Source of the DNA: Acidovorax sp. KKS102
Lineage (GTDB): Bacteria; Pseudomonadota; Gammaproteobacteria; Burkholderiales; Burkholderiaceae_C
Length of the DNA: 64,000 nt
Direction: 5' to 3'
NCBI RefSeq assembly: GCF_000302535.1
Contig: NC_018708.1
Coordinates: 3,844,001 to 3,908,000, forward strand
Below are positions 1 to 64,000 of the stretch, piece by piece. The position numbers and the translations under genes were made by a program. The notes beneath the pieces were generated by a model, which had not been told where the DNA came from, did not search any database, and was given only the letters and a program-made list of their open reading frames with translations. Within the stretch, counting starts at the first letter, position 1. Every line of letters starts with the position of its first letter.

Positions 1-4614
<4,614 letters not shown>

Positions 4615-4662
4615 GCCTACGTCCTCGCCACGCGGGCCCCCTGCCCTGTTGGCCCACTACTG

Positions 4663-7209
4663 TCAGCCTGCGGGGTCCAGCAATGCATCGATAGTCTCCG
4701 CCGGCCCGGGCCTTCCAAACAGATACCCCTGGAACCCCTCGCACCCGTGCAGCCTCAGGAACGACAGCTGCCCCGTCGTCTCCACCCCCTCGGCCACCAC
4801 CTCCAGGTCCAGGCTCTTGGCCAGCGCCAGGATGGTCCGAACTATCGCCGCGTCGTTCGGGTCCGTCAGCACGTCCCGCACGAAGCTCTGGTCGATCTTC
4901 ACCTGGTCCAGCGGCAGGCGCTTGAGGTAGCTCAGGCTAGAGTAGCCGGTGCCGAAGTCGTCCAGCGCAAAGCCCACGCCTTCGCTTTTGAGTTGCACCA
5001 TGCGTGCGATGGTGTCTTCGATGTCTCCCAGCAGCAGGCTTTCGGTGAGTTCGAGTTTGAGCTGCCGGGGGTCGGCGTTGTGGTTCTTCAAGGTTTGCAG
5101 CACTTCGGCCACGAAGCCCGGTTGCCGAAATTGGCGGGCGCTGACGTTCACGGAGATGGACAGGTGGGCGGTGTCCGGGTGTTGGCTCCAGCGCTGCAGT
5201 TGTTCGCAGGCGGTCTGGAGCACGTATTGGCCCAGGGGGAGGATGAGGCCGGTCTGTTCTGCCAGGGGGATGAAGTCGGCCGGGCTGATCATGCCGCGCT
5301 GGGGGTGGCGCCAGCGCACGAGGGCTTCTGCGCCCAGCAGGCGGGCGTGGTGGTCGACCACAGGCTGGTAGTGCACGAGCAGCTCGCCCCGGGCCAGGCC
5401 CTGGCGCAGGTCGGCTTCGAGGTTGGAGCGGGCGTTCACCGCTGCCTGCATGTCGGGGTCGAAGAATCTCTGGGTGTTGCGGCCTGCGGCTTTGGCCTGG
5501 TACATGGCCAGGTCGGCGCGCTTCAAGAGTTCGTCCACGGTGAGGCGTTCGTCGCCAAAGAGGGTGATGCCGATGCTGGGGGTGCTGTAGTGCTGGGCGC
5601 CGTCCAGGTTGAAGGGCTGGTTCAGGCTGGCCAGGAGTTTTTCTGCGACGGTTTCTGCCTGGGTGGCGGCGTTTTGCAGGTCGGGGGCCAGGGCTTCGAG
5701 CATGACGACGAATTCGTCGCCGCCAAAGCGGGCGACGGTGTCGGCTTCGCGCACGCTGCCCACCAGGCGGGCGGCGACCTGGGCCAGGAGCTGGTCGCCC
5801 ATGTCGTGGCCCAGGGTGTCGTTCAAGTCCTTGAAGTTGTCGAGGTCGATGAACAGCAGGGCGCCGAGATTGCGGGTGCGCTGGCAGGCAGCGATGGAGC
5901 GTTGCAGGCGGTCCAGGAGCAGGCGGCGGTTGGGCAGGCCCGTGAGCGCGTCGTAGAAGGCCAGGCGTTCGATTTCTTGTTCGGCCAGCTTACGGTCCGT
6001 GATATCCATGGTGAATCCATGCGACACCACCGAGCCATCGGCCTCGCGGTGCGGAATGGCATTGGTCATGTGCCAGCGCACGCTTCCGTCATTCATCCGC
6101 ACACGGTATTCACACTGCCAGGGCACCAGCTTGCGCACGGACAACATGGCCGAGCGTTGCACCAGCGGCAGGTCTTCCGCAATCACGCGGTGCGAGAGCA
6201 CGCCATGGTCAGCGGTCACCTCGTGGGGCTCCACACCCATGAATTCGCGCACGGCATCGCTGATGTACTGCACACTGGTGCTGCCATCGGAATGCTGCCG
6301 GTATTCGTAGATGAAGCCAGGAATGCGGCTGGCAATACGCTGGATGAACAACAGTTGCTCACGCAACTGCTCTGCAGCGCGGTGCTCGTCTGTCACGTCC
6401 TGCACCACGCCCATGACCACCTGCACACCGTCACGCGGCAGCGTGCGCTGCACGCGCGAGCGCATCCAGCGCACTTCACCGTCCGGCCGGCGCCAGCGGT
6501 ACTCCACGTCCAGCCCGGACCCACGCTCGCGGATCTTGTCGAACACGTGCCGGTCTTCCGGCAGGATGCCGCTCACTGCGCGCTCGGGGTCCACCCATTC
6601 CTGCTGCTCAAACCCGGCAATATTGCACAGGCCGGGCGACCAGAGCAGCACGGTTTCGCCCGGGTCTTCAATGCGCCGCCAATGGCCGGTGCGCGCCAGA
6701 CTCTCCATGGTGTTGAACACATCGGTCTGTTCGCGCAGCTCGCGCCGCACTTCTTCCAGCGCGCGTTCGGACGCGGCCAGCGACACTCGCAGATTCTCGG
6801 CCTCCGAGGCATCACGCACCGTGACCACGATGCAGTCATTCGTCACGCGGCGAGCCGACAAGTCCCAGGCCAGCAACAGCCGGCCGGGCTCGCGCACCAC
6901 CTGGCGGCATTCCAGCGGTGCACCCACGCGCACCACGCCGAGCAACTGGTCCATCAAGGGTGTGTTGGCCAGCAGGTCGAACACCTCGGATGCGTCCACG
7001 CCAGGGTGCCGCACCGCGCCCAGCCCCGGCATGCGCCGGGCCGCGGCGTTGGCGGCCAGCAGCAGCAGTCGGCCGTCCTGCAGACGGAACTCCATGAGTG
7101 CCACTGGCACTGCATCCACCAGCGCTTGCAGGCGCGCCTGCGCCATGGGCTCGATGAGGCCGTCCCCGGCAGGGGCGAGGAGGTCGGTCAGCAGTTCGGA
7201 CGAGATCAC
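4663..7209 (-). CDS. PAS-GGDEF-EAL cyclic-di-GMP protein
   Basis: Soluble bifunctional c-di-GMP turnover protein, about 848 residues. Three N-terminal PAS regions lead into GGDEF (RFGGDEFVVM, near residue 493), with an intact product-inhibition I-site READ five residues before it. The EAL domain follows: EALVRWRHP near 626, LTES, DDFGTGYSSL and EGVET. Both catalytic sets look complete, so net cyclase or phosphodiesterase activity cannot be predicted. The start is uncertain. The GTG at 7209 is used because the frame upstream (back to 7386) reads as non-protein-like and would run into the mutS leader; an ATG at 7146 just before the first PAS is the other option. It is divergent from mutS and upstream of the hybrid kinase. 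Confidence 0.9.
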   Translation of the reverse strand: MISSELLTDLLAPAGDGLIEPMAQARLQALVDAVPVALMEFRLQDGRLLLLAANAAARRMPGLGAVRHPGVDASEVFDLLANTPLMDQLLGVVRVGAPLECRQVVREPGRLLLAWDLSARRVTNDCIVVTVRDASEAENLRVSLAASERALEEVRRELREQTDVFNTMESLARTGHWRRIEDPGETVLLWSPGLCNIAGFEQQEWVDPERAVSGILPEDRHVFDKIRERGSGLDVEYRWRRPDGEVRWMRSRVQRTLPRDGVQVVMGVVQDVTDEHRAAEQLREQLLFIQRIASRIPGFIYEYRQHSDGSTSVQYISDAVREFMGVEPHEVTADHGVLSHRVIAEDLPLVQRSAMLSVRKLVPWQCEYRVRMNDGSVRWHMTNAIPHREADGSVVSHGFTMDITDRKLAEQEIERLAFYDALTGLPNRRLLLDRLQRSIAACQRTRNLGALLFIDLDNFKDLNDTLGHDMGDQLLAQVAARLVGSVREADTVARFGGDEFVVMLEALAPDLQNAATQAETVAEKLLASLNQPFNLDGAQHYSTPSIGITLFGDERLTVDELLKRADLAMYQAKAAGRNTQRFFDPDMQAAVNARSNLEADLRQGLARGELLVHYQPVVDHHARLLGAEALVRWRHPQRGMISPADFIPLAEQTGLILPLGQYVLQTACEQLQRWSQHPDTAHLSISVNVSARQFRQPGFVAEVLQTLKNHNADPRQLKLELTESLLLGDIEDTIARMVQLKSEGVGFALDDFGTGYSSLSYLKRLPLDQVKIDQSFVRDVLTDPNDAAIVRTILALAKSLDLEVVAEGVETTGQLSFLRLHGCEGFQGYLFGRPGPAETIDALLDPAG

Positions 7210-7409
7210 GGTCGCTCTGAAGCCTCTGAATCCAGGGGTTGAAACACCAATGCGCAAACGGAGGATGGCTCCGTTCAGGGTCAAGCTGCCAGCATACAGC
7301 CAAGAGTATGTCAAAACGTAACATCTTGGCAGAACGCAGTGGAATTCACCAAGGGGAAACCCGATGACCGAACTGCTACAGTCCACGCCTCATTCCTGCC
7401 ACCCCCTGC
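7210..7409. promoter_or_regulatory. Divergent intergenic region, mutS / PAS-GGDEF-EAL gene
   Basis: About 200 bases between two divergently read genes. A perfect TTGACA lies on the minus strand at 7314-7309 and could be a -35 box for the GGDEF-EAL gene. I see no convincing matching -10 box and no clear sigma-70 pair for mutS. Confidence 0.3.
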
Positions 7410-10028
7410 ATGTCCGACACGCTCGAACACCACACCCCCATGATGCAGCAGTACCTGGCCCTCAAGGCCGGGTACCCCGAGACGCTGCTGTTCTACCGCA
7501 TGGGCGACTTCTACGAAGTCTTCTGGCAAGACGCCGAAAAGGCCGCGCGCCTGCTCGACATCACACTCACGCAGCGCGGCCAGTCGGGCGGGCAGCCGGT
7601 GGTGATGGCGGGGGTGCCGTTCCACGCGCTGGAGAACTATCTGGCGCGCCTCATCAAGATGGGCGAGTCGGTGGCCATTGCCGAGCAGGTGGGCGAGGTG
7701 GGCGCGAGCAAGGGCCCGGTGGAGCGCAAGGTGGTGCGCGTGGTCACGCCCGGCACGCTGACCGACACCGAGCTGCTGTCCGACAAATCCGAATCGCTGC
7801 TGATGGCCGTGCACCAGGCGCCCCGCGCGCGCTGTGGCCTGGCCTGGCTGAGCGTGACGCAGGGCCGCGTGTTCCTGGCCGAATGCGCGCTGGACGAACT
7901 GGGCGCCTGGCTGGCGCGCGTGGCGCCCAGCGAGCTGATCTACAGCGCAGGCGTGACCGAACGCTTTGAGCAACAACTGCAGGTGCTGCGCCAAGGAGGC
8001 GCCTTCACCTGCCCCATGAGCCTGCGGCCCGACTGGCAGTTTGACAGCGCCCTGGGCGAGCGCAAGCTGCTCGAAAACCTGGGCGCCGCCAGCCTGCAGG
8101 CCTGGGGTGCGCAAGACCTGGGCGAGGCCCACGCCGCCGCCGCCGGACTGCTCACGTATGCCGAACACACACAGGGCCGCACGCTGACCCACGTGCACAG
8201 CGTGCAGGTGCAGCGCAACGACGACCTCATTGACCTGCCCGCCACCACACGCCGCAATCTGGAGCTGGTGAAGACCCTGCGTGGCGACGATGCGCCCACG
8301 CTGTTCTCGCTGCTGGACACCTGCATGACGGGCATGGGCAGCCGCCTGCTCAAGACCTGGCTGCTGGAGCCCCGCCGTGACCGCGCCGAGGCACGCCAGC
8401 GCCTGTCGGCCACCACAGCCTTGCGGGGCGCGGGCGGCGCAGGTGGCGGTGCGGGCCCCTGGTCCACACTGCGCAGCGAACTCAAGGGCGTGAGCGATGT
8501 GGAGCGCATCACCGCCCGCATTGCGCTGCGCCAGGTGCGCCCGCGCGAGCTGGTCGCGCTGGGCAAGACGCTACAAAAAGCAGAGCTGCTTGCGCTCAAT
8601 GGACGAGCACCAGAGCCCTTTTTGATGCAAATCTTCAGCCACCTGCAGCCGCCCGAGGGTTGCATGGCATTGCTGCAGGCCGCGATTGCCGAAGAGCCAG
8701 CTGCCCTGGTGCGCGACGGCGGCGTGATCGCCAACGGCTTCGACACCGAGCTGGACGAGCTGCGCGCCATCCAGACCAATTGCGACGCCTTCTTGCTCGA
8801 CCTGGAAGTCCGCGAGAAAGCCCGCACCGGTATCCCCAACCTGCGCGTGCAGTTCAACAAGGTGCATGGCTTCTACATCGAGGTCACCAGCAGCCATGTC
8901 GAGAAGGTGCCCGATGACTACCGCCGCCGCCAGACGCTGAAAAACGCCGAGCGCTTCATCACGCCCGAACTCAAGGCGTTTGAAGACAAGGCCCTATCGG
9001 CCAGCGAGCGTGCACTGGCGCGCGAGAAGTGGCTGTACGAGCAGATCCTGGACCAGCTGCAGCCCCACATTCCGCAGCTGACCCGTCTGGCGCAGGCGCT
9101 GGCCACGCTCGATGTGCTGTGCACGCTGGCCGAGCGATCCCTCACCCTGAACTGGTGCGCGCCCCAGTTCGTGCCCGAGCCCTGCATCGAGATCGAGGGC
9201 GGCCGTCACCCCGTGGTCGAAGCCCGCCTGGCCGAGACATCCAGCGGCAGCTTCATCGCCAACCACACGCGGCTCAACGCCAACACGCGCATGCAGGTCA
9301 TCACCGGCCCCAACATGGGCGGTAAATCGACCTACATGCGGCAGGTGGCGCTGATCGTGCTGCTGGCCAGCATGGGCAGCCATGTGCCTGCCGCGAGCTG
9401 CCGCCTGGGCCCCATTGACGCCATCCACACCCGCATCGGCGCGGCCGACGACCTGGCCAACGCGCAGTCCACCTTCATGCTGGAGATGACCGAGGCCGCG
9501 CAGATCCTGCACGCCGCCACGCCCCACAGCCTGGTGCTGATGGACGAGATCGGCCGGGGCACCAGCACGTTCGACGGCTTGGCGCTGGCCAGTGGCATCG
9601 CCACGCACCTGCATGACAAGACCCGCGCCTTCACGCTGTTTGCCACGCACTACTTCGAACTGACCGAGCTGCCTGCCAAGGCGCGCCATGCGATCAACAT
9701 GCATGTGAGTGCCACCGAGAGCGGCGCGGACATCGTGTTCCTGCACGAGATTCAGCCCGGCCCAGCCAGCCGCAGCTACGGGATTCAGGTGGCCAAGCTG
9801 GCGGGCATGCCCTCGCCCGTGCTGCACCACGCTCGCCATGCGCTGGCGGCGCTCGAAGAACGCGCGGGCGAGGATGAGTTGCAGGTGGACCTGTTCGCCG
9901 CCCCCGAGGTGCCCGAGAGCGTGGTCGCCAGCCCGGTGGAAGCCGCGCTGGCCGGCATCAACCCCGACGCGATGAGCCCCCGCGAAGCGCTGGACGCGCT
10001 GTACCAGCTCAAGAAGATGCTGGGCTGA
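7410..10028 (+). CDS. mutS: DNA mismatch repair protein MutS
   Basis: ATP-dependent mismatch recognition protein, 872 residues, normal length for MutS. The mismatch-reading motif is present (F34-Y-E36 in RMGDFYEVF). Domain III and clamp sequences ([30 protein letters not shown]) match MutS. The ABC-type ATPase carries Walker [10 protein letters not shown] near residue 632 and [13 protein letters not shown], then ATHYFELT, and the dimerisation tail ends [14 protein letters not shown]. The ATG at 7410 gives the usual N-terminus. Around residues 388-408 the coding sequence overlaps a copy of the dispersed repeat (8571-8620). An extra Gly/Ala stretch near residue 347 is also unusual. No mutL neighbour is present. 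Confidence 0.98.
8571..8620 (-). repeat. Dispersed AGCGCTAGT/AGCTAT-type repeat inside mutS (diverged copy)
   Basis: The copy reads CTACAAAAAGCAGAGCTGC on the plus strand, then a degenerate inverted half. It aligns with the reverse complement of the copy at 34571-34611 (CTACAAAAACAATAGCTACC). It lies in frame in mutS and codes for ordinary residues, with total length close to that of E. coli MutS over the same stretch, so it may replace rather than add sequence. Confidence 0.5.
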
Positions 10029-10067
10029 CACGGCGCACAGCCTGCCCAGCAGAACGCTGTCAAAGGG

Positions 10068-10103
10068 GCCTCTGGCAGCGCATAGGGAGGCTTTTTTAAG
10101 CCT
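10068..10103 (+). terminator. Probable mutS transcription terminator
   Basis: GCCTC at 10068-10072 pairs with GAGGC at 10087-10091, followed by six T residues (10092-10097). The alternative AGGCTT/AAGCCT pairing across the T-run (10088-10103) would also act as a hairpin. It starts 40 nt after the mutS stop. The stem is short, so efficiency is uncertain. Confidence 0.5.
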
Positions 10104-10111
10104 GATTCGCC

Positions 10112-10152
10112 TCAAGCGCTAGTGCTATATGCCTCAATTGCTATCATTTTTG
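10112..10152 (+). repeat. Dispersed AGCGCTAGT/AGCTAT-type repeat (mutS 3' region)
   Basis: AAGCGCTAGTGCTATATGCC is followed by AATTGCTATCATTTTTG. It shares GCGCTAGTG and the CTAT-n-TTTTTG end with the copy at 34571-34611. It sits in the 234-nt gap between mutS and the Anbu-type gene, just after the probable terminator. Confidence 0.6.
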
Positions 10153-10262
10153 CATCAACTGCAGCCTTGGTCATTCGGGGGCACCCGATAGGGGTGCAAG
10201 GCCTCGGTGGCTTGGGCGACTAAACTCGCGGGTTCTCTCCCTCCAACGAACCCCATTGCTCC

Positions 10263-11090
10263 ATGACGTACTGCGTCGCCATCAAACTCAACGCCGGGCT
10301 GGTTTTCCTGTCCGATTCCCGCACCAATGCCGGCCTGGACCAGATCAGCTCGTTCCGCAAGATGATGGTCTATGAGAAGACGGGCGACCGCTTCATGGTG
10401 CTGCTGTCAGCGGGCAACCTGTCCATCTCGCAGTCGGTGCGCGAGATCCTGCAGACCGAGCAGATCAAGGACAGCGAGTCGGGCGAGGCCATCACGATCT
10501 GGAACGCCAAGAGCATGTTTGACGCCGCCCGTGTGCTGGGCGCTGCCGTGCGCCACGTGCACGAGCGCGACGGTGCCGCCCTCAAGCGCTCGGGTGTGGA
10601 CTTCAACGTGTCCCTGGTGTTTGGCGGCCAGATCAAGGGCGAGGGCATGCGCCTGTTCCAGGTCTACTCGGCGGGTAACTTCATCGAGGCAACGTCAGAG
10701 ACGCCGTACTTCCAGGTGGGCGAATCCAAATACGGCAAGCCCGTGCTCGACCGCGTGCTCACGCCCGAGACTCCGCTGGACGAGGCCGCCAAGTGCGCGC
10801 TGGTGTCGATGGACAGCACGCTCAAGTCCAACCTGTCGGTGGGCCTGCCGCTGGATCTGGTGGTGTACGAGGCCGACCGCTTTGCCACCGACAAGGTGAT
10901 CTGCATCGACGAGAACAACCCCTACTTCCGCATGCTGCACGACAGTTGGGGCCAGAAGCTGCGCCAGGTGTTCGACAGCATCGAAGACCCGGCCTGGAGC
11001 GGCGGCGCGACCGAAGTGCCGATCATGGTCACCCCATCGCGCAGCAAGCCGCTCAAGAAGATCACCAACCACACCGACCGGCTGATCTGA
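10263..11090 (+). CDS. anbu: Anbu-type bacterial proteasome homologue (Ntn hydrolase)
   Basis: Predicted proteasome-type peptidase of the Anbu (ancestral beta subunit) family, 275 residues. The start MTYCVAIKLNAGLVFLSDSR is typical: removal of Met would expose the N-terminal Thr nucleophile, and the conserved Asp (in LSDSR) and Lys (in FRKMMVY) of the Ntn active site follow at the expected spacing. Anbu proteins are known to form self-assembling ring or helical particles; their substrates are poorly known. The usual Anbu partners (an alpha-E protein, a circularly permuted ATP-grasp and a transglutaminase-like protease) are not next to it, the neighbours being mutS and a lipase-like hydrolase. 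No chaperone ATPase is adjacent. Confidence 0.88.
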   Translation: MTYCVAIKLNAGLVFLSDSRTNAGLDQISSFRKMMVYEKTGDRFMVLLSAGNLSISQSVREILQTEQIKDSESGEAITIWNAKSMFDAARVLGAAVRHVHERDGAALKRSGVDFNVSLVFGGQIKGEGMRLFQVYSAGNFIEATSETPYFQVGESKYGKPVLDRVLTPETPLDEAAKCALVSMDSTLKSNLSVGLPLDLVVYEADRFATDKVICIDENNPYFRMLHDSWGQKLRQVFDSIEDPAWSGGATEVPIMVTPSRSKPLKKITNHTDRLI

Positions 11091-11174
11091 CGCCCTGCCG
11101 CAGGCCTGCGCGCCCGCTGCATCCCGGCCGCGCACGCCTTTGCCGGTCGGCCCTGCAGCCCTGCCACCACCTCC

Positions 11175-11996
11175 ATGCTGCCCATCGTTTTCTCGCACGC
11201 CAACAGTTTTCCGGCCAGCACCTACCGCGTGCTCTTCCAGCACCTCAAGACCCGGGGGTTTGAAGTCAGCGCGGTCGAGCGCTATGGCCACGACCCCCAA
11301 TACCCGGTAACCAGCAACTGGCCCCACCTGGTGCAGCAACTGGCCGACTTTGCCGGTCCCGAGGTGCAGCGCCTCGGCCAGCGGGTGTTCCTGGTGGGCC
11401 ATTCGCTGGGCGGATTCCTCAGCGTGATGGCGGCAGCGCGCCACCCCGAGCTGGTGCGCGGCGTGCTGCTGATCGACTCACCGCTCATTGGCGGCTGGAA
11501 GGCCAACGTGGTGGGCGTGGCCAAGCGGACCCAGGTGGTGGGCTCGATATCGCCAGGCCGCGTCAGCCGCCAGCGCCGCTTCAGCTGGGCCAGCAATGAA
11601 GAAGCGCTGGAGCACTTCCGAAAGAAAAAGGCGTTTGCCCGCTGGCACCCCGAGGTGTTGCACGATTACATCACCCATGGCCTGCAGGACCAGGACGGCA
11701 AACGCGTGCTGGGCTTCGACCGCGCGGTGGAAACGGCTATCTACAACACGCTGCCCCACAACCTGGGCCGGCTGCTGAGCAAGCACCCGCTGCAGTGCCC
11801 GGCCGCCTTCATCGGCGGGCGCGACTCGGACGAGATGAAGCAGGTCGGGATGGCCATGACACTGCGTGTGACCGAGGGCCGCACCATGATGCTGGACGGC
11901 AGCCACCTGTTCCCCATGGAGCAGCCCGTGGCCACGGCGGCCGCCATCGAGGCGGCCCTGCTCAACCTGGCCGCGCTCACCCCCCTGCAGCGCTGA
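11175..11996 (+). CDS. Alpha/beta hydrolase
   Basis: Cytoplasmic alpha/beta-fold hydrolase, 273 residues, no signal peptide. It opens with LPIVFSHANSFPASTYR (oxyanion-hole region, with HAN in place of the common HG). The nucleophile elbow is GHSLGG near residue 77. A late acid residue (GGRDSDE) and His (DGSHLFPME) complete the triad. The architecture suggests an esterase, lipase or thioesterase; the substrate cannot be told. It begins 84 nt after the Anbu-type gene and may share its transcript. Confidence 0.85.
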   Translation: MLPIVFSHANSFPASTYRVLFQHLKTRGFEVSAVERYGHDPQYPVTSNWPHLVQQLADFAGPEVQRLGQRVFLVGHSLGGFLSVMAAARHPELVRGVLLIDSPLIGGWKANVVGVAKRTQVVGSISPGRVSRQRRFSWASNEEALEHFRKKKAFARWHPEVLHDYITHGLQDQDGKRVLGFDRAVETAIYNTLPHNLGRLLSKHPLQCPAAFIGGRDSDEMKQVGMAMTLRVTEGRTMMLDGSHLFPMEQPVATAAAIEAALLNLAALTPLQR

Positions 11997-12181
11997 GCCG
12001 CTGCCGAGGACCTGTTCAAAGAGACCCCGGCCAGGGTCGCCGGGTGCTGCCTACCACCAAATTCAGACGCTGGGGGGCGAATAAGCAGCCGCCAGAGCCC
12101 CTGGATCAGGGGAAACAGGGGACACACACCACGCACCAATCCCCTACACTGGTGAAATTGTTACAGCGTGATACACCCGAC

Positions 12182-13003
12182 ATGTCTGCACCGCCCTCGA
12201 CGGCCGGGCGCTTACCCGCGCTCAGCTTTGCGCTTCTTGCCGCTTTTGTCATCGCTACCGCGATTCGCACCCACAACGACACCACCATCGCCATCGTCAT
12301 CGCCTCGGTGCTGATGTTTGCCTGCTGCTGGGCCAGCGCCGCGCACCTGCTGGGCACCCGCGCAGCGCTGCAGTTTGTGTTGATTGCGGTCTGCCTAGGG
12401 TGGTTTGCGGAACAGATGGGCTCCAGCAGGGGCTGGTTTTTCGGGCACTACACCTACACCGACGTGCTGGGCCCCCGCTTGCTGGATGTGCCACTGGTGA
12501 TCCCCATGATGTGGTTTGCGCTGACGTATGCGGGCTATGTGATCAGCAACCTCATCGTCTGGCAATCGGCGGTGGACGGCGCACCCGGGCTAGGCAATGC
12601 CGCCATGCTGTCATTTCTGGCGGCCATGATCGTGACTGCGTTCGACCTGGGCGCAGACCCCTACTTTGTGTACACCCTGAAGGCGTGGATCATGGCCAAG
12701 ACCGATGGCGCCTGGTTTGGAGAAACCGTGCAGGGCTTTTTTGGCTGGGTGTTTGTGGCTTTTGTGATCGTCTTCGGCTTTCGCATGTCGGTGCGCCAGC
12801 GCCCGCCGCAGCCCGCCAGCCCCTTCCTGCGGCGCCATGCGATGGTGCCGCTATCTATCTACGCGGCGGGCATGGTGCTCCAGATGATTCTGGGCAACCC
12901 GGTGGAGATCCGGACCATCGCCGCTTTCGCCATGGGGATTCCGCTGCTGTGCGCGCTGGCGGGCTTCCAACGCTGGCGCGCTCCGGGTAAGGTCGCCCCA
13001 TGA
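12182..13003 (+). CDS. Carotenoid biosynthesis (CruF/DUF422-like) membrane protein
   Basis: Integral membrane protein of 273 residues with about seven hydrophobic helices. It carries the DUF422 signatures: WFAEQMGSSRGWFFGHYTYT, a VPLVIPMMWFALTYAGYV block and a later FDLGADP. DUF422 contains CruF-type carotenoid 1',2'-hydratases of C50 and gamma-carotene pathways, but no other carotenoid gene is nearby, so the substrate is open. The ATG at 12182 fits the hydrophobic N-terminus, although the frame is open further upstream. Its stop overlaps the start of the MpaB-like gene by four bases (ATGA), indicating translational coupling. Confidence 0.75.
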   Translation: MSAPPSTAGRLPALSFALLAAFVIATAIRTHNDTTIAIVIASVLMFACCWASAAHLLGTRAALQFVLIAVCLGWFAEQMGSSRGWFFGHYTYTDVLGPRLLDVPLVIPMMWFALTYAGYVISNLIVWQSAVDGAPGLGNAAMLSFLAAMIVTAFDLGADPYFVYTLKAWIMAKTDGAWFGETVQGFFGWVFVAFVIVFGFRMSVRQRPPQPASPFLRRHAMVPLSIYAAGMVLQMILGNPVEIRTIAAFAMGIPLLCALAGFQRWRAPGKVAP

Positions 13004-14523
13004 CCGGAACCCACTCCAGCCCCCACCTGCCAGCCGCTGACCTGGCCCCCATGCAGCACCACGCCGATCCGCTGGCCGATGAGACCATCGCCAAGATCCT
13101 GGGGCCGTGGCCCCACGGCGACGTGGCCGCCGACGCCCCGCAGTGGGCGCACATCAACACGGTCAACCTGCTGTTCAGCCAGTGGGCCGACAACGCCACG
13201 TTGACCCATTGGCAAGCAACAGAAGGCCCGGTGCAGGTGGGAGAAGGTGACAAGGCCGCCAAAGGCTATGTGACTGCCGAGATGGCCGAGGCACTGAACC
13301 ACTACGTGCAGGCGGCGCAGGTGCTCCCCCCCTGGGCTGATGCCCGCAAGATCGAGCGCGCTGAAAAACTGTTCATGGACCACGGGGCGCTGTCGTGCAT
13401 CCTGCTGTTCTGCGCCAGCCTGCCCGAGTGTTATGTGGTGCCGGACCTGTCGAGCGTGCTGCACACCACCGGCCAGCTGGAGCAGAACACTGAGTACCGC
13501 ATCCGCTCCACCGCCGCCATGATCTTCCCGGTGATGCTGCATGGCGGCCTCAGCCAACGCGGCGCTGGCGTGGCGCAGGTGCTCAAGGTGCGGCTGATCC
13601 ACGCGACGGTGCGCAATCTCATCCTGCACGGCAGCCCCGAACATGCCATGGCGCAATGGCAGGCGGGCGGAGACGGCCTCGTCGTGCCTGGCGTTGCCCC
13701 CGCAGGCGGAGGTCGGTCCATGATGTACCAGACGCTCTATGCACGCGGCTGGAACCTCGCCGCCAAAGGCCTTCCTTGCAACCAGGAGGAGCTGGCCTAC
13801 ACGCTGCTGACCTTCGGTTATGTGTTCCTGCGCAGCCTGCGTAGGCTGGGTCTCGGGCTGCCCGCCCACGACGAGGAGGCTTACCTGCATGCCTGGAATG
13901 TGGTGGGCCACGTGCTGGGCATTGACCGCTCCCTGATGGTGGAGACCATGACCCAGGGCGATGCGCTGATGGCGCTCATGCAGGCGCGCGGCCGCGCCGA
14001 GCCGGTCACACCCGACCCGCGCCCGGCGCTGGGCCAGGCGCTGATGCAGACCATGGCCAACGCGCTGCCCTGGCGCATCGTCAAACCCTTCCCGCAGCTC
14101 ATGACCCGCTACCTGTGCGGGCGAGAAACCGCCGAGGACCTGGGGTTGAACCAGCCCGTGCCTTGGCTGTCGGCCTTGCTGTTCTGGTGCGTTCTGCTGC
14201 TGGCCCGCGCCATCGATGCGGTGGTGGGTTCGCTGCTGCCGCGTTTCTCGATCGTTCGCATGCTCACGCGGGCCCTGGGCTACCACTTCATGAGCCGGGT
14301 GCTGATGAGCCAGACGCGCCCGCTGCAACTGCCCACCGAGCTGCTCAACCAGGTGGACACCGTGGTGCACAGCTGGAGCGACGACCCCCATGCCCCCGGC
14401 TGGCTCAACCGCATCGAGGATCGGTTGACCACCTCCGGCAGTTGGAGTCGCGGCCTCGCCAGCAAGGCCCAGTCCACACAAGCAGGTGCAGCAGGCCAGG
14501 CACCTCAAGCCACCACGCCATAG
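13000..14523 (+). CDS. DUF2236 (MpaB/Lcp-like) oxygenase family protein
   Basis: A 507-residue protein of the DUF2236 superfamily, which includes the latex-clearing protein Lcp (a b-type heme rubber dioxygenase) and fungal MpaB. The diagnostic block KVRLIHATVRNLIL, near residue 200, holds the Arg and His expected around the heme, and LCASLPECY-type segments precede it. The C-terminal half has a hydrophobic segment (WLSALLFWCVLLLARAID). No signal peptide is obvious. Four-base overlap with the DUF422 gene and a 19-nt gap to the first DISM cyclase suggest one operon. A role in oxidative cleavage of a polyprenoid is inference from the family and the DUF422 neighbour. Confidence 0.75.
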   Translation: MTGTHSSPHLPAADLAPMQHHADPLADETIAKILGPWPHGDVAADAPQWAHINTVNLLFSQWADNATLTHWQATEGPVQVGEGDKAAKGYVTAEMAEALNHYVQAAQVLPPWADARKIERAEKLFMDHGALSCILLFCASLPECYVVPDLSSVLHTTGQLEQNTEYRIRSTAAMIFPVMLHGGLSQRGAGVAQVLKVRLIHATVRNLILHGSPEHAMAQWQAGGDGLVVPGVAPAGGGRSMMYQTLYARGWNLAAKGLPCNQEELAYTLLTFGYVFLRSLRRLGLGLPAHDEEAYLHAWNVVGHVLGIDRSLMVETMTQGDALMALMQARGRAEPVTPDPRPALGQALMQTMANALPWRIVKPFPQLMTRYLCGRETAEDLGLNQPVPWLSALLFWCVLLLARAIDAVVGSLLPRFSIVRMLTRALGYHFMSRVLMSQTRPLQLPTELLNQVDTVVHSWSDDPHAPGWLNRIEDRLTTSGSWSRGLASKAQSTQAGAAGQAPQATTP

Positions 14524-14542
14524 CGCGATAGCGCCATCGCTC

Positions 14543-16324
14543 ATGCCTCCCGCGTTGCGCAACCTCCCGATGCTGGCCCGCCTTTGGCGTGCGGGTTGCG
14601 GCGTGGCGAGCATGGTGCTGTGCCTGCTGGTGCTCACCGCGTTGCCTGGGCAAGTGCAGGCAGGCGAGCCCTTGGTGCTCACGCACGACAGGCCGGAAGT
14701 GGACGCCTGGGAAGCCGTAACACTCCAGGCCGACCCCACCTACCAGCTCTCGGTCGAGGACATGTTGAACCGCCTGGGCGAGTTCAAACCGCCGGCGCGC
14801 CCCGGCAACTCGCTGGGCGTGCACAAGGCGGCCATGTGGCTGCACATTCCCATCGTTGCGCGCGAGGCGCAGCGCACGTCCTGGGTTGTCAACCTCGGCT
14901 ACAGCTCGCTGAGGGCCGACCTGTATCTGGCCCAGGGAGGCAAGGTGCTGCAGCAGGCCCGCGCACGCCAATCCGATCCAGCGCAACTGGCAGGCCGAAC
15001 GCCCGCCATGGCCTTCGACCTGCAGCCCGGACAACAGTACGACCTGCTGGTACGCGTGCAGGCCACGGGCCCGCTGATTCTGCCCATCACGGTCAGCGAA
15101 ATGCCCATTCACCTGCGCCACGCCTTGGGTGAGCAGATCCTTCAAGGGCTCCTCAACGGACTGGCTTTTTGCCTGCTTGCGTACAGCCTGATTCAGTGGG
15201 TCACGCAGCGTGACCGCATGTTCGGCTTTTATGCACTGGTCGTGCTGGGCAGTGCGGGCTTCTCGCTGCAGTTCTTTGGTATTGGCCCGCAGTATCTGTG
15301 GCCCAACAACCCTTGGATGGACCGGTACTCCGGCCCAGCAGCCGGGCTGATGGCGCTGACCGGGTCGTTCCTTTTCCTCGGTCACACACTGGCTGGAGAC
15401 AACCCCAACAGCCGGTATGCGCGCACCATGCGGGTGGGTGCAGGCATCACGGCAGCGGTCTGCATTGCCTTGGTGCTGGGCTGGTTGACTGTGCCGTTTG
15501 CGATTGCGTTCATGAGTCTTGCGGGCGCACTGCCCTCGTTCATCAGCCTTCCAGCAGCTCTGGCGCGCGTGCGGCAGAAAGACCCCATTGGCGCCACCTT
15601 GCTGGTGGCCTGGATCGCCTTTGGCATCGCTGCCGGTGTGATGGTGTGCCTGGTGCAGGGCTGGGTATCTGCCAACTTCTGGACACTGCACTCGTTCCAG
15701 ATCGGCGCCACCCTGGACATGCTGCTGTTCTTCCGCGTGCTGGGCCTGCGCGCCCGGGCGGTCCAGGCCCAAGCCCAGGAGGCCATGCGCGAGCGCGATC
15801 TGATGCAGTCGCTGGCCAACACCGATCCGCTCACCGGTCTGAGCAACCGGCGCGGTCTCCAGCACGCGTTGCACGCCGCGCTAGCCCACTGCTCACCCCA
15901 GCGGCTGGTTGCGGTCTACCTGATGGACCTGGATGGGTTCAAGCCGATCAACGATGCGCACGGCCATGATGTGGGGGACGATCTGCTGGTCGCAGTGGGC
16001 CACCGCCTCCAGGCCAATGTGCGGCACCAGACAGACCTGGTCGCACGGCTTGGCGGGGACGAGTTCATCATCATGGCCCGCGACCTGGCCACGCCCGAGC
16101 AGGCCGAGGACTTGGGCCGTTCGCTGCTGCGGGCCTTTGAGCATCCGCTCACGCTGAGCCATTTGCGCATCCAGGTGGGCCTGACCATCGGGTACGCGCT
16201 CGCGCCGCTGGACAGCGACGAACCGCAGGGCCTTCTGCGGTATGCAGATGCCGCGATGTACGCAGGCAAACAACGCGGCAAGCACTCGTTGCAGCGCATC
16301 CCCGCCACGGCAGCACTGGCATGA
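14543..16324 (+). CDS. 7TMR-DISM diguanylate cyclase, copy 1
   Basis: Membrane diguanylate cyclase, about 593 residues. Signal peptide ending GQVQAGE, an extracytoplasmic DISM-type beta domain (residues about 35-190), seven transmembrane helices (about 200-390), then GGDEF (RLGGDEFIIM, near 503). The active site is intact but the I-site position reads HQTD instead of RxxD because one residue is inserted before it (VRHQTD), so product inhibition may be lost. It is the first of three tandem paralogues. The ATG at 14543 was chosen because it directly precedes the signal peptide and avoids the overlap given by the 14486 start; no strong ribosome site is visible. Confidence 0.9.
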   Translation: MPPALRNLPMLARLWRAGCGVASMVLCLLVLTALPGQVQAGEPLVLTHDRPEVDAWEAVTLQADPTYQLSVEDMLNRLGEFKPPARPGNSLGVHKAAMWLHIPIVAREAQRTSWVVNLGYSSLRADLYLAQGGKVLQQARARQSDPAQLAGRTPAMAFDLQPGQQYDLLVRVQATGPLILPITVSEMPIHLRHALGEQILQGLLNGLAFCLLAYSLIQWVTQRDRMFGFYALVVLGSAGFSLQFFGIGPQYLWPNNPWMDRYSGPAAGLMALTGSFLFLGHTLAGDNPNSRYARTMRVGAGITAAVCIALVLGWLTVPFAIAFMSLAGALPSFISLPAALARVRQKDPIGATLLVAWIAFGIAAGVMVCLVQGWVSANFWTLHSFQIGATLDMLLFFRVLGLRARAVQAQAQEAMRERDLMQSLANTDPLTGLSNRRGLQHALHAALAHCSPQRLVAVYLMDLDGFKPINDAHGHDVGDDLLVAVGHRLQANVRHQTDLVARLGGDEFIIMARDLATPEQAEDLGRSLLRAFEHPLTLSHLRIQVGLTIGYALAPLDSDEPQGLLRYADAAMYAGKQRGKHSLQRIPATAALA

Positions 16325-18135
16325 CGACGATGCATCGCAACGCCCTGCCCACCAATCGGCCCACTGGTCGGCCCACACTCCCACGCCCTCTGCTGTGGCT
16401 GCTGTTACTGGCAATCTGGCACGTGCTGTCCCTGCCCGCCACCGCGCGGGCCGCAGCCCCCGGCCCGCTCGTGCTGCCCGCCGACTCCCGCCCGGTCAAC
16501 GTCTGGTCCGTAGCCACCCTACTGGCCGACCCTTCACAGCAATGGGGCGTGCAGGACGCGCTGGCACGTTTGCCCGAGTTTGCAGAGCCCCCGAGCCGTG
16601 GCGGCAGCCTGGGTGTGCGCAAGGAGGCCATTTGGCTGCGGGTGCCGCTGATGTCGCGCGTGGCGTCGGGCAATGAATGGATCGTGAACATCGACTTTGC
16701 GGTGCTCAATGAAGTTGATATCTACCTCACCCAGCAAGGCCAGCTGATTCAGCACGCGGCGCTGGGCAATTTGCGGCCTTACTCCGAGCGCCCGCTGCGC
16801 GGCCGCACCCCGGCGATGACGCTGGACCTGGCGGCGGACACGCCCTATCAGCTGCTGATCCGCGTACAGACTTCGGGCGCAATGATCCTGCCCATCACCC
16901 TGAGCAAGGCACCTTATCTGGTGCACCGGTCTCTGCGCGAGCAGATGTTCCAGGGCGTGCTGGCCGGGCTGGCCCTGTGCCTGGTGGTCTACAGCTTTAC
17001 CCAATGGGCCAGCCAGCGCGAAAAGCTGTTCCTCTACTACTGCATGCTGGTGGTGGGCAGTGCAGTGTTCTCGCTGCAGTTCTTCGGTGTGGGGACCCAA
17101 TTCCTGTGGAGCGACCAGCTATGGATCGAGGTCCACGCCGCAGGGGCGGCAGGGCTGCTGGCCATTGCGGGCTCTTTCCTCTTCATGGGCCATGCGCTCA
17201 TGGGCCACATGCCCCACAGCCGGTTCCTGCGGGTGATGCAGGCGGGCGCAGTGCTGAGCCTCGTGCTGCTCGCGGCCTTCCTGGTTGACCTGATCAACAC
17301 CCGGACCACCACCGCCATCATCAGCGTGTTGGGCCCCCTGCCCTCGCTCATCAGCCTGCCCATCGCCGTAGCGCGTGCACGTCGGGGGGACTCCGTCAGC
17401 ACCACGTTGCTCGCGGCCTGGGTCGCGTACTTCACGGCAGCAGTGACCATGGTGTGTCTGGTGCAAGGCCTGCTGCCCGTCAACTTCTGGACGCTGCACT
17501 CCTTCCAGCTCGGGGCGGCTGCCGACATGCTGCTGTTCCTGCGGGTACTCGGCCAGCGCTCTGCCGCCTTGCGCCAAGCGGCCTCCGAGGCGCTGCGCGA
17601 GCGCGACACCATGCGCTCACTCGCCTACACCGACTCGCTCACCGGGCTCAGCAACCGGCGCGGCATGCAAATGGCGCTGCAGTCGGCGCTGGCACAGGCC
17701 AGCCCCCAGCGCCTGGTGGCCGTTTACCTCATGGACCTGGACGGTTTCAAGCCGGTCAACGACACCTATGGCCACGATGTGGGCGATGACCTGCTGGTGG
17801 CCGTGGGCCACCGGCTGCAGGCCAACGTGCGACAGCACACCGACCTGGTAGCCCGCCTGGGCGGCGACGAGTTCATCGTCATGGCGCGCGAACTGGCCAC
17901 CCCCCAGCAGGCCCAGGAATTGGGGCAATCCTTGCTGCATGCGTTTGAACAGCCATTCCGGCTGAGCCACCTGTCCATTCAGGTGGGCCTCACCATCGGC
18001 TACGCACTGGCACCGTTGGACAGCGACGATGCGCAGCATCTGGTCCGGCTGGCGGATGCCGCCATGTATGCAGGCAAGGAGAGCGGCAAACACTGCATCC
18101 GCCGCAATCCGGGCGAACTGGCGCTGACCTCATGA
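16321..18135 (+). CDS. 7TMR-DISM diguanylate cyclase, copy 2
   Basis: 604-residue paralogue of the preceding gene with the same order: signal peptide ending TARAAAP, DISM extracellular domain, seven helices, GGDEF (RLGGDEFIVM, near residue 512). The I-site reads QHTD, again one residue out of register (VRQHTD), so allosteric inhibition is probably absent. The ATG at 16321 overlaps the stop of copy 1 by four bases; a second in-frame ATG lies at 16330. The conserved cyclase domain (LMDLDGFKPVNDTYGHDVGDD) is closest to copy 1 by eye, while the sensory domain differs more. Confidence 0.92.
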   Translation: MTTMHRNALPTNRPTGRPTLPRPLLWLLLLAIWHVLSLPATARAAAPGPLVLPADSRPVNVWSVATLLADPSQQWGVQDALARLPEFAEPPSRGGSLGVRKEAIWLRVPLMSRVASGNEWIVNIDFAVLNEVDIYLTQQGQLIQHAALGNLRPYSERPLRGRTPAMTLDLAADTPYQLLIRVQTSGAMILPITLSKAPYLVHRSLREQMFQGVLAGLALCLVVYSFTQWASQREKLFLYYCMLVVGSAVFSLQFFGVGTQFLWSDQLWIEVHAAGAAGLLAIAGSFLFMGHALMGHMPHSRFLRVMQAGAVLSLVLLAAFLVDLINTRTTTAIISVLGPLPSLISLPIAVARARRGDSVSTTLLAAWVAYFTAAVTMVCLVQGLLPVNFWTLHSFQLGAAADMLLFLRVLGQRSAALRQAASEALRERDTMRSLAYTDSLTGLSNRRGMQMALQSALAQASPQRLVAVYLMDLDGFKPVNDTYGHDVGDDLLVAVGHRLQANVRQHTDLVARLGGDEFIVMARELATPQQAQELGQSLLHAFEQPFRLSHLSIQVGLTIGYALAPLDSDDAQHLVRLADAAMYAGKESGKHCIRRNPGELALTS

Positions 18136-19928
18136 CTTACACGCGCTTCAGTGGCTTTGGTCACCGCCCGGTTCTGGCAAGCTGGTGGCGTGCGGTCTGC
18201 CTGTTGGCGGGACTGTGTCTGCTGATGGGAGCATTCCCGACCAATGCCCGGGCTGCGCCCCTCGAACTGCGGGATGACCTGCTCTCCATCGAGGCCTGGC
18301 CTGCAGTCACCGTGCTGCCAGACCCCTCCGGCACCTTGCTCGTGAATGATGTTCTTGCGGAATTGGCCCGCTTTCAAACCCCACCCGGCACCAGCGGCAC
18401 CCTGGGCGTGCGGGCGGAACCGGTGTGGGTGCGCATCCCGGTCACCGTGCCGGTAGCCTCCAACGGCCTGTGGGTGCTGGATATCGACTATCCCGTGCTG
18501 CAGCGCATCGAGGTGTACCTGGCTGCAGACGGTCACGTCACCCAGCAGGCCACGCTGGGCAGCCTGCAGCCCTACACACAGCGCCCGCTGCGCAGCCGCA
18601 CGCACGCCCTGCCATTGACCATGCTGCCAGGGCATGCCTACGACCTACTGCTGCGTGTGGAAACCCGGGGTGCCATGGTGCTCCCTATCACTCTGAACAA
18701 ACCCACCACCTGGCACAGCAAGGCACTGAACGAGCAAATGCTGCAAGGCATTCTCACAGGGCTGGCGCTGTGCCTGCTGATCTACAGCCTGGCGCAGTGG
18801 CTCAATTTGCGGGACGTGCTGTTCATCCAGTACGCACTGCTCATCACGGGCAGCCTGCTGTTTTCGCTGCACCTGTTTGGCCTGGGCACCCAATACCTGT
18901 GGCGCGACATGCCTTGGGCGGAACTGCATGCCGCCAGCCTGGCCGCGCTCACAGCCACCTGCGGCTCCTTTCTCTTCATCAGCCAGGCCCTGGCCGGTGA
19001 CCGGCCCCGCAGCCGGCTACTGCGCAGCATGCGGGGCGGTGCTGTGCTGTGCGTGGTGCTGGCCGCCCTCTATGCCCTCGACCTGCTCAGCACCCGCGCA
19101 GTGACGGGCATCGTCAGCATCCTGGGGCTGGTGCCTGCGCTCATGGGCATCCCGGGGGCGGTGCGCCGCGCACGGCTGGGAGACCCGGTCGGCTCTACCT
19201 TGCTGCTCGCCTGGATGGTGTACTTTCTGGCGACTGCCACGGTCATTGGCGTGATCCAGGGATGGGTACCTGTGAATTTCTGGACGCTGCACTCCTTCCA
19301 GTTTGGCGCCACGCTGGACATGCTGCTGTTCATGCGCGTGCTGGGCCTTCGCACCAAGGCGCTGCGGCTGGAGGCGCTGGACGCCAACCGCGAGCGTGAC
19401 GTGATGCGATCCCTCGCCCACACCGATCCGCTCACCGGCCTGCCCAACCGGCGCGGGCTCAATATCTCGCTTGCGTCCGCGCTTTCGCGTTGCAGTGCCG
19501 AAAAAATGCTCGCGGTGTACGTGATGGACCTTGACGGGTTCAAACCCGTCAACGACCAGCATGGCCACGATGTGGGCGACGAACTGCTCGTGGCCGTGAC
19601 ACGGCGCCTGCAGGGCCATGTGCGCCAGAGCGACCTGGTGGCGCGCCTCGGCGGGGACGAGTTCGTGGTGATGGCCGGACAGTTGCAGAGCCTGCAACAG
19701 GCACAGGAGCTGGGGCACAAGCTGCTGGACGCATTCCGTTCGCCGTTTTCGCTGAACAACGTGCAGGTGGAGATCGGTCTGACCATTGGGTACGCCATCG
19801 CACCACACGACAGCACTGACGCGATTGGCCTGCTCAAGCTGGCCGACGCCGCCATGTACAGCGGCAAACAGGGCGGCAAGTTCTGCCTGCGGCGCAACAC
19901 GGGCGACCTTGCACTGTCCTCCGCCTGA
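18132..19928 (+). CDS. 7TMR-DISM diguanylate cyclase, copy 3
   Basis: 598-residue third paralogue, coupled to copy 2 by another ATGA overlap at 18132. Signal peptide ending TNARAAP, DISM extracellular domain, seven helices and GGDEF (RLGGDEFVVM, near residue 506). Unlike its two siblings it keeps a correct I-site, RQSD, five residues before GGDEF, so it should be product-inhibited. The cyclase active-site segment VMDLDGFKPVNDQHGHDVGDE is intact apart from conservative changes. It is the last gene of the run that begins at 12182; 120 nt separate it from the flavin oxidase gene. Confidence 0.92.
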   Translation: MTYTRFSGFGHRPVLASWWRAVCLLAGLCLLMGAFPTNARAAPLELRDDLLSIEAWPAVTVLPDPSGTLLVNDVLAELARFQTPPGTSGTLGVRAEPVWVRIPVTVPVASNGLWVLDIDYPVLQRIEVYLAADGHVTQQATLGSLQPYTQRPLRSRTHALPLTMLPGHAYDLLLRVETRGAMVLPITLNKPTTWHSKALNEQMLQGILTGLALCLLIYSLAQWLNLRDVLFIQYALLITGSLLFSLHLFGLGTQYLWRDMPWAELHAASLAALTATCGSFLFISQALAGDRPRSRLLRSMRGGAVLCVVLAALYALDLLSTRAVTGIVSILGLVPALMGIPGAVRRARLGDPVGSTLLLAWMVYFLATATVIGVIQGWVPVNFWTLHSFQFGATLDMLLFMRVLGLRTKALRLEALDANRERDVMRSLAHTDPLTGLPNRRGLNISLASALSRCSAEKMLAVYVMDLDGFKPVNDQHGHDVGDELLVAVTRRLQGHVRQSDLVARLGGDEFVVMAGQLQSLQQAQELGHKLLDAFRSPFSLNNVQVEIGLTIGYAIAPHDSTDAIGLLKLADAAMYSGKQGGKFCLRRNTGDLALSSA

Positions 19929-20048
19929 CAGCCCCGCCCTGCGGGCACGGATGCAGGCCGACAACATGCGCCAGCCATTTCCCTCTGGTCAAAGCGATCC
20001 GGCTCCGGTACACCCGGGGCTTCGCAACTTCCTGAAGGATCGCTCGCC

Positions 20049-21536
20049 ATGGCCCATCGCAAAAGTTCGGCCCGCCTCGCCAAAGACGCACGCGTCGCGC
20101 ACTTTTTATCTTTGGCGGCAAAACAGCCGGCATTGAGCGCGGCGCAGGCCAGCGCACCGGTGCTCACGTGGGAGGCGGTGGCCGCGCTGGAGGCGCGGAT
20201 CGTAGGGCGCATCGTGCTGCCCTCCAGCCCCGACTACAACGCAGCGCGGCAGGAGTCGAACCCGGCCTTCCAGTCGTACCCGGAGATCATCGTCTTTTGC
20301 GCCTGCGAAAACGATGTGCTGGAGTGCCTGGCCGTGGCCCGCACCTACGGCGTGTGGGTGGCCGTGCGTTGTGGTGGCCACAGCACGGCAGGCTACTCGG
20401 TCAACAGCGGCATGGTGGTGGACCTGAGCGACCTGCAGGGCGTGGTGCTAGACCCTGCGCGCGAACGCGTGCACGTGCTGCCCGGCACCGACTTCGACCA
20501 CTTCAACGGCGCCATGAACCATACGGGCTGGCATGTGCCCACGGGCGCCTGTGGCAGTGTGTGCGTGGGGGGCTTTGTGCAAGGCGGCGGTTACGGCTAC
20601 ACCTCGCGTGCGTTCGGCATCCAGAGCGATCTGGTGGACTCCTTCCGTGTGGCGCTGGCCAACGGCACCATCGTCACTGCCAGCGCGCAGGAGCACCCTG
20701 ACCTCTACTGGGCCCTGCGCGGCGGCACGGGCGGCAACTTTGGCGTGGTGCTGCAGGTGACCTACCGCATGCAGAGACTGGACCAGGTGTGGGCCTGGGC
20801 CATCAGCTGGGACGCCGTGCACGCGGCCCAGGTACTCACGCTGCTGCAGGCTGGCTACATGAAGACCGGTGCGCCCGACGCCTTGGGCTACATGATGAAC
20901 CTCGGCTTCCAGAACGGTGTGCCCGTGTACATGGTGCAAGGCATGTTCTGCGGCAGCCGCGAGGAAGGGCTGGCAGCCATTGCACCGCTGATGGCCATCC
21001 CCAGCGCGCAGCTGCTGGTGGACAAGACCGGCACCTACCCCGACATGAACGTGTGGCTGGAAGACCACCCCTACACCCTGCCCGACAACCTGCCGGACGG
21101 CATCGCCGAAACCAAGGCCAGCGGATACATCAATACCCGGCTCTCGCCCGCCGACTGGCAACGCATCATCGACTACTTCAAGACCTCGCCCAACCCCTGG
21201 TCGCTGGCGTATCTGGAGCCCTACGGCGGCGCCATCAACCGCTACCCTGTGGGCGACAGCGCCTTTGTGCATCGCAATGTGGACGCTGACCTGGTGGTGG
21301 ATGTGTTCTGGCGCAACCCGGCCGAACGCGCCCAGATGGAAGCCTGGCTCGACGGCTTCATGCAGCTGGTGCGGCCGTTCCTGAACGGCCACGTGTACCA
21401 GAACTATCCGGATGCGCGGCTGACCGACTTTGCCTCGGCCTACTGGGGCCCCGCCTACCCGCAGCTTCAGCAGGTCAAGGTGGCCTACGACCCTGGCAAC
21501 TTCTTCCACTTCCAGCAAAGCATTCGGCTGCCGTAA
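20049..21536 (+). CDS. FAD-linked (BBE-like) oxidoreductase
   Basis: Flavoprotein oxidase of the VAO/PCMH superfamily, 495 residues, with no signal peptide. The N-terminal FAD domain has RCGGHSTAGYS with His111 (8-alpha-histidyl FAD position). The segment GACGSVCVGGFVQGGGYG has Cys168, aligned by its distance to GGG with the 6-S-cysteinyl residue of berberine-bridge enzymes, so bicovalent FAD is likely. The C-terminal BBE domain is present (AYWGPAYPQLQQVKVAYDP). Family members oxidise alcohols, sugars or alkaloids; the substrate here is unknown. A good ribosome site (AAGGA) precedes the ATG. The gene converges on the PAS-GGDEF gene. Confidence 0.88.
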   Translation: MAHRKSSARLAKDARVAHFLSLAAKQPALSAAQASAPVLTWEAVAALEARIVGRIVLPSSPDYNAARQESNPAFQSYPEIIVFCACENDVLECLAVARTYGVWVAVRCGGHSTAGYSVNSGMVVDLSDLQGVVLDPARERVHVLPGTDFDHFNGAMNHTGWHVPTGACGSVCVGGFVQGGGYGYTSRAFGIQSDLVDSFRVALANGTIVTASAQEHPDLYWALRGGTGGNFGVVLQVTYRMQRLDQVWAWAISWDAVHAAQVLTLLQAGYMKTGAPDALGYMMNLGFQNGVPVYMVQGMFCGSREEGLAAIAPLMAIPSAQLLVDKTGTYPDMNVWLEDHPYTLPDNLPDGIAETKASGYINTRLSPADWQRIIDYFKTSPNPWSLAYLEPYGGAINRYPVGDSAFVHRNVDADLVVDVFWRNPAERAQMEAWLDGFMQLVRPFLNGHVYQNYPDARLTDFASAYWGPAYPQLQQVKVAYDPGNFFHFQQSIRLP

Positions 21537-21571
21537 CGCGCCAATGCGGTGATGCGGTGAGGTGATGCACC

Positions 21572-21586
21572 TGCCCCGAGGGGGCA
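21572..21586. terminator. GC hairpin between convergent genes
   Basis: TGCCCC (21572-21577) and GGGGCA (21581-21586) form a perfect six-base stem with loop GAG. It lies in the 69-nt gap between the stops of the flavin oxidase and PAS-GGDEF genes. There is no T-run on either strand, so termination is only suggested by position. Confidence 0.35.
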
Positions 21587-21605
21587 CGCTAAGAGGCCCG
21601 TTAGA

Positions 21606-22931
21606 TCAGGCCGTCTGCGCGTAATGCAGGCGGCCCTTGCCTGCCCGCTTGGCTGAGTACATGGCCTGGTCGGCGCGGTTCATCAGCGCGTCGATGTCTC
21701 CCTCCAGCGGGGGGTACACCGCCACACCAATGCTGGCTCCAATGCGCAGCTCGCGTCCGTCCACCGTCATTCCCTGCTGCAGGGCGTCGATGATGCGGTG
21801 GCCGATGGTATCGGTGACCTCACGCGTCACCTCGCGGTCCAACATCACCAGAAACTCGTCGCCCCCGAGCCGCGCCATGGTGTCGCCCGCACGCACCGTG
21901 CTGGCAATGCGCTGGGCCACGATGCGCAGCACCTCATCGCCCGCGCGGTGGCCTTCGGCGTCGTTCACGTGCTTGAACCCGTCGAGGTCAATGAACAACA
22001 GCGCCACCGACCCGTCGGTGTGCCGCGCATGCAGCAGCGACTGCTCCAGCCGCCCCTGGAAAGCAGCGCGGTTGAGCAACCCGGTCAGCGAGTCGTGGTT
22101 GGCCAGGTAGTGCTGCTGCCGGGCGATCTGGATCTTGGCGGACACATCCTGCACCAGCGCCATGATCGAGGTCACCTGGCCGTCTGCGTCGGTCAAGGCG
22201 GAGTTGAACCACTCGCAGTGCACCTCAGTGCCATCGCTGCGCACAAAACAGGTCTCGGCCCGGTTCTGCGACTCCTGGCCGGACTGCAGCCGCTGCAGCG
22301 CCTGCTGCAGGCTGTCGTCCATCGATGCGGGGGCCAGCAGGTCCGTCAGCAGCCGCCCCTCCAGCCCCGCCACATGCAGCCAGCCCAGCAGTTGCACCGC
22401 GCGCTGCGAGCAATGCAGCAGCTGCAGCTGGTGGTCCATCTCCACCACGGCCAGGGGGCTGTTCTCCATGTGGGACGACAGGCGCTGGTTGGCCGCGCGC
22501 AGCGCATTCATGGTGACCTGCAGCTCGTGCACGTCCAGCGCCGTGGTGATGAAACCGTCAATCGCGCCTTGCGGGTTGTGCCAGGGCGTCAGGCAGATGG
22601 TGCGCCACTCGTCAAAGCCATACGGCGTTCGCAGCATGCGCTGGTACTGCACCCGCTCGCCGCTGAGCACCCGGTTCACAAAGGGCATGAAACGGGCGCA
22701 ATCCTGCTCGCCATACACCTCCACCAGCGTCTTGCCGACCAGTTCCTCCGGCACGGTGCCGAACCAGCGCGCGTATTCGTCGTTCACATAGATCATCGAC
22801 AGGCTGCGGTCGATCACAGCCATGGTGGCGCCCGCGCTGCGGGTGATCACATCCAGCAGGTCTGCCTTGGACCATACCTGCTTGCGGGCGGTCTCCGGGT
22901 GCGTGGACAACTCAGGCGCTTCTGGCGTCAT
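21606..22931 (-). CDS. PAS-PAS-GGDEF diguanylate cyclase
   Basis: Soluble diguanylate cyclase of about 441 residues. Two PAS domains (about 25-140 and 150-265; note DHQLQLLHCSQRAVQLLGW) precede GGDEF (RLGGDEFLVML, near residue 352). The I-site RAGD is intact, and LFIDLDGFKHVNDAEGHRAG carries the metal-binding and nucleotide residues. No EAL domain follows. The ATG at 22931 is preferred over a TTG five codons upstream; a GGGG stretch lies 9-12 nt before it. It sits between the flavin oxidase gene and the porin-like gene and does not look operonic. Confidence 0.9.
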   Translation of the reverse strand: MTPEAPELSTHPETARKQVWSKADLLDVITRSAGATMAVIDRSLSMIYVNDEYARWFGTVPEELVGKTLVEVYGEQDCARFMPFVNRVLSGERVQYQRMLRTPYGFDEWRTICLTPWHNPQGAIDGFITTALDVHELQVTMNALRAANQRLSSHMENSPLAVVEMDHQLQLLHCSQRAVQLLGWLHVAGLEGRLLTDLLAPASMDDSLQQALQRLQSGQESQNRAETCFVRSDGTEVHCEWFNSALTDADGQVTSIMALVQDVSAKIQIARQQHYLANHDSLTGLLNRAAFQGRLEQSLLHARHTDGSVALLFIDLDGFKHVNDAEGHRAGDEVLRIVAQRIASTVRAGDTMARLGGDEFLVMLDREVTREVTDTIGHRIIDALQQGMTVDGRELRIGASIGVAVYPPLEGDIDALMNRADQAMYSAKRAGKGRLHYAQTA

Positions 22932-23111
22932 GCGGCAATACCCCAATGGGGGAGAGGATCAGCGAAGAGGCGGCCTCATACATCCTGAGAGATACCCTGA
23001 GAGGGTGATGGCACAGGGTGCGGCCGCCTGGGCGTAACTGTCTGTGAGCGGCAGCTTAGCACTTTCGCCAGCCGCTCCCTCTCCCAGCCGCCCCTTGCCG
23101 CCGGGGACGGC

Positions 23112-24005
23112 CTAGCGGCAGCAGCGATAAGCCAAGCCCACCGAGACCGAGTAACCCACCGGCTGCACGGTCAGCGGGCTGCGGCGCGCATCGCCCTGCA
23201 ACTGCGACACCCGGGCCGCGCCCAGCACCACCCAGTGCCGGTTGAGCGCCGTCATCACCTCCACCCCGGCGTCGACGCTGTACAGCCCACCGCGTGGCTC
23301 GAACGCGGGCAAGGGGCTGTTGCTGCCCGCAGGCACCCCAAAATGCCCTCGCAGGTAGGTGCGGTCCCCAAAGCTCGCGCCCGCCCCAAAGCTGACCTTG
23401 GTCTGCTCCGTCACAGGCCAGGTGTAGCCAATGCTGGTGGACCACTGCGCGCCGCCATCGCGGCCCAGGATGTCTTGCGAGACCCCGGCGCCCACGGCCC
23501 AGCGGTCGGTGATGGCATAGCCTGCGCTGATCCGCGCCCGCAGGGTGGACCGCACCGACGGCAGCCCCACCAGAATGGGCGCATCCGAGCCATCGCGGCC
23601 CTTGTCGATGCGCAAGGCTGCGCTCAGGCTAAAGCGGTCGCTCTGCGCCAGCGTGGCGCTGGCGCCGGACTCGCGGGGCCCCAGGCCATGGCCCATGAAG
23701 GCGCTACCGCGCGAGGTGCTCAGGCGAAACCGGCCGTACTCGATGGCCCAGGCGGGACGCAGGCTGTTCTTGCGGCCGTCGCCACCCGCATAGTCGGGGC
23801 TGCTGCCCACGATGGCGCCAATCGCGTAGTTGAATTTGGGCGCAGCGGCCTGCTGGCTCTCTGCCTTGTCGGACACAGCGGTGTCCGTGCCGGGAGTCTC
23901 CGGCAAGCCCTGGGCGCTCACCCAGGGGCTGACGCACAAGCCCGCAAGCGCCATCGCCCGCAAGGAAATCAAGGAAGCGGAGACCCGACCGGTAGTGAAA
24001 CGCAT
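23112..24005 (-). CDS. MipA/OmpV-family outer membrane protein
   Basis: Outer-membrane beta-barrel protein, 297 residues. The signal peptide is cleaved near VSAQG, followed by a linker and the family block NYAIGAIVGSSPDYAGGDGRK. The rest alternates amphipathic strands (FRLSTSRGSAFMGHGLG and later GAGASFGDRTYLRGHFG), as in MipA/OmpV. The family includes scaffold proteins for murein synthesis and outer-membrane channels; the role here is unknown. The C-terminus reads VGLAYRCCR, so the usual terminal aromatic residue is followed or replaced by CCR, which is odd for a Bam substrate. It lies 10 nt downstream of uppP on the same strand. Confidence 0.85.
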   Translation of the reverse strand: MRFTTGRVSASLISLRAMALAGLCVSPWVSAQGLPETPGTDTAVSDKAESQQAAAPKFNYAIGAIVGSSPDYAGGDGRKNSLRPAWAIEYGRFRLSTSRGSAFMGHGLGPRESGASATLAQSDRFSLSAALRIDKGRDGSDAPILVGLPSVRSTLRARISAGYAITDRWAVGAGVSQDILGRDGGAQWSTSIGYTWPVTEQTKVSFGAGASFGDRTYLRGHFGVPAGSNSPLPAFEPRGGLYSVDAGVEVMTALNRHWVVLGAARVSQLQGDARRSPLTVQPVGYSVSVGLAYRCCR

Positions 24006-24015
24006 GACCTAATTA

Positions 24016-24840
24016 TCAGTCGGCCCACTGCACCCAGCCCGTCCACGCAGTCACCAAAACGATGACGCCGAACACGATGCGGTAGTAGGCAAACGGCACA
24101 AAGCTGTGGGTACTGATGTAGCGCAACAACCAGCGCACGCACAGCCAGGCGCTGAGAAAGGAGAACACCAGCCCCGTGGCAAACAGCGGGATGTCGGCTG
24201 CCGACAGCAGCGCGCGTTCTTTGTACAGGCTGTACACCCCCGCCCCGATCAGCGTGGGAATGGCCAGGAAGAACGAAAAATCGGTAGCCGCCTGGCGCGA
24301 CAGGCCCAGCAGCATGCCGCCGATGATGGTGGCCCCGCTGCGGCTGGTGCCCGGAATCATGGCCAGGCACTGCACCAGGCCGACTTTGATGGCATCCAGC
24401 GGCGTCATCGCGTCCACGCTGTGGATGCGGGTGGCCGAGGGCGGTCGCCGCTCGGCCCACAGGATGATGAAGCCGCCGATGATGAAGGTGCTGGCCACCA
24501 CCACGGGCGTGAACAGGTGCGCCTTGATGGCCTTGCCAAACAGCAAACCCAGCACCACGGCCGGCACGAAGGCGATGAACACGTTGAGCGCAAACCGCTG
24601 CGCCTGGCGCTCGGTGGGCAAGGCCACCAGCGTGGAACGGATCTTGGCCCAGTACACCAGAATCACCGCAAAAATGGCGCCCGTCTGGATGGCAATGTCG
24701 AACACCTTGGCCTTGGCATCGTCAAACCCCAGCAGCGACCCGGCCAGGATCAGGTGCCCGGTGGAAGAGATGGGCAAAAACTCCGTCAACCCCTCGACCA
24801 CCCCCATGATGGCGGCCTTGACCAGCAATACAACGTCCAC
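24016..24840 (-). CDS. uppP: Undecaprenyl-diphosphatase UppP (BacA)
   Basis: Integral membrane phosphatase that recycles undecaprenyl pyrophosphate for cell-wall synthesis; loss or overdosage is tied to bacitracin sensitivity or resistance. 274 residues, matching E. coli UppP. Both catalytic motifs are present: [14 protein letters not shown] near residues 15-28 and [11 protein letters not shown] near 165. The GTG at 24840 is chosen since AAGGAG lies five bases upstream; the longer reading from a TTG at 24855 would begin inside that site. It is followed 10 nt later by the MipA/OmpV-like gene, so a shared envelope transcript is plausible. Confidence 0.96.
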
Positions 24841-25069
24841 GCGCACTCCTTGCAAATAGGTGCGGGATTATCCGCCGGGCGTGCTGGCGCAGCGGGCGGC
24901 GGGGCCCTTCTGTCACCTGTGCGGGCCGCTTTCAGCGCAAAAACGGCCCGCAACTCACGCCACGCCCGTGCATTTCACGGCCCGAAGGCTGCATTTCGTC
25001 GCAAGGCACTGGCTGCCTCTGGGGGCTCCCGGCACAGTCCACCCCATCGAACCCGTCAGGAGCCCCACC

Positions 25070-25480
25070 ATGCAAATCACACCCGTCATCGCCATCCACA
25101 TGGCCGCCGCCCTGGCGGCCGTTGCCATCGGCCCCATTGCCCTCTGGGCCCGCCAAGGCGCCACGCAGCGCCCCCGCATTCACCGCGCGGCTGGCTACGC
25201 CTGGGTGACCCTGATGGTCGCCACTGCCGTGTCGGCCCTCTTCATTTCCGGTGGCGGCGGCCCCCGCCTCGGAAGCTTTGGGCTCATTCACCTGCTGATT
25301 CCGGTGACGCTGGGGATGCTGGTCATGGCCTTTGTCTATCTGGCCCGCCGCAACGTTGTGGGCCACCGCAAGATGATGCAGCGCACCTACATCGGTGCCT
25401 GCGTGGTCGCCGGGGTGTTCACGTTGCTGCCTGGGCGTTTTCTGGGCCACACGGTCTGGTCCGCACTCGGACTGATCTGA
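25070..25480 (+). CDS. DUF2306-type small membrane protein
   Basis: 136-residue inner-membrane protein with four predicted helices. The features HMAAALAAVAIGPIALWAR, IHRAAGYAWV and GHRKMMQRTYIGA (conserved His/Lys-Arg loop) match the DUF2306 family of unknown function. The ATG at 25070 has CAGGAG eight bases upstream; the frame is open back to 24860 but that part is not protein-like. It begins a series of four closely spaced genes for small membrane or secreted proteins. Confidence 0.75.
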   Translation: MQITPVIAIHMAAALAAVAIGPIALWARQGATQRPRIHRAAGYAWVTLMVATAVSALFISGGGGPRLGSFGLIHLLIPVTLGMLVMAFVYLARRNVVGHRKMMQRTYIGACVVAGVFTLLPGRFLGHTVWSALGLI

Positions 25481-25519
25481 CACCCCTCCCCTCCCTTCAT
25501 TGTTTACAGGACGACCACC

Positions 25520-26089
25520 ATGCTGCTCAACCTCCTTGTCCAACAACCCCAGATGCTGGGTCGCATCATCGAAAACACGCCTTACTGGGTCTGGGCCCTG
25601 CTGGTCGGTCTGATTTGGCTGGGCGGCAGCCAGCTGCTGGCCCGCAACGTGAGCCTGGTGCGGGCCATGGTCATGCCAGTGGCGATGACCGGTCTGTCGG
25701 TGTACGGCATCGCCTCGGCCTTTGGCGCTGCGGGCCAGGCCCTGCTGCCGGTGGGCGCCTGGCTGGCCGCCGCCGTGCTGATTGCCGGCGTGGCGCTGTG
25801 GCTGCAACCAGCGGCGCCCCAGGGCACGCTGTACGAAAGCAAGTCGCGCTGCTTCTACATTCCGGGTAGCGCCATGCCGCTGGCGCTGATTCTGGGCATC
25901 TTCCTCACCAAATACCTCGTGGGGGTGGAACTGGCCCTGCAACCCGCGCTGGCCCGTGACAGCGGCTTCGCGCTGCAGATCGCTGCGCTGTATGGCGTGT
26001 TCAACGGCCTGTTTGCAGCCCGCGCGCTGCGGCTGTGGAAGCTGGTGCAACGCAGCGCCCCCCTGGCCACATCGCCCGCCACCGCCTGA
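25520..26089 (+). CDS. Integral membrane protein of unknown function
   Basis: 189 residues with about six hydrophobic helices (YWVWALLVGLIWLGG, MVMPVAMTGLSVYGIASAFG, AWLAAAVLIAGVALWL and others). It contains a central loop with CFYIPGSAMP and a basic C-terminus. I do not recognise an enzymatic motif; similar DUF6622-like proteins occur in Burkholderiales from memory, not checked. ACAGGA precedes the ATG. Forty nt separate it from the DUF2306 gene and 35 nt from the next, suggesting one transcript. Confidence 0.7.
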   Translation: MLLNLLVQQPQMLGRIIENTPYWVWALLVGLIWLGGSQLLARNVSLVRAMVMPVAMTGLSVYGIASAFGAAGQALLPVGAWLAAAVLIAGVALWLQPAAPQGTLYESKSRCFYIPGSAMPLALILGIFLTKYLVGVELALQPALARDSGFALQIAALYGVFNGLFAARALRLWKLVQRSAPLATSPATA

Positions 26090-26124
26090 GCCCCCACCAC
26101 CATCCCCCTGCACAGGAGCACTCC

Positions 26125-26418
26125 ATGCGCCACGACACACTCACGACCGACCCCATCGAACGCCTGGCCCGCCGCCGTGCCGGGGCCAAAATGGGCTGGT
26201 ACATCCATGCCAGCGTGTACCTCCTCGTCAACCTCTTGCTGGTCGCCCTGTCGGTGGGCAGCGGACGGCACTGGGCAGTGTTCCCCGCCCTGGGCTGGGG
26301 CATTGGCCTGGCCATCCACGGCGTGGTGGTGTTCTTTCTGGCAGGCGGCAGCGACCTGCACGAGCGCATGGTGCAGGCAGAACGCGATCGCCTGGCTGCT
26401 TCGCAGAATCCCCGCTGA
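26125..26418 (+). CDS. 2TM-domain protein (copy 1)
   Basis: 97-residue membrane protein. A charged N-terminus with RLARRRAGAKMGWYIHA leads into two transmembrane helices (ASVYLLVNLLLVALSV and GIGLAIHGVVVFFLAGG), then a basic coiled tail (LHERMVQAERDRLAA). This is the 2TM domain, often found alone or fused to LytS-type kinases. CAGGAG lies before the ATG. It is a clear paralogue of the protein at 27590, which is translationally coupled to a LytS-like kinase, so both may serve that sensor. Confidence 0.8.
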   Translation: MRHDTLTTDPIERLARRRAGAKMGWYIHASVYLLVNLLLVALSVGSGRHWAVFPALGWGIGLAIHGVVVFFLAGGSDLHERMVQAERDRLAASQNPR

Positions 26419-26455
26419 TCGGCTGACGATGACTCCCAACTACAAACACACGGCC

Positions 26456-27532
26456 ATGACAAAAACCTGGATGGCCTGGTGCCTGGCCTTGCTGGCCGCC
26501 GCGGTCATCACGGCCAACCCTGCCCATGCGGGCGTGGGCCTCGCAGAGTTGCCCGGACAGCAGGGCGACGGCCCCGTCACGGTGTTCTACCCCGCACAAG
26601 AGGCCGACCAGCCCGTGCAGCGCGGCCCCTTTGCGCTGCAGCTGGCCTGGCAGGGCACTCCCGTGCCTGGCAACGGCCGACTGGTGGTGGTGTCGCACGG
26701 CTCGGGCGGCAGCCCCTGGGTACACACCGACCTGGCGCGTGCGCTGGTGCAGGCAGGGTTTGTGGTGGCCTTGCCAGAGCATGCGGGCGACAACTACAAA
26801 GACCACTCCACCCCGGGCCCGGAGAGCTGGAAGCGCCGCCCCGCCGAAGTCTCCCGCGCCGTGGACGCCGTGGCGCAGGATGCGCGCCTGGCGCCGCTGC
26901 TGGCGCTGGACAAGGTGGGCGTTTTCGGAGGCTCGGCCGGTGGCCACACCGCCCTGGTGTTTGCCGGGGGGCAATGGTCGCCCGCCCGCTTCAAGCAGCA
27001 CTGCGAGGCCCATCTGGCGGAGGATTTTTCGTCCTGCGTCGGCTTCACCACCCGCCTGCACGGCAACTGGCTGGACGGCATCAAAAAGGCCGTGGCCATC
27101 ACCATCATCCGCCATCGGTTTGGCGACGAGACGCTGTATGCACACACCGACCCGCGCGTGGCGGCCACGGTGGCCGTGGTGCCGTTTGCAGCCGACTTCG
27201 ACATGGGCAGTCTGGCCACCCCACGCATCGCGCTAGGGCTCATCACCGCAGGCAAGGACGTGAACCAGATCCCCCGCTTTCACAGCAGCGCTGTGCTGGC
27301 CGCGTGCCAGGACCGCTGCACCCACCTTGCCGACCTGCAGGACGGCAGCCACGGCATCATGCTGTCGCCCATGCCGCCGCTGGACCGCATGAACGACCTG
27401 ACGCGAGAGCTGCTGGGCGATCCGCCCGGCTTTGACCGCAGCGTGCTGCCGCAGGTGGATGCAAGCACCGTGGCGTTCTTTGCCAAGCATCTGCAGCCGC
27501 TGAAACCGGCGACGCCGTCGCAACGCCCCTGA
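26456..27532 (+). CDS. Secreted dienelactone-hydrolase-like alpha/beta hydrolase
   Basis: 358-residue periplasmic or exported hydrolase. The signal peptide MTKTWMAWCLALLAAAVITA ends AHAG. It has an oxyanion segment VVVSHGSGGSPW, the nucleophile elbow GVFGGSAGGHTALV and a late DGSHGIML holding the probable catalytic His. It resembles the predicted dienelactone-hydrolase/PET-hydrolase-like branch; the substrate is unknown. The ATG at 26456 begins the signal peptide directly; an ATG nine codons upstream (26429) is possible. It sits between the two 2TM-domain genes. Confidence 0.82.
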   Translation: MTKTWMAWCLALLAAAVITANPAHAGVGLAELPGQQGDGPVTVFYPAQEADQPVQRGPFALQLAWQGTPVPGNGRLVVVSHGSGGSPWVHTDLARALVQAGFVVALPEHAGDNYKDHSTPGPESWKRRPAEVSRAVDAVAQDARLAPLLALDKVGVFGGSAGGHTALVFAGGQWSPARFKQHCEAHLAEDFSSCVGFTTRLHGNWLDGIKKAVAITIIRHRFGDETLYAHTDPRVAATVAVVPFAADFDMGSLATPRIALGLITAGKDVNQIPRFHSSAVLAACQDRCTHLADLQDGSHGIMLSPMPPLDRMNDLTRELLGDPPGFDRSVLPQVDASTVAFFAKHLQPLKPATPSQRP

Positions 27533-27551
27533 CCACGCCCATGCTGGCGCG

Positions 27552-27579
27552 TTGTCGCGTCCGTTGCGCCGCCTAGAAT
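27552..27579 (+). promoter_or_regulatory. Probable sigma-70 promoter of the 2TM/LytS/LytTR operon
   Basis: TTGTCG (27552-27557) and TAGAAT (27574-27579) are separated by 16 bases. Transcription would start near 27585, leaving only a few bases before the ATG codons at 27590 and 27596. It also places the upstream ATG at 27578 inside the -10 box, so that codon cannot be the main start if this promoter is used. Confidence 0.5.
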
Positions 27580-27589
27580 GCCAAGCTCC

Positions 27590-27880
27590 ATGCCCATGAC
27601 ACCCGAAGACCTCGACCGACTCGCCCGCCGCCGCGCCAACGCCAAGCTGGGCTGGTACGTGCATGCGATGGCCTTTGTGCTGGTCAACGCCCTCATCTTT
27701 GCCATGTCGCGCTATGCGTTTGGCACCCGCCCGTGGTCGGTGTACCCGCTGCTGGGCTGGGGGCTGGGGCTGGTGCTGCATGGGGTGTCGGTGTTTTTGC
27801 TGGGCACTGGCAGCGGCCTGCGCGAGCGCATGGTGCAGCGCGAGCGCGAGGCCCTGCAGCGCCGCCAAGACCGGCCATGA
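27590..27880 (+). CDS. 2TM-domain protein (copy 2)
   Basis: About 96 residues, paralogous to the protein at 26125: RLARRRANAKLGWYVHAMAF, two helices (VLVNALIFAM and GLGLVLHGVSVFLLG), then the basic tail LRERMVQREREALQRR. The start at 27590 is preferred because a good -10 box (TAGAAT) overlaps the alternative ATG at 27578; 27596 is also possible. The stop overlaps the LytS-like kinase ATG (ATGA), so the 2TM protein is made in step with the kinase and may be its membrane partner. That role is inference. Confidence 0.78.
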   Translation: MPMTPEDLDRLARRRANAKLGWYVHAMAFVLVNALIFAMSRYAFGTRPWSVYPLLGWGLGLVLHGVSVFLLGTGSGLRERMVQREREALQRRQDRP

Positions 27881-28965
27881 AGCTGCACCGCGAGTTCAAC
27901 GGGGTCAGCAAGCTGCGGCACTACCTGCAGGTGGTGGCCTTCACCCTGGTGGTTGCCACCATCCAGTGCACGTTCATGCCCGACAAGCCCTACGGGCCAC
28001 CGGTGGTGTATTCGGTGCTGATCGGCACCTTCACCTGGGCCATCATCGACCTGGGGCGCGAGCTGATACCGTCCGCCGCCGAAACCGGCTGGCCGCACGG
28101 CTGGCAGGGCATTGCGCTGGTCCTGGTAGGCATCGTCGTGGGCTACCTGGCCGGCACCTTGCTGGCAGACACGCTCTGCGTGCACTACTTTCACTTCTAC
28201 CCGGCGGGCTCCTTGATCTCCGGCGCTGACCAGCGCACGTCCATCCTCATCACCGCCATTGCGGGGCTGGTGGGCACGTTCTACTTCTACGCGGTCAACA
28301 AGTCGGCGTACCTGGAAGGCAAGATGGCCGAGGCGCGCATGTACGCCAGCGAATCGCGCCTGAAGCTGCTGGAGACACAGCTGGAACCCCACATGCTGTT
28401 CAACACCCTGGCCAACCTGCGCGTGCTCATCGGCACCGACCCGGCCCGGGCGCAGCACATGCTGGACCGCATGATTGCCTACCTGCGCGCCACGCTCAGC
28501 GCATCGCGCAGCACCCAGCATCCGCTGGCCTTGGAGTTTGAGCGCCTGCGCGACTATCTGGAGCTGATGGCCGTGCGCATGGGGCCACGCATGGCCTACA
28601 CCCTGGACCTGCCTGATGCCCTGCGCGATGTGCCGGTGCCGCCCCTGCTGCTGCAGCCGCTGGTGGAGAACGCCATCCGCCACGGGCTGGAGCCCCAGGT
28701 GGAAGGCGGCCACATCACCGTGCGCGCCACCACCCAGGAGAGCCCCCACGGCCCGTTGCTGGTCATCGAGGTGCAAGACACCGGCGCAGGCCTGCCCGCC
28801 ACACTGCCCGCCCCGGGCCCCGGCCAGAGCTTTGGCCTGGCCCAGGTGCGCGAACGCCTGGCCACGCTGCACGGTTCCGCAGGCGCTCTTGAATTGATAG
28901 CTGTTCAGCCAAGCGGTACTAGCGCTACCGTCACTTTTCCCTTGAAATCTGCCGTCACACCATGA
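27877..28965 (+). CDS. LytS-type sensor histidine kinase
   Basis: 362-residue membrane kinase. Four transmembrane helices in the first 155 residues (LQVVAFTLVVATIQCTF, VVYSVLIGTFTWAIIDL, GIALVLVGIVVGYLAG, ILITAIAGLVGTFYFYAV), a short coiled linker, then the His_kinase box LETQLEPHMLFNTLANL near residue 170 and HATPase with PLLLQPLVENAIRHGLEP. This HPK8/LytS type pairs with LytTR regulators, and one follows with a four-base overlap. A dispersed repeat copy (28891-28928) lies in the last 25 codons. The signal sensed is unknown. Confidence 0.9.
   Translation: MKLHREFNGVSKLRHYLQVVAFTLVVATIQCTFMPDKPYGPPVVYSVLIGTFTWAIIDLGRELIPSAAETGWPHGWQGIALVLVGIVVGYLAGTLLADTLCVHYFHFYPAGSLISGADQRTSILITAIAGLVGTFYFYAVNKSAYLEGKMAEARMYASESRLKLLETQLEPHMLFNTLANLRVLIGTDPARAQHMLDRMIAYLRATLSASRSTQHPLALEFERLRDYLELMAVRMGPRMAYTLDLPDALRDVPVPPLLLQPLVENAIRHGLEPQVEGGHITVRATTQESPHGPLLVIEVQDTGAGLPATLPAPGPGQSFGLAQVRERLATLHGSAGALELIAVQPSGTSATVTFPLKSAVTP
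28891..28928 (-). repeat. Dispersed AGCGCTAGT/AGCTAT-type repeat inside the LytS-like gene
   Basis: On the minus strand the copy reads AGCGCTAGT, a spacer, then AGCTATCAATTC, matching the order in the other copies. It encodes part of the kinase C-terminus in frame. Confidence 0.5.
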
Positions 28966-29837
28966 CAGAGCCCGTCTCACGCGCCCTGATTGCCGAAGAT
29001 GAACCGCTGCTGGCCGCCGCCCTGCAGCAGGACCTGACCCGCGCGTGGCCAGAGCTGCAAGTGGTGGCCGTGGTGGGCGACGGCCGCTCGGCCGTGCGGC
29101 AGGCGCTGGCGTTGCGGCCGGACGTGCTGTTCTTCGACATCCGCATGCCCGGCCAGAGCGGCATCGAGGCGGCCGCCGAGCTGGCCGATGCATGGCCGAA
29201 TGACCAGCCCTTTCCGGCGCTGGTGTTTGCCACGGCCTACGACCAGTACGCCGTGCAGGCGTTTGAAGCGCAGGCGGTGGACTACCTGCTCAAGCCCATC
29301 CAGGCCGACCGGCTGGCCCGCACCGTGGCCAAGGTGCAGGGCCTGCTGGCGCAGCGTGCTTCGGCCGTCGCAGCTACTAGCGTACCGCCCGCTGCACCGT
29401 CGGGGGCGTTGCCCTCGCCCGAACTCGAAGCCACCATGGCCCAGCTGCGCGCGCTGCTGGGCGCACCCGGCGTGGGCACTGCGCCCGCCGCCGCGCCTGC
29501 TGCTGCCGCCACGCGGCTGAGCGTGATCCAGGCCAGCCACGGCACCCAGATCCACATGGTGCCGGTGGCAGAGGTGGTGTATTTCGAGGCGGCCGACAAG
29601 TACGTGCGCGTGCTCACCGCCGAGCGTGAATACCTGATCCGCACCGCGCTCAAGGAGCTGATCGAGCAGCTCGATCCGCAGGAGTTCTGGCAGGTGCACC
29701 GCAGCACCCTGGTGCGCGCCACTCACATTGCCACCGTCACGCGCGACGAGGCGGGCAAGCAGCACCTCAGCCTGCGCGGGCGGCCCGAGCGGCTGCCGGT
29801 GAGCCGCCTCTACGCGCACCTGTTCAAGGCGATGTAG
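28962..29837 (+). CDS. LytTR-family response regulator
   Basis: 291-residue regulator. The receiver domain has acidic pocket ALIAEDE, phospho-Asp in VLFFDIRMPG and Lys in YLLKPI. A variable Ala/Pro linker (about residues 130-185) follows, then the LytTR DNA-binding domain (IHMVPVAEVVYFEAADKYVRV and EFWQVHRSTLVRATHI). It is coupled to the LytS-like kinase by an ATGA overlap at 28962. LytTR regulators bind pairs of short direct repeats; targets are not visible here. Confidence 0.93.
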   Translation: MTEPVSRALIAEDEPLLAAALQQDLTRAWPELQVVAVVGDGRSAVRQALALRPDVLFFDIRMPGQSGIEAAAELADAWPNDQPFPALVFATAYDQYAVQAFEAQAVDYLLKPIQADRLARTVAKVQGLLAQRASAVAATSVPPAAPSGALPSPELEATMAQLRALLGAPGVGTAPAAAPAAAATRLSVIQASHGTQIHMVPVAEVVYFEAADKYVRVLTAEREYLIRTALKELIEQLDPQEFWQVHRSTLVRATHIATVTRDEAGKQHLSLRGRPERLPVSRLYAHLFKAM

Positions 29838-29870
29838 CTGCGCCCGCAGTTCAAGCGGGCCTGACGTGGA

Positions 29871-29888
29871 CTTGACGCGGGCGTCAAG
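29871..29888. terminator. Hairpin between convergent lytTR and outer-membrane factor genes
   Basis: CTTGACG (29871-29877) and CGTCAAG (29882-29888) form a perfect seven-base stem with loop CGGG, overlapping the stop codon of the minus-strand gene. No T-run follows on either strand, so termination is inferred from position only. Confidence 0.35.
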
Positions 29889-31377
29889 CGGGCGGCAGCG
29901 CCTCCCAGCGCCCGGCCACGTTCTTCAGCAGCGCGTTCACGGCCGTCAGGCGGCGGCTTTTTACGTCGATCAGGCTCCGCTGCGATGACAGCACGGTGGT
30001 CTGGGCCGCCAGCACGTTCAGGTAGCCCACGGTGCCCGCACGGTACTGGTTCTCCACCACGTCCAGCGCACGCTGGGCGGCGGCGGTGGCCTCGCGCTGC
30101 AGTTGCTCCTCCTGCGCCAGCGCGGCAGCGGCCGTGAGGTTGTCCTCCACCTCCTGCAGCGCGGTCAGCACCGTCTGGCGGTAGGCGGCTGTGACCTGCG
30201 CGTGGTTGGCACGGGCGGACTCCACCGCCGCACTGCGCGCACCGCCATCAAAAAGCGACACCGCCAGCGCCGGCCCCAGCGACCAGAACAGGTTGGGTGC
30301 ACTGAACAGATCCGCCAGCGGCGCCCCCCGGTATCCGCCCGCGGCCGACAGCGTGAGCGTGGGGAAATACGCCGCACGCGCCACGCCGATCTGCGCATTG
30401 GCCGCCGCCACGCGGCGTTCTGCAGCAGCAATGTCCGGACGGCGCTGCAGCAGGTCGGACGGCAGGGCCTGGGGCACATCGGCCGGTGCGGGCAGCGCAG
30501 CGGTGGGTTCCAGCGCAAAGGCGGCAGGCGCCTGCCCCAGCAGCGCGGCCAGCGCGTGCTCCAGCTGGCTGCGCGTGGTTTGGGCCTCCAGCAGTTGCAC
30601 CTGGGTGGACTTGTACTGCGCCTCGGCCTGGGCCACATCGGCGCTGGAGGCCACACCCGCCGCCTGGCGGTTGCGCGTCAGCTCCCAGCTACGGTCGTAG
30701 GCTTTGAGCGTCTCGCCCAGCAACGCCGCCTGTGCCTCGGCTGCACGCAGTGAAAAATACGTCTGCGCCACGGCCGCCTGCAGCGACAGGCGCGCAGCGG
30801 CCAGATCGTCGGCGCTGGCCTGGGCGCTGGCCTGGGCCGCACTCACCCCGGCGGAGACGCGCCCCCACAGGTCCAGCTCCCAGCTGGCGGTAAGGCCCAG
30901 CGAATGGCTGGTGCTGATGCGGGCGGTGCTGCTACCGTCGCCCTGGCTGGACAGCTGTGTGCCGCTGCGCGCACGGCTGCTGCTGGCATTAGCCCCCACG
31001 GTGGGCAAGGCCGCTGCGCCACTGCTGGTAACGGCCGCCTGGGCCGCGCGCAGGCGGGCGGCGCTTTGCGCCAGGGTGGGGCTGTTGGCCTCGGCCTGCT
31101 GCTGCAGGCGGTCCAGCACGGCGTCGCCGTACACGGTCCACCAGGTCTCGGGCGGAGCCGTGGAGGCCTGCGGCTGCGCGGGCTTCCAGATGCCCTGGGC
31201 CTGGGCGGCGGCCTGCTCTTTGTAGGCGGCCGGAATGTCCATGGCGGGCCGCTCGTACGGCGGCGTCTGCGCGCAGCCCGCCAGCCACAGGCCACTGGCC
31301 AGCAACGCAGGCATGGCAGCCCGCCTGACCTGCGCCGCAGGCCAGGTGACCTGGCGTGAAAAAGTGAAAGAGGTCAT
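29884..31377 (-). CDS. RND efflux outer-membrane factor lipoprotein (NodT/OprM family)
   Basis: TolC-like outer-membrane channel of an RND pump, 497 residues. The lipobox LWLAGC near residue 33 predicts acylation. The mature part has the family pattern WWTVYGDAVLDRLQQQAEANSP, internal repeat structure of long helices (LEHALAALLGQAPAAF, LLQRRPDIAAAERRVAAANAQIGVARAAYFPTL) and the closing helix ALDVVENQYRAGTVGYLNVL. The ATG at 31377 overlaps the mdtC stop (ATGA), which fixes the start and shows coupling. It completes the four-gene pump MdtA-MdtB-MdtC-channel. Confidence 0.95.
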   Translation of the reverse strand: MTSFTFSRQVTWPAAQVRRAAMPALLASGLWLAGCAQTPPYERPAMDIPAAYKEQAAAQAQGIWKPAQPQASTAPPETWWTVYGDAVLDRLQQQAEANSPTLAQSAARLRAAQAAVTSSGAAALPTVGANASSSRARSGTQLSSQGDGSSTARISTSHSLGLTASWELDLWGRVSAGVSAAQASAQASADDLAAARLSLQAAVAQTYFSLRAAEAQAALLGETLKAYDRSWELTRNRQAAGVASSADVAQAEAQYKSTQVQLLEAQTTRSQLEHALAALLGQAPAAFALEPTAALPAPADVPQALPSDLLQRRPDIAAAERRVAAANAQIGVARAAYFPTLTLSAAGGYRGAPLADLFSAPNLFWSLGPALAVSLFDGGARSAAVESARANHAQVTAAYRQTVLTALQEVEDNLTAAAALAQEEQLQREATAAAQRALDVVENQYRAGTVGYLNVLAAQTTVLSSQRSLIDVKSRRLTAVNALLKNVAGRWEALPPA

Positions 31378-34300
31378 CCGTCGTTTCCTTGCAATACCAC
31401 CGGGGCCGCAGGCGCGGCGCCCGCTGGCTTGCGTCGCCGCCCCACCGCGCGCAGCACGCGCGCACGCAGCCGGTCGAGCGCCACATACACCACCGGCGTC
31501 GTGTAGAGCGTGAGCCACTGGCTTACCAGCAGGCCGCCCACAATCGCAATGCCCAGCGGCTGGCGCAGCTCGGCACCATCGCCCCGCCCCAGGGCCAGTG
31601 GCAGGGCCCCAAAGATGGCGGCCACGGTGGTCATCAGAATGGGGCGCAGCCGCAGGTTGCATGCGCGGTAGATGGCCTGCGCTGCGGTGACGGGCGCCCG
31701 GCCCGGCTCGCCCTGCTGGCGTTGCCGCGTGAGGGCAAAGTCGATCATCATGATCGCGTTCTTCTTCACGATGCCGATCAGCAGGATCACGCCAATGAGT
31801 GCGATGAGCGAGAACTCCGTCTTGAACAGCATGAGTGCCAGCAACGCGCCCACGCCCGCAGACGGCAGCGTGGACAGGATGGTGATGGGATGCACCAGGC
31901 TCTCGTACAACATGCCCAGCACCAGATAGATGGTGATGATGGCCGCCAGGATCAGCAGCGGCTGGCCCGCCAGTGCATCCTGAAACGCCCCCGCCGTGCC
32001 GCTGAACGAACCGCGCACCGACACCGGCACGCCCAGCTCGGCCACCGCGTTGTTCACCGCCTCAGTAGCCTGCGACAGCGACACCCCCGGCGCCAGGCTG
32101 AAGCTGATGCTGCTGGCGGGTGTGCCCCGGTCGTGGTTGACTGATAGCGGCGTGTTGGTGGTGGTGATGCGCGCAAACGCCGTGAGCGGAATCTGCTGCC
32201 CCTGGCTGTTGACGAAGAAGAAGCCGCGCAGCGTCTCGGGGTTCTGCAGGTAGCGCGGCGCGGCCTCCATCACCACGCGGTACTGGTTGAGCGGGTTGTA
32301 GATCACGCCCACCTGGCGCTGGCCGAAGGCGTTGTTCAGCGTGGCGTCGATCTGTGCCATGGTCAGGCCCAGGCGCGTGACCGCATCGCGGTCGATGACC
32401 AGCGAGGTCTGCAGGCCAAAGTCCTGCACGTCACTGTTCACGTCTTCCAATTCGGGCAACTGGCTCAGCACCTGGCGGATGCGCGGCTCCCAGGTGCGCA
32501 GGTCGCCAATGTCGTCGGCCTGCAGGGTGTAGTCGAAGGATGCACCGCTCTGCCGCCCACCAATGCGGATGTCGCGCTGCGGCACCAGGAACAGGCGCGC
32601 GCCCGGCTCGTTCTTGAGCTGCTCGCGCAGCCGCGTTATCACGGTCTCCGAGCTCTCCTGCCCCGGTCCGCGCTTGAGGGTCATGAACATCTGCGCCGCA
32701 TTGCGCTGCCAGCCGCCCGTGAAGCCGGTCACATGCTCCACGGCCGGGTCGGCCTGCACGATGGACAGGAAACGCTGCAGCCGCTGCTCCATGGCCTGGT
32801 AGGACGTGGCCTGGTCGGCGCGGATGAAGCCCGAGATGCGCCCGGTGTCCTGCTCGGGCATGAAGCCCTTGTCGATGGCGGTGTAGAGGTACACGTTGAG
32901 CCCCACCACACACGCCAGCGCCAGCAAGGCCACAGGCTGGTGGCGCAGGCACCAGGCCAGGCTGCGGCGGTACAGGCGCATGCCCCGCACCTGGATACGG
33001 TCCACCCAGCGACCGATCCGATAGCTGAAGCGCCGCGCCGGGGCCGGGCTGTGGGGCTTGAGCAGCGCTGCACACATCATGGGCGTGGTGGTGAGCGACA
33101 CCACCATCGACACCAGGATGGCCGAGGACATGACGATGGCGAACTCGCGGAAAAACCGCCCCACGATGCCGCCCATGAACAAGATGGGCACGAACACCGC
33201 AATCAGCGAGATGCTCATCGACACCACGGTAAAGCCGATCTCGCGCGCGCCGTCCAGCGACGCCCGCAGCGCGGTCTTGCCACGCTCCATGTGGCGCATG
33301 ATGTTCTCCAGCACCACGATGGCATCGTCCACCACAAAGCCCGTGGCCACCGTGAGCGCCATCAGCGAGAGGTTGTCGAGCGTGTAACCCGCCAAATACA
33401 TCACACCAAACGTGCCGGCCAGCGACACCGGCACCGCCACGCTGGGGATGAGCGTGGCACGCCCGTTGCGCAAGAACAGGAACACCACCAGCACCACCAG
33501 CGCCACCGCAATCAGCAGCGCGCGCTCCACCTCTTTGACCGACGCACGCAGCGTGGGTGTGCGGTCGGACACCACCTCGATGTCGATAGCCGCCGGGATG
33601 GAGGCCTGCAGCGCGGGCAGCAGCGAGCGCACGCGCTCCACGGCTTCGAGGATGTTGGCGCCGGGCTGCTTGTAGACCTGCAGCAGCACCGCCGGCTTGC
33701 CGTTGGCCACACCGAAGTTGCGCACGTCCTGCACCGAGTCCACCACATCGGCCACGTCCTGCAGGCGCACGGCCTGCCCATTTTTCCAGCGCAGCACCAG
33801 CGGGGCGTAGTCGGCCGCCACACGGGCCTGGTCGTTGGTGGCCACCTGCCAGTAGTGGTCCTCGCGCTCCACCGCGCCCAGCGGGCGGTTGGCGTTGGTG
33901 CTGACGATGGCACTGCGCACCTGTTCCAGCGAGATGCCGTTGGACGCGAGCCGCACCGGGTCCAGCTCCACGCGCACGGCGGGCAGCGCGCCCCCGCTCA
34001 CCGTGGCCTGGCCCACGCCCTCGACCTGCGAGAGCTTTTGCGCCAGCACGGTAGAGGCTGCGTCGTACATCTGCCCGCGCGTGAGCAGGTCCGACGTGAG
34101 CGCCAGGATCATGATGGGCGAGTCGGCCGGGTTGACCTTGCGGTAGGTCGGGTTGCTGGGCATGCCCGTGGGCAGCAGCGTGCGTGCGGCGTTGATGGCG
34201 GCCTGCACATCGCGCGCGGCACTGTCCACGTTGCGGTCCAGGTCGAACTGCAGCGTGATGGAAGTGCTGCCCAGGATGGAGCGCGAGGTGATCTCGGTGA

Positions 34301-34529
34301 CGCCCGCAATGGCGCCCAGCGACCGTTCCAGGGGCGTGGCGACGGTGGCGGCCATGGTGTCGGGGCTGGCGCCGGGCAGGCTGGCGCTGACCGAGATGGT
34401 GGGGTAGTCCACCTGCGGCAGCGGGGCCACGGGCAGCAGGAAGAACGACACGGCACCCGCCAGGGCCAGGCCCAGGGTGAGGAGCATGGTGCCGATGGGG
34501 CGGTGGATGAAGGGGGTGGAGAGGCTCAT
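31374..34529 (-). CDS. mdtC: RND efflux permease, MdtC-like
   Basis: Inner-membrane proton-driven drug transporter, 1051 residues, slightly longer than E. coli MdtC. Twelve helices and two large periplasmic loops. The start FIHRPIGTMLLTLGLALAGAVSFFLLPVAPLPQVDYPTI is typical of MdtC, and [14 protein letters not shown] in TM4 keeps the two proton-relay Asp residues. A second half repeats the fold ([15 protein letters not shown]). In E. coli MdtB and MdtC form one heterotrimer. GGAGAG lies about eight bases upstream of the ATG. Unusually, the mdtB-mdtC junction is 807 bp and holds a hairpin-rich element instead of the expected overlap. Confidence 0.95.
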   Translation of the reverse strand: MSLSTPFIHRPIGTMLLTLGLALAGAVSFFLLPVAPLPQVDYPTISVSASLPGASPDTMAATVATPLERSLGAIAGVTEITSRSILGSTSITLQFDLDRNVDSAARDVQAAINAARTLLPTGMPSNPTYRKVNPADSPIMILALTSDLLTRGQMYDAASTVLAQKLSQVEGVGQATVSGGALPAVRVELDPVRLASNGISLEQVRSAIVSTNANRPLGAVEREDHYWQVATNDQARVAADYAPLVLRWKNGQAVRLQDVADVVDSVQDVRNFGVANGKPAVLLQVYKQPGANILEAVERVRSLLPALQASIPAAIDIEVVSDRTPTLRASVKEVERALLIAVALVVLVVFLFLRNGRATLIPSVAVPVSLAGTFGVMYLAGYTLDNLSLMALTVATGFVVDDAIVVLENIMRHMERGKTALRASLDGAREIGFTVVSMSISLIAVFVPILFMGGIVGRFFREFAIVMSSAILVSMVVSLTTTPMMCAALLKPHSPAPARRFSYRIGRWVDRIQVRGMRLYRRSLAWCLRHQPVALLALACVVGLNVYLYTAIDKGFMPEQDTGRISGFIRADQATSYQAMEQRLQRFLSIVQADPAVEHVTGFTGGWQRNAAQMFMTLKRGPGQESSETVITRLREQLKNEPGARLFLVPQRDIRIGGRQSGASFDYTLQADDIGDLRTWEPRIRQVLSQLPELEDVNSDVQDFGLQTSLVIDRDAVTRLGLTMAQIDATLNNAFGQRQVGVIYNPLNQYRVVMEAAPRYLQNPETLRGFFFVNSQGQQIPLTAFARITTTNTPLSVNHDRGTPASSISFSLAPGVSLSQATEAVNNAVAELGVPVSVRGSFSGTAGAFQDALAGQPLLILAAIITIYLVLGMLYESLVHPITILSTLPSAGVGALLALMLFKTEFSLIALIGVILLIGIVKKNAIMMIDFALTRQRQQGEPGRAPVTAAQAIYRACNLRLRPILMTTVAAIFGALPLALGRGDGAELRQPLGIAIVGGLLVSQWLTLYTTPVVYVALDRLRARVLRAVGRRRKPAGAAPAAPVVLQGNDG

Positions 34530-34570
34530 GGGTGAGCTCTCCGGGTGGTTTTTGGGTGTTTTTGGCTGGA

Positions 34571-34611
34571 TGCGCTAGTGGGATAAGCGCTGGTAGCTAT
34601 TGTTTTTGTAG
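34571..34611 (+). repeat. Dispersed AGCGCTAGT/AGCTAT-type repeat upstream of mdtC
   Basis: TGCGCTAGTGGGATAAGCGC continues with TGGTAGCTATTGTTTTTGTAG. It is the best reference copy of the repeat family seen in this window. It lies 40-80 bases before the mdtC start, between the long hairpin-rich element and the gene. Confidence 0.65.
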
Positions 34612-34660
34612 TGTTTTCTTTGGGGCGCTGATTGGGCCGCATGCCTTTGTTGAGGGCGGA

Positions 34661-35297
34661 GGCCGGGAGTCGCCCGGCATGCGAGTCCCTTTCTTTCGCG
34701 TCGCCGAAAGAAAGGAACCAAAGAAAGGGCGACCCCACTGTCTGCGTCCCCGCCGCTGCGCGCCGGGGCAACCTGCGGTGCTCGGGTTTGGCGGGGTCTC
34801 GCTCGAACTCGCTTCGCTCAGACAATCGCGAGCCCTGATCCGCCAAACCCTGCGCTCCTCGGCGCATCCAGAGGGGCAAGGGGAACCAAACATCCACACG
34901 AGCCTTTGCTTCGCTGCGCTGCGCTCGGCCCCAACTCGCGGGCGCAAGCGCCACGCGCTGCGCAGGCCAAGCCGAGCGCAGCGATGGCCCGAATGGATGT
35001 CCGGCTGTTTGGATGTTTGGCTCCCCGCCCCTGCTGGCTGCGCCTGCGTCGGGGCGGTTGCGGGGTGAGCATGGGCGTCGAAGCGCCCATGCCTCGTGAA
35101 CTGACTCGCCGTGGCTGTCCGAGCGGCGCGCGCAGCGCAAAGCGAGTTCCACGGCGCACCCCGCAACCGCCCCGATGCAGGTTTGCCCCTTCGCATCGCG
35201 AAGGGGTCGCAGACTGGGGGTCGCCTTTCTTTTGGGTACTTTTCTTTGGCGAAGCAAAGAAAAGTACCTCGCCCGCCGGGGCGACAACCCGGCTCCC
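34661..35297. repeat. Hairpin-rich non-coding element with long terminal inverted repeats between mdtB and mdtC
   Basis: An 807-bp gap (34530-35336) inside the pump operon carries no credible gene. The ends, about 34661-34736 and 35217-35297, are imperfect inverted repeats of each other, each with its own palindrome: CCTTTCTTTCG/CGAAAGAAAGG (34688-34715) and GTACTTTTCTTTG/CAAAGAAAAGTAC (35236-35267). Between them are perfect or near-perfect pairs: 34784-34794 with 34840-34850; 34880-34895 with 35011-35026 (one mismatch), enclosing 34917-34929 with 34971-34983; 35051-35067 with 35157-35173 (17 of 17), enclosing 35069-35077/35084-35092 and 35107-35114/35149-35156; and 35186-35194/35198-35206. 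The layout suggests a dispersed intergenic element or structured RNA. Short open frames in it look like chance products of GC-rich sequence. Confidence 0.8.
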
Positions 35298-35336
35298 GCG
35301 CTCAAACCAAGCACGCTATTCATAAGGGCCAACGCT

Positions 35337-38300
35337 TCAGGCATTCACGACCTCGGAACGCCCACGCCACCGCTGCGCCCACCCCTCAAACGTGAGGTAA
35401 ATCACCGGCGTCGTGAACAGCGTGAGCAACTGACTCAGGATCAGCCCCCCCACCATCGTCACCCCCAGCGGATGCCGAAGCTCACTGCCCACACCCGTCC
35501 CCAACATCATCGGCAACGCCCCCAGCAACGCCGCCAACGTCGTCATCAAAATCGGCCGAAACCGCAACAGACATGCCTGGTAAATCGCATCACGCGCACT
35601 CAGACCCTCGTCCCGCTGCGCCTCCAGCGCAAAGTCGATCATCATGATCGCGTTCTTCTTCACGATGCCGATCAGCAGCACGATGCCGATGATGGCAATG
35701 ATGTCCAGGTCCAGCCGCGCCGCCATCAGCGCCAGCAACGCGCCCACCCCAGCCGAGGGCAGCGTGGACAAGATCGTGACCGGGTGAACCGTGCTCTCGT
35801 ACAGCACGCCCAGCACGATGTACATGGTGACCACCGCCGCCAGAATCAGCAGCAGCGTGTTCGACAACGACGCCTGGAACGCCAGCGCCGCACCCTGGAA
35901 ACTCGTCTCCACCGACAGCGGCAATTGCCCTTCGGCCTGCACGGCCGCCTTCTCGCGCTCGATGGCGGCCACGGCATTGCCCAGCGATACCCCCTGCGCG
36001 GTGTTGAACGAAATGGTGGCAGCCGGCAACTGGCCCACGTGGTTGACCACCAGGGGCATGTTGCGCTCCTCGATGCGCGCCACCGACGACAGCGGTACCG
36101 GAGCCCCCACGCTGGAGGGCACATAAATGCTCTGCAGCGCCTCGGGCCCCACCTTGAACTGCGGCGCCACCTCCAACACCACGCGGTACTGGTTGGACTG
36201 TGTGAAGATGGTCGAGATCAGCCGCTGGCCAAAGGCGTTGTACAGCGCCGCATCAATACCCGCCACCGTCACGCCCAGGCGGCTGGCCTGGGCGCGGTCG
36301 ATTTGCACATAAGCCTGGCGGCCTTGGTCCTGCAGGTCGCTGGCCACATCCGTCAGCTCGGGCAAGGCGCGCAGACGGCGCAGCAGCTCGGTGGTGCTGG
36401 TGGTCAGCTGCTGCATGTCGGGCGACGACAGCAGCCACTGGTATTGCGTGCGTGCCACCCGGTCTTCAATGGTCAGGTCCTGCACGGGCTGGATGAACAG
36501 GCGGATGCCCGGCAGGTTCTGCACACGCTCGGCCAGGCGCTGCTGCACCACACCGGCCTTGTCGCGCTGTGCATGCGGCTGCAGGTCGATCAGCAGGCGG
36601 CCGGTGTTGAGCGTGGTGTTGGCGCCGTCGACGCCGATGAACGACGAGACGCTGCGCACGGCGGGGTCTTGCAGCAGCCGTTCGGCCACGGCCTGCTGGC
36701 GCTCGGCCATGCCGGCAAACGAGATCGACTGGTCGGCCTCGGTGGTGGCCTGCAGCGTGCCGGTGTCCTGCACCGGAAAGAAGCCCTTGGGGATGAACAG
36801 GTACAGCACCACGGTGAGCGCCAGCGTGGCCGCAAACACCAGCCAGGTGGTGCCCCGGTGGTTCAGCACCCAGCCCAGCATGCGGCCATAGCCGGCGATG
36901 GTGCGGTCAAAGAAATGGCCCGTAGCGCGGTACAGGCGGCCGTGGCTCTCCTCGGGCGTATGGCGCAGCAGGCGCGCGCACAGCATGGGCGTGAGCGTGA
37001 GCGACACCACGGCCGAGATCAAAATGGACACGGCCAGCGTGATGGCGAACTCATGGAACAGCCGCCCCACCACATCGCCCATGAACAGCAACGGGATCAG
37101 CACGGCGATCAGCGAGATGGTGAGCGAGATGATGGTGAAGCCGATCTGTTGCGAGCCCTTGAGCGCGGCCGCGAGCGGTGCCTCGCCCTCTTCCACATAG
37201 CGGGCAATGTTTTCGATCATCACGATGGCATCGTCCACCACAAAACCGGTGGAGATGGTCAGCGCCATCAGCGTGAGGTTGTTGATCGAAAACCCCGCCA
37301 GGTACATCACGCCGCAGGTGCCGATGAGCGATAGCGGCACGGCCACGCTCGGGATCAGCGTGGCCGAGGGGCTGCGCAGGAAGACAAAGATCACCGTCAC
37401 CACCAGCAGCACGGCCAGGCCCAGCTCCACCTGCATGTCGTGCACCGAGGCGCGCACCGTGACCGTGCGGTCGGTCAGCACCTGCACATCCAGCGACGCT
37501 GGCAAGGTGCTTTGCAGTTGCGGCAGCAGGGCCTTGATGCGGTCCACCGTGTCGATCACGTTGGCACCGGGCTGGCGGCGGATGTTGAGGATCACGCCGG
37601 GCTTGGCGCCCGTGTCAGCCGTGCCCGCCCAGGCGGCGAGCCGGGTGTTCTCGGCATCGTCCACCGTTTCGGCCACGTCCTTCAGGCGCACGGGGGCGCC
37701 ATTCTTGAAGGCGATGATGAGGTCGCGGTATTCAGCCGCCGACTGCAGCTGGTCGTTGGCATCAATGGTGGACGCACGGGCCGGGCCGTCAAAGCCGCCC
37801 TTGGCCTGCTTGACGTTGGCCGCGGCGATGGAGGTGCGCACGTCTTCCAGCGTGAGGCCCAGCTGCGCCAGCGCCGTGGGGTTGGCCTGGATGCGCACGG
37901 CCGGGCGGCGCCCGCCCGCAATCGCCACCAGACCCACGCCCTGCACCTGCGACAGCTTGGGTGCCAGGCGGTTTTCCACCAGGTCGTTCACGCGGATCAC
38001 GGGCAGCGAGGGCGAGGTGATGGCCAGCGTGAGGATGGGCGCATCGGCCGGGTTGACCTTGCTGTACAGCGGCGGCATGGGCAGGTCGCTGGGCAGCAGG
38101 TTGCTGCCTGCGTTGATGGCCGCCTGTACCTGTTGCTCGGCTACATCCAGCGCCATGTCGAGCGCAAAACGCAGTGTGATCACCGAAGCCCCGCCCGAGC
38201 TGGTGGACGACATTTGCGACAGCCCCGGCATCTGGCCGAACTGCCGCTCCAGCGGGGCCGTGACGTTGGAGGTCATCACGTCCGGGCTCGCGCCCGGGTA

Positions 38301-38450
38301 CAGCGTGGTGACCTGGATGGTGGGGTAGTCCACCTCGGGCAGGGCCGAGGTGGGCAGCAGCCGGTAGGCCATCAGCCCTGCGATCAGGATCGCCACCATC
38401 AGCAGCGCGGTGGCGATGGGGCGCAGGATGAAGAGGCGCGACAGGTTCAT
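35337..38450 (-). CDS. mdtB: RND efflux permease, MdtB-like
   Basis: Inner-membrane RND transporter, 1037 residues. Its N-terminus ([20 protein letters not shown], then [20 protein letters not shown]) and blocks such as [18 protein letters not shown] and [20 protein letters not shown] follow E. coli MdtB closely. TM4 has [14 protein letters not shown] with both Asp residues; the second half has [15 protein letters not shown] and [20 protein letters not shown]. It works with MdtC as a heterotrimer and with MdtA and an outer-membrane channel. The ATG at 38450 is 54 nt downstream of mdtA. The stop lies about 40 bases from the right end of the hairpin-rich element. Confidence 0.96.
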
Positions 38451-38504
38451 GGCGACGGGTGCGCTGGCAAAACAGGCAGGGGAGAAACCGGGGTACCGTT
38501 GCGC

Positions 38505-40289
38505 TCAGCGCGCCGGGCTGGCCGCGCCACCTGGGGACGGCGGCTGCTGCTGCAGCCGCTCGCGGATGTAGGCACGGCGCTCTTCCTGCGGCATTGCCAT
38601 CACACGGGCGCGCTCGTCAGCGGGCATCTGGTCCAGCAGCGCCTTCACCTGCGGAGGGATCCCCCGTGGAGGTTCTGCAGCGCGATCAGCAGGTGCTAAG
38701 GGGGCCGCAGACGCTGCAGGCGCCGCCGCGCCTGGGGAGGCTTGCGGTGCAGCAGCACGGGCTGGTGCTTCGCTGCGCTGCTGTGGGGGCGCTGCAGAGC
38801 CCTGCGGGGCGGACGCCGGGGCAGCGGCGGGAGTACCCACACCTGACGCGGAAGATGCAGCAGCAGAGGCCGCCGACGCTGGGGCGCCGCCGCCGCCCGC
38901 ACCCATCTGTGCCCGCCGCTCACGCAGGAAGGCGCGGCGCTCTTCGGGGCTCATCTTCTGCAGCTTTTCGCGCACATCAGGGGGCAGGGAGGCGATGAAA
39001 GCGCGCCGCTGCGCAGCCTGGTCCTGGGCCGCCTGGTCGGCACGGGTGACAGCACCGGCATCAATGACGGCAACCTTGGCGCCTTCGCGCAGGCGGTCAA
39101 TGCCGTCCGTGACCACCTGCTCGCCCTCGCGCAGCTCGCCTTCGACGCTCACGCGGTCGCCGTCGGTCACGCCCACGCGGATGCGGCGCTGGGTCACGGT
39201 GCTGTCTTCCTGCACCAGGTAGACATAGTTGTTCTGCACGGCCGTGGCCGGCACGGTCAGCACGCCCTGGAGCAGGTTGACCTGCAGGCGCACATTGACG
39301 AACTGGTTGGGGTACAAGGCGCCGTCTTCATTGGCAAAAGCGGCCTTGACCTTGATGGTGCCGGTGGCGCTGTCAATGGCGTTGTCCAGCGCCACCACAC
39401 GGCCCTTGGCCAGCTGGCGGCGGCTGTCGCGGTCCCACAGCTCCACGGGCAGCTCCTCGCCAGCGGCCATACGGCGGCGCATCTGGGGCAGGTGCGCCTC
39501 GGGCACGGAGAACGCTGCATCAATAGGCCGCACCTGGTTGATGGTGACGATGCCGTTGGCATCGCTCGGCCCCACCACGTTGCCCTTGTCGGCCTGGCGC
39601 AGGCCCAGCCGGCCCGCGAATGGCGCGGTGACCTGGGTGTAGCTCAGTTGCAGGCGCGCGGCGTCCACCTGCGCCTGGTCCGAGGCCACGGTGCCTTCCA
39701 GCTGCCGCACCAGTGCGGCCTGGGTGTCCACCTGCTGGCTGGCAATGGAGTCGCGTGCCAGCAGGTCCTGGTACCGCTTGAGGTCGAGCTGCGCATTCTT
39801 GAGCAGCGCCTGGTCGCGCTGCAGCGTGCCCTGGGCCTGCGACAGCGCAGCCTGGTAGCTGCGTGCGTCGATCTCGGCCAGCACCTGGCCAGCACGCACC
39901 TCATCGCCCTCTTTAAAGCGCACCGACGTCAGTTCACCGCTCACCTTGGCCCGCACCACGGCCGTGGCGCGGGCGCTCATGGTGCCGATGGCACTCACCA
40001 CCACCCGCACATCGCCCCGCTGCACGGTGCCTACCGACACGGGCTGCACGTTGCCGCCGCCAAAGCGCCCGGGGCCACCGCCCGGCCTGCGCGCCGCATT
40101 CGGGCTCGTGGCGGCACCGCCAGCGGTGGCTGCAGCCGCTGCATCCTGGCGCTGCTTCCACCACCAGGCACCACCTCCCACCGCCGCCAGCGCAATGGCG
40201 GCCATCAACAACGCGGAGGTCCAACGCAGCTTGCCGGACTGCAATCTTGCGGGCCTCTGTGGACGGATCAACGAACGGTTCAGGGGCAT
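38505..40289 (-). CDS. mdtA: RND efflux periplasmic adaptor, MdtA-like, with long repeated C-terminal tail
   Basis: Membrane-fusion protein linking the RND permease to the outer-membrane channel, about 594 residues. The N-terminal anchor is SALLMAAIALAAVGGGAWWW. The lipoyl/hairpin core (VSGELTSVRFKEGDEVRAGQVL) and beta-barrel (VTAPFAGRLGLRQADKGNVV) end near residue 425. Beyond the usual end of MdtA (roughly 400-420 residues) there is a 170-residue tail: a helical motif with MSPEERRAFLRERR (about 433-462), an Ala/Pro/Ser-rich linker, and a second copy with MPQEERRAYIRERL (about 543-582). The tail is unusual for the family. The start at 40289 is chosen for its anchor; an ATG 16 codons upstream is possible. 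Confidence 0.92.
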   Translation of the reverse strand: MPLNRSLIRPQRPARLQSGKLRWTSALLMAAIALAAVGGGAWWWKQRQDAAAAATAGGAATSPNAARRPGGGPGRFGGGNVQPVSVGTVQRGDVRVVVSAIGTMSARATAVVRAKVSGELTSVRFKEGDEVRAGQVLAEIDARSYQAALSQAQGTLQRDQALLKNAQLDLKRYQDLLARDSIASQQVDTQAALVRQLEGTVASDQAQVDAARLQLSYTQVTAPFAGRLGLRQADKGNVVGPSDANGIVTINQVRPIDAAFSVPEAHLPQMRRRMAAGEELPVELWDRDSRRQLAKGRVVALDNAIDSATGTIKVKAAFANEDGALYPNQFVNVRLQVNLLQGVLTVPATAVQNNYVYLVQEDSTVTQRRIRVGVTDGDRVSVEGELREGEQVVTDGIDRLREGAKVAVIDAGAVTRADQAAQDQAAQRRAFIASLPPDVREKLQKMSPEERRAFLRERRAQMGAGGGGAPASAASAAASSASGVGTPAAAPASAPQGSAAPPQQRSEAPARAAAPQASPGAAAPAASAAPLAPADRAAEPPRGIPPQVKALLDQMPADERARVMAMPQEERRAYIRERLQQQPPSPGGAASPAR

Positions 40290-40392
40290 GGTGGGGCGCA
40301 ACCAGGAATGAGCGAAGGGGTATGGTAGCCAGCGCATCCCCCGGGGCTGCCGTCCGGCAGGCCCCCTTTACCGGGGATTTACGCGCGCTTTG

Positions 40393-40427
40393 GGCGGGGT
40401 TTACCGATGTATCGGTTCAGCCCCGCC
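40393..40427. other. Two-tier hairpin upstream of mdtA, downstream of the LysE-type gene
   Basis: GGCGGGG (40393-40399) pairs with CCCCGCC (40421-40427), enclosing ACCGAT (40403-40408) and ATCGGT (40411-40416). It lies just after the stop of the LysE-type gene, about 100 bases before the mdtA start on the same strand. It could end the lysE transcript or regulate entry into the pump operon; it lacks a T-run. Confidence 0.5.
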
Positions 40428-40439
40428 AGGGGGGCGAAA

Positions 40440-41081
40440 TCAGCGGTTGGTGGCCAGCAGAAGGCCGCCAGCGCCCATGAAGAAGCCGCCTGTGGCCTTG
40501 TTCAGCCGGGCCACGCCGCGCGAGGTGCGGATGAATCGGCGGATCTGGCGCCCGAAGCTGGCGTACACAGCGGTCGACACGAATTCACTGCCCAGATAGA
40601 TGGAGCCCAGCACCAGAAACTGGTGCGCTGCAGGCTGCGCGGGGTCGATGAACTGCGGAAAGATCGCCGCAAACAGGATGATGGCTTTGGGGTTGGTGAT
40701 GCCCAGCAGAAACTCCTGGGTAATGAGCGCGCGCAAAGAGAACGGTGCCGGCTGGCCCGATGCCGGGGCACCGCCGGGCGCATCCTCCAGTGCCAGGCCG
40801 CTGAACTCGCGGCTGTGCCAGGCCTTCCAGCCCAGCCAGAACAGGTAGGCAGCACCCACCCACTTCACCGCAGTGAACGCCGCTTCGGACGCCAGCAGCA
40901 TCGCCCCCAGCCCCACCGCGGACACCGTCAGAAAAATGGCAAAGGCTGCTGCACGGCCCACCGTGGCGATCATCGCGGGACCCACGCCTGCGCGGATGCC
41001 GTTGTTGAGGCCACAGAAGTTGTTGGGCCCCGGGGTGAGCGAGATGGCGATGGCAACCGGAACAAATAGCAGCGCATCCAT
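40440..41081 (-). CDS. LysE/RhtB-family amino-acid exporter
   Basis: Inner-membrane exporter of 213 residues with six predicted helices. It carries the family N-terminus SLTPGPNNFCGLNNGIRAG, the block VKWVGAAYLFWLGWKAW and the second-half signature ITNPKAIILFAAIFPQFI. Members export Lys, Thr, homoserine, Leu or related amino acids; the substrate is unknown here. The ATG at 41081 is clear. A two-tier hairpin follows the stop, and 143 nt without features separate it from the ABC ATPase gene upstream. Confidence 0.9.
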   Translation of the reverse strand: MDALLFVPVAIAISLTPGPNNFCGLNNGIRAGVGPAMIATVGRAAAFAIFLTVSAVGLGAMLLASEAAFTAVKWVGAAYLFWLGWKAWHSREFSGLALEDAPGGAPASGQPAPFSLRALITQEFLLGITNPKAIILFAAIFPQFIDPAQPAAHQFLVLGSIYLGSEFVSTAVYASFGRQIRRFIRTSRGVARLNKATGGFFMGAGGLLLATNR

Positions 41082-41224
41082 GGGACGGTCCTTGCAGGGT
41101 GAGGCGTATGTGAGGGGGAACGGTCAGCACCGCAGTCTACGGCAGACCCTGCCTACACGGCCGACCACAGAGCACATGCCCCCAAGGCGCCCTCTACCAC
41201 CTCACAACGCCTTAGAACAGGTTC

Positions 41225-41845
41225 TTACAGATCCAGCACCGAGCCCCAGGGCACATCGGGCAGGGCTTCGTAGTGCGCCACCACGGTCAGGCGGTCTGAT
41301 CGGGCCGCCTGCGACGCCAGTGCCTGCGCGAGGTAACGGACGGAAGGTTTGTCCAGCCCTCCCACCGGCTCGTCGATCAGGGTCAGCTGTGCATTCGACG
41401 CGAAGGCCCCGGCCATGAGCACCTTGCGCTTGCTGCCGGTAGACAGGGCATAAAAAGGCTTGTCCAGATGCTCGTGCAGGCTGAACCCGTCGATGTGCTC
41501 CACCAGGGCTGCCGCATCCCACAGGGGGTAGCGCGCGGGCAGGCTGTCGAGCCAACCCCGAGCCGTGAACGGGTCCCACTCGCTGGATCGCGGGTCCGCC
41601 CAGAACACCCGGGGGGCCGAGGCCTTGGCGGCTCGGATCAGGTCCACGCCCTGCAGCGTGATGCTGCCAGCCTGCGCTGTCAGCGCACCAGCCAGCACGC
41701 GCAGCAGCGTAGTTTTGCCGGTGCTTTCATCACCGCGCACCAGAGCCAGGCCCGGGGGCCAGGCCAGCGACAGGTTGTCCAGCACCGCACACTCCGGGTA
41801 CGCAAACCGCAGCCCTTTCACCCACAAAAACGCGCTCTCAGCCAC
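41225..41845 (-). CDS. Orphan ABC transporter ATP-binding protein
   Basis: 206-residue ATPase. Walker A is GDESTGKTT, the signature is LSTGSKRKV (S in place of the usual G-type variation), Walker B LTLIDEPVGGLD and H-loop VVAHYEALP. The region where a Q-loop is expected (RVFWADPRSSEWDPF) lacks a clear Gln. No permease or binding-protein gene is beside it. It starts at GTG 41845 behind a strong GAGGAGG site, 30 nt after the EamA gene, so it may be part of that transcript. A CcmA-like or housekeeping role cannot be excluded. Confidence 0.82.
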   Translation of the reverse strand: MAESAFLWVKGLRFAYPECAVLDNLSLAWPPGLALVRGDESTGKTTLLRVLAGALTAQAGSITLQGVDLIRAAKASAPRVFWADPRSSEWDPFTARGWLDSLPARYPLWDAAALVEHIDGFSLHEHLDKPFYALSTGSKRKVLMAGAFASNAQLTLIDEPVGGLDKPSVRYLAQALASQAARSDRLTVVAHYEALPDVPWGSVLDL

Positions 41846-41875
41846 CCTGCCTCCTCGATGCGGAAAGCGGCCATT

Positions 41876-42793
41876 CTAGGAAGCTGCCGCACGCCGGGCC
41901 CACCACAAGCCCCCCACCTGGTTCACCACCAGCCCACAGAGCACTGCAACCGCCCCCGCCCACTGCAGGGGCGCAGGCGTTTCACCCAGAAAGGCGTAGG
42001 CCGCCCACAGCCCCACCACCGGCACCAGCAACGAAAACGGCGTGACCCGCCCAGCTGCATGGCGCTGCAGCAGCTGCGTCCACAGCGTGTAGGCCAGCAA
42101 AGTAGCCAGAAAGGCCAGGTAGGCCACGGCCAGCAACCCCGTGCCATTCAAAGACTGCAGCTGTCCCCAGACGGCGGCGGAGCCATCGCTCCACAACGCC
42201 AGCGCAAAAAACGGCCCGATGGGCACCACACTGCTCCACACGATGAACGGAAACGGCGCATACGCCCCAGCCTGCGCCGCGCGGCGTGCCACCAGATTGG
42301 ACACCGCCCACATAAATGCGGCGCCGAGGGTGAGCACAAACCCCGCCAGCGTCATCTGGCCCGGCCCCTCGCCATGCGCGAGGCCGATGGTCATCAAGCC
42401 GCCGAACGCCAGCAACAAGCCGCCCCACTGCCAGGGCTTGGCGCGCTCCCCCAGCAACGGCGCAGCCAGCAACAAGGTGAAGAACGCCTGGGTCTGCATC
42501 ACCACCGACGCCATGCCCGCCGTCATGCCCAGCTGCAGGCCCAGAAACAGAAAGCCGAACTGCCCCAGCCCCTGCGCCAGCCCGTAGCCCACCACAAAGC
42601 GCCAGGGCAAAGCCGGGCGCGGCACAAAGAGCAAAAAGGGCAACGATGCCGCTGTGAAGCGCAGCGCGCCCAGCAGCATGGGGCTCAGGCCTTGCAGGCC
42701 GAGCTTCATCACCACAAAGTTCAGCCCCCAGATGACCACCACCGCCAGGGCGCGCAACAGGTCGCCACGGCTCAAGGCCGCTGGCGCACTCAT
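41876..42793 (-). CDS. EamA-family (DMT) transporter
   Basis: 305-residue membrane protein with ten helices in two EamA repeats (ALAVVVIWGLNFVVMKLGLQG at the N-terminus; LLQRHAAGRVTPFSLLVPVVGLWAAYAFLGE in the second). It resembles the YdcZ/RhaT-like EamA exporters (e.g. O-acetylserine or cysteine exporters) but the substrate is unknown. The ATG at 42793 overlaps the stop of the epimerase-like gene by four bases, so the two are coupled. Confidence 0.9.
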   Translation of the reverse strand: MSAPAALSRGDLLRALAVVVIWGLNFVVMKLGLQGLSPMLLGALRFTAASLPFLLFVPRPALPWRFVVGYGLAQGLGQFGFLFLGLQLGMTAGMASVVMQTQAFFTLLLAAPLLGERAKPWQWGGLLLAFGGLMTIGLAHGEGPGQMTLAGFVLTLGAAFMWAVSNLVARRAAQAGAYAPFPFIVWSSVVPIGPFFALALWSDGSAAVWGQLQSLNGTGLLAVAYLAFLATLLAYTLWTQLLQRHAAGRVTPFSLLVPVVGLWAAYAFLGETPAPLQWAGAVAVLCGLVVNQVGGLWWARRAAAS

Positions 42794-43800
42794 GCTGCCG
42801 CCACCGCAGCGCCCGCACCCACCGGACGGCCCTGCCGCGCCCGGGCAGCGACAAAGGCGTCGAACGCCTGGGCGCTGGTTTTGCCCGGCACATAGCCCAG
42901 CACCTCCTTGAGTGCTGTGTTCAGCAGCACGGGCCGGTAGCGCAAAAAGTCGAGCTGCTCGGGTCCGTAGCGGCTGACACCGAGCGCGGAGCCCACGGCC
43001 AGCGCCGTGCGCAGCAGCCCGGCGGGCAGTTCCAGCACGGGTTTGCCCAGGCGCCGGGCGATCTCGCGCAGAGGCAAAGCACCATCGCCCGCCAGGTTGA
43101 AGCAGCCCGCCCGCTGCGTGCGCAGCGAATGCAGGATGGCGCCAGTCACGTCTTCGTCCCAGATGAAGACAAACGGGCTCTCGCTGCCCCGGATGGCGAG
43201 CAGGCGCGGCTTTTCAAACAAGGCGGTGATCTGGTTGTCCACCCGCTCACCCAGGATGGTGCCGATGCGCAGCACCGTTTGCGCCAGCCCCGGGTGCTGC
43301 GTGCGGTATTGCGCCAGCATCTCTTCCACCAGCCGCTTGTGGTGTGAATAGGCAAACACCTCGTTGCCCCGCAGCGCGTCGGTCTCGCGCAACCATGCGG
43401 GGTTGTCAGCGTGGTAACCGTACGCCGCGCCGCTGGAGCTGACGACCAGCTGCTTCACGCCAGTGGCCACACAGGCGTCCAGCACGTTCTGGCTGCCCAG
43501 CACGTCCACCGAATATTCAAACTCGCGGCTGGAGCCCTTGCCGGGCGTGACGATGGACGCCAGGTGCACCACGCTGTCGATGGCATGGTCCGCCAGCGTC
43601 TGCGCCAAAGCAGGGTCGCGCACGTCCTGCACCCGGTAGGTCACACCGGGCAGGCGACGCTCAGCGGGCACCTCACGCACATCAGCCGCCACGATGGTCC
43701 CTACCCCTTCACGCGCCAGTGCAGCCACCACGCTGCGGCCCAGAAAGCCGTCTGCGCCGGTGACCAGAATGCGGCGGCTTTCCCACAACACGCCGGTCAT
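42790..43800 (-). CDS. NAD-dependent epimerase/dehydratase (extended SDR)
   Basis: 336-residue extended SDR. The Rossmann motif ILVTGADGFLGR starts near residue 11, VHLASIV follows, and the catalytic set is SSSGAAYG with YSHHK (YxxxK). The C-terminal half has the substrate lobe (FNLAGDGALPLREIARRLGKP). Family members act on sugar nucleotides, flavanols or steroids; the setting next to a BASS transporter and a flavin monooxygenase makes a steroid- or terpenoid-like substrate possible (inference). The ATG at 43800 overlaps the BASS gene stop (ATGA). Confidence 0.88.
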   Translation of the reverse strand: MTGVLWESRRILVTGADGFLGRSVVAALAREGVGTIVAADVREVPAERRLPGVTYRVQDVRDPALAQTLADHAIDSVVHLASIVTPGKGSSREFEYSVDVLGSQNVLDACVATGVKQLVVSSSGAAYGYHADNPAWLRETDALRGNEVFAYSHHKRLVEEMLAQYRTQHPGLAQTVLRIGTILGERVDNQITALFEKPRLLAIRGSESPFVFIWDEDVTGAILHSLRTQRAGCFNLAGDGALPLREIARRLGKPVLELPAGLLRTALAVGSALGVSRYGPEQLDFLRYRPVLLNTALKEVLGYVPGKTSAQAFDAFVAARARQGRPVGAGAAVAAA

Positions 43801-44732
43801 GTGCGCTGCTCCCGGAGGGTGTCGGCCGGCGGTATCTGCGCCGGCCTGCGCCCCCACCAGCCCGCCAAAGTCAGCCCCGCGATGATGTCCCAGAAGCCCC
43901 ACACGCCCGCCACCACGGCCATGCCGCCCAGCCCGCCAAAGAAGCTGAAGATCAGCACCAGGCCCAGGCCTGCATTGCGAATGCCCACCTCAATGCTCAC
44001 CGCACGCCGGTCGTAGTCGGGCAAGCCACTGAGCCGCGCGCAGGCGTAGCCGGTGCCGAAGGCCAGCGCATCGTGCAGTGCCACAGCCAGCAGCACCAGG
44101 CCCACGTAGTCGAGAAAGTAGCGCCAGTTGCCCGCCACCGCGCCCACGATGAAGCCGATGAGGCACAGAAAGCTGAGGATGCGCACGGGCTTGTTCACGC
44201 GCTGTGTGAGGCGCGGCAGCTTTTCGGCACAGAGGATGCCCAGCACAAAGGGCAGCCCAATGATCACCACGATGTGCCCTGCCATTTCCAGCGGGTCGAG
44301 CGCAATGCTGCGCAGCAGCGGCGCCGCCGTGGGGTGCATGCCACCCCAGAACGCAAAGTTGAGCGGCATGAGCACGATGGCCAGCGCGTTGGAGATGGCC
44401 GTCATCGACACCGACAGCGCCACATTGCCCCCCGCGCGGTGGGTGAGGATATTGCTCACATTGCCGGGCGGACAGCAGGCCACCAGGATCATGCCCAGCG
44501 CAATGCTGGGCCCGGGCTTGAGCAGCAGCGTGAGCGCAAAGGTTACCGCAGGCAACACGATGAACTGCGCGGCAATGCCTACCGCCATGGCACCCGGCAT
44601 GCGCAGCACGCGCTTGAAGTCGGCCACGCGCGTATCCAGCGCAATGCCGAACATGAGAAAACCCAGCACCCCATTGAGCACCACCAGCGACGCGGGGTTG
44701 AAGTTGAGGCGTATTTCGTCTACGGGCAGCAT
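43797..44732 (-). CDS. Bile acid:sodium symporter (BASS) family transporter
   Basis: 311-residue membrane protein with nine to ten helices. The BASS signatures are VACCPPGNVSNILTHRAGGN (the Na-site loop) and SIEVGIRNAGLGLVLIF. Bacterial BASS proteins take up or export bile acids, pantoate, keto acids or other organic anions. AAAGG lies a few bases before the ATG (44732). It starts the chain BASS, epimerase, EamA, ABC ATPase, whose first three members overlap by four bases each. Confidence 0.93.
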   Translation of the reverse strand: MLPVDEIRLNFNPASLVVLNGVLGFLMFGIALDTRVADFKRVLRMPGAMAVGIAAQFIVLPAVTFALTLLLKPGPSIALGMILVACCPPGNVSNILTHRAGGNVALSVSMTAISNALAIVLMPLNFAFWGGMHPTAAPLLRSIALDPLEMAGHIVVIIGLPFVLGILCAEKLPRLTQRVNKPVRILSFLCLIGFIVGAVAGNWRYFLDYVGLVLLAVALHDALAFGTGYACARLSGLPDYDRRAVSIEVGIRNAGLGLVLIFSFFGGLGGMAVVAGVWGFWDIIAGLTLAGWWGRRPAQIPPADTLREQRT

Positions 44733-44765
44733 AGATAACCTTTGAGTTCAGTTCTGCACCGCGTA

Positions 44766-44804
44766 TTGCGAAACGCGCAACGCACGAAACTGTCGCAGCG
44801 ACAG
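44766..44804. promoter_or_regulatory. Two palindromes upstream of the BASS operon
   Basis: TTGCG (44766-44770) and CGCAA (44776-44780) flank a five-base spacer, the same 5-5-5 design as the site at 47190. CTGTCGCAGCGACAG (44790-44804) is a perfect 15-base palindrome. Both lie in the 181-nt gap between the monooxygenase stop and the BASS start, where a promoter for the BASS chain is expected. Nothing else is visible in this gap. Either could instead be part of a terminator. Confidence 0.4.
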
Positions 44805-44913
44805 CGCGGGACGCCAAGCAAGGGCCGCCCCGCAGCGAGGGCGTCGTCCCCTTGCCCGCAGTGCGCAGCGCTGCGAGAGCGGGGGGAAGGCGCGCAGCGC
44901 CTCAGGGGGGCTT

Positions 44914-46272
44914 TCATTCCAGGGCTGCGGCGGCAGCGCGCACCGCGTTGCGGTAGGTGTCCTTGTGCACGTAGTACGCCATGCGTTCGAGCTGGAGGTA
45001 CTTGAAGCCACCCGACAGATCGGGCGGCGGCCCGGCCTTGGCCTTTCGCAGGGCCTCGGCGCGCGGCGAGCCCTCGGCCTGCGCCTTGAAGAAGCGCGCC
45101 ACCAGCTCCGCTTGTTCATAGCGGCCCTGCCAGCCGATGCCGCTGGCCTCGATCATGCCCATCACGGCCAGGTTGTCGAACCGGGGTGACAGGATGTTGA
45201 GGTAGAGCTGCGGCGCCATGCCCTGCCAGTTGAGCAGGCTGTGGTCGATGAAGGGGTAATGCAGCTTGTACCCGGTGGCGCAGAGCACCAGGTCGTAGTC
45301 CTGCGCGCTGCCGTTCTTGAAGTGCACCGTGTGGCCTTCGAAACGCGCGATGTCGGGTTTGACGTGGATGTCGCCATGGCCCAGATGGTGCAGCACCAGC
45401 GAGTTGACCACCGGGTGCGACTCGTACATCTTGTAGTCGGGCTTGGGCAAGCCAAAGCGCGCAGGGTCGCCGGTGAACCATTGCAGCACCACGCTGTCCA
45501 CCTTCTGCTTGAGCCAGGGCGGCATCTTGAACTTGCCGCCCAGCGTGTCTGCAGGCTTGCCGAACACATACTTGGGCACAAAGTAATAGCCGCGCCGCAC
45601 CGAGATGTCCACGCTGCGCGCGTAGTGCACCGCGTCCACGGCAATGTCGCAGCCCGAGTTGCCCGCGCCCACCACCAGCACGCGCTTGCCCTTGAACAGC
45701 TCGGCACTTTTGTAGGCGCTGGTGTGCAGCAGCTCCCCGTCAAAGTGCCCCTCAAAGCGGGGCATGCTGGGTTCGGCCAGCGTGCCGTTGGCAATCACCA
45801 CGCCCTTGAACTCTGCGGTTTGCGCGGGGCCACCTTGCTGCGTCCACGTCACGCGCCACAGCGGCGCAGCGCCCTCGCCCACCGGCTCGACCCGGAGCAC
45901 GCGCGTGCCAAACCAGTAGTGCTGGCGCAGGCCAAAGTGCTCTGCAAAGTCGAAGAAATACTGGCGCATGTCCCGGTGGCTTGGGTAGTCGGCCACCTCG
46001 GGGCGCATGGGGAACTCGGTGAACTCCGTGGTGTGCTTGCTCGAAATCAGGTGCGCCGATTCGTAAACGGTGCTGCGCGGGTTGTCGATGTTCCACAGCC
46101 CTCCCACATCGGTGTGCGCTTCAAAGCCCTGAAAAGGCACACCCAGCTTCTGCAGGTTGCGCGCGGCGGCCAGCCCGCTGGGGCCGGCGCCGATGAGGGC
46201 GATGTGACCGCGCAGGTCATGCGCTGCGGGCGTTGCAGGGCTTGTCTCCGGCATCGTTGTTGTTGTCGTCAT
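44914..46272 (-). CDS. Flavin-containing monooxygenase (FMO/BVMO-like)
   Basis: 452-residue FAD/NADPH monooxygenase. FAD-binding GAGPSGLAAARNLQ starts near residue 29; the NADPH site GAGNSGCDIAVDA lies near 200. Between them the FMO fingerprint FEGHFDGELLHTSAYK and a late CATGYKLHYPF are present. Such enzymes add one oxygen to ketones, sulfides or amines. It is coupled (15-nt gap) to the SDR gene upstream, a common pair in which the SDR makes the ketone that the monooxygenase oxidises. The divergent IclR regulator probably controls both. ATG at 46272. Confidence 0.92.
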   Translation of the reverse strand: MTTTTTMPETSPATPAAHDLRGHIALIGAGPSGLAAARNLQKLGVPFQGFEAHTDVGGLWNIDNPRSTVYESAHLISSKHTTEFTEFPMRPEVADYPSHRDMRQYFFDFAEHFGLRQHYWFGTRVLRVEPVGEGAAPLWRVTWTQQGGPAQTAEFKGVVIANGTLAEPSMPRFEGHFDGELLHTSAYKSAELFKGKRVLVVGAGNSGCDIAVDAVHYARSVDISVRRGYYFVPKYVFGKPADTLGGKFKMPPWLKQKVDSVVLQWFTGDPARFGLPKPDYKMYESHPVVNSLVLHHLGHGDIHVKPDIARFEGHTVHFKNGSAQDYDLVLCATGYKLHYPFIDHSLLNWQGMAPQLYLNILSPRFDNLAVMGMIEASGIGWQGRYEQAELVARFFKAQAEGSPRAEALRKAKAGPPPDLSGGFKYLQLERMAYYVHKDTYRNAVRAAAAALE

Positions 46273-46287
46273 TCGCTGTTTTCTCTC

Positions 46288-47118
46288 TCAGGTGTCGATG
46301 TTCTTGTCGGCGCGCACGGGCAGCCCCGGAATGGCGGTGGCCCCCGCCTCGCCCACGCGCGGCTTGCGCGGCTGGCCCAGCAGCAGCCGGTCGTGCAGGG
46401 CGTCGGGCAACAGGTTCAACAGGCGCGCCAGCCAGCCGATGCGCGCGGGCAGCACGATGTGGGTGCGCCCCCGGGCCACAGCGGCCAGCAAGGCTCGCGC
46501 CGCGTCCTCGGGCTCCAACAGGCCGGGCATGGCAAAACGGTTGCCTGCGGTGAGCGCGGTGCGCAGATAGCCGGGGCTGACCGTGCTCACCACGATGGAA
46601 TCGCTGCGCAGCTCGGCACGCAGACTCTCCAGGTAACGGATCAGCCCACCCTTACTGGCGCAGTACGCACCGTTGCCCGGCATGCCCCGCCAGCCCGCAA
46701 TGCTGGCCACACCCACCAGCGCGCCGCGCCGCTGCGCGCGCAGGGCTGCCACAAAGGGCTGGAAGGTGGTGGCAGCGCCCAGCAGGTTGATCTCCAGCAT
46801 GCGCCGCATCACGGCCAGGTCGTCGGCCTGGGCGGTGTCAAAACCACCGGCCACCCCCGCATTGGCGATGACGAGGTCAGGCGTCCCCCGGCGGCCCATC
46901 CAGTCGGCGGCCATGGCCTGCATCGCGGTGGTGTCGGCTACATCGGGCGTATAGACGGTGCAGCGCTCTGGCGCCAGCGCGGCCAGGGTCTCCAGCACGG
47001 GCCGGTTCAGGCCTACCAGCGCCATGGCAGCGCCCTGGCCGATCAGCTCGCGCGCCAGCGCATGGCCCAGCCCGCCACAGGCGCCGGTGAGCACTACGTT
47101 CTGGAAAGAGGCGGTCAT
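46288..47118 (-). CDS. Short-chain dehydrogenase/reductase
   Basis: 276-residue classical SDR. Coenzyme motif LTGACGGLGHALA at the N-terminus, VIANAGVAGG (NNAG-like), catalytic SIAG with YCASK, and PGYLRT after it. The C-terminal 50 residues are hydrophobic and basic (IGWLARLLNLLPDALHDRLLLG), suggesting membrane association. The ATG at 47118 is favoured over a start 12 codons upstream. It heads the SDR-monooxygenase operon, divergent from iclR. Confidence 0.9.
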   Translation of the reverse strand: MTASFQNVVLTGACGGLGHALARELIGQGAAMALVGLNRPVLETLAALAPERCTVYTPDVADTTAMQAMAADWMGRRGTPDLVIANAGVAGGFDTAQADDLAVMRRMLEINLLGAATTFQPFVAALRAQRRGALVGVASIAGWRGMPGNGAYCASKGGLIRYLESLRAELRSDSIVVSTVSPGYLRTALTAGNRFAMPGLLEPEDAARALLAAVARGRTHIVLPARIGWLARLLNLLPDALHDRLLLGQPRKPRVGEAGATAIPGLPVRADKNIDT

Positions 47119-47189
47119 GAAGCTCCCGGTGAATTGGGTTTGCAGCTTAGCCACAATGCTGAATAATCCCGAAATGTTTTATGAATTCG

Positions 47190-47204
47190 TCTCGAATTCC
47201 GAGA
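47190..47204. promoter_or_regulatory. Probable IclR-family operator
   Basis: TCTCGAATTCCGAGA is an inverted repeat with perfect five-base arms and a five-base spacer, the usual design of IclR-type sites. It lies between the SDR start (47118) and the IclR start (47208), so binding would block both promoters. Its position argues against the iclR start at 47181, which would put the site in the coding region. Confidence 0.5.
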
Positions 47205-47207
47205 TTT

Positions 47208-47960
47208 ATGGCCAACACACCGCCCAGCCTGCGCCTGTTTGAACTGCTGGAAACGATGTGCGCGCACGGCCAGCCCTTCAGCCTGGGCGATGCCATCGAG
47301 GCCACCGGCTGGCCCAAGCCCAGCGTGCATCGCATGCTGGGCCAGCTGGAAGCAGGCGGCCTGCTGGCACGCGAGCCCGACGGGCGGCGCTACACCCCCG
47401 CCCCGCGCCTGCTGCGCCTGGCAGAAAGCACGCTGAGCGCGGGCACCCAGCCTGGGGTGCGCCACGCAGTGCTGCGGCAACTGGTGGCCGACATTGGCGA
47501 AAGCTGCAACCTCACGGCGTTGAGCGGCGCTGAAGTGATCTACCTGGACCGGGTGGAGTCAGCCTTTCCGCTGCGCATGGAACTGCGGCCCGGCACCCGC
47601 GTGCCCATCCACTGCTCGGCCAGCGGCAAGCTGTTTCTGGCCCACCTGTCGCCCGCACGCCGGGCCGCCATCCTCGACGGTCTGCCCCTCACCCGCCACA
47701 CCGCCACCACCCTCACCGACCGCGCCGCGCTGGAGGCCGAGCTGGAGCAGATCCTGCGGCAAGGCTATGCCACCGATGCCGAGGAGTTTGTGGACGGCCT
47801 CGTCTGTGTGGCCGTGCCCGTGTTGGCCGGTGGGCGGCGCCAGGTGCGCAGCGCCGTGGCCCTGCAGGCACCCTCTGCCCGCATGCCACTGACGCGGGCG
47901 CTGCAACTGGTGCCCCGGCTGGGAGAGGCCGCACAGGCGCTGGGCCGGACCTGGGCTTGA
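47208..47960 (+). CDS. IclR-family transcriptional regulator
   Basis: About 250 residues. Winged helix-turn-helix near residues 5-65 (SLRLFELLETMCAHGQPFSL, then GWPKPSVHRMLGQLEAGGLL), then the effector domain (PVRLELRPGTRVPIHCSASG-like segment, EEFVDGLVCVAVPV). IclR regulators respond to small aromatic or organic acids and often sit divergent from their targets, here the SDR and monooxygenase genes. Start 47208 is chosen because an operator-like palindrome (47190-47204) lies just upstream; an in-frame ATG at 47181 would add nine residues. Confidence 0.92.
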   Translation: MANTPPSLRLFELLETMCAHGQPFSLGDAIEATGWPKPSVHRMLGQLEAGGLLAREPDGRRYTPAPRLLRLAESTLSAGTQPGVRHAVLRQLVADIGESCNLTALSGAEVIYLDRVESAFPLRMELRPGTRVPIHCSASGKLFLAHLSPARRAAILDGLPLTRHTATTLTDRAALEAELEQILRQGYATDAEEFVDGLVCVAVPVLAGGRRQVRSAVALQAPSARMPLTRALQLVPRLGEAAQALGRTWA

Positions 47961-48010
47961 GCCCTCACGCGGCAAGTCCCTGACGCATTCAACCAACACC
48001 AGCTCTCACC

Positions 48011-48379
48011 ATGCCACTGAACTACCTCGACTTTGACTACAGCGAAGACGCTGATGGCAACGGCACCCTGGATGCCATGGCCAGCGTGTTGCCCGCCCAA
48101 CTGCCCGCTTTGCAGAGCGAGATCGCCGCCGTGCTGGCCTGGGCGCATGCACACTGGCCTGGCGCCTGCACACCGCTGGAAGACGGCGGCACCTGGCACT
48201 ACGACCTGCATGGCGTGCAAGAAGTGCAGAGCCCGCTGACCCTGTCCTTTGACGAAGCGACCGGGCAACTGCACACGACCACCAGCAGTGCCGCGCCACC
48301 ACGCACCACGCTGACCCTGACCCTCAGCGGCAGCAGCGACTTCTGCACCGCGTTGCGCGAAGCCTTCGAAATGGAATGA
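48011..48379 (+). CDS. Small acidic protein of unknown function
   Basis: 122 residues, acidic at the start (YLDFDYSEDADGNGTLDAMAS). No signal peptide or membrane helix. A Trp/His-rich middle (AWAHAHWPGACTPLEDGGTWHYDLHG) and a Thr/Ser-rich strand region (LHTTTSSAAPPRTTLTLTLSG) follow. I do not recognise the family. Codon use and the ATG after a CACC context look like a real gene; it starts 50 nt after iclR and may be co-transcribed. Confidence 0.7.
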   Translation: MPLNYLDFDYSEDADGNGTLDAMASVLPAQLPALQSEIAAVLAWAHAHWPGACTPLEDGGTWHYDLHGVQEVQSPLTLSFDEATGQLHTTTSSAAPPRTTLTLTLSGSSDFCTALREAFEME

Positions 48380-48423
48380 GCCGCCTCTTCACGGCCCGTC
48401 TCCCCAAGTCAGACCAAAGGGTA

Positions 48424-48589
48424 AAGGATGTCCTGCATCACCCTCGCGAGTCGGTGATAGTGCGGATCGGGACAGGCCGCAAGGCGTCTTTTTGCAGCCA
48501 ATAGCCGAGCTATTGGCAAAAAAAGCAACGCAGCGGATGGCCCGAGGCCGCGCTATCACAGACCGCAGGGAGTGATGCAGGACATCCTT
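48424..48589. repeat. Fold-back (MITE-like or structured RNA) element with 18-bp terminal inverted repeats
   Basis: AAGGATGTCCTGCATCAC (48424-48441) is matched perfectly by its complement at 48572-48589. Inside, GTGATAG (48454-48460) pairs with CTATCAC (48553-48559), and at the tip GCCAATAG (48497-48504) pairs with CTATTGGC (48510-48517), flanked by a T-run and an A-run that also pair. The whole 166 bases can form one long imperfect hairpin. The 330-nt gap 48380-48709 holds no other feature except probable promoter sequence of the next gene. No transposase is nearby. Confidence 0.8.
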
Positions 48590-48709
48590 ATCCCCAATTA
48601 GCGACAAAAAGCCCCACGTTGCAAACAGGTTAGTGCACCAGGCCCCGCCTTTATGAGGTCCGGCGTTACAGTTGCGACTCATTAGTTCAACCCAAGACTG
48701 GAGAGTTTC

Positions 48710-49678
48710 ATGCTGTCACGCCGTCACTTCCTGGGCGCGAGCCTGGCCACCACCGTTTACGCTGCGGGCTCATTTGTGCCCGTCTGGGCTCAGAACGCCC
48801 CCAACTTTGGTACGCCCACCCTGCCCAGCCCAGGCTTCAAGCGCATGAAGGTGGGCGATGTGGAAGTGATTGCACTGAACGACGGCATCACGCGCCGCCC
48901 CCTGGGCGAAGAGTTTGTGAAGAACGCGCCGCTGGCCGAAGTGCGTGCGCTGCTCGCATCGCAGAACCTGCCCACCGACTACATCGACGTGCCCTACACT
49001 CCGTTCCTGGTGGTGGCGGGGGCGCGCAAGATCCTCATCGATACCGGGCTGGGCGAGTTTGGCGGCCCCACCACCGGCAAGCTGCTCGACAGCCTGCGTG
49101 CCGCTGGCATGCAGGCTTCGGACATCGACACCGTGCTCATCAGCCACTTCCATGGGGACCACATCAACGGTCTGCGCAACAAGGCGGGCGAATGGACCTT
49201 CCCCAAGGCCAAGGTGATGGTGCCGGCGGCGGAACACGCCTTCTGGATGGACGATGCGCGCATGGCGGCGGCCCCCGCCGGCATGAAGGGCGCGTTCGAA
49301 AACGCACGCCGCACCTTTGCCACCATGCCGGCCGACACGCTGGTGCGTTTTGAAGCGGGCAACGAAGTGGCGCCGGGCATCCAGTCGGTGGCCGCTTATG
49401 GCCACACACCTGGCCACACGCTGTTTGAGCTGAAGTCGGCAGGCCAGAACTTCTTCTATGTGGCAGACCTGACCAACGTGCCCGCGCTGTTCGCGCGCAA
49501 CCCCGACTGGGCCGTTACCTTTGACATGGATGCCGAGGCAGCCCGCAAGGTACGGCGCGAAGTGTTTGCCCGCATCACCGCCAGCAACGCCATGCTGGGT
49601 GGCTTCCACTTCCCGTTCCCCGCGTTTGGCCGCATGGCGGCATCGGGCAATGGCTATGCCTTCCAGCCTGCGGCCTGA
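48710..49678 (+). CDS. Tat-exported MBL-fold metallo-hydrolase
   Basis: 322-residue beta-lactamase-fold hydrolase. The N-terminus SRRHFLGASLATTVYAAGSF is a twin-arginine signal. The metal motif SHFHGDHING is near residue 145, and a later His is in YGHTPGHTLF; FHFPFPAFGR near the C-terminus supplies the last metal His. It belongs to the group with N-acyl lactonases and quinone-type hydrolases; the substrate is not known. GGAGAG lies ahead of the ATG. The last 29 bases overlap the next gene. Confidence 0.9.
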   Translation: MLSRRHFLGASLATTVYAAGSFVPVWAQNAPNFGTPTLPSPGFKRMKVGDVEVIALNDGITRRPLGEEFVKNAPLAEVRALLASQNLPTDYIDVPYTPFLVVAGARKILIDTGLGEFGGPTTGKLLDSLRAAGMQASDIDTVLISHFHGDHINGLRNKAGEWTFPKAKVMVPAAEHAFWMDDARMAAAPAGMKGAFENARRTFATMPADTLVRFEAGNEVAPGIQSVAAYGHTPGHTLFELKSAGQNFFYVADLTNVPALFARNPDWAVTFDMDAEAARKVRREVFARITASNAMLGGFHFPFPAFGRMAASGNGYAFQPAA

Positions 49679-50324
49679 TACAGACACCGACGCTGCCGGG
49701 GGTACGGCGGGTGCGGACGGCGCACGCCTCACGCGGCGCACCCTGCTGGGCAGGGGCGCGTCGGGCGCCGTGGGTGGCGTCCTGGGTATCGCGGCCTTGC
49801 AAAGCTGGGCCGCTCAGGAGGCGGGAGCAGAAGCCTTGCTGCGCCAGGGCGGCGTGGTCGCGCTGTTCCGCCACGCGCTGGCCCCTGGCACGTTCGATCC
49901 GCCAGGGTTCCGTCTGGGCGACTGCGGCACCCAGCGCAACCTGAGCGACGAAGGCCGGGCCCAGGCGCGCCGCATTGGCGAATGGTTTCAGGCGCGGCAG
50001 TTGCAGCCAGCCAAGGTGTTGTCCAGCCCCTGGTGCCGGTGCATCGACACCGCCACGCTGGCCTTTGGCGCACCCCAGGTCTGGGCGCCGCTGGGCTCGC
50101 CCCGGGGCTATCCCGAGACGACCGGAGCGGCCCATCTCCGCGCTCTGCGCGACGCGCTGGCCACCGCCTCCGCACGCAGCGGCCGGTTTGAAGTGTGGGT
50201 GAGCCACATGTTTGTACAGGCCGACCTGGCGCAGGACAGCACGCGCTCTGGCGAGGCTCTCATATTGCGCCAACAGGGTGGCGCTGCCCCTCAGGTTCTG
50301 GCGCGATGGGCCCTGCCCGGCTGA
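49650..50324 (+). CDS. Tat-exported histidine phosphatase family protein
   Basis: 224-residue phosphatase-like protein. A twin-arginine signal (LTRRTLLGRGASGAVGG) leads to the phospho-His motif VALFRHALAPG, where RH is the catalytic pair. NLSDEGRAQARRIGEWF follows, and the second His is in VWVSHMFVQ. Periplasmic members remove phosphate from sugars or lipids; the substrate is open. The gene overlaps the metallo-hydrolase by 29 bases; the start may be 49650 or 49656. Confidence 0.85.
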   Translation: MAMPSSLRPDTDTDAAGGTAGADGARLTRRTLLGRGASGAVGGVLGIAALQSWAAQEAGAEALLRQGGVVALFRHALAPGTFDPPGFRLGDCGTQRNLSDEGRAQARRIGEWFQARQLQPAKVLSSPWCRCIDTATLAFGAPQVWAPLGSPRGYPETTGAAHLRALRDALATASARSGRFEVWVSHMFVQADLAQDSTRSGEALILRQQGGAAPQVLARWALPG

Positions 50325-50429
50325 ACCTTCAGCCCCTTTCCTTGCAAGACGTGGTGCCACCCCTTTTGGGGCCCGCGCTGCACCTGTGGCCTAATATGGC
50401 CCTTTTCTCCACTTTCTCAGAGACCAATC

Positions 50430-50600
50430 ATGGGCAACAAGATCGTCACCGAAGCAGACCGCAAGCGCACCCCCCAACCCAAGCCACTGCCCGGCGTGAC
50501 GCTGAACACCCCCGGCCGCGGCCAGCGCGTGAGCCTGGAGCGTGGTGTCGCCACGCGCAGCAAGAAGAACCCTGGCAAGCGTTCGCGCAAGGGCGGCTGA
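50430..50600 (+). CDS. Small basic conserved-looking protein, 56 residues
   Basis: Starts MGNKIVTEADRKRTPQPKPL and ends GKRSRKGG. Very basic (Lys/Arg-rich, with Pro and Gly), no signal or membrane segment. The basic tail fits a nucleic-acid or ribosome-associated protein, which is inference only. It is followed by a clear terminator at 50647, and the leader carries a TATGG-type AT-rich stretch at about 50396, so it is probably a one-gene unit. Confidence 0.6.
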   Translation: MGNKIVTEADRKRTPQPKPLPGVTLNTPGRGQRVSLERGVATRSKKNPGKRSRKGG

Positions 50601-50646
50601 TCGGCCACCCGGGGCGCTGCGGCGTCCCGCCAGCATCTACAAAAAC

Positions 50647-50668
50647 GCCCTCCTCCGAGGGCTTTTTT
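50647..50668 (+). terminator. Rho-independent terminator, small basic protein gene
   Basis: GCCCTC (50647-50652), loop CTCC, GAGGGC (50657-50662), then six T. It ends the transcript of the 56-residue protein and, with the A-run before the stem, may also serve the convergent kinase gene ending at 50698. Confidence 0.8.
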
Positions 50669-50697
50669 GTGGGCGTTGCACTGCCTATTCCCCCTGC

Positions 50698-53235
<2,538 letters not shown>

Positions 53236-53236
53236 G

Positions 53237-54049
53237 TCAGCGCACCACGATGGCGCTCAGGCCGTTCTGGGAGGCCGCACGCTGCAGGCGGCCATCTGCC
53301 TTGATACGGGCTACAAAGGCCTCGACCGTGGCCAGCCACGCCGCGTCGCCGCGCTTGACCGCATAGCCGTAGGGCAGCACCGAGAACGGTTCGGGCGACT
53401 CGATGAGCCGGGCCCAGTCGGCGTTGTCCATCAGGCGCCGGCTGTAGGGGTAGTCGGTCATGAACACGTCAATGCGCCCGGCCGTCAGTTCGCGCTCCCG
53501 GGTTGCGGGCAACTGGATGCGCACCAGCGTGGCCTGCTTGAGGCGCTGGGCCATGATGGGCTCCATGAACGTGCCTGCCTGCACACCCACCAGCACGCCC
53601 GGCTTGTCGATGTCGGCCCACTGCTTGATGACCGTGTTGGTCTTGGTTGTGATGCCGTAGATGTCGCTGCGCATATAGGGCTGGGTGAAAGCCAGCTTCT
53701 CCATGCGCTGGGGCAGCATGCCAATGGCGAACATGGCCACGTCACAACGGTCCTGGTTCAGGTCATCAATGAGGGTGGGAAAGGAAGAGTCCACGTATTC
53801 GACCCGGGCCTTGAGATCGCGCGCCAGCTCGCCCGACAGGTCAATGTCGATGCCGCCCAGCTGCTGCGTGCGCGGGTGGCGAAAGGTCACGCCGTAGTAG
53901 TCCGGCCACACACACACGCGCAGCACCGACTGGCTCTGGACCCGGTCGGCCACAGGCCCTGCCAGCGCGCTGGTGGCGCACGCCGCCAGCAGCAGGCGGG
54001 TGATGGCACGTGCCCCCGGTTTCAGCCACTGCATCATCGTCATCATCAT
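53237..54049 (-). CDS. Periplasmic solute-binding protein (SBP family 3) in a signalling operon
   Basis: 270-residue protein with signal peptide (RAITRLLLAACATSALAGPV). The SBP_bac_3 fold shows in GGIDIDLSGELARDLKARVEYV, then DVAMFAIGMLPQRMEKLAFTQP and GVLVGVQAGTFME. Such proteins bind amino acids or small carboxylates. There is no transporter permease nearby; it stands 1 nt before a sensor kinase and 67 nt after the HD-GYP gene, so it likely acts as ligand receptor for the kinase, a split version of BvgS-type sensors (inference). ATG at 54049 follows AGGA by six bases; two more ATGs occur within six bases. Confidence 0.88.
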   Translation of the reverse strand: MMMTMMQWLKPGARAITRLLLAACATSALAGPVADRVQSQSVLRVCVWPDYYGVTFRHPRTQQLGGIDIDLSGELARDLKARVEYVDSSFPTLIDDLNQDRCDVAMFAIGMLPQRMEKLAFTQPYMRSDIYGITTKTNTVIKQWADIDKPGVLVGVQAGTFMEPIMAQRLKQATLVRIQLPATRERELTAGRIDVFMTDYPYSRRLMDNADWARLIESPEPFSVLPYGYAVKRGDAAWLATVEAFVARIKADGRLQRAASQNGLSAIVVR

Positions 54050-54116
54050 GGGGAATCCTTGAATCAATCCAACCACCGTACCCACAGTGGCCTGCCGCAG
54101 AGCGGCCAAAAAAGGG

Positions 54117-54893
54117 TCAGGGCGCATCGATCAGTGCATCGAACGACGGGCATTCCTGCGTGATCTTGCACCGCAGTGCGTCAATGGCCGCAGCATGCGC
54201 CAAAAACGTGTCCACGATCACCGGGTCAAACGCGCGCCCACGCTCGGCTGCCAGCATCTCCAGCGCCACCGGCACGGTGAAGGCGGGGCGATACACCCGG
54301 TCCATCGTCAGTGCGTCAAAAAAGTCCACCACGGCCGTGATGCGGCCCGACAGCGGAATGGCATCGCCCGCCAGGCCTGCAGGGTAGCCCTGGCCGTCGT
54401 AGCGTTCGTGGTGCGTGAGCGCCACCTCGGCCGCCATGCGAAAGACGGGAATCTGCGAACGCCCGAGGATCTCGGCACCCATGGCGGCATGGCAGTTCAT
54501 GGTCTGGCGCTCTTCCGGGGTGAGCTTGCCGGGCTTCTTGAGCACGCTGTCCGGGGTGCCGATCTTGCCGATGTCATGCATGGGCGCCGCCTTGCGCAGC
54601 ATGCGGGCGTAGCCCACCGTCTGCCCCAGCGCGAGGGCCAGTGCCTCGGCCAGATAGCCGATGCGCACGATGTGCACGCCGGTGTCATCGTCTTTGAGGT
54701 CTGCGGCGGCCGACAGGTGCAGCAGTGCCGCGTGGTGCGCGCGGGTGACCTCGCGCAGCGCTTCGTTGCGCTCCCGGTACATGCGGCCAAAGTCACGCAC
54801 AAAACGCTCCATCTGCGCCGCTGCGGCCTCGTCAAAGCACCGGGTGTCTGGCGGAGCCTGGGGAGCAGGCTCCAGCACTGGGAGCGAAGTCAC
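54117..54893 (-). CDS. HD-GYP domain c-di-GMP phosphodiesterase
   Basis: 258-residue soluble protein, lacking its own receiver. After an N-terminal helical part (SAAADLKDDDTGVHIVRIGY) the HD motif MHDIGKIGTPDSVL is near residue 105, and HHERYDGQGYPAGLAGDAIPL near 159 is the GYP signature with metal ligands intact. It should hydrolyse c-di-GMP to GMP. The ATG at 54893 overlaps the stop of the single-domain receiver gene (ATGA), giving a split version of RpfG, which carries both in one protein. Confidence 0.94.
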   Translation of the reverse strand: MTSLPVLEPAPQAPPDTRCFDEAAAAQMERFVRDFGRMYRERNEALREVTRAHHAALLHLSAAADLKDDDTGVHIVRIGYLAEALALALGQTVGYARMLRKAAPMHDIGKIGTPDSVLKKPGKLTPEERQTMNCHAAMGAEILGRSQIPVFRMAAEVALTHHERYDGQGYPAGLAGDAIPLSGRITAVVDFFDALTMDRVYRPAFTVPVALEMLAAERGRAFDPVIVDTFLAHAAAIDALRCKITQECPSFDALIDAP

Positions 54894-55261
54894 TGCGCTG
54901 CCTCCATGCGGTAGATGGTCTCCAGCACCTGCAGCGTGCTGAAGGGCTTCATCAGGTAGTCGTCGGCGCCTGCCGCGAAACCTGCCGCCCGGTCATCCGA
55001 CTGCACCCGGGCCGTCAGCATGATCACCTTGGTGTGGCGCATGCCCGGGGCCGATTTGATGCGGCGGCACACATCCAGGCCGTTCAGGGTGCCCGGCATC
55101 ATCACGTCGAGCAGCACGATGTCCGGCTGCAGCTCCTGGGCCAGCACCCAGCCCGCGTCGCCCGTGGCGGCTTCGTGGATCTCGAAGTCATCAAACTCCA
55201 GCGTCATCTTGAGCAGCTTGCGGATATCGATGTGGTCTTCGACGATGAGGATCTTTTTCAT
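54890..55261 (-). CDS. Single-domain response regulator (CheY-like)
   Basis: 123-residue receiver only: acidic pocket ILIVEDH, phospho-Asp in DIVLLDVMMPG, Thr in VIMLTAR and Lys in YLMKPF. It is the first gene of the minus-strand signalling operon and is coupled to the HD-GYP gene by a four-base overlap. Phosphorylation by the kinase at 50698 is likely but inferred. ATG at 55261 opens the domain directly. Confidence 0.93.
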   Translation of the reverse strand: MKKILIVEDHIDIRKLLKMTLEFDDFEIHEAATGDAGWVLAQELQPDIVLLDVMMPGTLNGLDVCRRIKSAPGMRHTKVIMLTARVQSDDRAAGFAAGADDYLMKPFSTLQVLETIYRMEAAQ

Positions 55262-55332
55262 GGCGGGAACCCTTGTGGGGCAGAGGTCGGCTTGGAAATA
55301 CAAAAAAGCACAGATCAGGGTGTTTTTTTGCC

Positions 55333-55366
55333 ATTGATAGAATCATATCAATCATTTTTATCAAAT
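55333..55366. promoter_or_regulatory. AT-rich divergent regulatory region with ATTGATA inverted repeat
   Basis: ATTGATA (55333-55339) and TATCAAT (55346-55352) flank GAATCA, and a third half-site TATCAAAT follows at 55359-55366. The region is AT-rich in a GC-rich genome and lies between the divergent receiver (55261) and HTH-receiver (55443) genes. It probably binds a regulator of both; the excisionase-like HTH of the latter is the obvious candidate (inference). Confidence 0.45.
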
Positions 55367-55442
55367 ACAAGACGTATGTTTGAAAAAATTAGGAGAAAAT
55401 GCGCGATCTATGCAATCTGACCATTCCCTCGCGGAGCGCGCC

Positions 55443-56084
55443 ATGGCCGACCACTACACAACGCTCGAAGTCGCCAAGATGCTGGGCATGGCCGTACGGT
55501 CCGTCCAGCTGATGGTGGACCGCAACGAGCTGGAGGCCTGGAAGACGCCGGGCGGACATCGCCGTATCTCCCGCGCATCGGTGGAACGCTGGATGACCGC
55601 CCACGGCGCCGGGGGCGCGGCCCCGGCACCCGCAGCCGACACGCCGGTGGCCAGCCGCCACCCTCTGGCACCGCCCGTGGCCCCCGCCAAAGGGCGCGCG
55701 CCGCAGATCCTGCTGATTGAAGACTCGATCCATTTCCAGAATCTGGTCGGCCTCATCGTGCAGCAACACTTTCCGGGTGTGCAGTTGCAGGTGGCCAACG
55801 ATGGCATCACCGGTCTGGCGCTGTATGGGCAGATACAGCCCGAGGTGCTGATCGTGGACATCCTGCTGCCGGGCATTGACGGCGCCACCCTGATCACCAC
55901 GCTGCGTTCGCACCCCCAGTTTGCGCGCAGCCACCTTATCGTGGTCACCTCACTCGACGAGCAACAGCGCGAGCCCTACGCGTTCGCCCTGCAGGGCGTG
56001 AAGGTCATTCACAAACCCCGGCTGGTGGCCGAGCTGCCGAGCGCACTGGCAGCGTGTATTCCACAGGCCCAGGTGCCCGCATGA
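55443..56084 (+). CDS. Excisionase/MerR-like HTH fused to a receiver domain
   Basis: 213-residue protein. The N-terminal helix-turn-helix (YTTLEVAKMLGMAVRSVQLM, then TPGGHRRISRASVERWM, residues 4-50) is of the excisionase/BldC kind. A Pro/Ala linker follows, then a receiver (about 85-205) with LLIEDS, EVLIVDILLPGIDG and VIHKPR. An atypical order: DNA-binding domain first, receiver last. The start at 55443 is supported by CGGAG six bases upstream; 55410 is possible. The stop overlaps the start of the receiver-Hpt gene (ATGA), so both act in one relay, probably with the divergent operon. Confidence 0.85.
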   Translation: MADHYTTLEVAKMLGMAVRSVQLMVDRNELEAWKTPGGHRRISRASVERWMTAHGAGGAAPAPAADTPVASRHPLAPPVAPAKGRAPQILLIEDSIHFQNLVGLIVQQHFPGVQLQVANDGITGLALYGQIQPEVLIVDILLPGIDGATLITTLRSHPQFARSHLIVVTSLDEQQREPYAFALQGVKVIHKPRLVAELPSALAACIPQAQVPA

Positions 56085-56815
56085 GCGCGCCCAAGGTCCT
56101 GCTGGTGGAAGACGACAGCTCCATCGCGCGCTTTGTGCAGATGGCGCTGGAGGAGCTTCCGATCGAGCTGGTGACCTGCGCCAATGTGCCGGACGCCATG
56201 CAGGCGCTGCACGCCGGGGGGGTGGAACTCATCATCACCGACCTCATGCTGCCCGGCGAGTCCGGCATTGACCTCGTACAGCGGCTACTGCAAGAGCCCG
56301 TGCACGGACGCCGGATTCCTGTCGCAGTGTTCAGCGCAGGCCTGACGCCACCCGTGCGCGAGCAACTGCTGGCCATGAAGGTATGGCGCATGGTGTCCAA
56401 ACCCGCATCGGTGGCTGAGCTGGAGGCCTGTGTGACCGATGCATTGGCGCTGGTGGCTGAGCCCCCTGCCAATGCGCCGGCCACAACCACCACGCCGGCC
56501 GGTGAAGCGGGCGACGACGAGGCGCAGGCCATTGCCACCCACTTTGCGGGCGACGAGTTTCTGTTCAAGGCCTACCGCGCCAGCTGCCTGCAGCAGTTCC
56601 CCGCCGACATACGGCAAGGCGATGCCGCCTGCACGGCACAAGACTGGCCCGCGCTGCGCCGTCTGGCACACAGCCTGGCCACCGTGCTGCTCACCCTCGG
56701 CCACCCGTCCCAGAGCGTGCGCGCCCGCCAGCTGGAAAACGCGGCCGCCCAGCCCGCCCCCGAGGCGTGCCTGGAGCATTGGCGCCTGCTGCGGGCGTTC
56801 CTCCTCCAACTCTGA
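56081..56815 (+). CDS. Receiver-Hpt phosphorelay protein
   Basis: 244 residues. An N-terminal receiver (VLLVEDDSS, LIITDLMLPGESG, VSKPAS) is joined by a Thr/Pro linker to an Hpt-like domain: FKAYRASCLQQFPADI, and LAHSLATVLLTLG with the candidate phospho-His. Such proteins move phosphate between a kinase and a second receiver. It is coupled by ATGA to the HTH-receiver gene. The Hpt motif LAHSL differs from the common HTLKG, so its activity should be treated as likely rather than certain. Confidence 0.82.
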   Translation: MSAPKVLLVEDDSSIARFVQMALEELPIELVTCANVPDAMQALHAGGVELIITDLMLPGESGIDLVQRLLQEPVHGRRIPVAVFSAGLTPPVREQLLAMKVWRMVSKPASVAELEACVTDALALVAEPPANAPATTTTPAGEAGDDEAQAIATHFAGDEFLFKAYRASCLQQFPADIRQGDAACTAQDWPALRRLAHSLATVLLTLGHPSQSVRARQLENAAAQPAPEACLEHWRLLRAFLLQL

Positions 56816-56964
56816 TCCGGCGCCAGCGGCGCTGCAGGCCCACCGCGTGGCCTTGCAGAGGTCCGGCAGTGGGCGATCTCCCACCCAGCCACCCCCAAAT
56901 GAAACGCACACCTCATCGGGCGACGGCACCATTTTCCCAAAAATAACCATTCAGAGCAAAAAAT

Positions 56965-56996
56965 AACCAATTGGTCTAATATAGAAACAATTGGTT
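56965..56996. promoter_or_regulatory. Promoter region with AACCAATTG inverted repeat upstream of the MHYT gene
   Basis: AACCAATTG (56965-56973) and CAATTGGTT (56988-56996) are perfect nine-base arms around TATA-like sequence (TCTAATATAGAAA). Two AAAATAACCA direct repeats (the second ending into the left arm) lie about 21 bases apart upstream. This looks like an operator overlapping the promoter of the MHYT gene. The rest of the 242-nt gap shows nothing. Confidence 0.5.
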
Positions 56997-57057
56997 TCAA
57001 CTGCTCCCTGAGCGGTGTGAAACGCCCCCCTTTTTCACCCCTCACAGGCAGCTCTCC

Positions 57058-57825
57058 ATGGACTCCACCGTTGTCTCCGAATACCGCCCCCACCTCGTCG
57101 CCGCCTCGTTCGCACTGGCGTTCATCGGTTCGCTGATCGCGCTGATGGTCACGCGGCGCATCCGCTACCAGGATGGCTCGCTGAACCGCGCAGCCGCAGT
57201 CACGGCGGGTGTGGCCCTGGGTGGGATCGGCGTGTGGTCCATGCACTTTGTGGGCATGGTGGCGCTGCGGCTGGATGTGGCCAGTAGCTATGGCATTGTC
57301 GAAAGCGCGGTGTCCCTGGTGGCTGCTGTGGTCTGCACCTCGGCCGCACTCATCGTCGTGTCCAAGGCGCCTCGGGACCTGGCACGCATTCTGGGCGCAG
57401 GGTTGTTGTTGGGCCTGGGTGTGGCGGGCATGCACTACCTGGGCATGTACGGCATGAAGATTGGCGGCTACATCAACTGGGACCTGCGCACCGTGGCGCT
57501 TTCAGTGCTCATCGCGGTGGCAGCAGGCACGGCCGCCCTATGGCTGGCCTTCAACACCCGCAGCATGGCCAGCCGCGCAGGGGCCGCCCTGCTCATGGCC
57601 GCTGCCGTGTGCGCCATGCACTACACCGGTATGGGCGCGGCCGAGTTCATCTGCACCACCCCCAACCGCTTTGCCACCGTGCAGGGCACCTGGCTGGTCA
57701 GTTCGCTGGGTCTGGGGCCCACCGTGGCCGCTTGCGCCTTTGCGATGGCTGTGCTGCTTTCTGTGGACCTGTACGTGCAGTGGATGCAGCGCTCCATCGG
57801 GCAGCAGCGGCGCCGCACCGCCTGA
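57058..57825 (+). CDS. MHYT-domain membrane sensor
   Basis: 255-residue integral membrane protein with seven helices. Three copies of the MHYT-type motif are seen: WSMHFVGM, AGMHYLGMYGM and CAMHYTGMGAAEF, thought to bind copper and sense oxygen, CO or NO. MHYT is usually fused to GGDEF or EAL; here it stands alone, and the C-terminus ends in a basic tail without an output domain. It lies 242 nt after the receiver-Hpt gene and has its own operator-like promoter, so it is an independent unit that may couple to nearby c-di-GMP proteins by contact. Confidence 0.9.
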   Translation: MDSTVVSEYRPHLVAASFALAFIGSLIALMVTRRIRYQDGSLNRAAAVTAGVALGGIGVWSMHFVGMVALRLDVASSYGIVESAVSLVAAVVCTSAALIVVSKAPRDLARILGAGLLLGLGVAGMHYLGMYGMKIGGYINWDLRTVALSVLIAVAAGTAALWLAFNTRSMASRAGAALLMAAAVCAMHYTGMGAAEFICTTPNRFATVQGTWLVSSLGLGPTVAACAFAMAVLLSVDLYVQWMQRSIGQQRRRTA

Positions 57826-57909
57826 ACCCACCAGATCAGCCAAAGCTCGCGCAAAAAACAAGGACCGAGGCAGGGTGGATTCGGCCCACTCTTCAATAAG
57901 ATGGCGGCC

Positions 57910-58599
57910 ATGATCACCCTGCACCACCTCGAAACCTCGCGCTCGCAGCGCATTCTCTGGCTGTTGGAAGAGCTGGGCGTGCCCTACGAGCTCAAGATCT
58001 ACGCGCGCGACAAGGCCACCAAGCTGGCCCCACTGGCGCTCAAGGCCATTCACCCCCTGGGCAAGTCACCGGTCATCACGGATGGCGACGAAGTGATCGC
58101 CGAATCGGGTGCGATCATCGAGTACCTGGTGGAAACCTATGGCGAGCAAGCCCGGGGCGACTTGGCCCACCTGCAGCCCGCGCCACGCACCGCCGAACAC
58201 CGCCAGTGCCGCTTCTGGATGCACTATGCCGAGGGCTCGCTGATGAACTGGCTGGTGATGAAGCTGGTGTTCAAGACCATCCCCACCCAGCCCATGCCCT
58301 TCTTCGTGAAGCCCATTGCGCGCGCGCTGTGCGGCACGGTGCAGCAAAAGCTCATCGACCCCAACGTGGACACGGCGCTGGCATTCATTGAAGAGCACCT
58401 GGGCACCCACCGCTGGTTTGCCGGGGAGCACCTGACCATTGCGGATTTTCAGATGAGCTTTGCGGTGGAGGCGCTGATGTCCCGCGCCAACGACGCAAGC
58501 CGCTGCCCGCACCTGCAGGCCTACCTGGAGCGCATGCATGCCCGCCCGGCCTACCAGCGCGGCATTGCCAAGGGCGGCCCGGTGGTGATCGAGGCCTGA
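57910..58599 (+). CDS. Glutathione S-transferase family protein
   Basis: About 229 residues. Thioredoxin-fold N-terminus (LHHLETSRSQRILWLLEELG, with the catalytic Ser in SRS) and the conserved HPLGKSPVI and ESGAIIEYL motifs of GSTs. The helical C-terminal domain has WFAGEHLTIADFQMSF. It conjugates or reduces substrates with glutathione; specificity is unknown. The ATG at 57910 is chosen; one three codons upstream is possible. It lies 18 nt from the phosphatase gene and is likely co-transcribed. Confidence 0.93.
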   Translation: MITLHHLETSRSQRILWLLEELGVPYELKIYARDKATKLAPLALKAIHPLGKSPVITDGDEVIAESGAIIEYLVETYGEQARGDLAHLQPAPRTAEHRQCRFWMHYAEGSLMNWLVMKLVFKTIPTQPMPFFVKPIARALCGTVQQKLIDPNVDTALAFIEEHLGTHRWFAGEHLTIADFQMSFAVEALMSRANDASRCPHLQAYLERMHARPAYQRGIAKGGPVVIEA

Positions 58600-58617
58600 A
58601 CGTACGCGACCATCACC

Positions 58618-59121
58618 ATGTCCCGCTACGCCATCCTGTTCGTGTGCATGGGCAACATCTGCCGCAGCCCCACAGCCCACGGCGTGTTCCGCCACAAGAT
58701 CACCCACAGCGGTCTGGCGCACAGCGTGATGGTGGATTCGGCCGGCACGCACAACTACCACCCCGGCGAGCCGCCCGACACCCGCACCCAGCGCCACGCG
58801 GCGCAGCGCGGCTATGACCTGTCGGACCTGCGGGCCCGGCAGATCACGGATGCGGACTTTGCGCGGTACGACCTGATCCTGGCCATGGACTGGGACAACC
58901 TCGCCCTGGCACAAGACCTGTGCCCACCCGCACACGCGCACAAGCTGCGGCGCATGACGGAGTTCTGCCTGCAGTTCGACAGCCCGGTGGTGCCCGACCC
59001 GTACTACGGCGGCAGCCAAGGTTTTGAAGAGGTGCTGGACCTGGTGGAAGACGCCTGCGAAGGTCTGCTCAGGCACGTGCAGCGGCAGCTGCAGGCCCAG
59101 GTGCCACCGGTGCAGCACTGA
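58618..59121 (+). CDS. Low-molecular-weight protein tyrosine phosphatase
   Basis: 167-residue phosphatase. The P-loop is CMGNICRSP (CX5R), starting near residue 10, and VPDPYYGG carries the general acid Asp. VDSAGTHNYHPGEPPDTR is typical. In bacteria such enzymes dephosphorylate tyrosine kinases of capsule or exopolysaccharide export, or have housekeeping roles; no such kinase is near. It is 18 nt after the GST gene. Confidence 0.93.
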   Translation: MSRYAILFVCMGNICRSPTAHGVFRHKITHSGLAHSVMVDSAGTHNYHPGEPPDTRTQRHAAQRGYDLSDLRARQITDADFARYDLILAMDWDNLALAQDLCPPAHAHKLRRMTEFCLQFDSPVVPDPYYGGSQGFEEVLDLVEDACEGLLRHVQRQLQAQVPPVQH

Positions 59122-59139
59122 CCTCGGGGACGAACCGAG

Positions 59140-60213
59140 CTACCGCACGCCGCACACCAGGGCGCCCGGGTCGTTGTGGGCCAGCTCCCGGTCGTTCTTG
59201 GCCTGGGCCACTTCCATGTCACGCGGCAAGGTCACGCCGTTCTTCACGGCCAAAATCTCGGCCATCACGCTCACCGCAATCTCGGGCGGTGTCTTGCTGC
59301 CGATGTAGATGCCAATGGGCCCGCGCAGGCGCTGCAGGCTGGCTTCGGTCTGGTCGAAGTGCTCGATCATGCGGGCGCGCCGCGCCTCGTTGTTGCGGCG
59401 CGAGCCAATACCGCCCACGTAGAACGCCTCGGTGTTCAGCGCCTCCAGCAGCGCCAGGTCGTCCAGCTTGGGGTCGTGCGTGAGGGCCACCACGCAGGTG
59501 CGGCGGTCAGGCTTGAAGGCCAGCACCACATCGTCGGGCATGTCGCTCACCACGGTGGCGCCGGGCACGCTCCAGCTGCCCCGGTACTCCTCGCGCGGGT
59601 CGCACACCGTCACGGCAAAGCCGTTGAACAAGGCCATGGTGGCCAGGTATTCGGTGAGCTGCCCCGCACCGATGAGCAACATGCGGTACTCGGGGCCGAA
59701 GGTGTTGGTGAGCTGCTGCGCATCCACCTTGAGATCCTCGGGGGCCTGGGTGGGCGCCAGGGTCACGGTGCCGTCAGACAGGCGCACAGTGCGCTGCACC
59801 AGGCGCCCAGCGGCCAGCTGGGCAATCAAGTCGGCCAGCAGGGTGGGATCGGGGTCGTACTCCAGCAGCAGCTCCAGCGTGCCGCCGCAGGGCAGGCCAA
59901 AGCGGTGGGCCTCGTCGGCGCTGACGCCGTATTTGACGAACGATGGCGGACCGCTGGGGATGCGGTGGTCGGTACCGTCTGCCGCCGCACCCGCCTGTGC
60001 ATAGGCGCGGGTGTGGCGGTCGATCAAATCGTCTTCAATGCACCCGCCCGACACCGACCCGACCACCGCGCCGTCCTCGCACAGCGCCATGATCGAGCCC
60101 ACGGGCCGGGGCGATGAGCCCCATGTGCGCACCACCGTGGCCAGCAGCGCACGGCGCCCTGCGGCCCGCCAGCCCTGCAGTGTGCGCAGCACGACGACGT
60201 CCAAATTTTCCAT
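59140..60213 (-). CDS. xdhC: XdhC/CoxF-family maturation factor
   Basis: 357-residue protein of the XdhC/CoxI family that binds molybdopterin cofactor and inserts it, after sulfuration, into xanthine dehydrogenase-type enzymes. WGSSPRPVGSIMALCEDGA, VSGGCIEDDLI and the Rossmann region LIGAGQLTEYLATMAL are present, as are the NADP-type C-terminus GIGSRRNNEARR and IGIYIGSKTPPEIAVSV. It follows coxG by 29 nt and lies at the end of the cox-type cluster. ATG at 60213. Confidence 0.92.
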   Translation of the reverse strand: MENLDVVVLRTLQGWRAAGRRALLATVVRTWGSSPRPVGSIMALCEDGAVVGSVSGGCIEDDLIDRHTRAYAQAGAAADGTDHRIPSGPPSFVKYGVSADEAHRFGLPCGGTLELLLEYDPDPTLLADLIAQLAAGRLVQRTVRLSDGTVTLAPTQAPEDLKVDAQQLTNTFGPEYRMLLIGAGQLTEYLATMALFNGFAVTVCDPREEYRGSWSVPGATVVSDMPDDVVLAFKPDRRTCVVALTHDPKLDDLALLEALNTEAFYVGGIGSRRNNEARRARMIEHFDQTEASLQRLRGPIGIYIGSKTPPEIAVSVMAEILAVKNGVTLPRDMEVAQAKNDRELAHNDPGALVCGVR

Positions 60214-60242
60214 GACTCACTTCCTTCCGCTGCCCCGGGCAA

Positions 60243-60875
60243 TCAGCCCCGATTGAACCACCAGGCCAGCAATACGAGGGCCGCCACGCCAACACCCCAC
60301 ATCCACGCAGGGATACCGCCGCCCTGGGTGGCACCACCCTCTTGCACTGTGCTTGGCTGGGTGACGGCATCGGCACTTGCCGCTGCATCTGCTGAAGGGG
60401 CTTCAGCGCGCGGAAAGCGGCGCTGCATCTCGTCGTCAAACCGCTTGAAGAAGTCCTCGGCCATGCTTTTGGCGGCGCCGTCGATGAGGCGCTGGCCCAG
60501 CTGCGCGATCTTGCCGCCCACCGAGGCGTGTACGGTGTAGTGCAACTCACAGCTGGCCTGACCGGCCGCATCGGCGGGCAGGGGCACCAACTTGACCTGG
60601 GCGTTGCCCTTGCCAAAGCCCGCCACGCCGCCAGAGCCTTCAAAGGCAATGTTGTAGCTCTCGGGCGGCACGATGTCGGACAGCGTGATCTTGCCCGCAA
60701 ATTTGGCCGACACAGGCCCGATCTTGAGCGCCATGGCCACCGAATACTGGTTCTCGCCCGTGGGCTCGACCTTGTCGCAACCGGGAATGCACAGCTTGAG
60801 CACTTCGGGGTCGTTGAGCGCCTCCCAGGCCTGTTGCTGGCTGACGGCAAGGGTTCGGCTGGCTTGCATTTCCAT
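60243..60875 (-). CDS. coxG: CoxG-like SRPBCC protein with C-terminal membrane anchor
   Basis: 210 residues. The SRPBCC/CoxG domain (about 1-145) is seen from QQAWEALNDPEVLKLCIPGCDKVE and AKFAGKITLSDIVPPESY. A Ser/Ala/Thr linker is followed by one transmembrane segment (WMWGVGVAALVLLAWWF) and a short tail. CoxG is reported to anchor CO dehydrogenase and to extract menaquinone or quinone for electron transfer. Between coxE (96-nt gap) and xdhC. Confidence 0.9.
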   Translation of the reverse strand: MEMQASRTLAVSQQQAWEALNDPEVLKLCIPGCDKVEPTGENQYSVAMALKIGPVSAKFAGKITLSDIVPPESYNIAFEGSGGVAGFGKGNAQVKLVPLPADAAGQASCELHYTVHASVGGKIAQLGQRLIDGAAKSMAEDFFKRFDDEMQRRFPRAEAPSADAAASADAVTQPSTVQEGGATQGGGIPAWMWGVGVAALVLLAWWFNRG

Positions 60876-60971
60876 GGTGGGTCCTCTCGGTCTTTAATGT
60901 GTGTGGATGTTGTGGGAATTCAATCGGTCCGCTGCATGGCTGGACTCAGTGCGGCGTGGGGCACGGCGCCG

Positions 60972-62204
60972 TCATTGCCGCAGCACGCTCGCCAGGCTGG
61001 CAGCCAGGTCCTTCAGGTGGCTCAGGTTGTGCACGGCCACCATGCCGTGGGCCTGGCGGTACAGAACTGACGCACCGCGCGCCGTGGGGGCATAGCCCTC
61101 GTAGCGCAGCAGGGGGTTGAGCCACAGCAGGCGGCCGCAGTGGCGGCGCAGCCAGGCCAGCTCGCGCTCCAGCACCTCGGGCGTGCCCGTGTCCAGTCCG
61201 TCGCTGATCAGCAGCACCAGCGTGCGCCGCCCCACCAGGCGCCGCGCGTGCTGCAGGCGCAGCTGGCCCAGGCTGTCGCCCATGCGGGTACCGCCCGCAA
61301 AGTCGGTGATGGCATGGCTGGCCGTCTCCAGCATCGCATCCGTATCGGCCAGGCGGAAGGCGGGCGTGAGATCGGTCAAGCCGGTGCCAAACGCAAACAC
61401 GTCCCGGCGCACGGCGGCGCCGGTGTGGCGCGGTGCGGTGGCCGCGTGCAAGAAGGCCAGCAGCAAACGCGCGTAGCGCTCCATCGATCCCGACACATCC
61501 ACCAGCACCAGCAGCGGCAGCGGTTGCTGGCGCCGCTGCAGCAACGGGATGTGCAGCACCTCGCCCCCACTGCGCGCCGCATGGTGCATGGCGCCGGGCC
61601 AGTGCGGGCGGCTGCCGCGTGCGCCCGGCCGGGTGCGGCGGGCGGCGTAGTGCGGCAAGGGCAAGGGCACGTCGCGCGCCAGGCGCTCCACCAGGATGTA
61701 TTCGCTGGCCGAGAGCTGGTTGAAGTCAGCCTGCCGCAGGCGCTGCAGGTCGCTGGCCGTCATGGCGGCATCGAATTCGATCTTGTCTTCTTCGCGCGCG
61801 GGCGGTGCGTTGCGCGCGGCACGCACGGGCGCCAGTGCCTCGCTCACACGCGGGCGGCGTTTGACGGGCTCGGCCTTGGACTCGGCGCTGGGCAGCATCT
61901 GCGCCAGCAGCTTTTGTGCGACGTTGGGATTGCGAAAGTAGGCGTCAAACAGCTCGCGGAACACCATGCGGTCTTGCTCGCGGCTGACCAGCACGGCCTC
62001 CAGTGCGGCGCTGAAGTCCTCGCGCTGCAGGCCCACCAGCATCACCGCCTGCTGGGCCAGCGCCATGCGGGCAGCGTCCACCCGCACGCCAGCGCGACGC
62101 AGCGTGCGGCCAAAGCCGCTCAGGTTGTCGGCCAGCTTGCCGGTGCGGGCATCGCCGAGTTGGGAGAACATCGCGCCCTCAGCCATGGGACGGCTCTCAT
62201 GCAT
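60972..62204 (-). CDS. coxE: CoxE-like VWA-domain protein
   Basis: 410 residues. The C-terminal VWA domain has the metal-site DVSGSM near residue 240 and GGTRMGDS and ISDGLDTGTPE. The N-terminal helical region (DARTGKLADNLSGFGRTLRR) matches CoxE/DUF58-like proteins. With the MoxR ATPase CoxD it acts in maturation of the CO dehydrogenase Mo-S-Cu site (known for CoxD/E). The frame is open upstream; ATG at 62204 is used (overlaps coxD by eight bases), and 62186 is an alternative. Confidence 0.9.
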   Translation of the reverse strand: MHESRPMAEGAMFSQLGDARTGKLADNLSGFGRTLRRAGVRVDAARMALAQQAVMLVGLQREDFSAALEAVLVSREQDRMVFRELFDAYFRNPNVAQKLLAQMLPSAESKAEPVKRRPRVSEALAPVRAARNAPPAREEDKIEFDAAMTASDLQRLRQADFNQLSASEYILVERLARDVPLPLPHYAARRTRPGARGSRPHWPGAMHHAARSGGEVLHIPLLQRRQQPLPLLVLVDVSGSMERYARLLLAFLHAATAPRHTGAAVRRDVFAFGTGLTDLTPAFRLADTDAMLETASHAITDFAGGTRMGDSLGQLRLQHARRLVGRRTLVLLISDGLDTGTPEVLERELAWLRRHCGRLLWLNPLLRYEGYAPTARGASVLYRQAHGMVAVHNLSHLKDLAASLASVLRQ

Positions 62205-63123
62205 CGGCATCGGCGGGTTGCAGCAACTGCACCGCCATGTCGCGGGTGAGCGCCGCGACATCCTCGCGCTGCTTGAACAGGATGCCTGCGGTATCGGACA
62301 CCACCTCGGGGTCCACCACGAGGGTGTCGAGGGCCACCAGCGCCTTGGCCCATTCCACGCTCTCGGCAATGCCCGGTGCGCGCTGAAAGGCGTTGGCAAA
62401 CGGCTGGCTGCGCAGTCGCCCCACAAAGTCTGCCACCTGCAGGGCCAACGCCTCACTCGCACCCGGCACCTGGGCGCGCACGATGGCCAGCTCGCGCTCG
62501 CGCTCGGGGTAGTCCAGCCAGTGGTACAAGCAGCGGCGCTTGACGGCGTCGTGCAGGTCGCGCGTACGGTTGCTGGTGAGAATGGTGACGGGCGTGGCCG
62601 TGGCGCGCACGGTGCCAATCTCGGGAATGCTCACCTGGTACTCGCCCAGGTACTCGAGCAAAAAGGCCTCAAAGGGCTCGTCCGCGCGGTCCACCTCGTC
62701 GATCAGCAGCACGGCGCCGGGCGCTGGCGCCTGCAGCGCCTGCAGCAAAGGGCGGCGGATGAGGTAGCGGTCCTGGTACACCTCGCGCTCCACCTGCGCC
62801 ATGTCGGCACCGCCCTGCCCCTCGGCTGCGCGCATGTGCAGCAACTGAGCAGCGTAATTCCACTCGTACAACGCCTCGCGCTGCTCCAGGCCGTCGTAGC
62901 ACTGCAGGCGGATCAGGCTGCGCGACAGCACTTCCGAGAGGGCTTTGGCCAGCGCCGTCTTGCCCACGCCGGGCTCGCCCTCCAGCAGCAAAGGCCGCTG
63001 CAGCTTGAGCGCCAGAAACACCGCCGTGGCTAGGCGACGGTCGGCAAAATAGCCCACGCTTTGCAGGGCCTGCACCAGGGCGTCGATGGAAGCCGGAACC
63101 GGCGCGGCGTTAAAAGAGTTCAT
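62197..63123 (-). CDS. coxD: MoxR-type AAA+ ATPase, CoxD-like
   Basis: 308-residue AAA+ ATPase. Walker A is EGEPGVGKTALAKAL near residue 47, Walker B VLLIDEVDRADEPFEAFLLE near 140, sensor motif TSNRTRDLHDAVKRRCLYHWLDYP. In CO dehydrogenase systems CoxD acts with CoxE and CoxF in cofactor sulfuration and copper insertion. It overlaps coxE by eight bases and is separated from coxM by a 109-nt gap with a dispersed repeat. ATG 63123. Confidence 0.93.
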   Translation of the reverse strand: MNSFNAAPVPASIDALVQALQSVGYFADRRLATAVFLALKLQRPLLLEGEPGVGKTALAKALSEVLSRSLIRLQCYDGLEQREALYEWNYAAQLLHMRAAEGQGGADMAQVEREVYQDRYLIRRPLLQALQAPAPGAVLLIDEVDRADEPFEAFLLEYLGEYQVSIPEIGTVRATATPVTILTSNRTRDLHDAVKRRCLYHWLDYPERERELAIVRAQVPGASEALALQVADFVGRLRSQPFANAFQRAPGIAESVEWAKALVALDTLVVDPEVVSDTAGILFKQREDVAALTRDMAVQLLQPADADA

Positions 63124-63130
63124 TGCTATC

Positions 63131-63180
63131 TAATTCATAGCTGCCAGCGCATGTTCTTCCAGCGCTAGCAGCCAATTTCA
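63131..63180 (-). repeat. Dispersed AGCGCTAGT/AGCTAT-type repeat between coxM and coxD
   Basis: GCTGCCAGCGC (63140-63150) and GCGCTAGCAGC (63162-63172) form an inverted repeat with one mismatch. The flank TAATTCATAGCTGC resembles the AGCTAT end of the other copies. It lies in the only gap of this cluster. Confidence 0.6.
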
Positions 63181-63232
63181 CTCAAAAGCCCGCCACCGGG
63201 TGCCGCACCACGGTAGCGGGGTTGCCCTCATG

Positions 63233-64000
63233 TCATCCCAGCATCTGCTGCACAGCGCGCTGCGTTTGCACGCTGATGAGGTTGGCGCGGTAGGCAGCGC
63301 TGGCGTGGATGTCGGCGTTCAAATCGCTCGCGTCGATCTTCACGCTGGCCGCCGACTGCGGCGTGAAGCTCTGGTTGAGCGCTGCCTCCAGCCCCGCATG
63401 GCGAAACACGCTGCTGGCCGCACCGGTGACGGCCACGCGCACGCCACTGTCGGTCTGCGCCACAAACACACCCACCAGCGAGAATCGCGACGCCGCCTGC
63501 TTGAACTTCATGTACGCGGCACGCTTAGGGATGGGGAAGCGGATGGCAGTAATGATCTCGCCCTCCTCCAGCGCCGTGGTGTACATGCCCACGAAGAAGT
63601 CGTCGGCTTGGATCTCGCGGCGGTTGGTGATGACCGTGGCGCCCAGGCCCAGCACCGCGCTGGGGTAGCAGGCGGCAGGGTCGTTGTTGGCCACGGAGCC
63701 GCCCAGCGTGCCCCGTGCGCGCACCTGGCGGTCGCCAATGTGTGCGGCCAGGTCGGCCAGCGCCGGGATGGCTGCCTTGACCTCGCTGCTGGCCGCCACG
63801 TCCATGTGGCGCGTCATGGCGCCAATGACCAGCGCGTTGCCTTCACGGCGGATGCCCGCCAGCTCGGCAACGCCATTCAGGTCCACGATCTTTTCGGGGT
63901 TGGCCAGGCGCAGGCGCATGGACGGCAGCAGGCTTTGCCCGCCGGCCAGCAGCTTTCCGCCCTGGGCGATGAGCTGCGCGGCAGCAGCGGTGGAGGAAGG
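63233..64000 (-). CDS. coxM: FAD-binding subunit of a molybdenum hydroxylase (CoxM-like), 5' end cut by window
   Basis: Medium subunit of a CO dehydrogenase or xanthine-oxidase-type enzyme. The frame runs past base 64000; the visible part begins PSSTAAAAQLIAQGGKLLAG and continues as LAGGQSLLPSMRLRLANP, the FAD motif of this family. TLGGSVANNDPAACYPSAVLG is the second FAD motif. Large and small subunits should lie beyond the edge, in front of or behind it. This supports reading the neighbouring genes as a cox-type maturation cluster, though the true substrate (CO, isoquinoline or others) cannot be told. Confidence 0.9.
   Translation of the reverse strand, partial: PSSTAAAAQLIAQGGKLLAGGQSLLPSMRLRLANPEKIVDLNGVAELAGIRREGNALVIGAMTRHMDVAASSEVKAAIPALADLAAHIGDRQVRARGTLGGSVANNDPAACYPSAVLGLGATVITNRREIQADDFFVGMYTTALEEGEIITAIRFPIPKRAAYMKFKQAASRFSLVGVFVAQTDSGVRVAVTGAASSVFRHAGLEAALNQSFTPQSAASVKIDASDLNADIHASAAYRANLISVQTQRAVQQMLG

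Follow-up and report, generated by a model that had tools for sequence, protein, structure and literature searches.

A branched, quasi-palindromic repeat oriented against the replication fork lies in the mdtB-mdtC gap of Acidovorax sp. KKS102

The gap between mdtB and mdtC in a 64,000-nucleotide stretch of Acidovorax sp. KKS102 DNA (NC_018708.1, positions 3,844,001 to 3,908,000; hereafter the window, whose numbering is used throughout) contains one copy of a repeat of about 640 bases. This repeat is dispersed within and between genomes, can fold into a branched structure, keeps its base pairing through compensatory changes that favour neither strand, is enriched between convergent genes, faces against the replication fork in most copies, and has an interior that is homogenised within genomes. 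The best explanation is a non-autonomous chromosomal repeat acting at the DNA level, that is, a branched quasi-palindrome which occupies sites at gene ends, would be placed with fork polarity as folded single-stranded DNA, and is, with good support, homogenised by gene conversion; we give this reading an even chance of being right.

The sharp core of the window copy lies at about 34651-35306 (+ strand in the orientation defined here, which runs against the replication fork in this copy), and core size across copies is 640–700 bp. The earlier note had placed the element at 34661-35297, and it stands as a unit, with a slightly wider core and further inverted repeat shells outside it. Twelve inverted pairs were found in 34400-35500, including 28 nt at 93%, 14 nt at 100% and 13 nt at 100%, in keeping with the nine or more described previously, while the terminal inverted repeats, put at about 75 bp, do exist but measure 64 nt at 73% identity. 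A single large folded structure had also been proposed, and the fold of 34661-35297 was better than all 20 dinucleotide shuffles as RNA on the + strand (z -18.5), as DNA on the + strand (z -15.9) and as RNA on the - strand (z -15.1). The GC skew of the element is about zero.

The predicted fold is a single tree with a terminal stem, side hairpins on both arms, an axial stem, two internal branched modules and a variable centre (all features on the + strand). The left terminal arm (34661-34685) is partnered by 35268-35294 and is followed by the left side hairpin at 34688-34715 (CCTTTCTTTCG..CGAAAGAAAGG), where 98.4–99.5% of cells are paired in 62 aligned copies and seven pairs show double changes. 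The left arm of the long axial stem (34718-34751) has its partner at 35203-35235, and the axial stem arm GGGGCAACCTGC (34765-34776) at 35177-35189. Further in are the left internal hairpin module (34784-34850), versions of which differ strongly between copies, the central stem with its apical hairpins (34861-35044), which is variable and gap-rich in alignment, and the right internal branched module (35048-35176), where the stem GTCGGGGCGGTTGCGGGGTG/CACCCCGCAACCGCCCCGAT surrounds hairpins at 35069-35092 and 35107-35156. The marker that was used to find and orient copies, AGTTCCACGGCGCACCCCGCAACCG, sits inside this last module. The right end module (35203-35268) consists of CGCCTTTCTTTTGG plus the hairpin GTACTTTTCTTTG..CAAAGAAAAGTAC and is the portion common to other Proteobacteria; the right side hairpin of the tree is 35236-35267. 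Each end of the element also matches the reverse complement of the other end, so the whole is a quasi-palindrome made of palindromes. Outside the core, the left arm of outer shell 1 (34572-34613) carries the REP-like hairpin GCGCTAGTGGGATAAGCGCT and then GGTAGCTATTGTTTTTGTAGTG, with no right-hand partner seen in the window copy.

Both flanking genes are on the - strand. The gene for MdtB (35337-38450), whose stop adjoins the element, matches the MdtB model, and mdtC (31374-34529), downstream of the element, matches the MdtC model below its curated cut-off (1506 of 1774 bits). The gap between them is 807 bp, compared with 0, 27, 27 and 27 bp in four close relatives where the junction is unoccupied, bearing out the suspicion that it is unusually wide. 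In a survey of this junction, of the kind proposed in the earlier note, 28 of 30 loci were readable: 14 loci have gaps of 807–982 bp, four have remnants of 171–478 bp (judged by eye), four are the close relatives with 0–27 bp, and six, which lack a gap, come from a more distant mdt cluster. At occupied junctions the element is found in either orientation. Four long ORFs spanning the gap gave no Pfam match above cut-off; a protein-coding gap was rejected on this ground, and the non-coding call was upheld. Most simply, the element at mdtB-mdtC is a tolerated passenger within the operon.

The suggestion that the region is a dispersed intergenic element, with further copies to be sought in the genome, proved correct: the KKS102 genome holds seven full copies, that of the window included, and one truncated copy, and 88 copies were collected from the genus. 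The truncated copy (L015, G000:C1:4872971-4873229) matches the left 261 bp, and its end is in addition a 97% match to the right end of the window copy in reverse complement. In a survey of 99 genomes, KKS102 included, five candidates were scored per genome, making the counts lower bounds, and element matches were present in at least 59 of the 99 and in at least 43 of 46 relatives of the same genus. Copies were then defined in 14 near-complete genomes of the genus by an oriented 25-base marker with up to 3 mismatches. Marker-bearing copies occur in 13 of the 14, at 3–10 per positive genome, and none was found in the remaining one (G002) with this marker and tolerance. The resulting set of 88 copies, each with about 5 kb of sequence, excludes six secondary marker matches inside copies; many of its members are orthologous, and seven match the window copy in the right half alone, from query position 312 onward.

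An order-wide search of 399 genomes with the internal module 34994-35200, two candidates being scored in each, gave at least 21 matches, for the most part short ones close to the E limit. Full-length matches were found in Acidovorax delafieldii (84%), Acidovorax sp. 210-6 (73%) and a Giesbergeria MAG (72%). Most other loci share the right end module alone (about query positions 562-640), for example in Methylomonas, Xanthomonas, Aggregatibacter, Burkholderia and Desulfobacterales among the at least 120 stretches listed, and the hairpin end of about 50 bp is present across Proteobacteria. An inverted partner arm lies within 1.5 kb of 24 of the 124 end-module hairpins in other taxa; in Burkholderia seminalis the inverted arms are 316 bp long at 95%, and the 49 kb read of a Paraburkholderia megaplasmid contains a single pair of ends, inverted and separated by about 0.5 kb. 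The end module matches 22 of 72,556 plasmid records, several of which are replicons of 1–5 Mb, and is absent from 20,395 E. coli records, while none of 50,697 phage records matched. NZ_CP012748.1 and other Paraburkholderia megaplasmids have from 38 to at least 40 end-module matches per record, three of the records reaching at least 40, and from these sequence matches a related element looks far more abundant there.

The gene calls around the copies come from a simple codon model whose training set was just mdtB and mdtC, so single calls may err; 48 of the 88 copies were placed between convergent genes, 39 between genes in the same direction and one between divergent genes. When the copies were sorted by the proteins that their flanks share, 23 groups resulted, and splitting one by hand yielded 24 sites (13 convergent, 10 codirectional and 1 divergent). 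The background was taken from 317 neighbouring gene pairs in 400 kb of the KKS102 genome, 42 of them convergent and 45 divergent. Convergent sites are strongly enriched (13/24 vs 42/317, p 8e-6), and the depletion of divergent sites is not significant (1/24 vs 45/317, p 0.22). Fifteen of the 23 site groups occur in two or more genomes, one of them in 8 of 13, and eight in a single genome. Position along the replichore is not significantly non-uniform (KS p 0.06) and is suggestive at most.

Two kinds of unit make up the outer shells. The REP-like unit, formed by the hairpin GCGCTAGTGGGATAAGCGCT plus GTAGCTATTG..TTTTGTAG and ending in GTAGCTATTGATTTTGTAG, lies near gene ends and is found in 6 of the 317 background gaps; it is present on at least one side of 65 of the 88 copies and on both sides of 21, and in no case in the other orientation. 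The second unit, CCGTTCGGGCTGAGCTTGTCGAAGCC, is present on at least one side of 53 of the 88 copies and in the other orientation in two. Tandem runs of CCGTTCGGGCTGAGCTTGTCGAAGCC with a period of about 43 bp lie between the element and the adjacent gene in the left flank of copy L049, and such runs were also seen, by eye, at L046 and L051.

Orientation was related to replication by marking the origin with dnaA and assuming the terminus to lie opposite it, which allowed a replichore to be assigned for 85 copies (three copies of the draft genome G041 were left out). Seventy-six of these face against the fork and nine run with it (75:10 with rounded genome sizes). By site majority, 22 of the 24 sites are oriented against the fork (p 3.6e-5), including all 13 convergent sites, and drawing one random copy per site gave a mean of 21.2 of 24 (p 0.0015 at the 5th percentile). 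Copies between convergent genes are divided 44 to 3, and for these gene direction cannot simply set the orientation of the element; a loophole is that the leading-strand gene of the pair may be the more transcribed one. At five of the 24 sites, mdtB-mdtC included, the flanking genes are the same but some copies face the other way, so inversion in place can occur; polarity can thus be lost at a site, and could instead be selected. As a yardstick, Y1_Tnp (IS200-like) genes of one identical score in G041 share a strand in all 13 cases on contig C1, in all 13 on C2, in 4 of 5 on C3 and in 1 of 2 on C4. The G041 contigs C1, C2 and C3 carry 34 Y1_Tnp (IS200-like) genes with one identical score.

Base pairing was followed in an alignment of 62 of the 88 copies, the 26 left out by hand being mostly partial, split or lower matches. 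In all, 89.3% of cells are paired, a count biased towards the structure because the structure was derived from one of the sequences. Double-change cells number 575, compared with 218 in shuffled data and at most 162 when the partner was slid, and this covariation, named as a check in the earlier note, means that pairs are kept through compensatory changes. Further pair types show no excess (166 vs 166.8 in shuffles), and several side hairpins have 98–100% of cells paired and more than one complementary version. RNA is expected to tolerate G-U on its own strand. On 167 of the 177 pairs shared by the + and - strand folds, those with Watson-Crick as their commonest state, departures to G-T (191 cells) are as common as those to A-C (193), beside 573 others, and neither strand therefore looks like RNA; we know of no calibration for this count. 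An earlier count over all 88 rows, on 49 pairs shared by both strands, gave G-T 29 and A-C 23, and there each fold favoured its own strand because G-U was allowed. The symmetry speaks for DNA, for transcription of both strands, or for hairpin-templated repair in which one arm is rewritten to match its partner.

At gathering thresholds no Rfam family matched in the window, and the one match of a permissive scan, to a microRNA model, scored 27.5 bits where the cut-off is 75; an RNA gene was rejected on these scans together with the wobble count, which lacks a strand preference. No sigma-70-like promoter was found in 34400-35500 and terminator-like sites were near chance (2 found, 1.4 expected), and a terminator or promoter role was likewise set aside.

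The interiors of the copies have a different history from their surroundings. Of the 88 interiors, 50 have their nearest relative within their own genome, compared with a mean of 6.4 and a maximum of 17 in 2000 shuffles, and 10 have it in a copy from the same site (shuffles: mean 4.3, maximum 15). Of the flanks 60–160 bp outside the core, 56 of 88 are best matched by a copy from the same site and 9 by one from the same genome, counts that carry no shuffled control. Tree distances assign 44 interiors to the same genome, 8 to the same site and 36 to neither, and the seven KKS102 copies have a mosaic make-up, some patches being identical and others strongly different. This is concerted evolution of copies at fixed sites, for which gene conversion is the simplest and a well-supported cause; repeated re-insertion into those sites may be an alternative.

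Elements of the IS200/IS605 type insert with strand polarity into the lagging-strand template, their hairpins being read in single-stranded DNA. In the preferred reading of a DNA-level repeat, one strand would similarly fold as single-stranded DNA on the lagging-strand template, and a hairpin-reading enzyme would take the folded strand as its substrate, in the manner of IS200/IS605- or REP-type systems. Folding of the substrate on one template would then place copies with fixed polarity, a step that we infer by analogy with these systems. After placement, ectopic gene conversion would keep the copies alike, and perhaps hairpin-templated repair would also keep the arms complementary.

The earlier note had listed a non-autonomous mobile element among its options, and this is retained as the preferred class, with neither a partner enzyme nor a clean target duplication found. 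None of 30 Y1_Tnp loci of the genus, fetched from among the matches listed (many G041 copies being represented by one), has element ends; one has a weak shell-1-like REP, and three loose hairpin matches fall in unrelated sequence. A RAYT partner was rejected, no rayt gene lying between two inverted element copies among these 30 loci. For an autonomous version, 11 of the 24 places with an inverted partner were opened and the ORFs inside some were scanned; seven ORFs inside inverted-repeat elements of other taxa were hisC or had no family above cut-off. In another genome (L270, 1695-2765), hisC is enclosed by a pair of inverted arms bearing the hairpin end module. Neither a clean empty site nor a target duplication was seen, shells being present on both sides.

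The main rival is a chromosomal site with a polar job, either at the replication fork or in organising the chromosome, at which selection keeps both orientation and sites. It is possible, though unlikely. It would account for the 22:2 orientation over 24 sites, for the 15 of 23 site groups found in two or more genomes (one in 8 of 13), for interiors that are kept alike, and for matches in 0 of 50,697 phage and only 22 of 72,556 plasmid records, several of these replicons of 1–5 Mb. However, rarity on plasmids may be sampling, and the end module is also absent from the 20,395 E. coli records. Such a job also sits poorly with just 3–10 copies per genome and none found in G002, with eight of 23 groups in a single genome, with the shortened remnants that persist at mdtB-mdtC, with the tolerance of reversed copies, and with a replichore position that is not significantly non-uniform (KS p 0.06). 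A proposal on a wider scale, a Proteobacteria-wide superfamily with a conserved hairpin end of about 50 bp that acts as folded DNA at the fork and whose polarity is kept by selection, which would make it a hitherto unrecognised replication-oriented chromosome element and not a relic of mobility, is doubtful.

A two-way transcript-end structure (terminator or mRNA stabiliser) at gene 3′ ends, with the tree formed in RNA, has a small chance of being correct. The 13 convergent sites out of 24 and the strong RNA folding of both strands agree with it, and two-sided transcription could mask a strand preference, but G-T and A-C departures are equal on shared pairs, terminator-like sites are near chance (2 vs 1.4 expected), the depletion of divergent sites is not significant (1/24 vs 45/317, p 0.22), and the element is present within the mdtBC operon. 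Fork polarity at convergent sites would also go unexplained unless the leading-strand gene is the more transcribed. MITEs such as Correia/NEMIS are non-coding dispersed repeats with inverted ends. The terminal inverted repeats (64 nt, 73%) and the dispersed copies lacking a coding family would suit a MITE of a DDE transposase, moved by cut-and-paste as double-stranded DNA, yet no target duplication was seen, a non-exhaustive search brought up no autonomous partner, such an element has no need of a conserved branched interior, and neither fork polarity nor concerted evolution at fixed sites would be expected of it, leaving it improbable. A structured non-coding RNA gene, or the cis RNA tuning MdtC against MdtB offered by the earlier note, is hardly credible: extreme folding and compensatory changes would fit, but there is no Rfam match at gathering thresholds (27.5 bits vs 75 for the permissive microRNA-model match) and no sigma-70-like promoter in 34400-35500, wobble at paired positions shows no RNA-strand preference, and the element occupies 24 sites, 23 of them elsewhere, and lies in both orientations at mdtB-mdtC, so that a cis RNA for MdtC is not supported.

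The DNA-level repeat favoured here offers about 24 mapped sites that combine fork polarity, in-place reversal and concerted evolution, which makes it possible to distinguish insertion bias from selection by experiment. Compensatory change can arise without evidence for RNA, which is a warning for structure-based RNA discovery, and the count of G-T versus A-C departures may tell DNA-level pairing from RNA. The common hairpin end connects repeats of many Proteobacteria.

The kind of element, a dispersed palindromic chromosomal repeat, is already known. In the open-access literature searched (subscription papers were outside its scope), no earlier description that could be tied to the element was found, and no common name was met for the repeats sharing its hairpin end. 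As described by Nunvar et al. (2010, PMC2817692), REP/BIME are extragenic palindromes in inverted arrangement, associated with an IS200/IS605-related RAYT enzyme and usually numbering more than 100 copies per genome. The element resembles them in its inverted palindromes and in keeping complementary changes, and DNA-binding roles are proposed there for REP; it differs in its branched core of 640–700 bp and in its 3–10 copies per genome, against usually more than 100 for REP. Unlike RAYT-associated REP, no RAYT flanked by the element was found among the 30 Y1_Tnp loci, and it is shell 1, outside the core, that is REP-like. The Beta-proteobacterial repeat element (BRE; Hot et al. 2011, PMC3110155) is a chromosomal repeat of Bordetella and Comamonadaceae that, like the present element, is GC-rich and usually intergenic. 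At about 90 bp and often in tandem (VNTR), BRE is set apart by that description from an element of 640–700 bp, and may equal one of its modules or shells. Correia/NEMIS MITEs are also named in that paper. Compared with these, the element is larger and has nested palindromes, fork polarity and no known parent. IS200/IS605 is a possible working model, the element itself having no transposase and no evidence of membership here. As far as could be tested, its size, branched build, fork polarity with in-place reversal and site-fixed homogenisation separate the element from the REP and MITE families.
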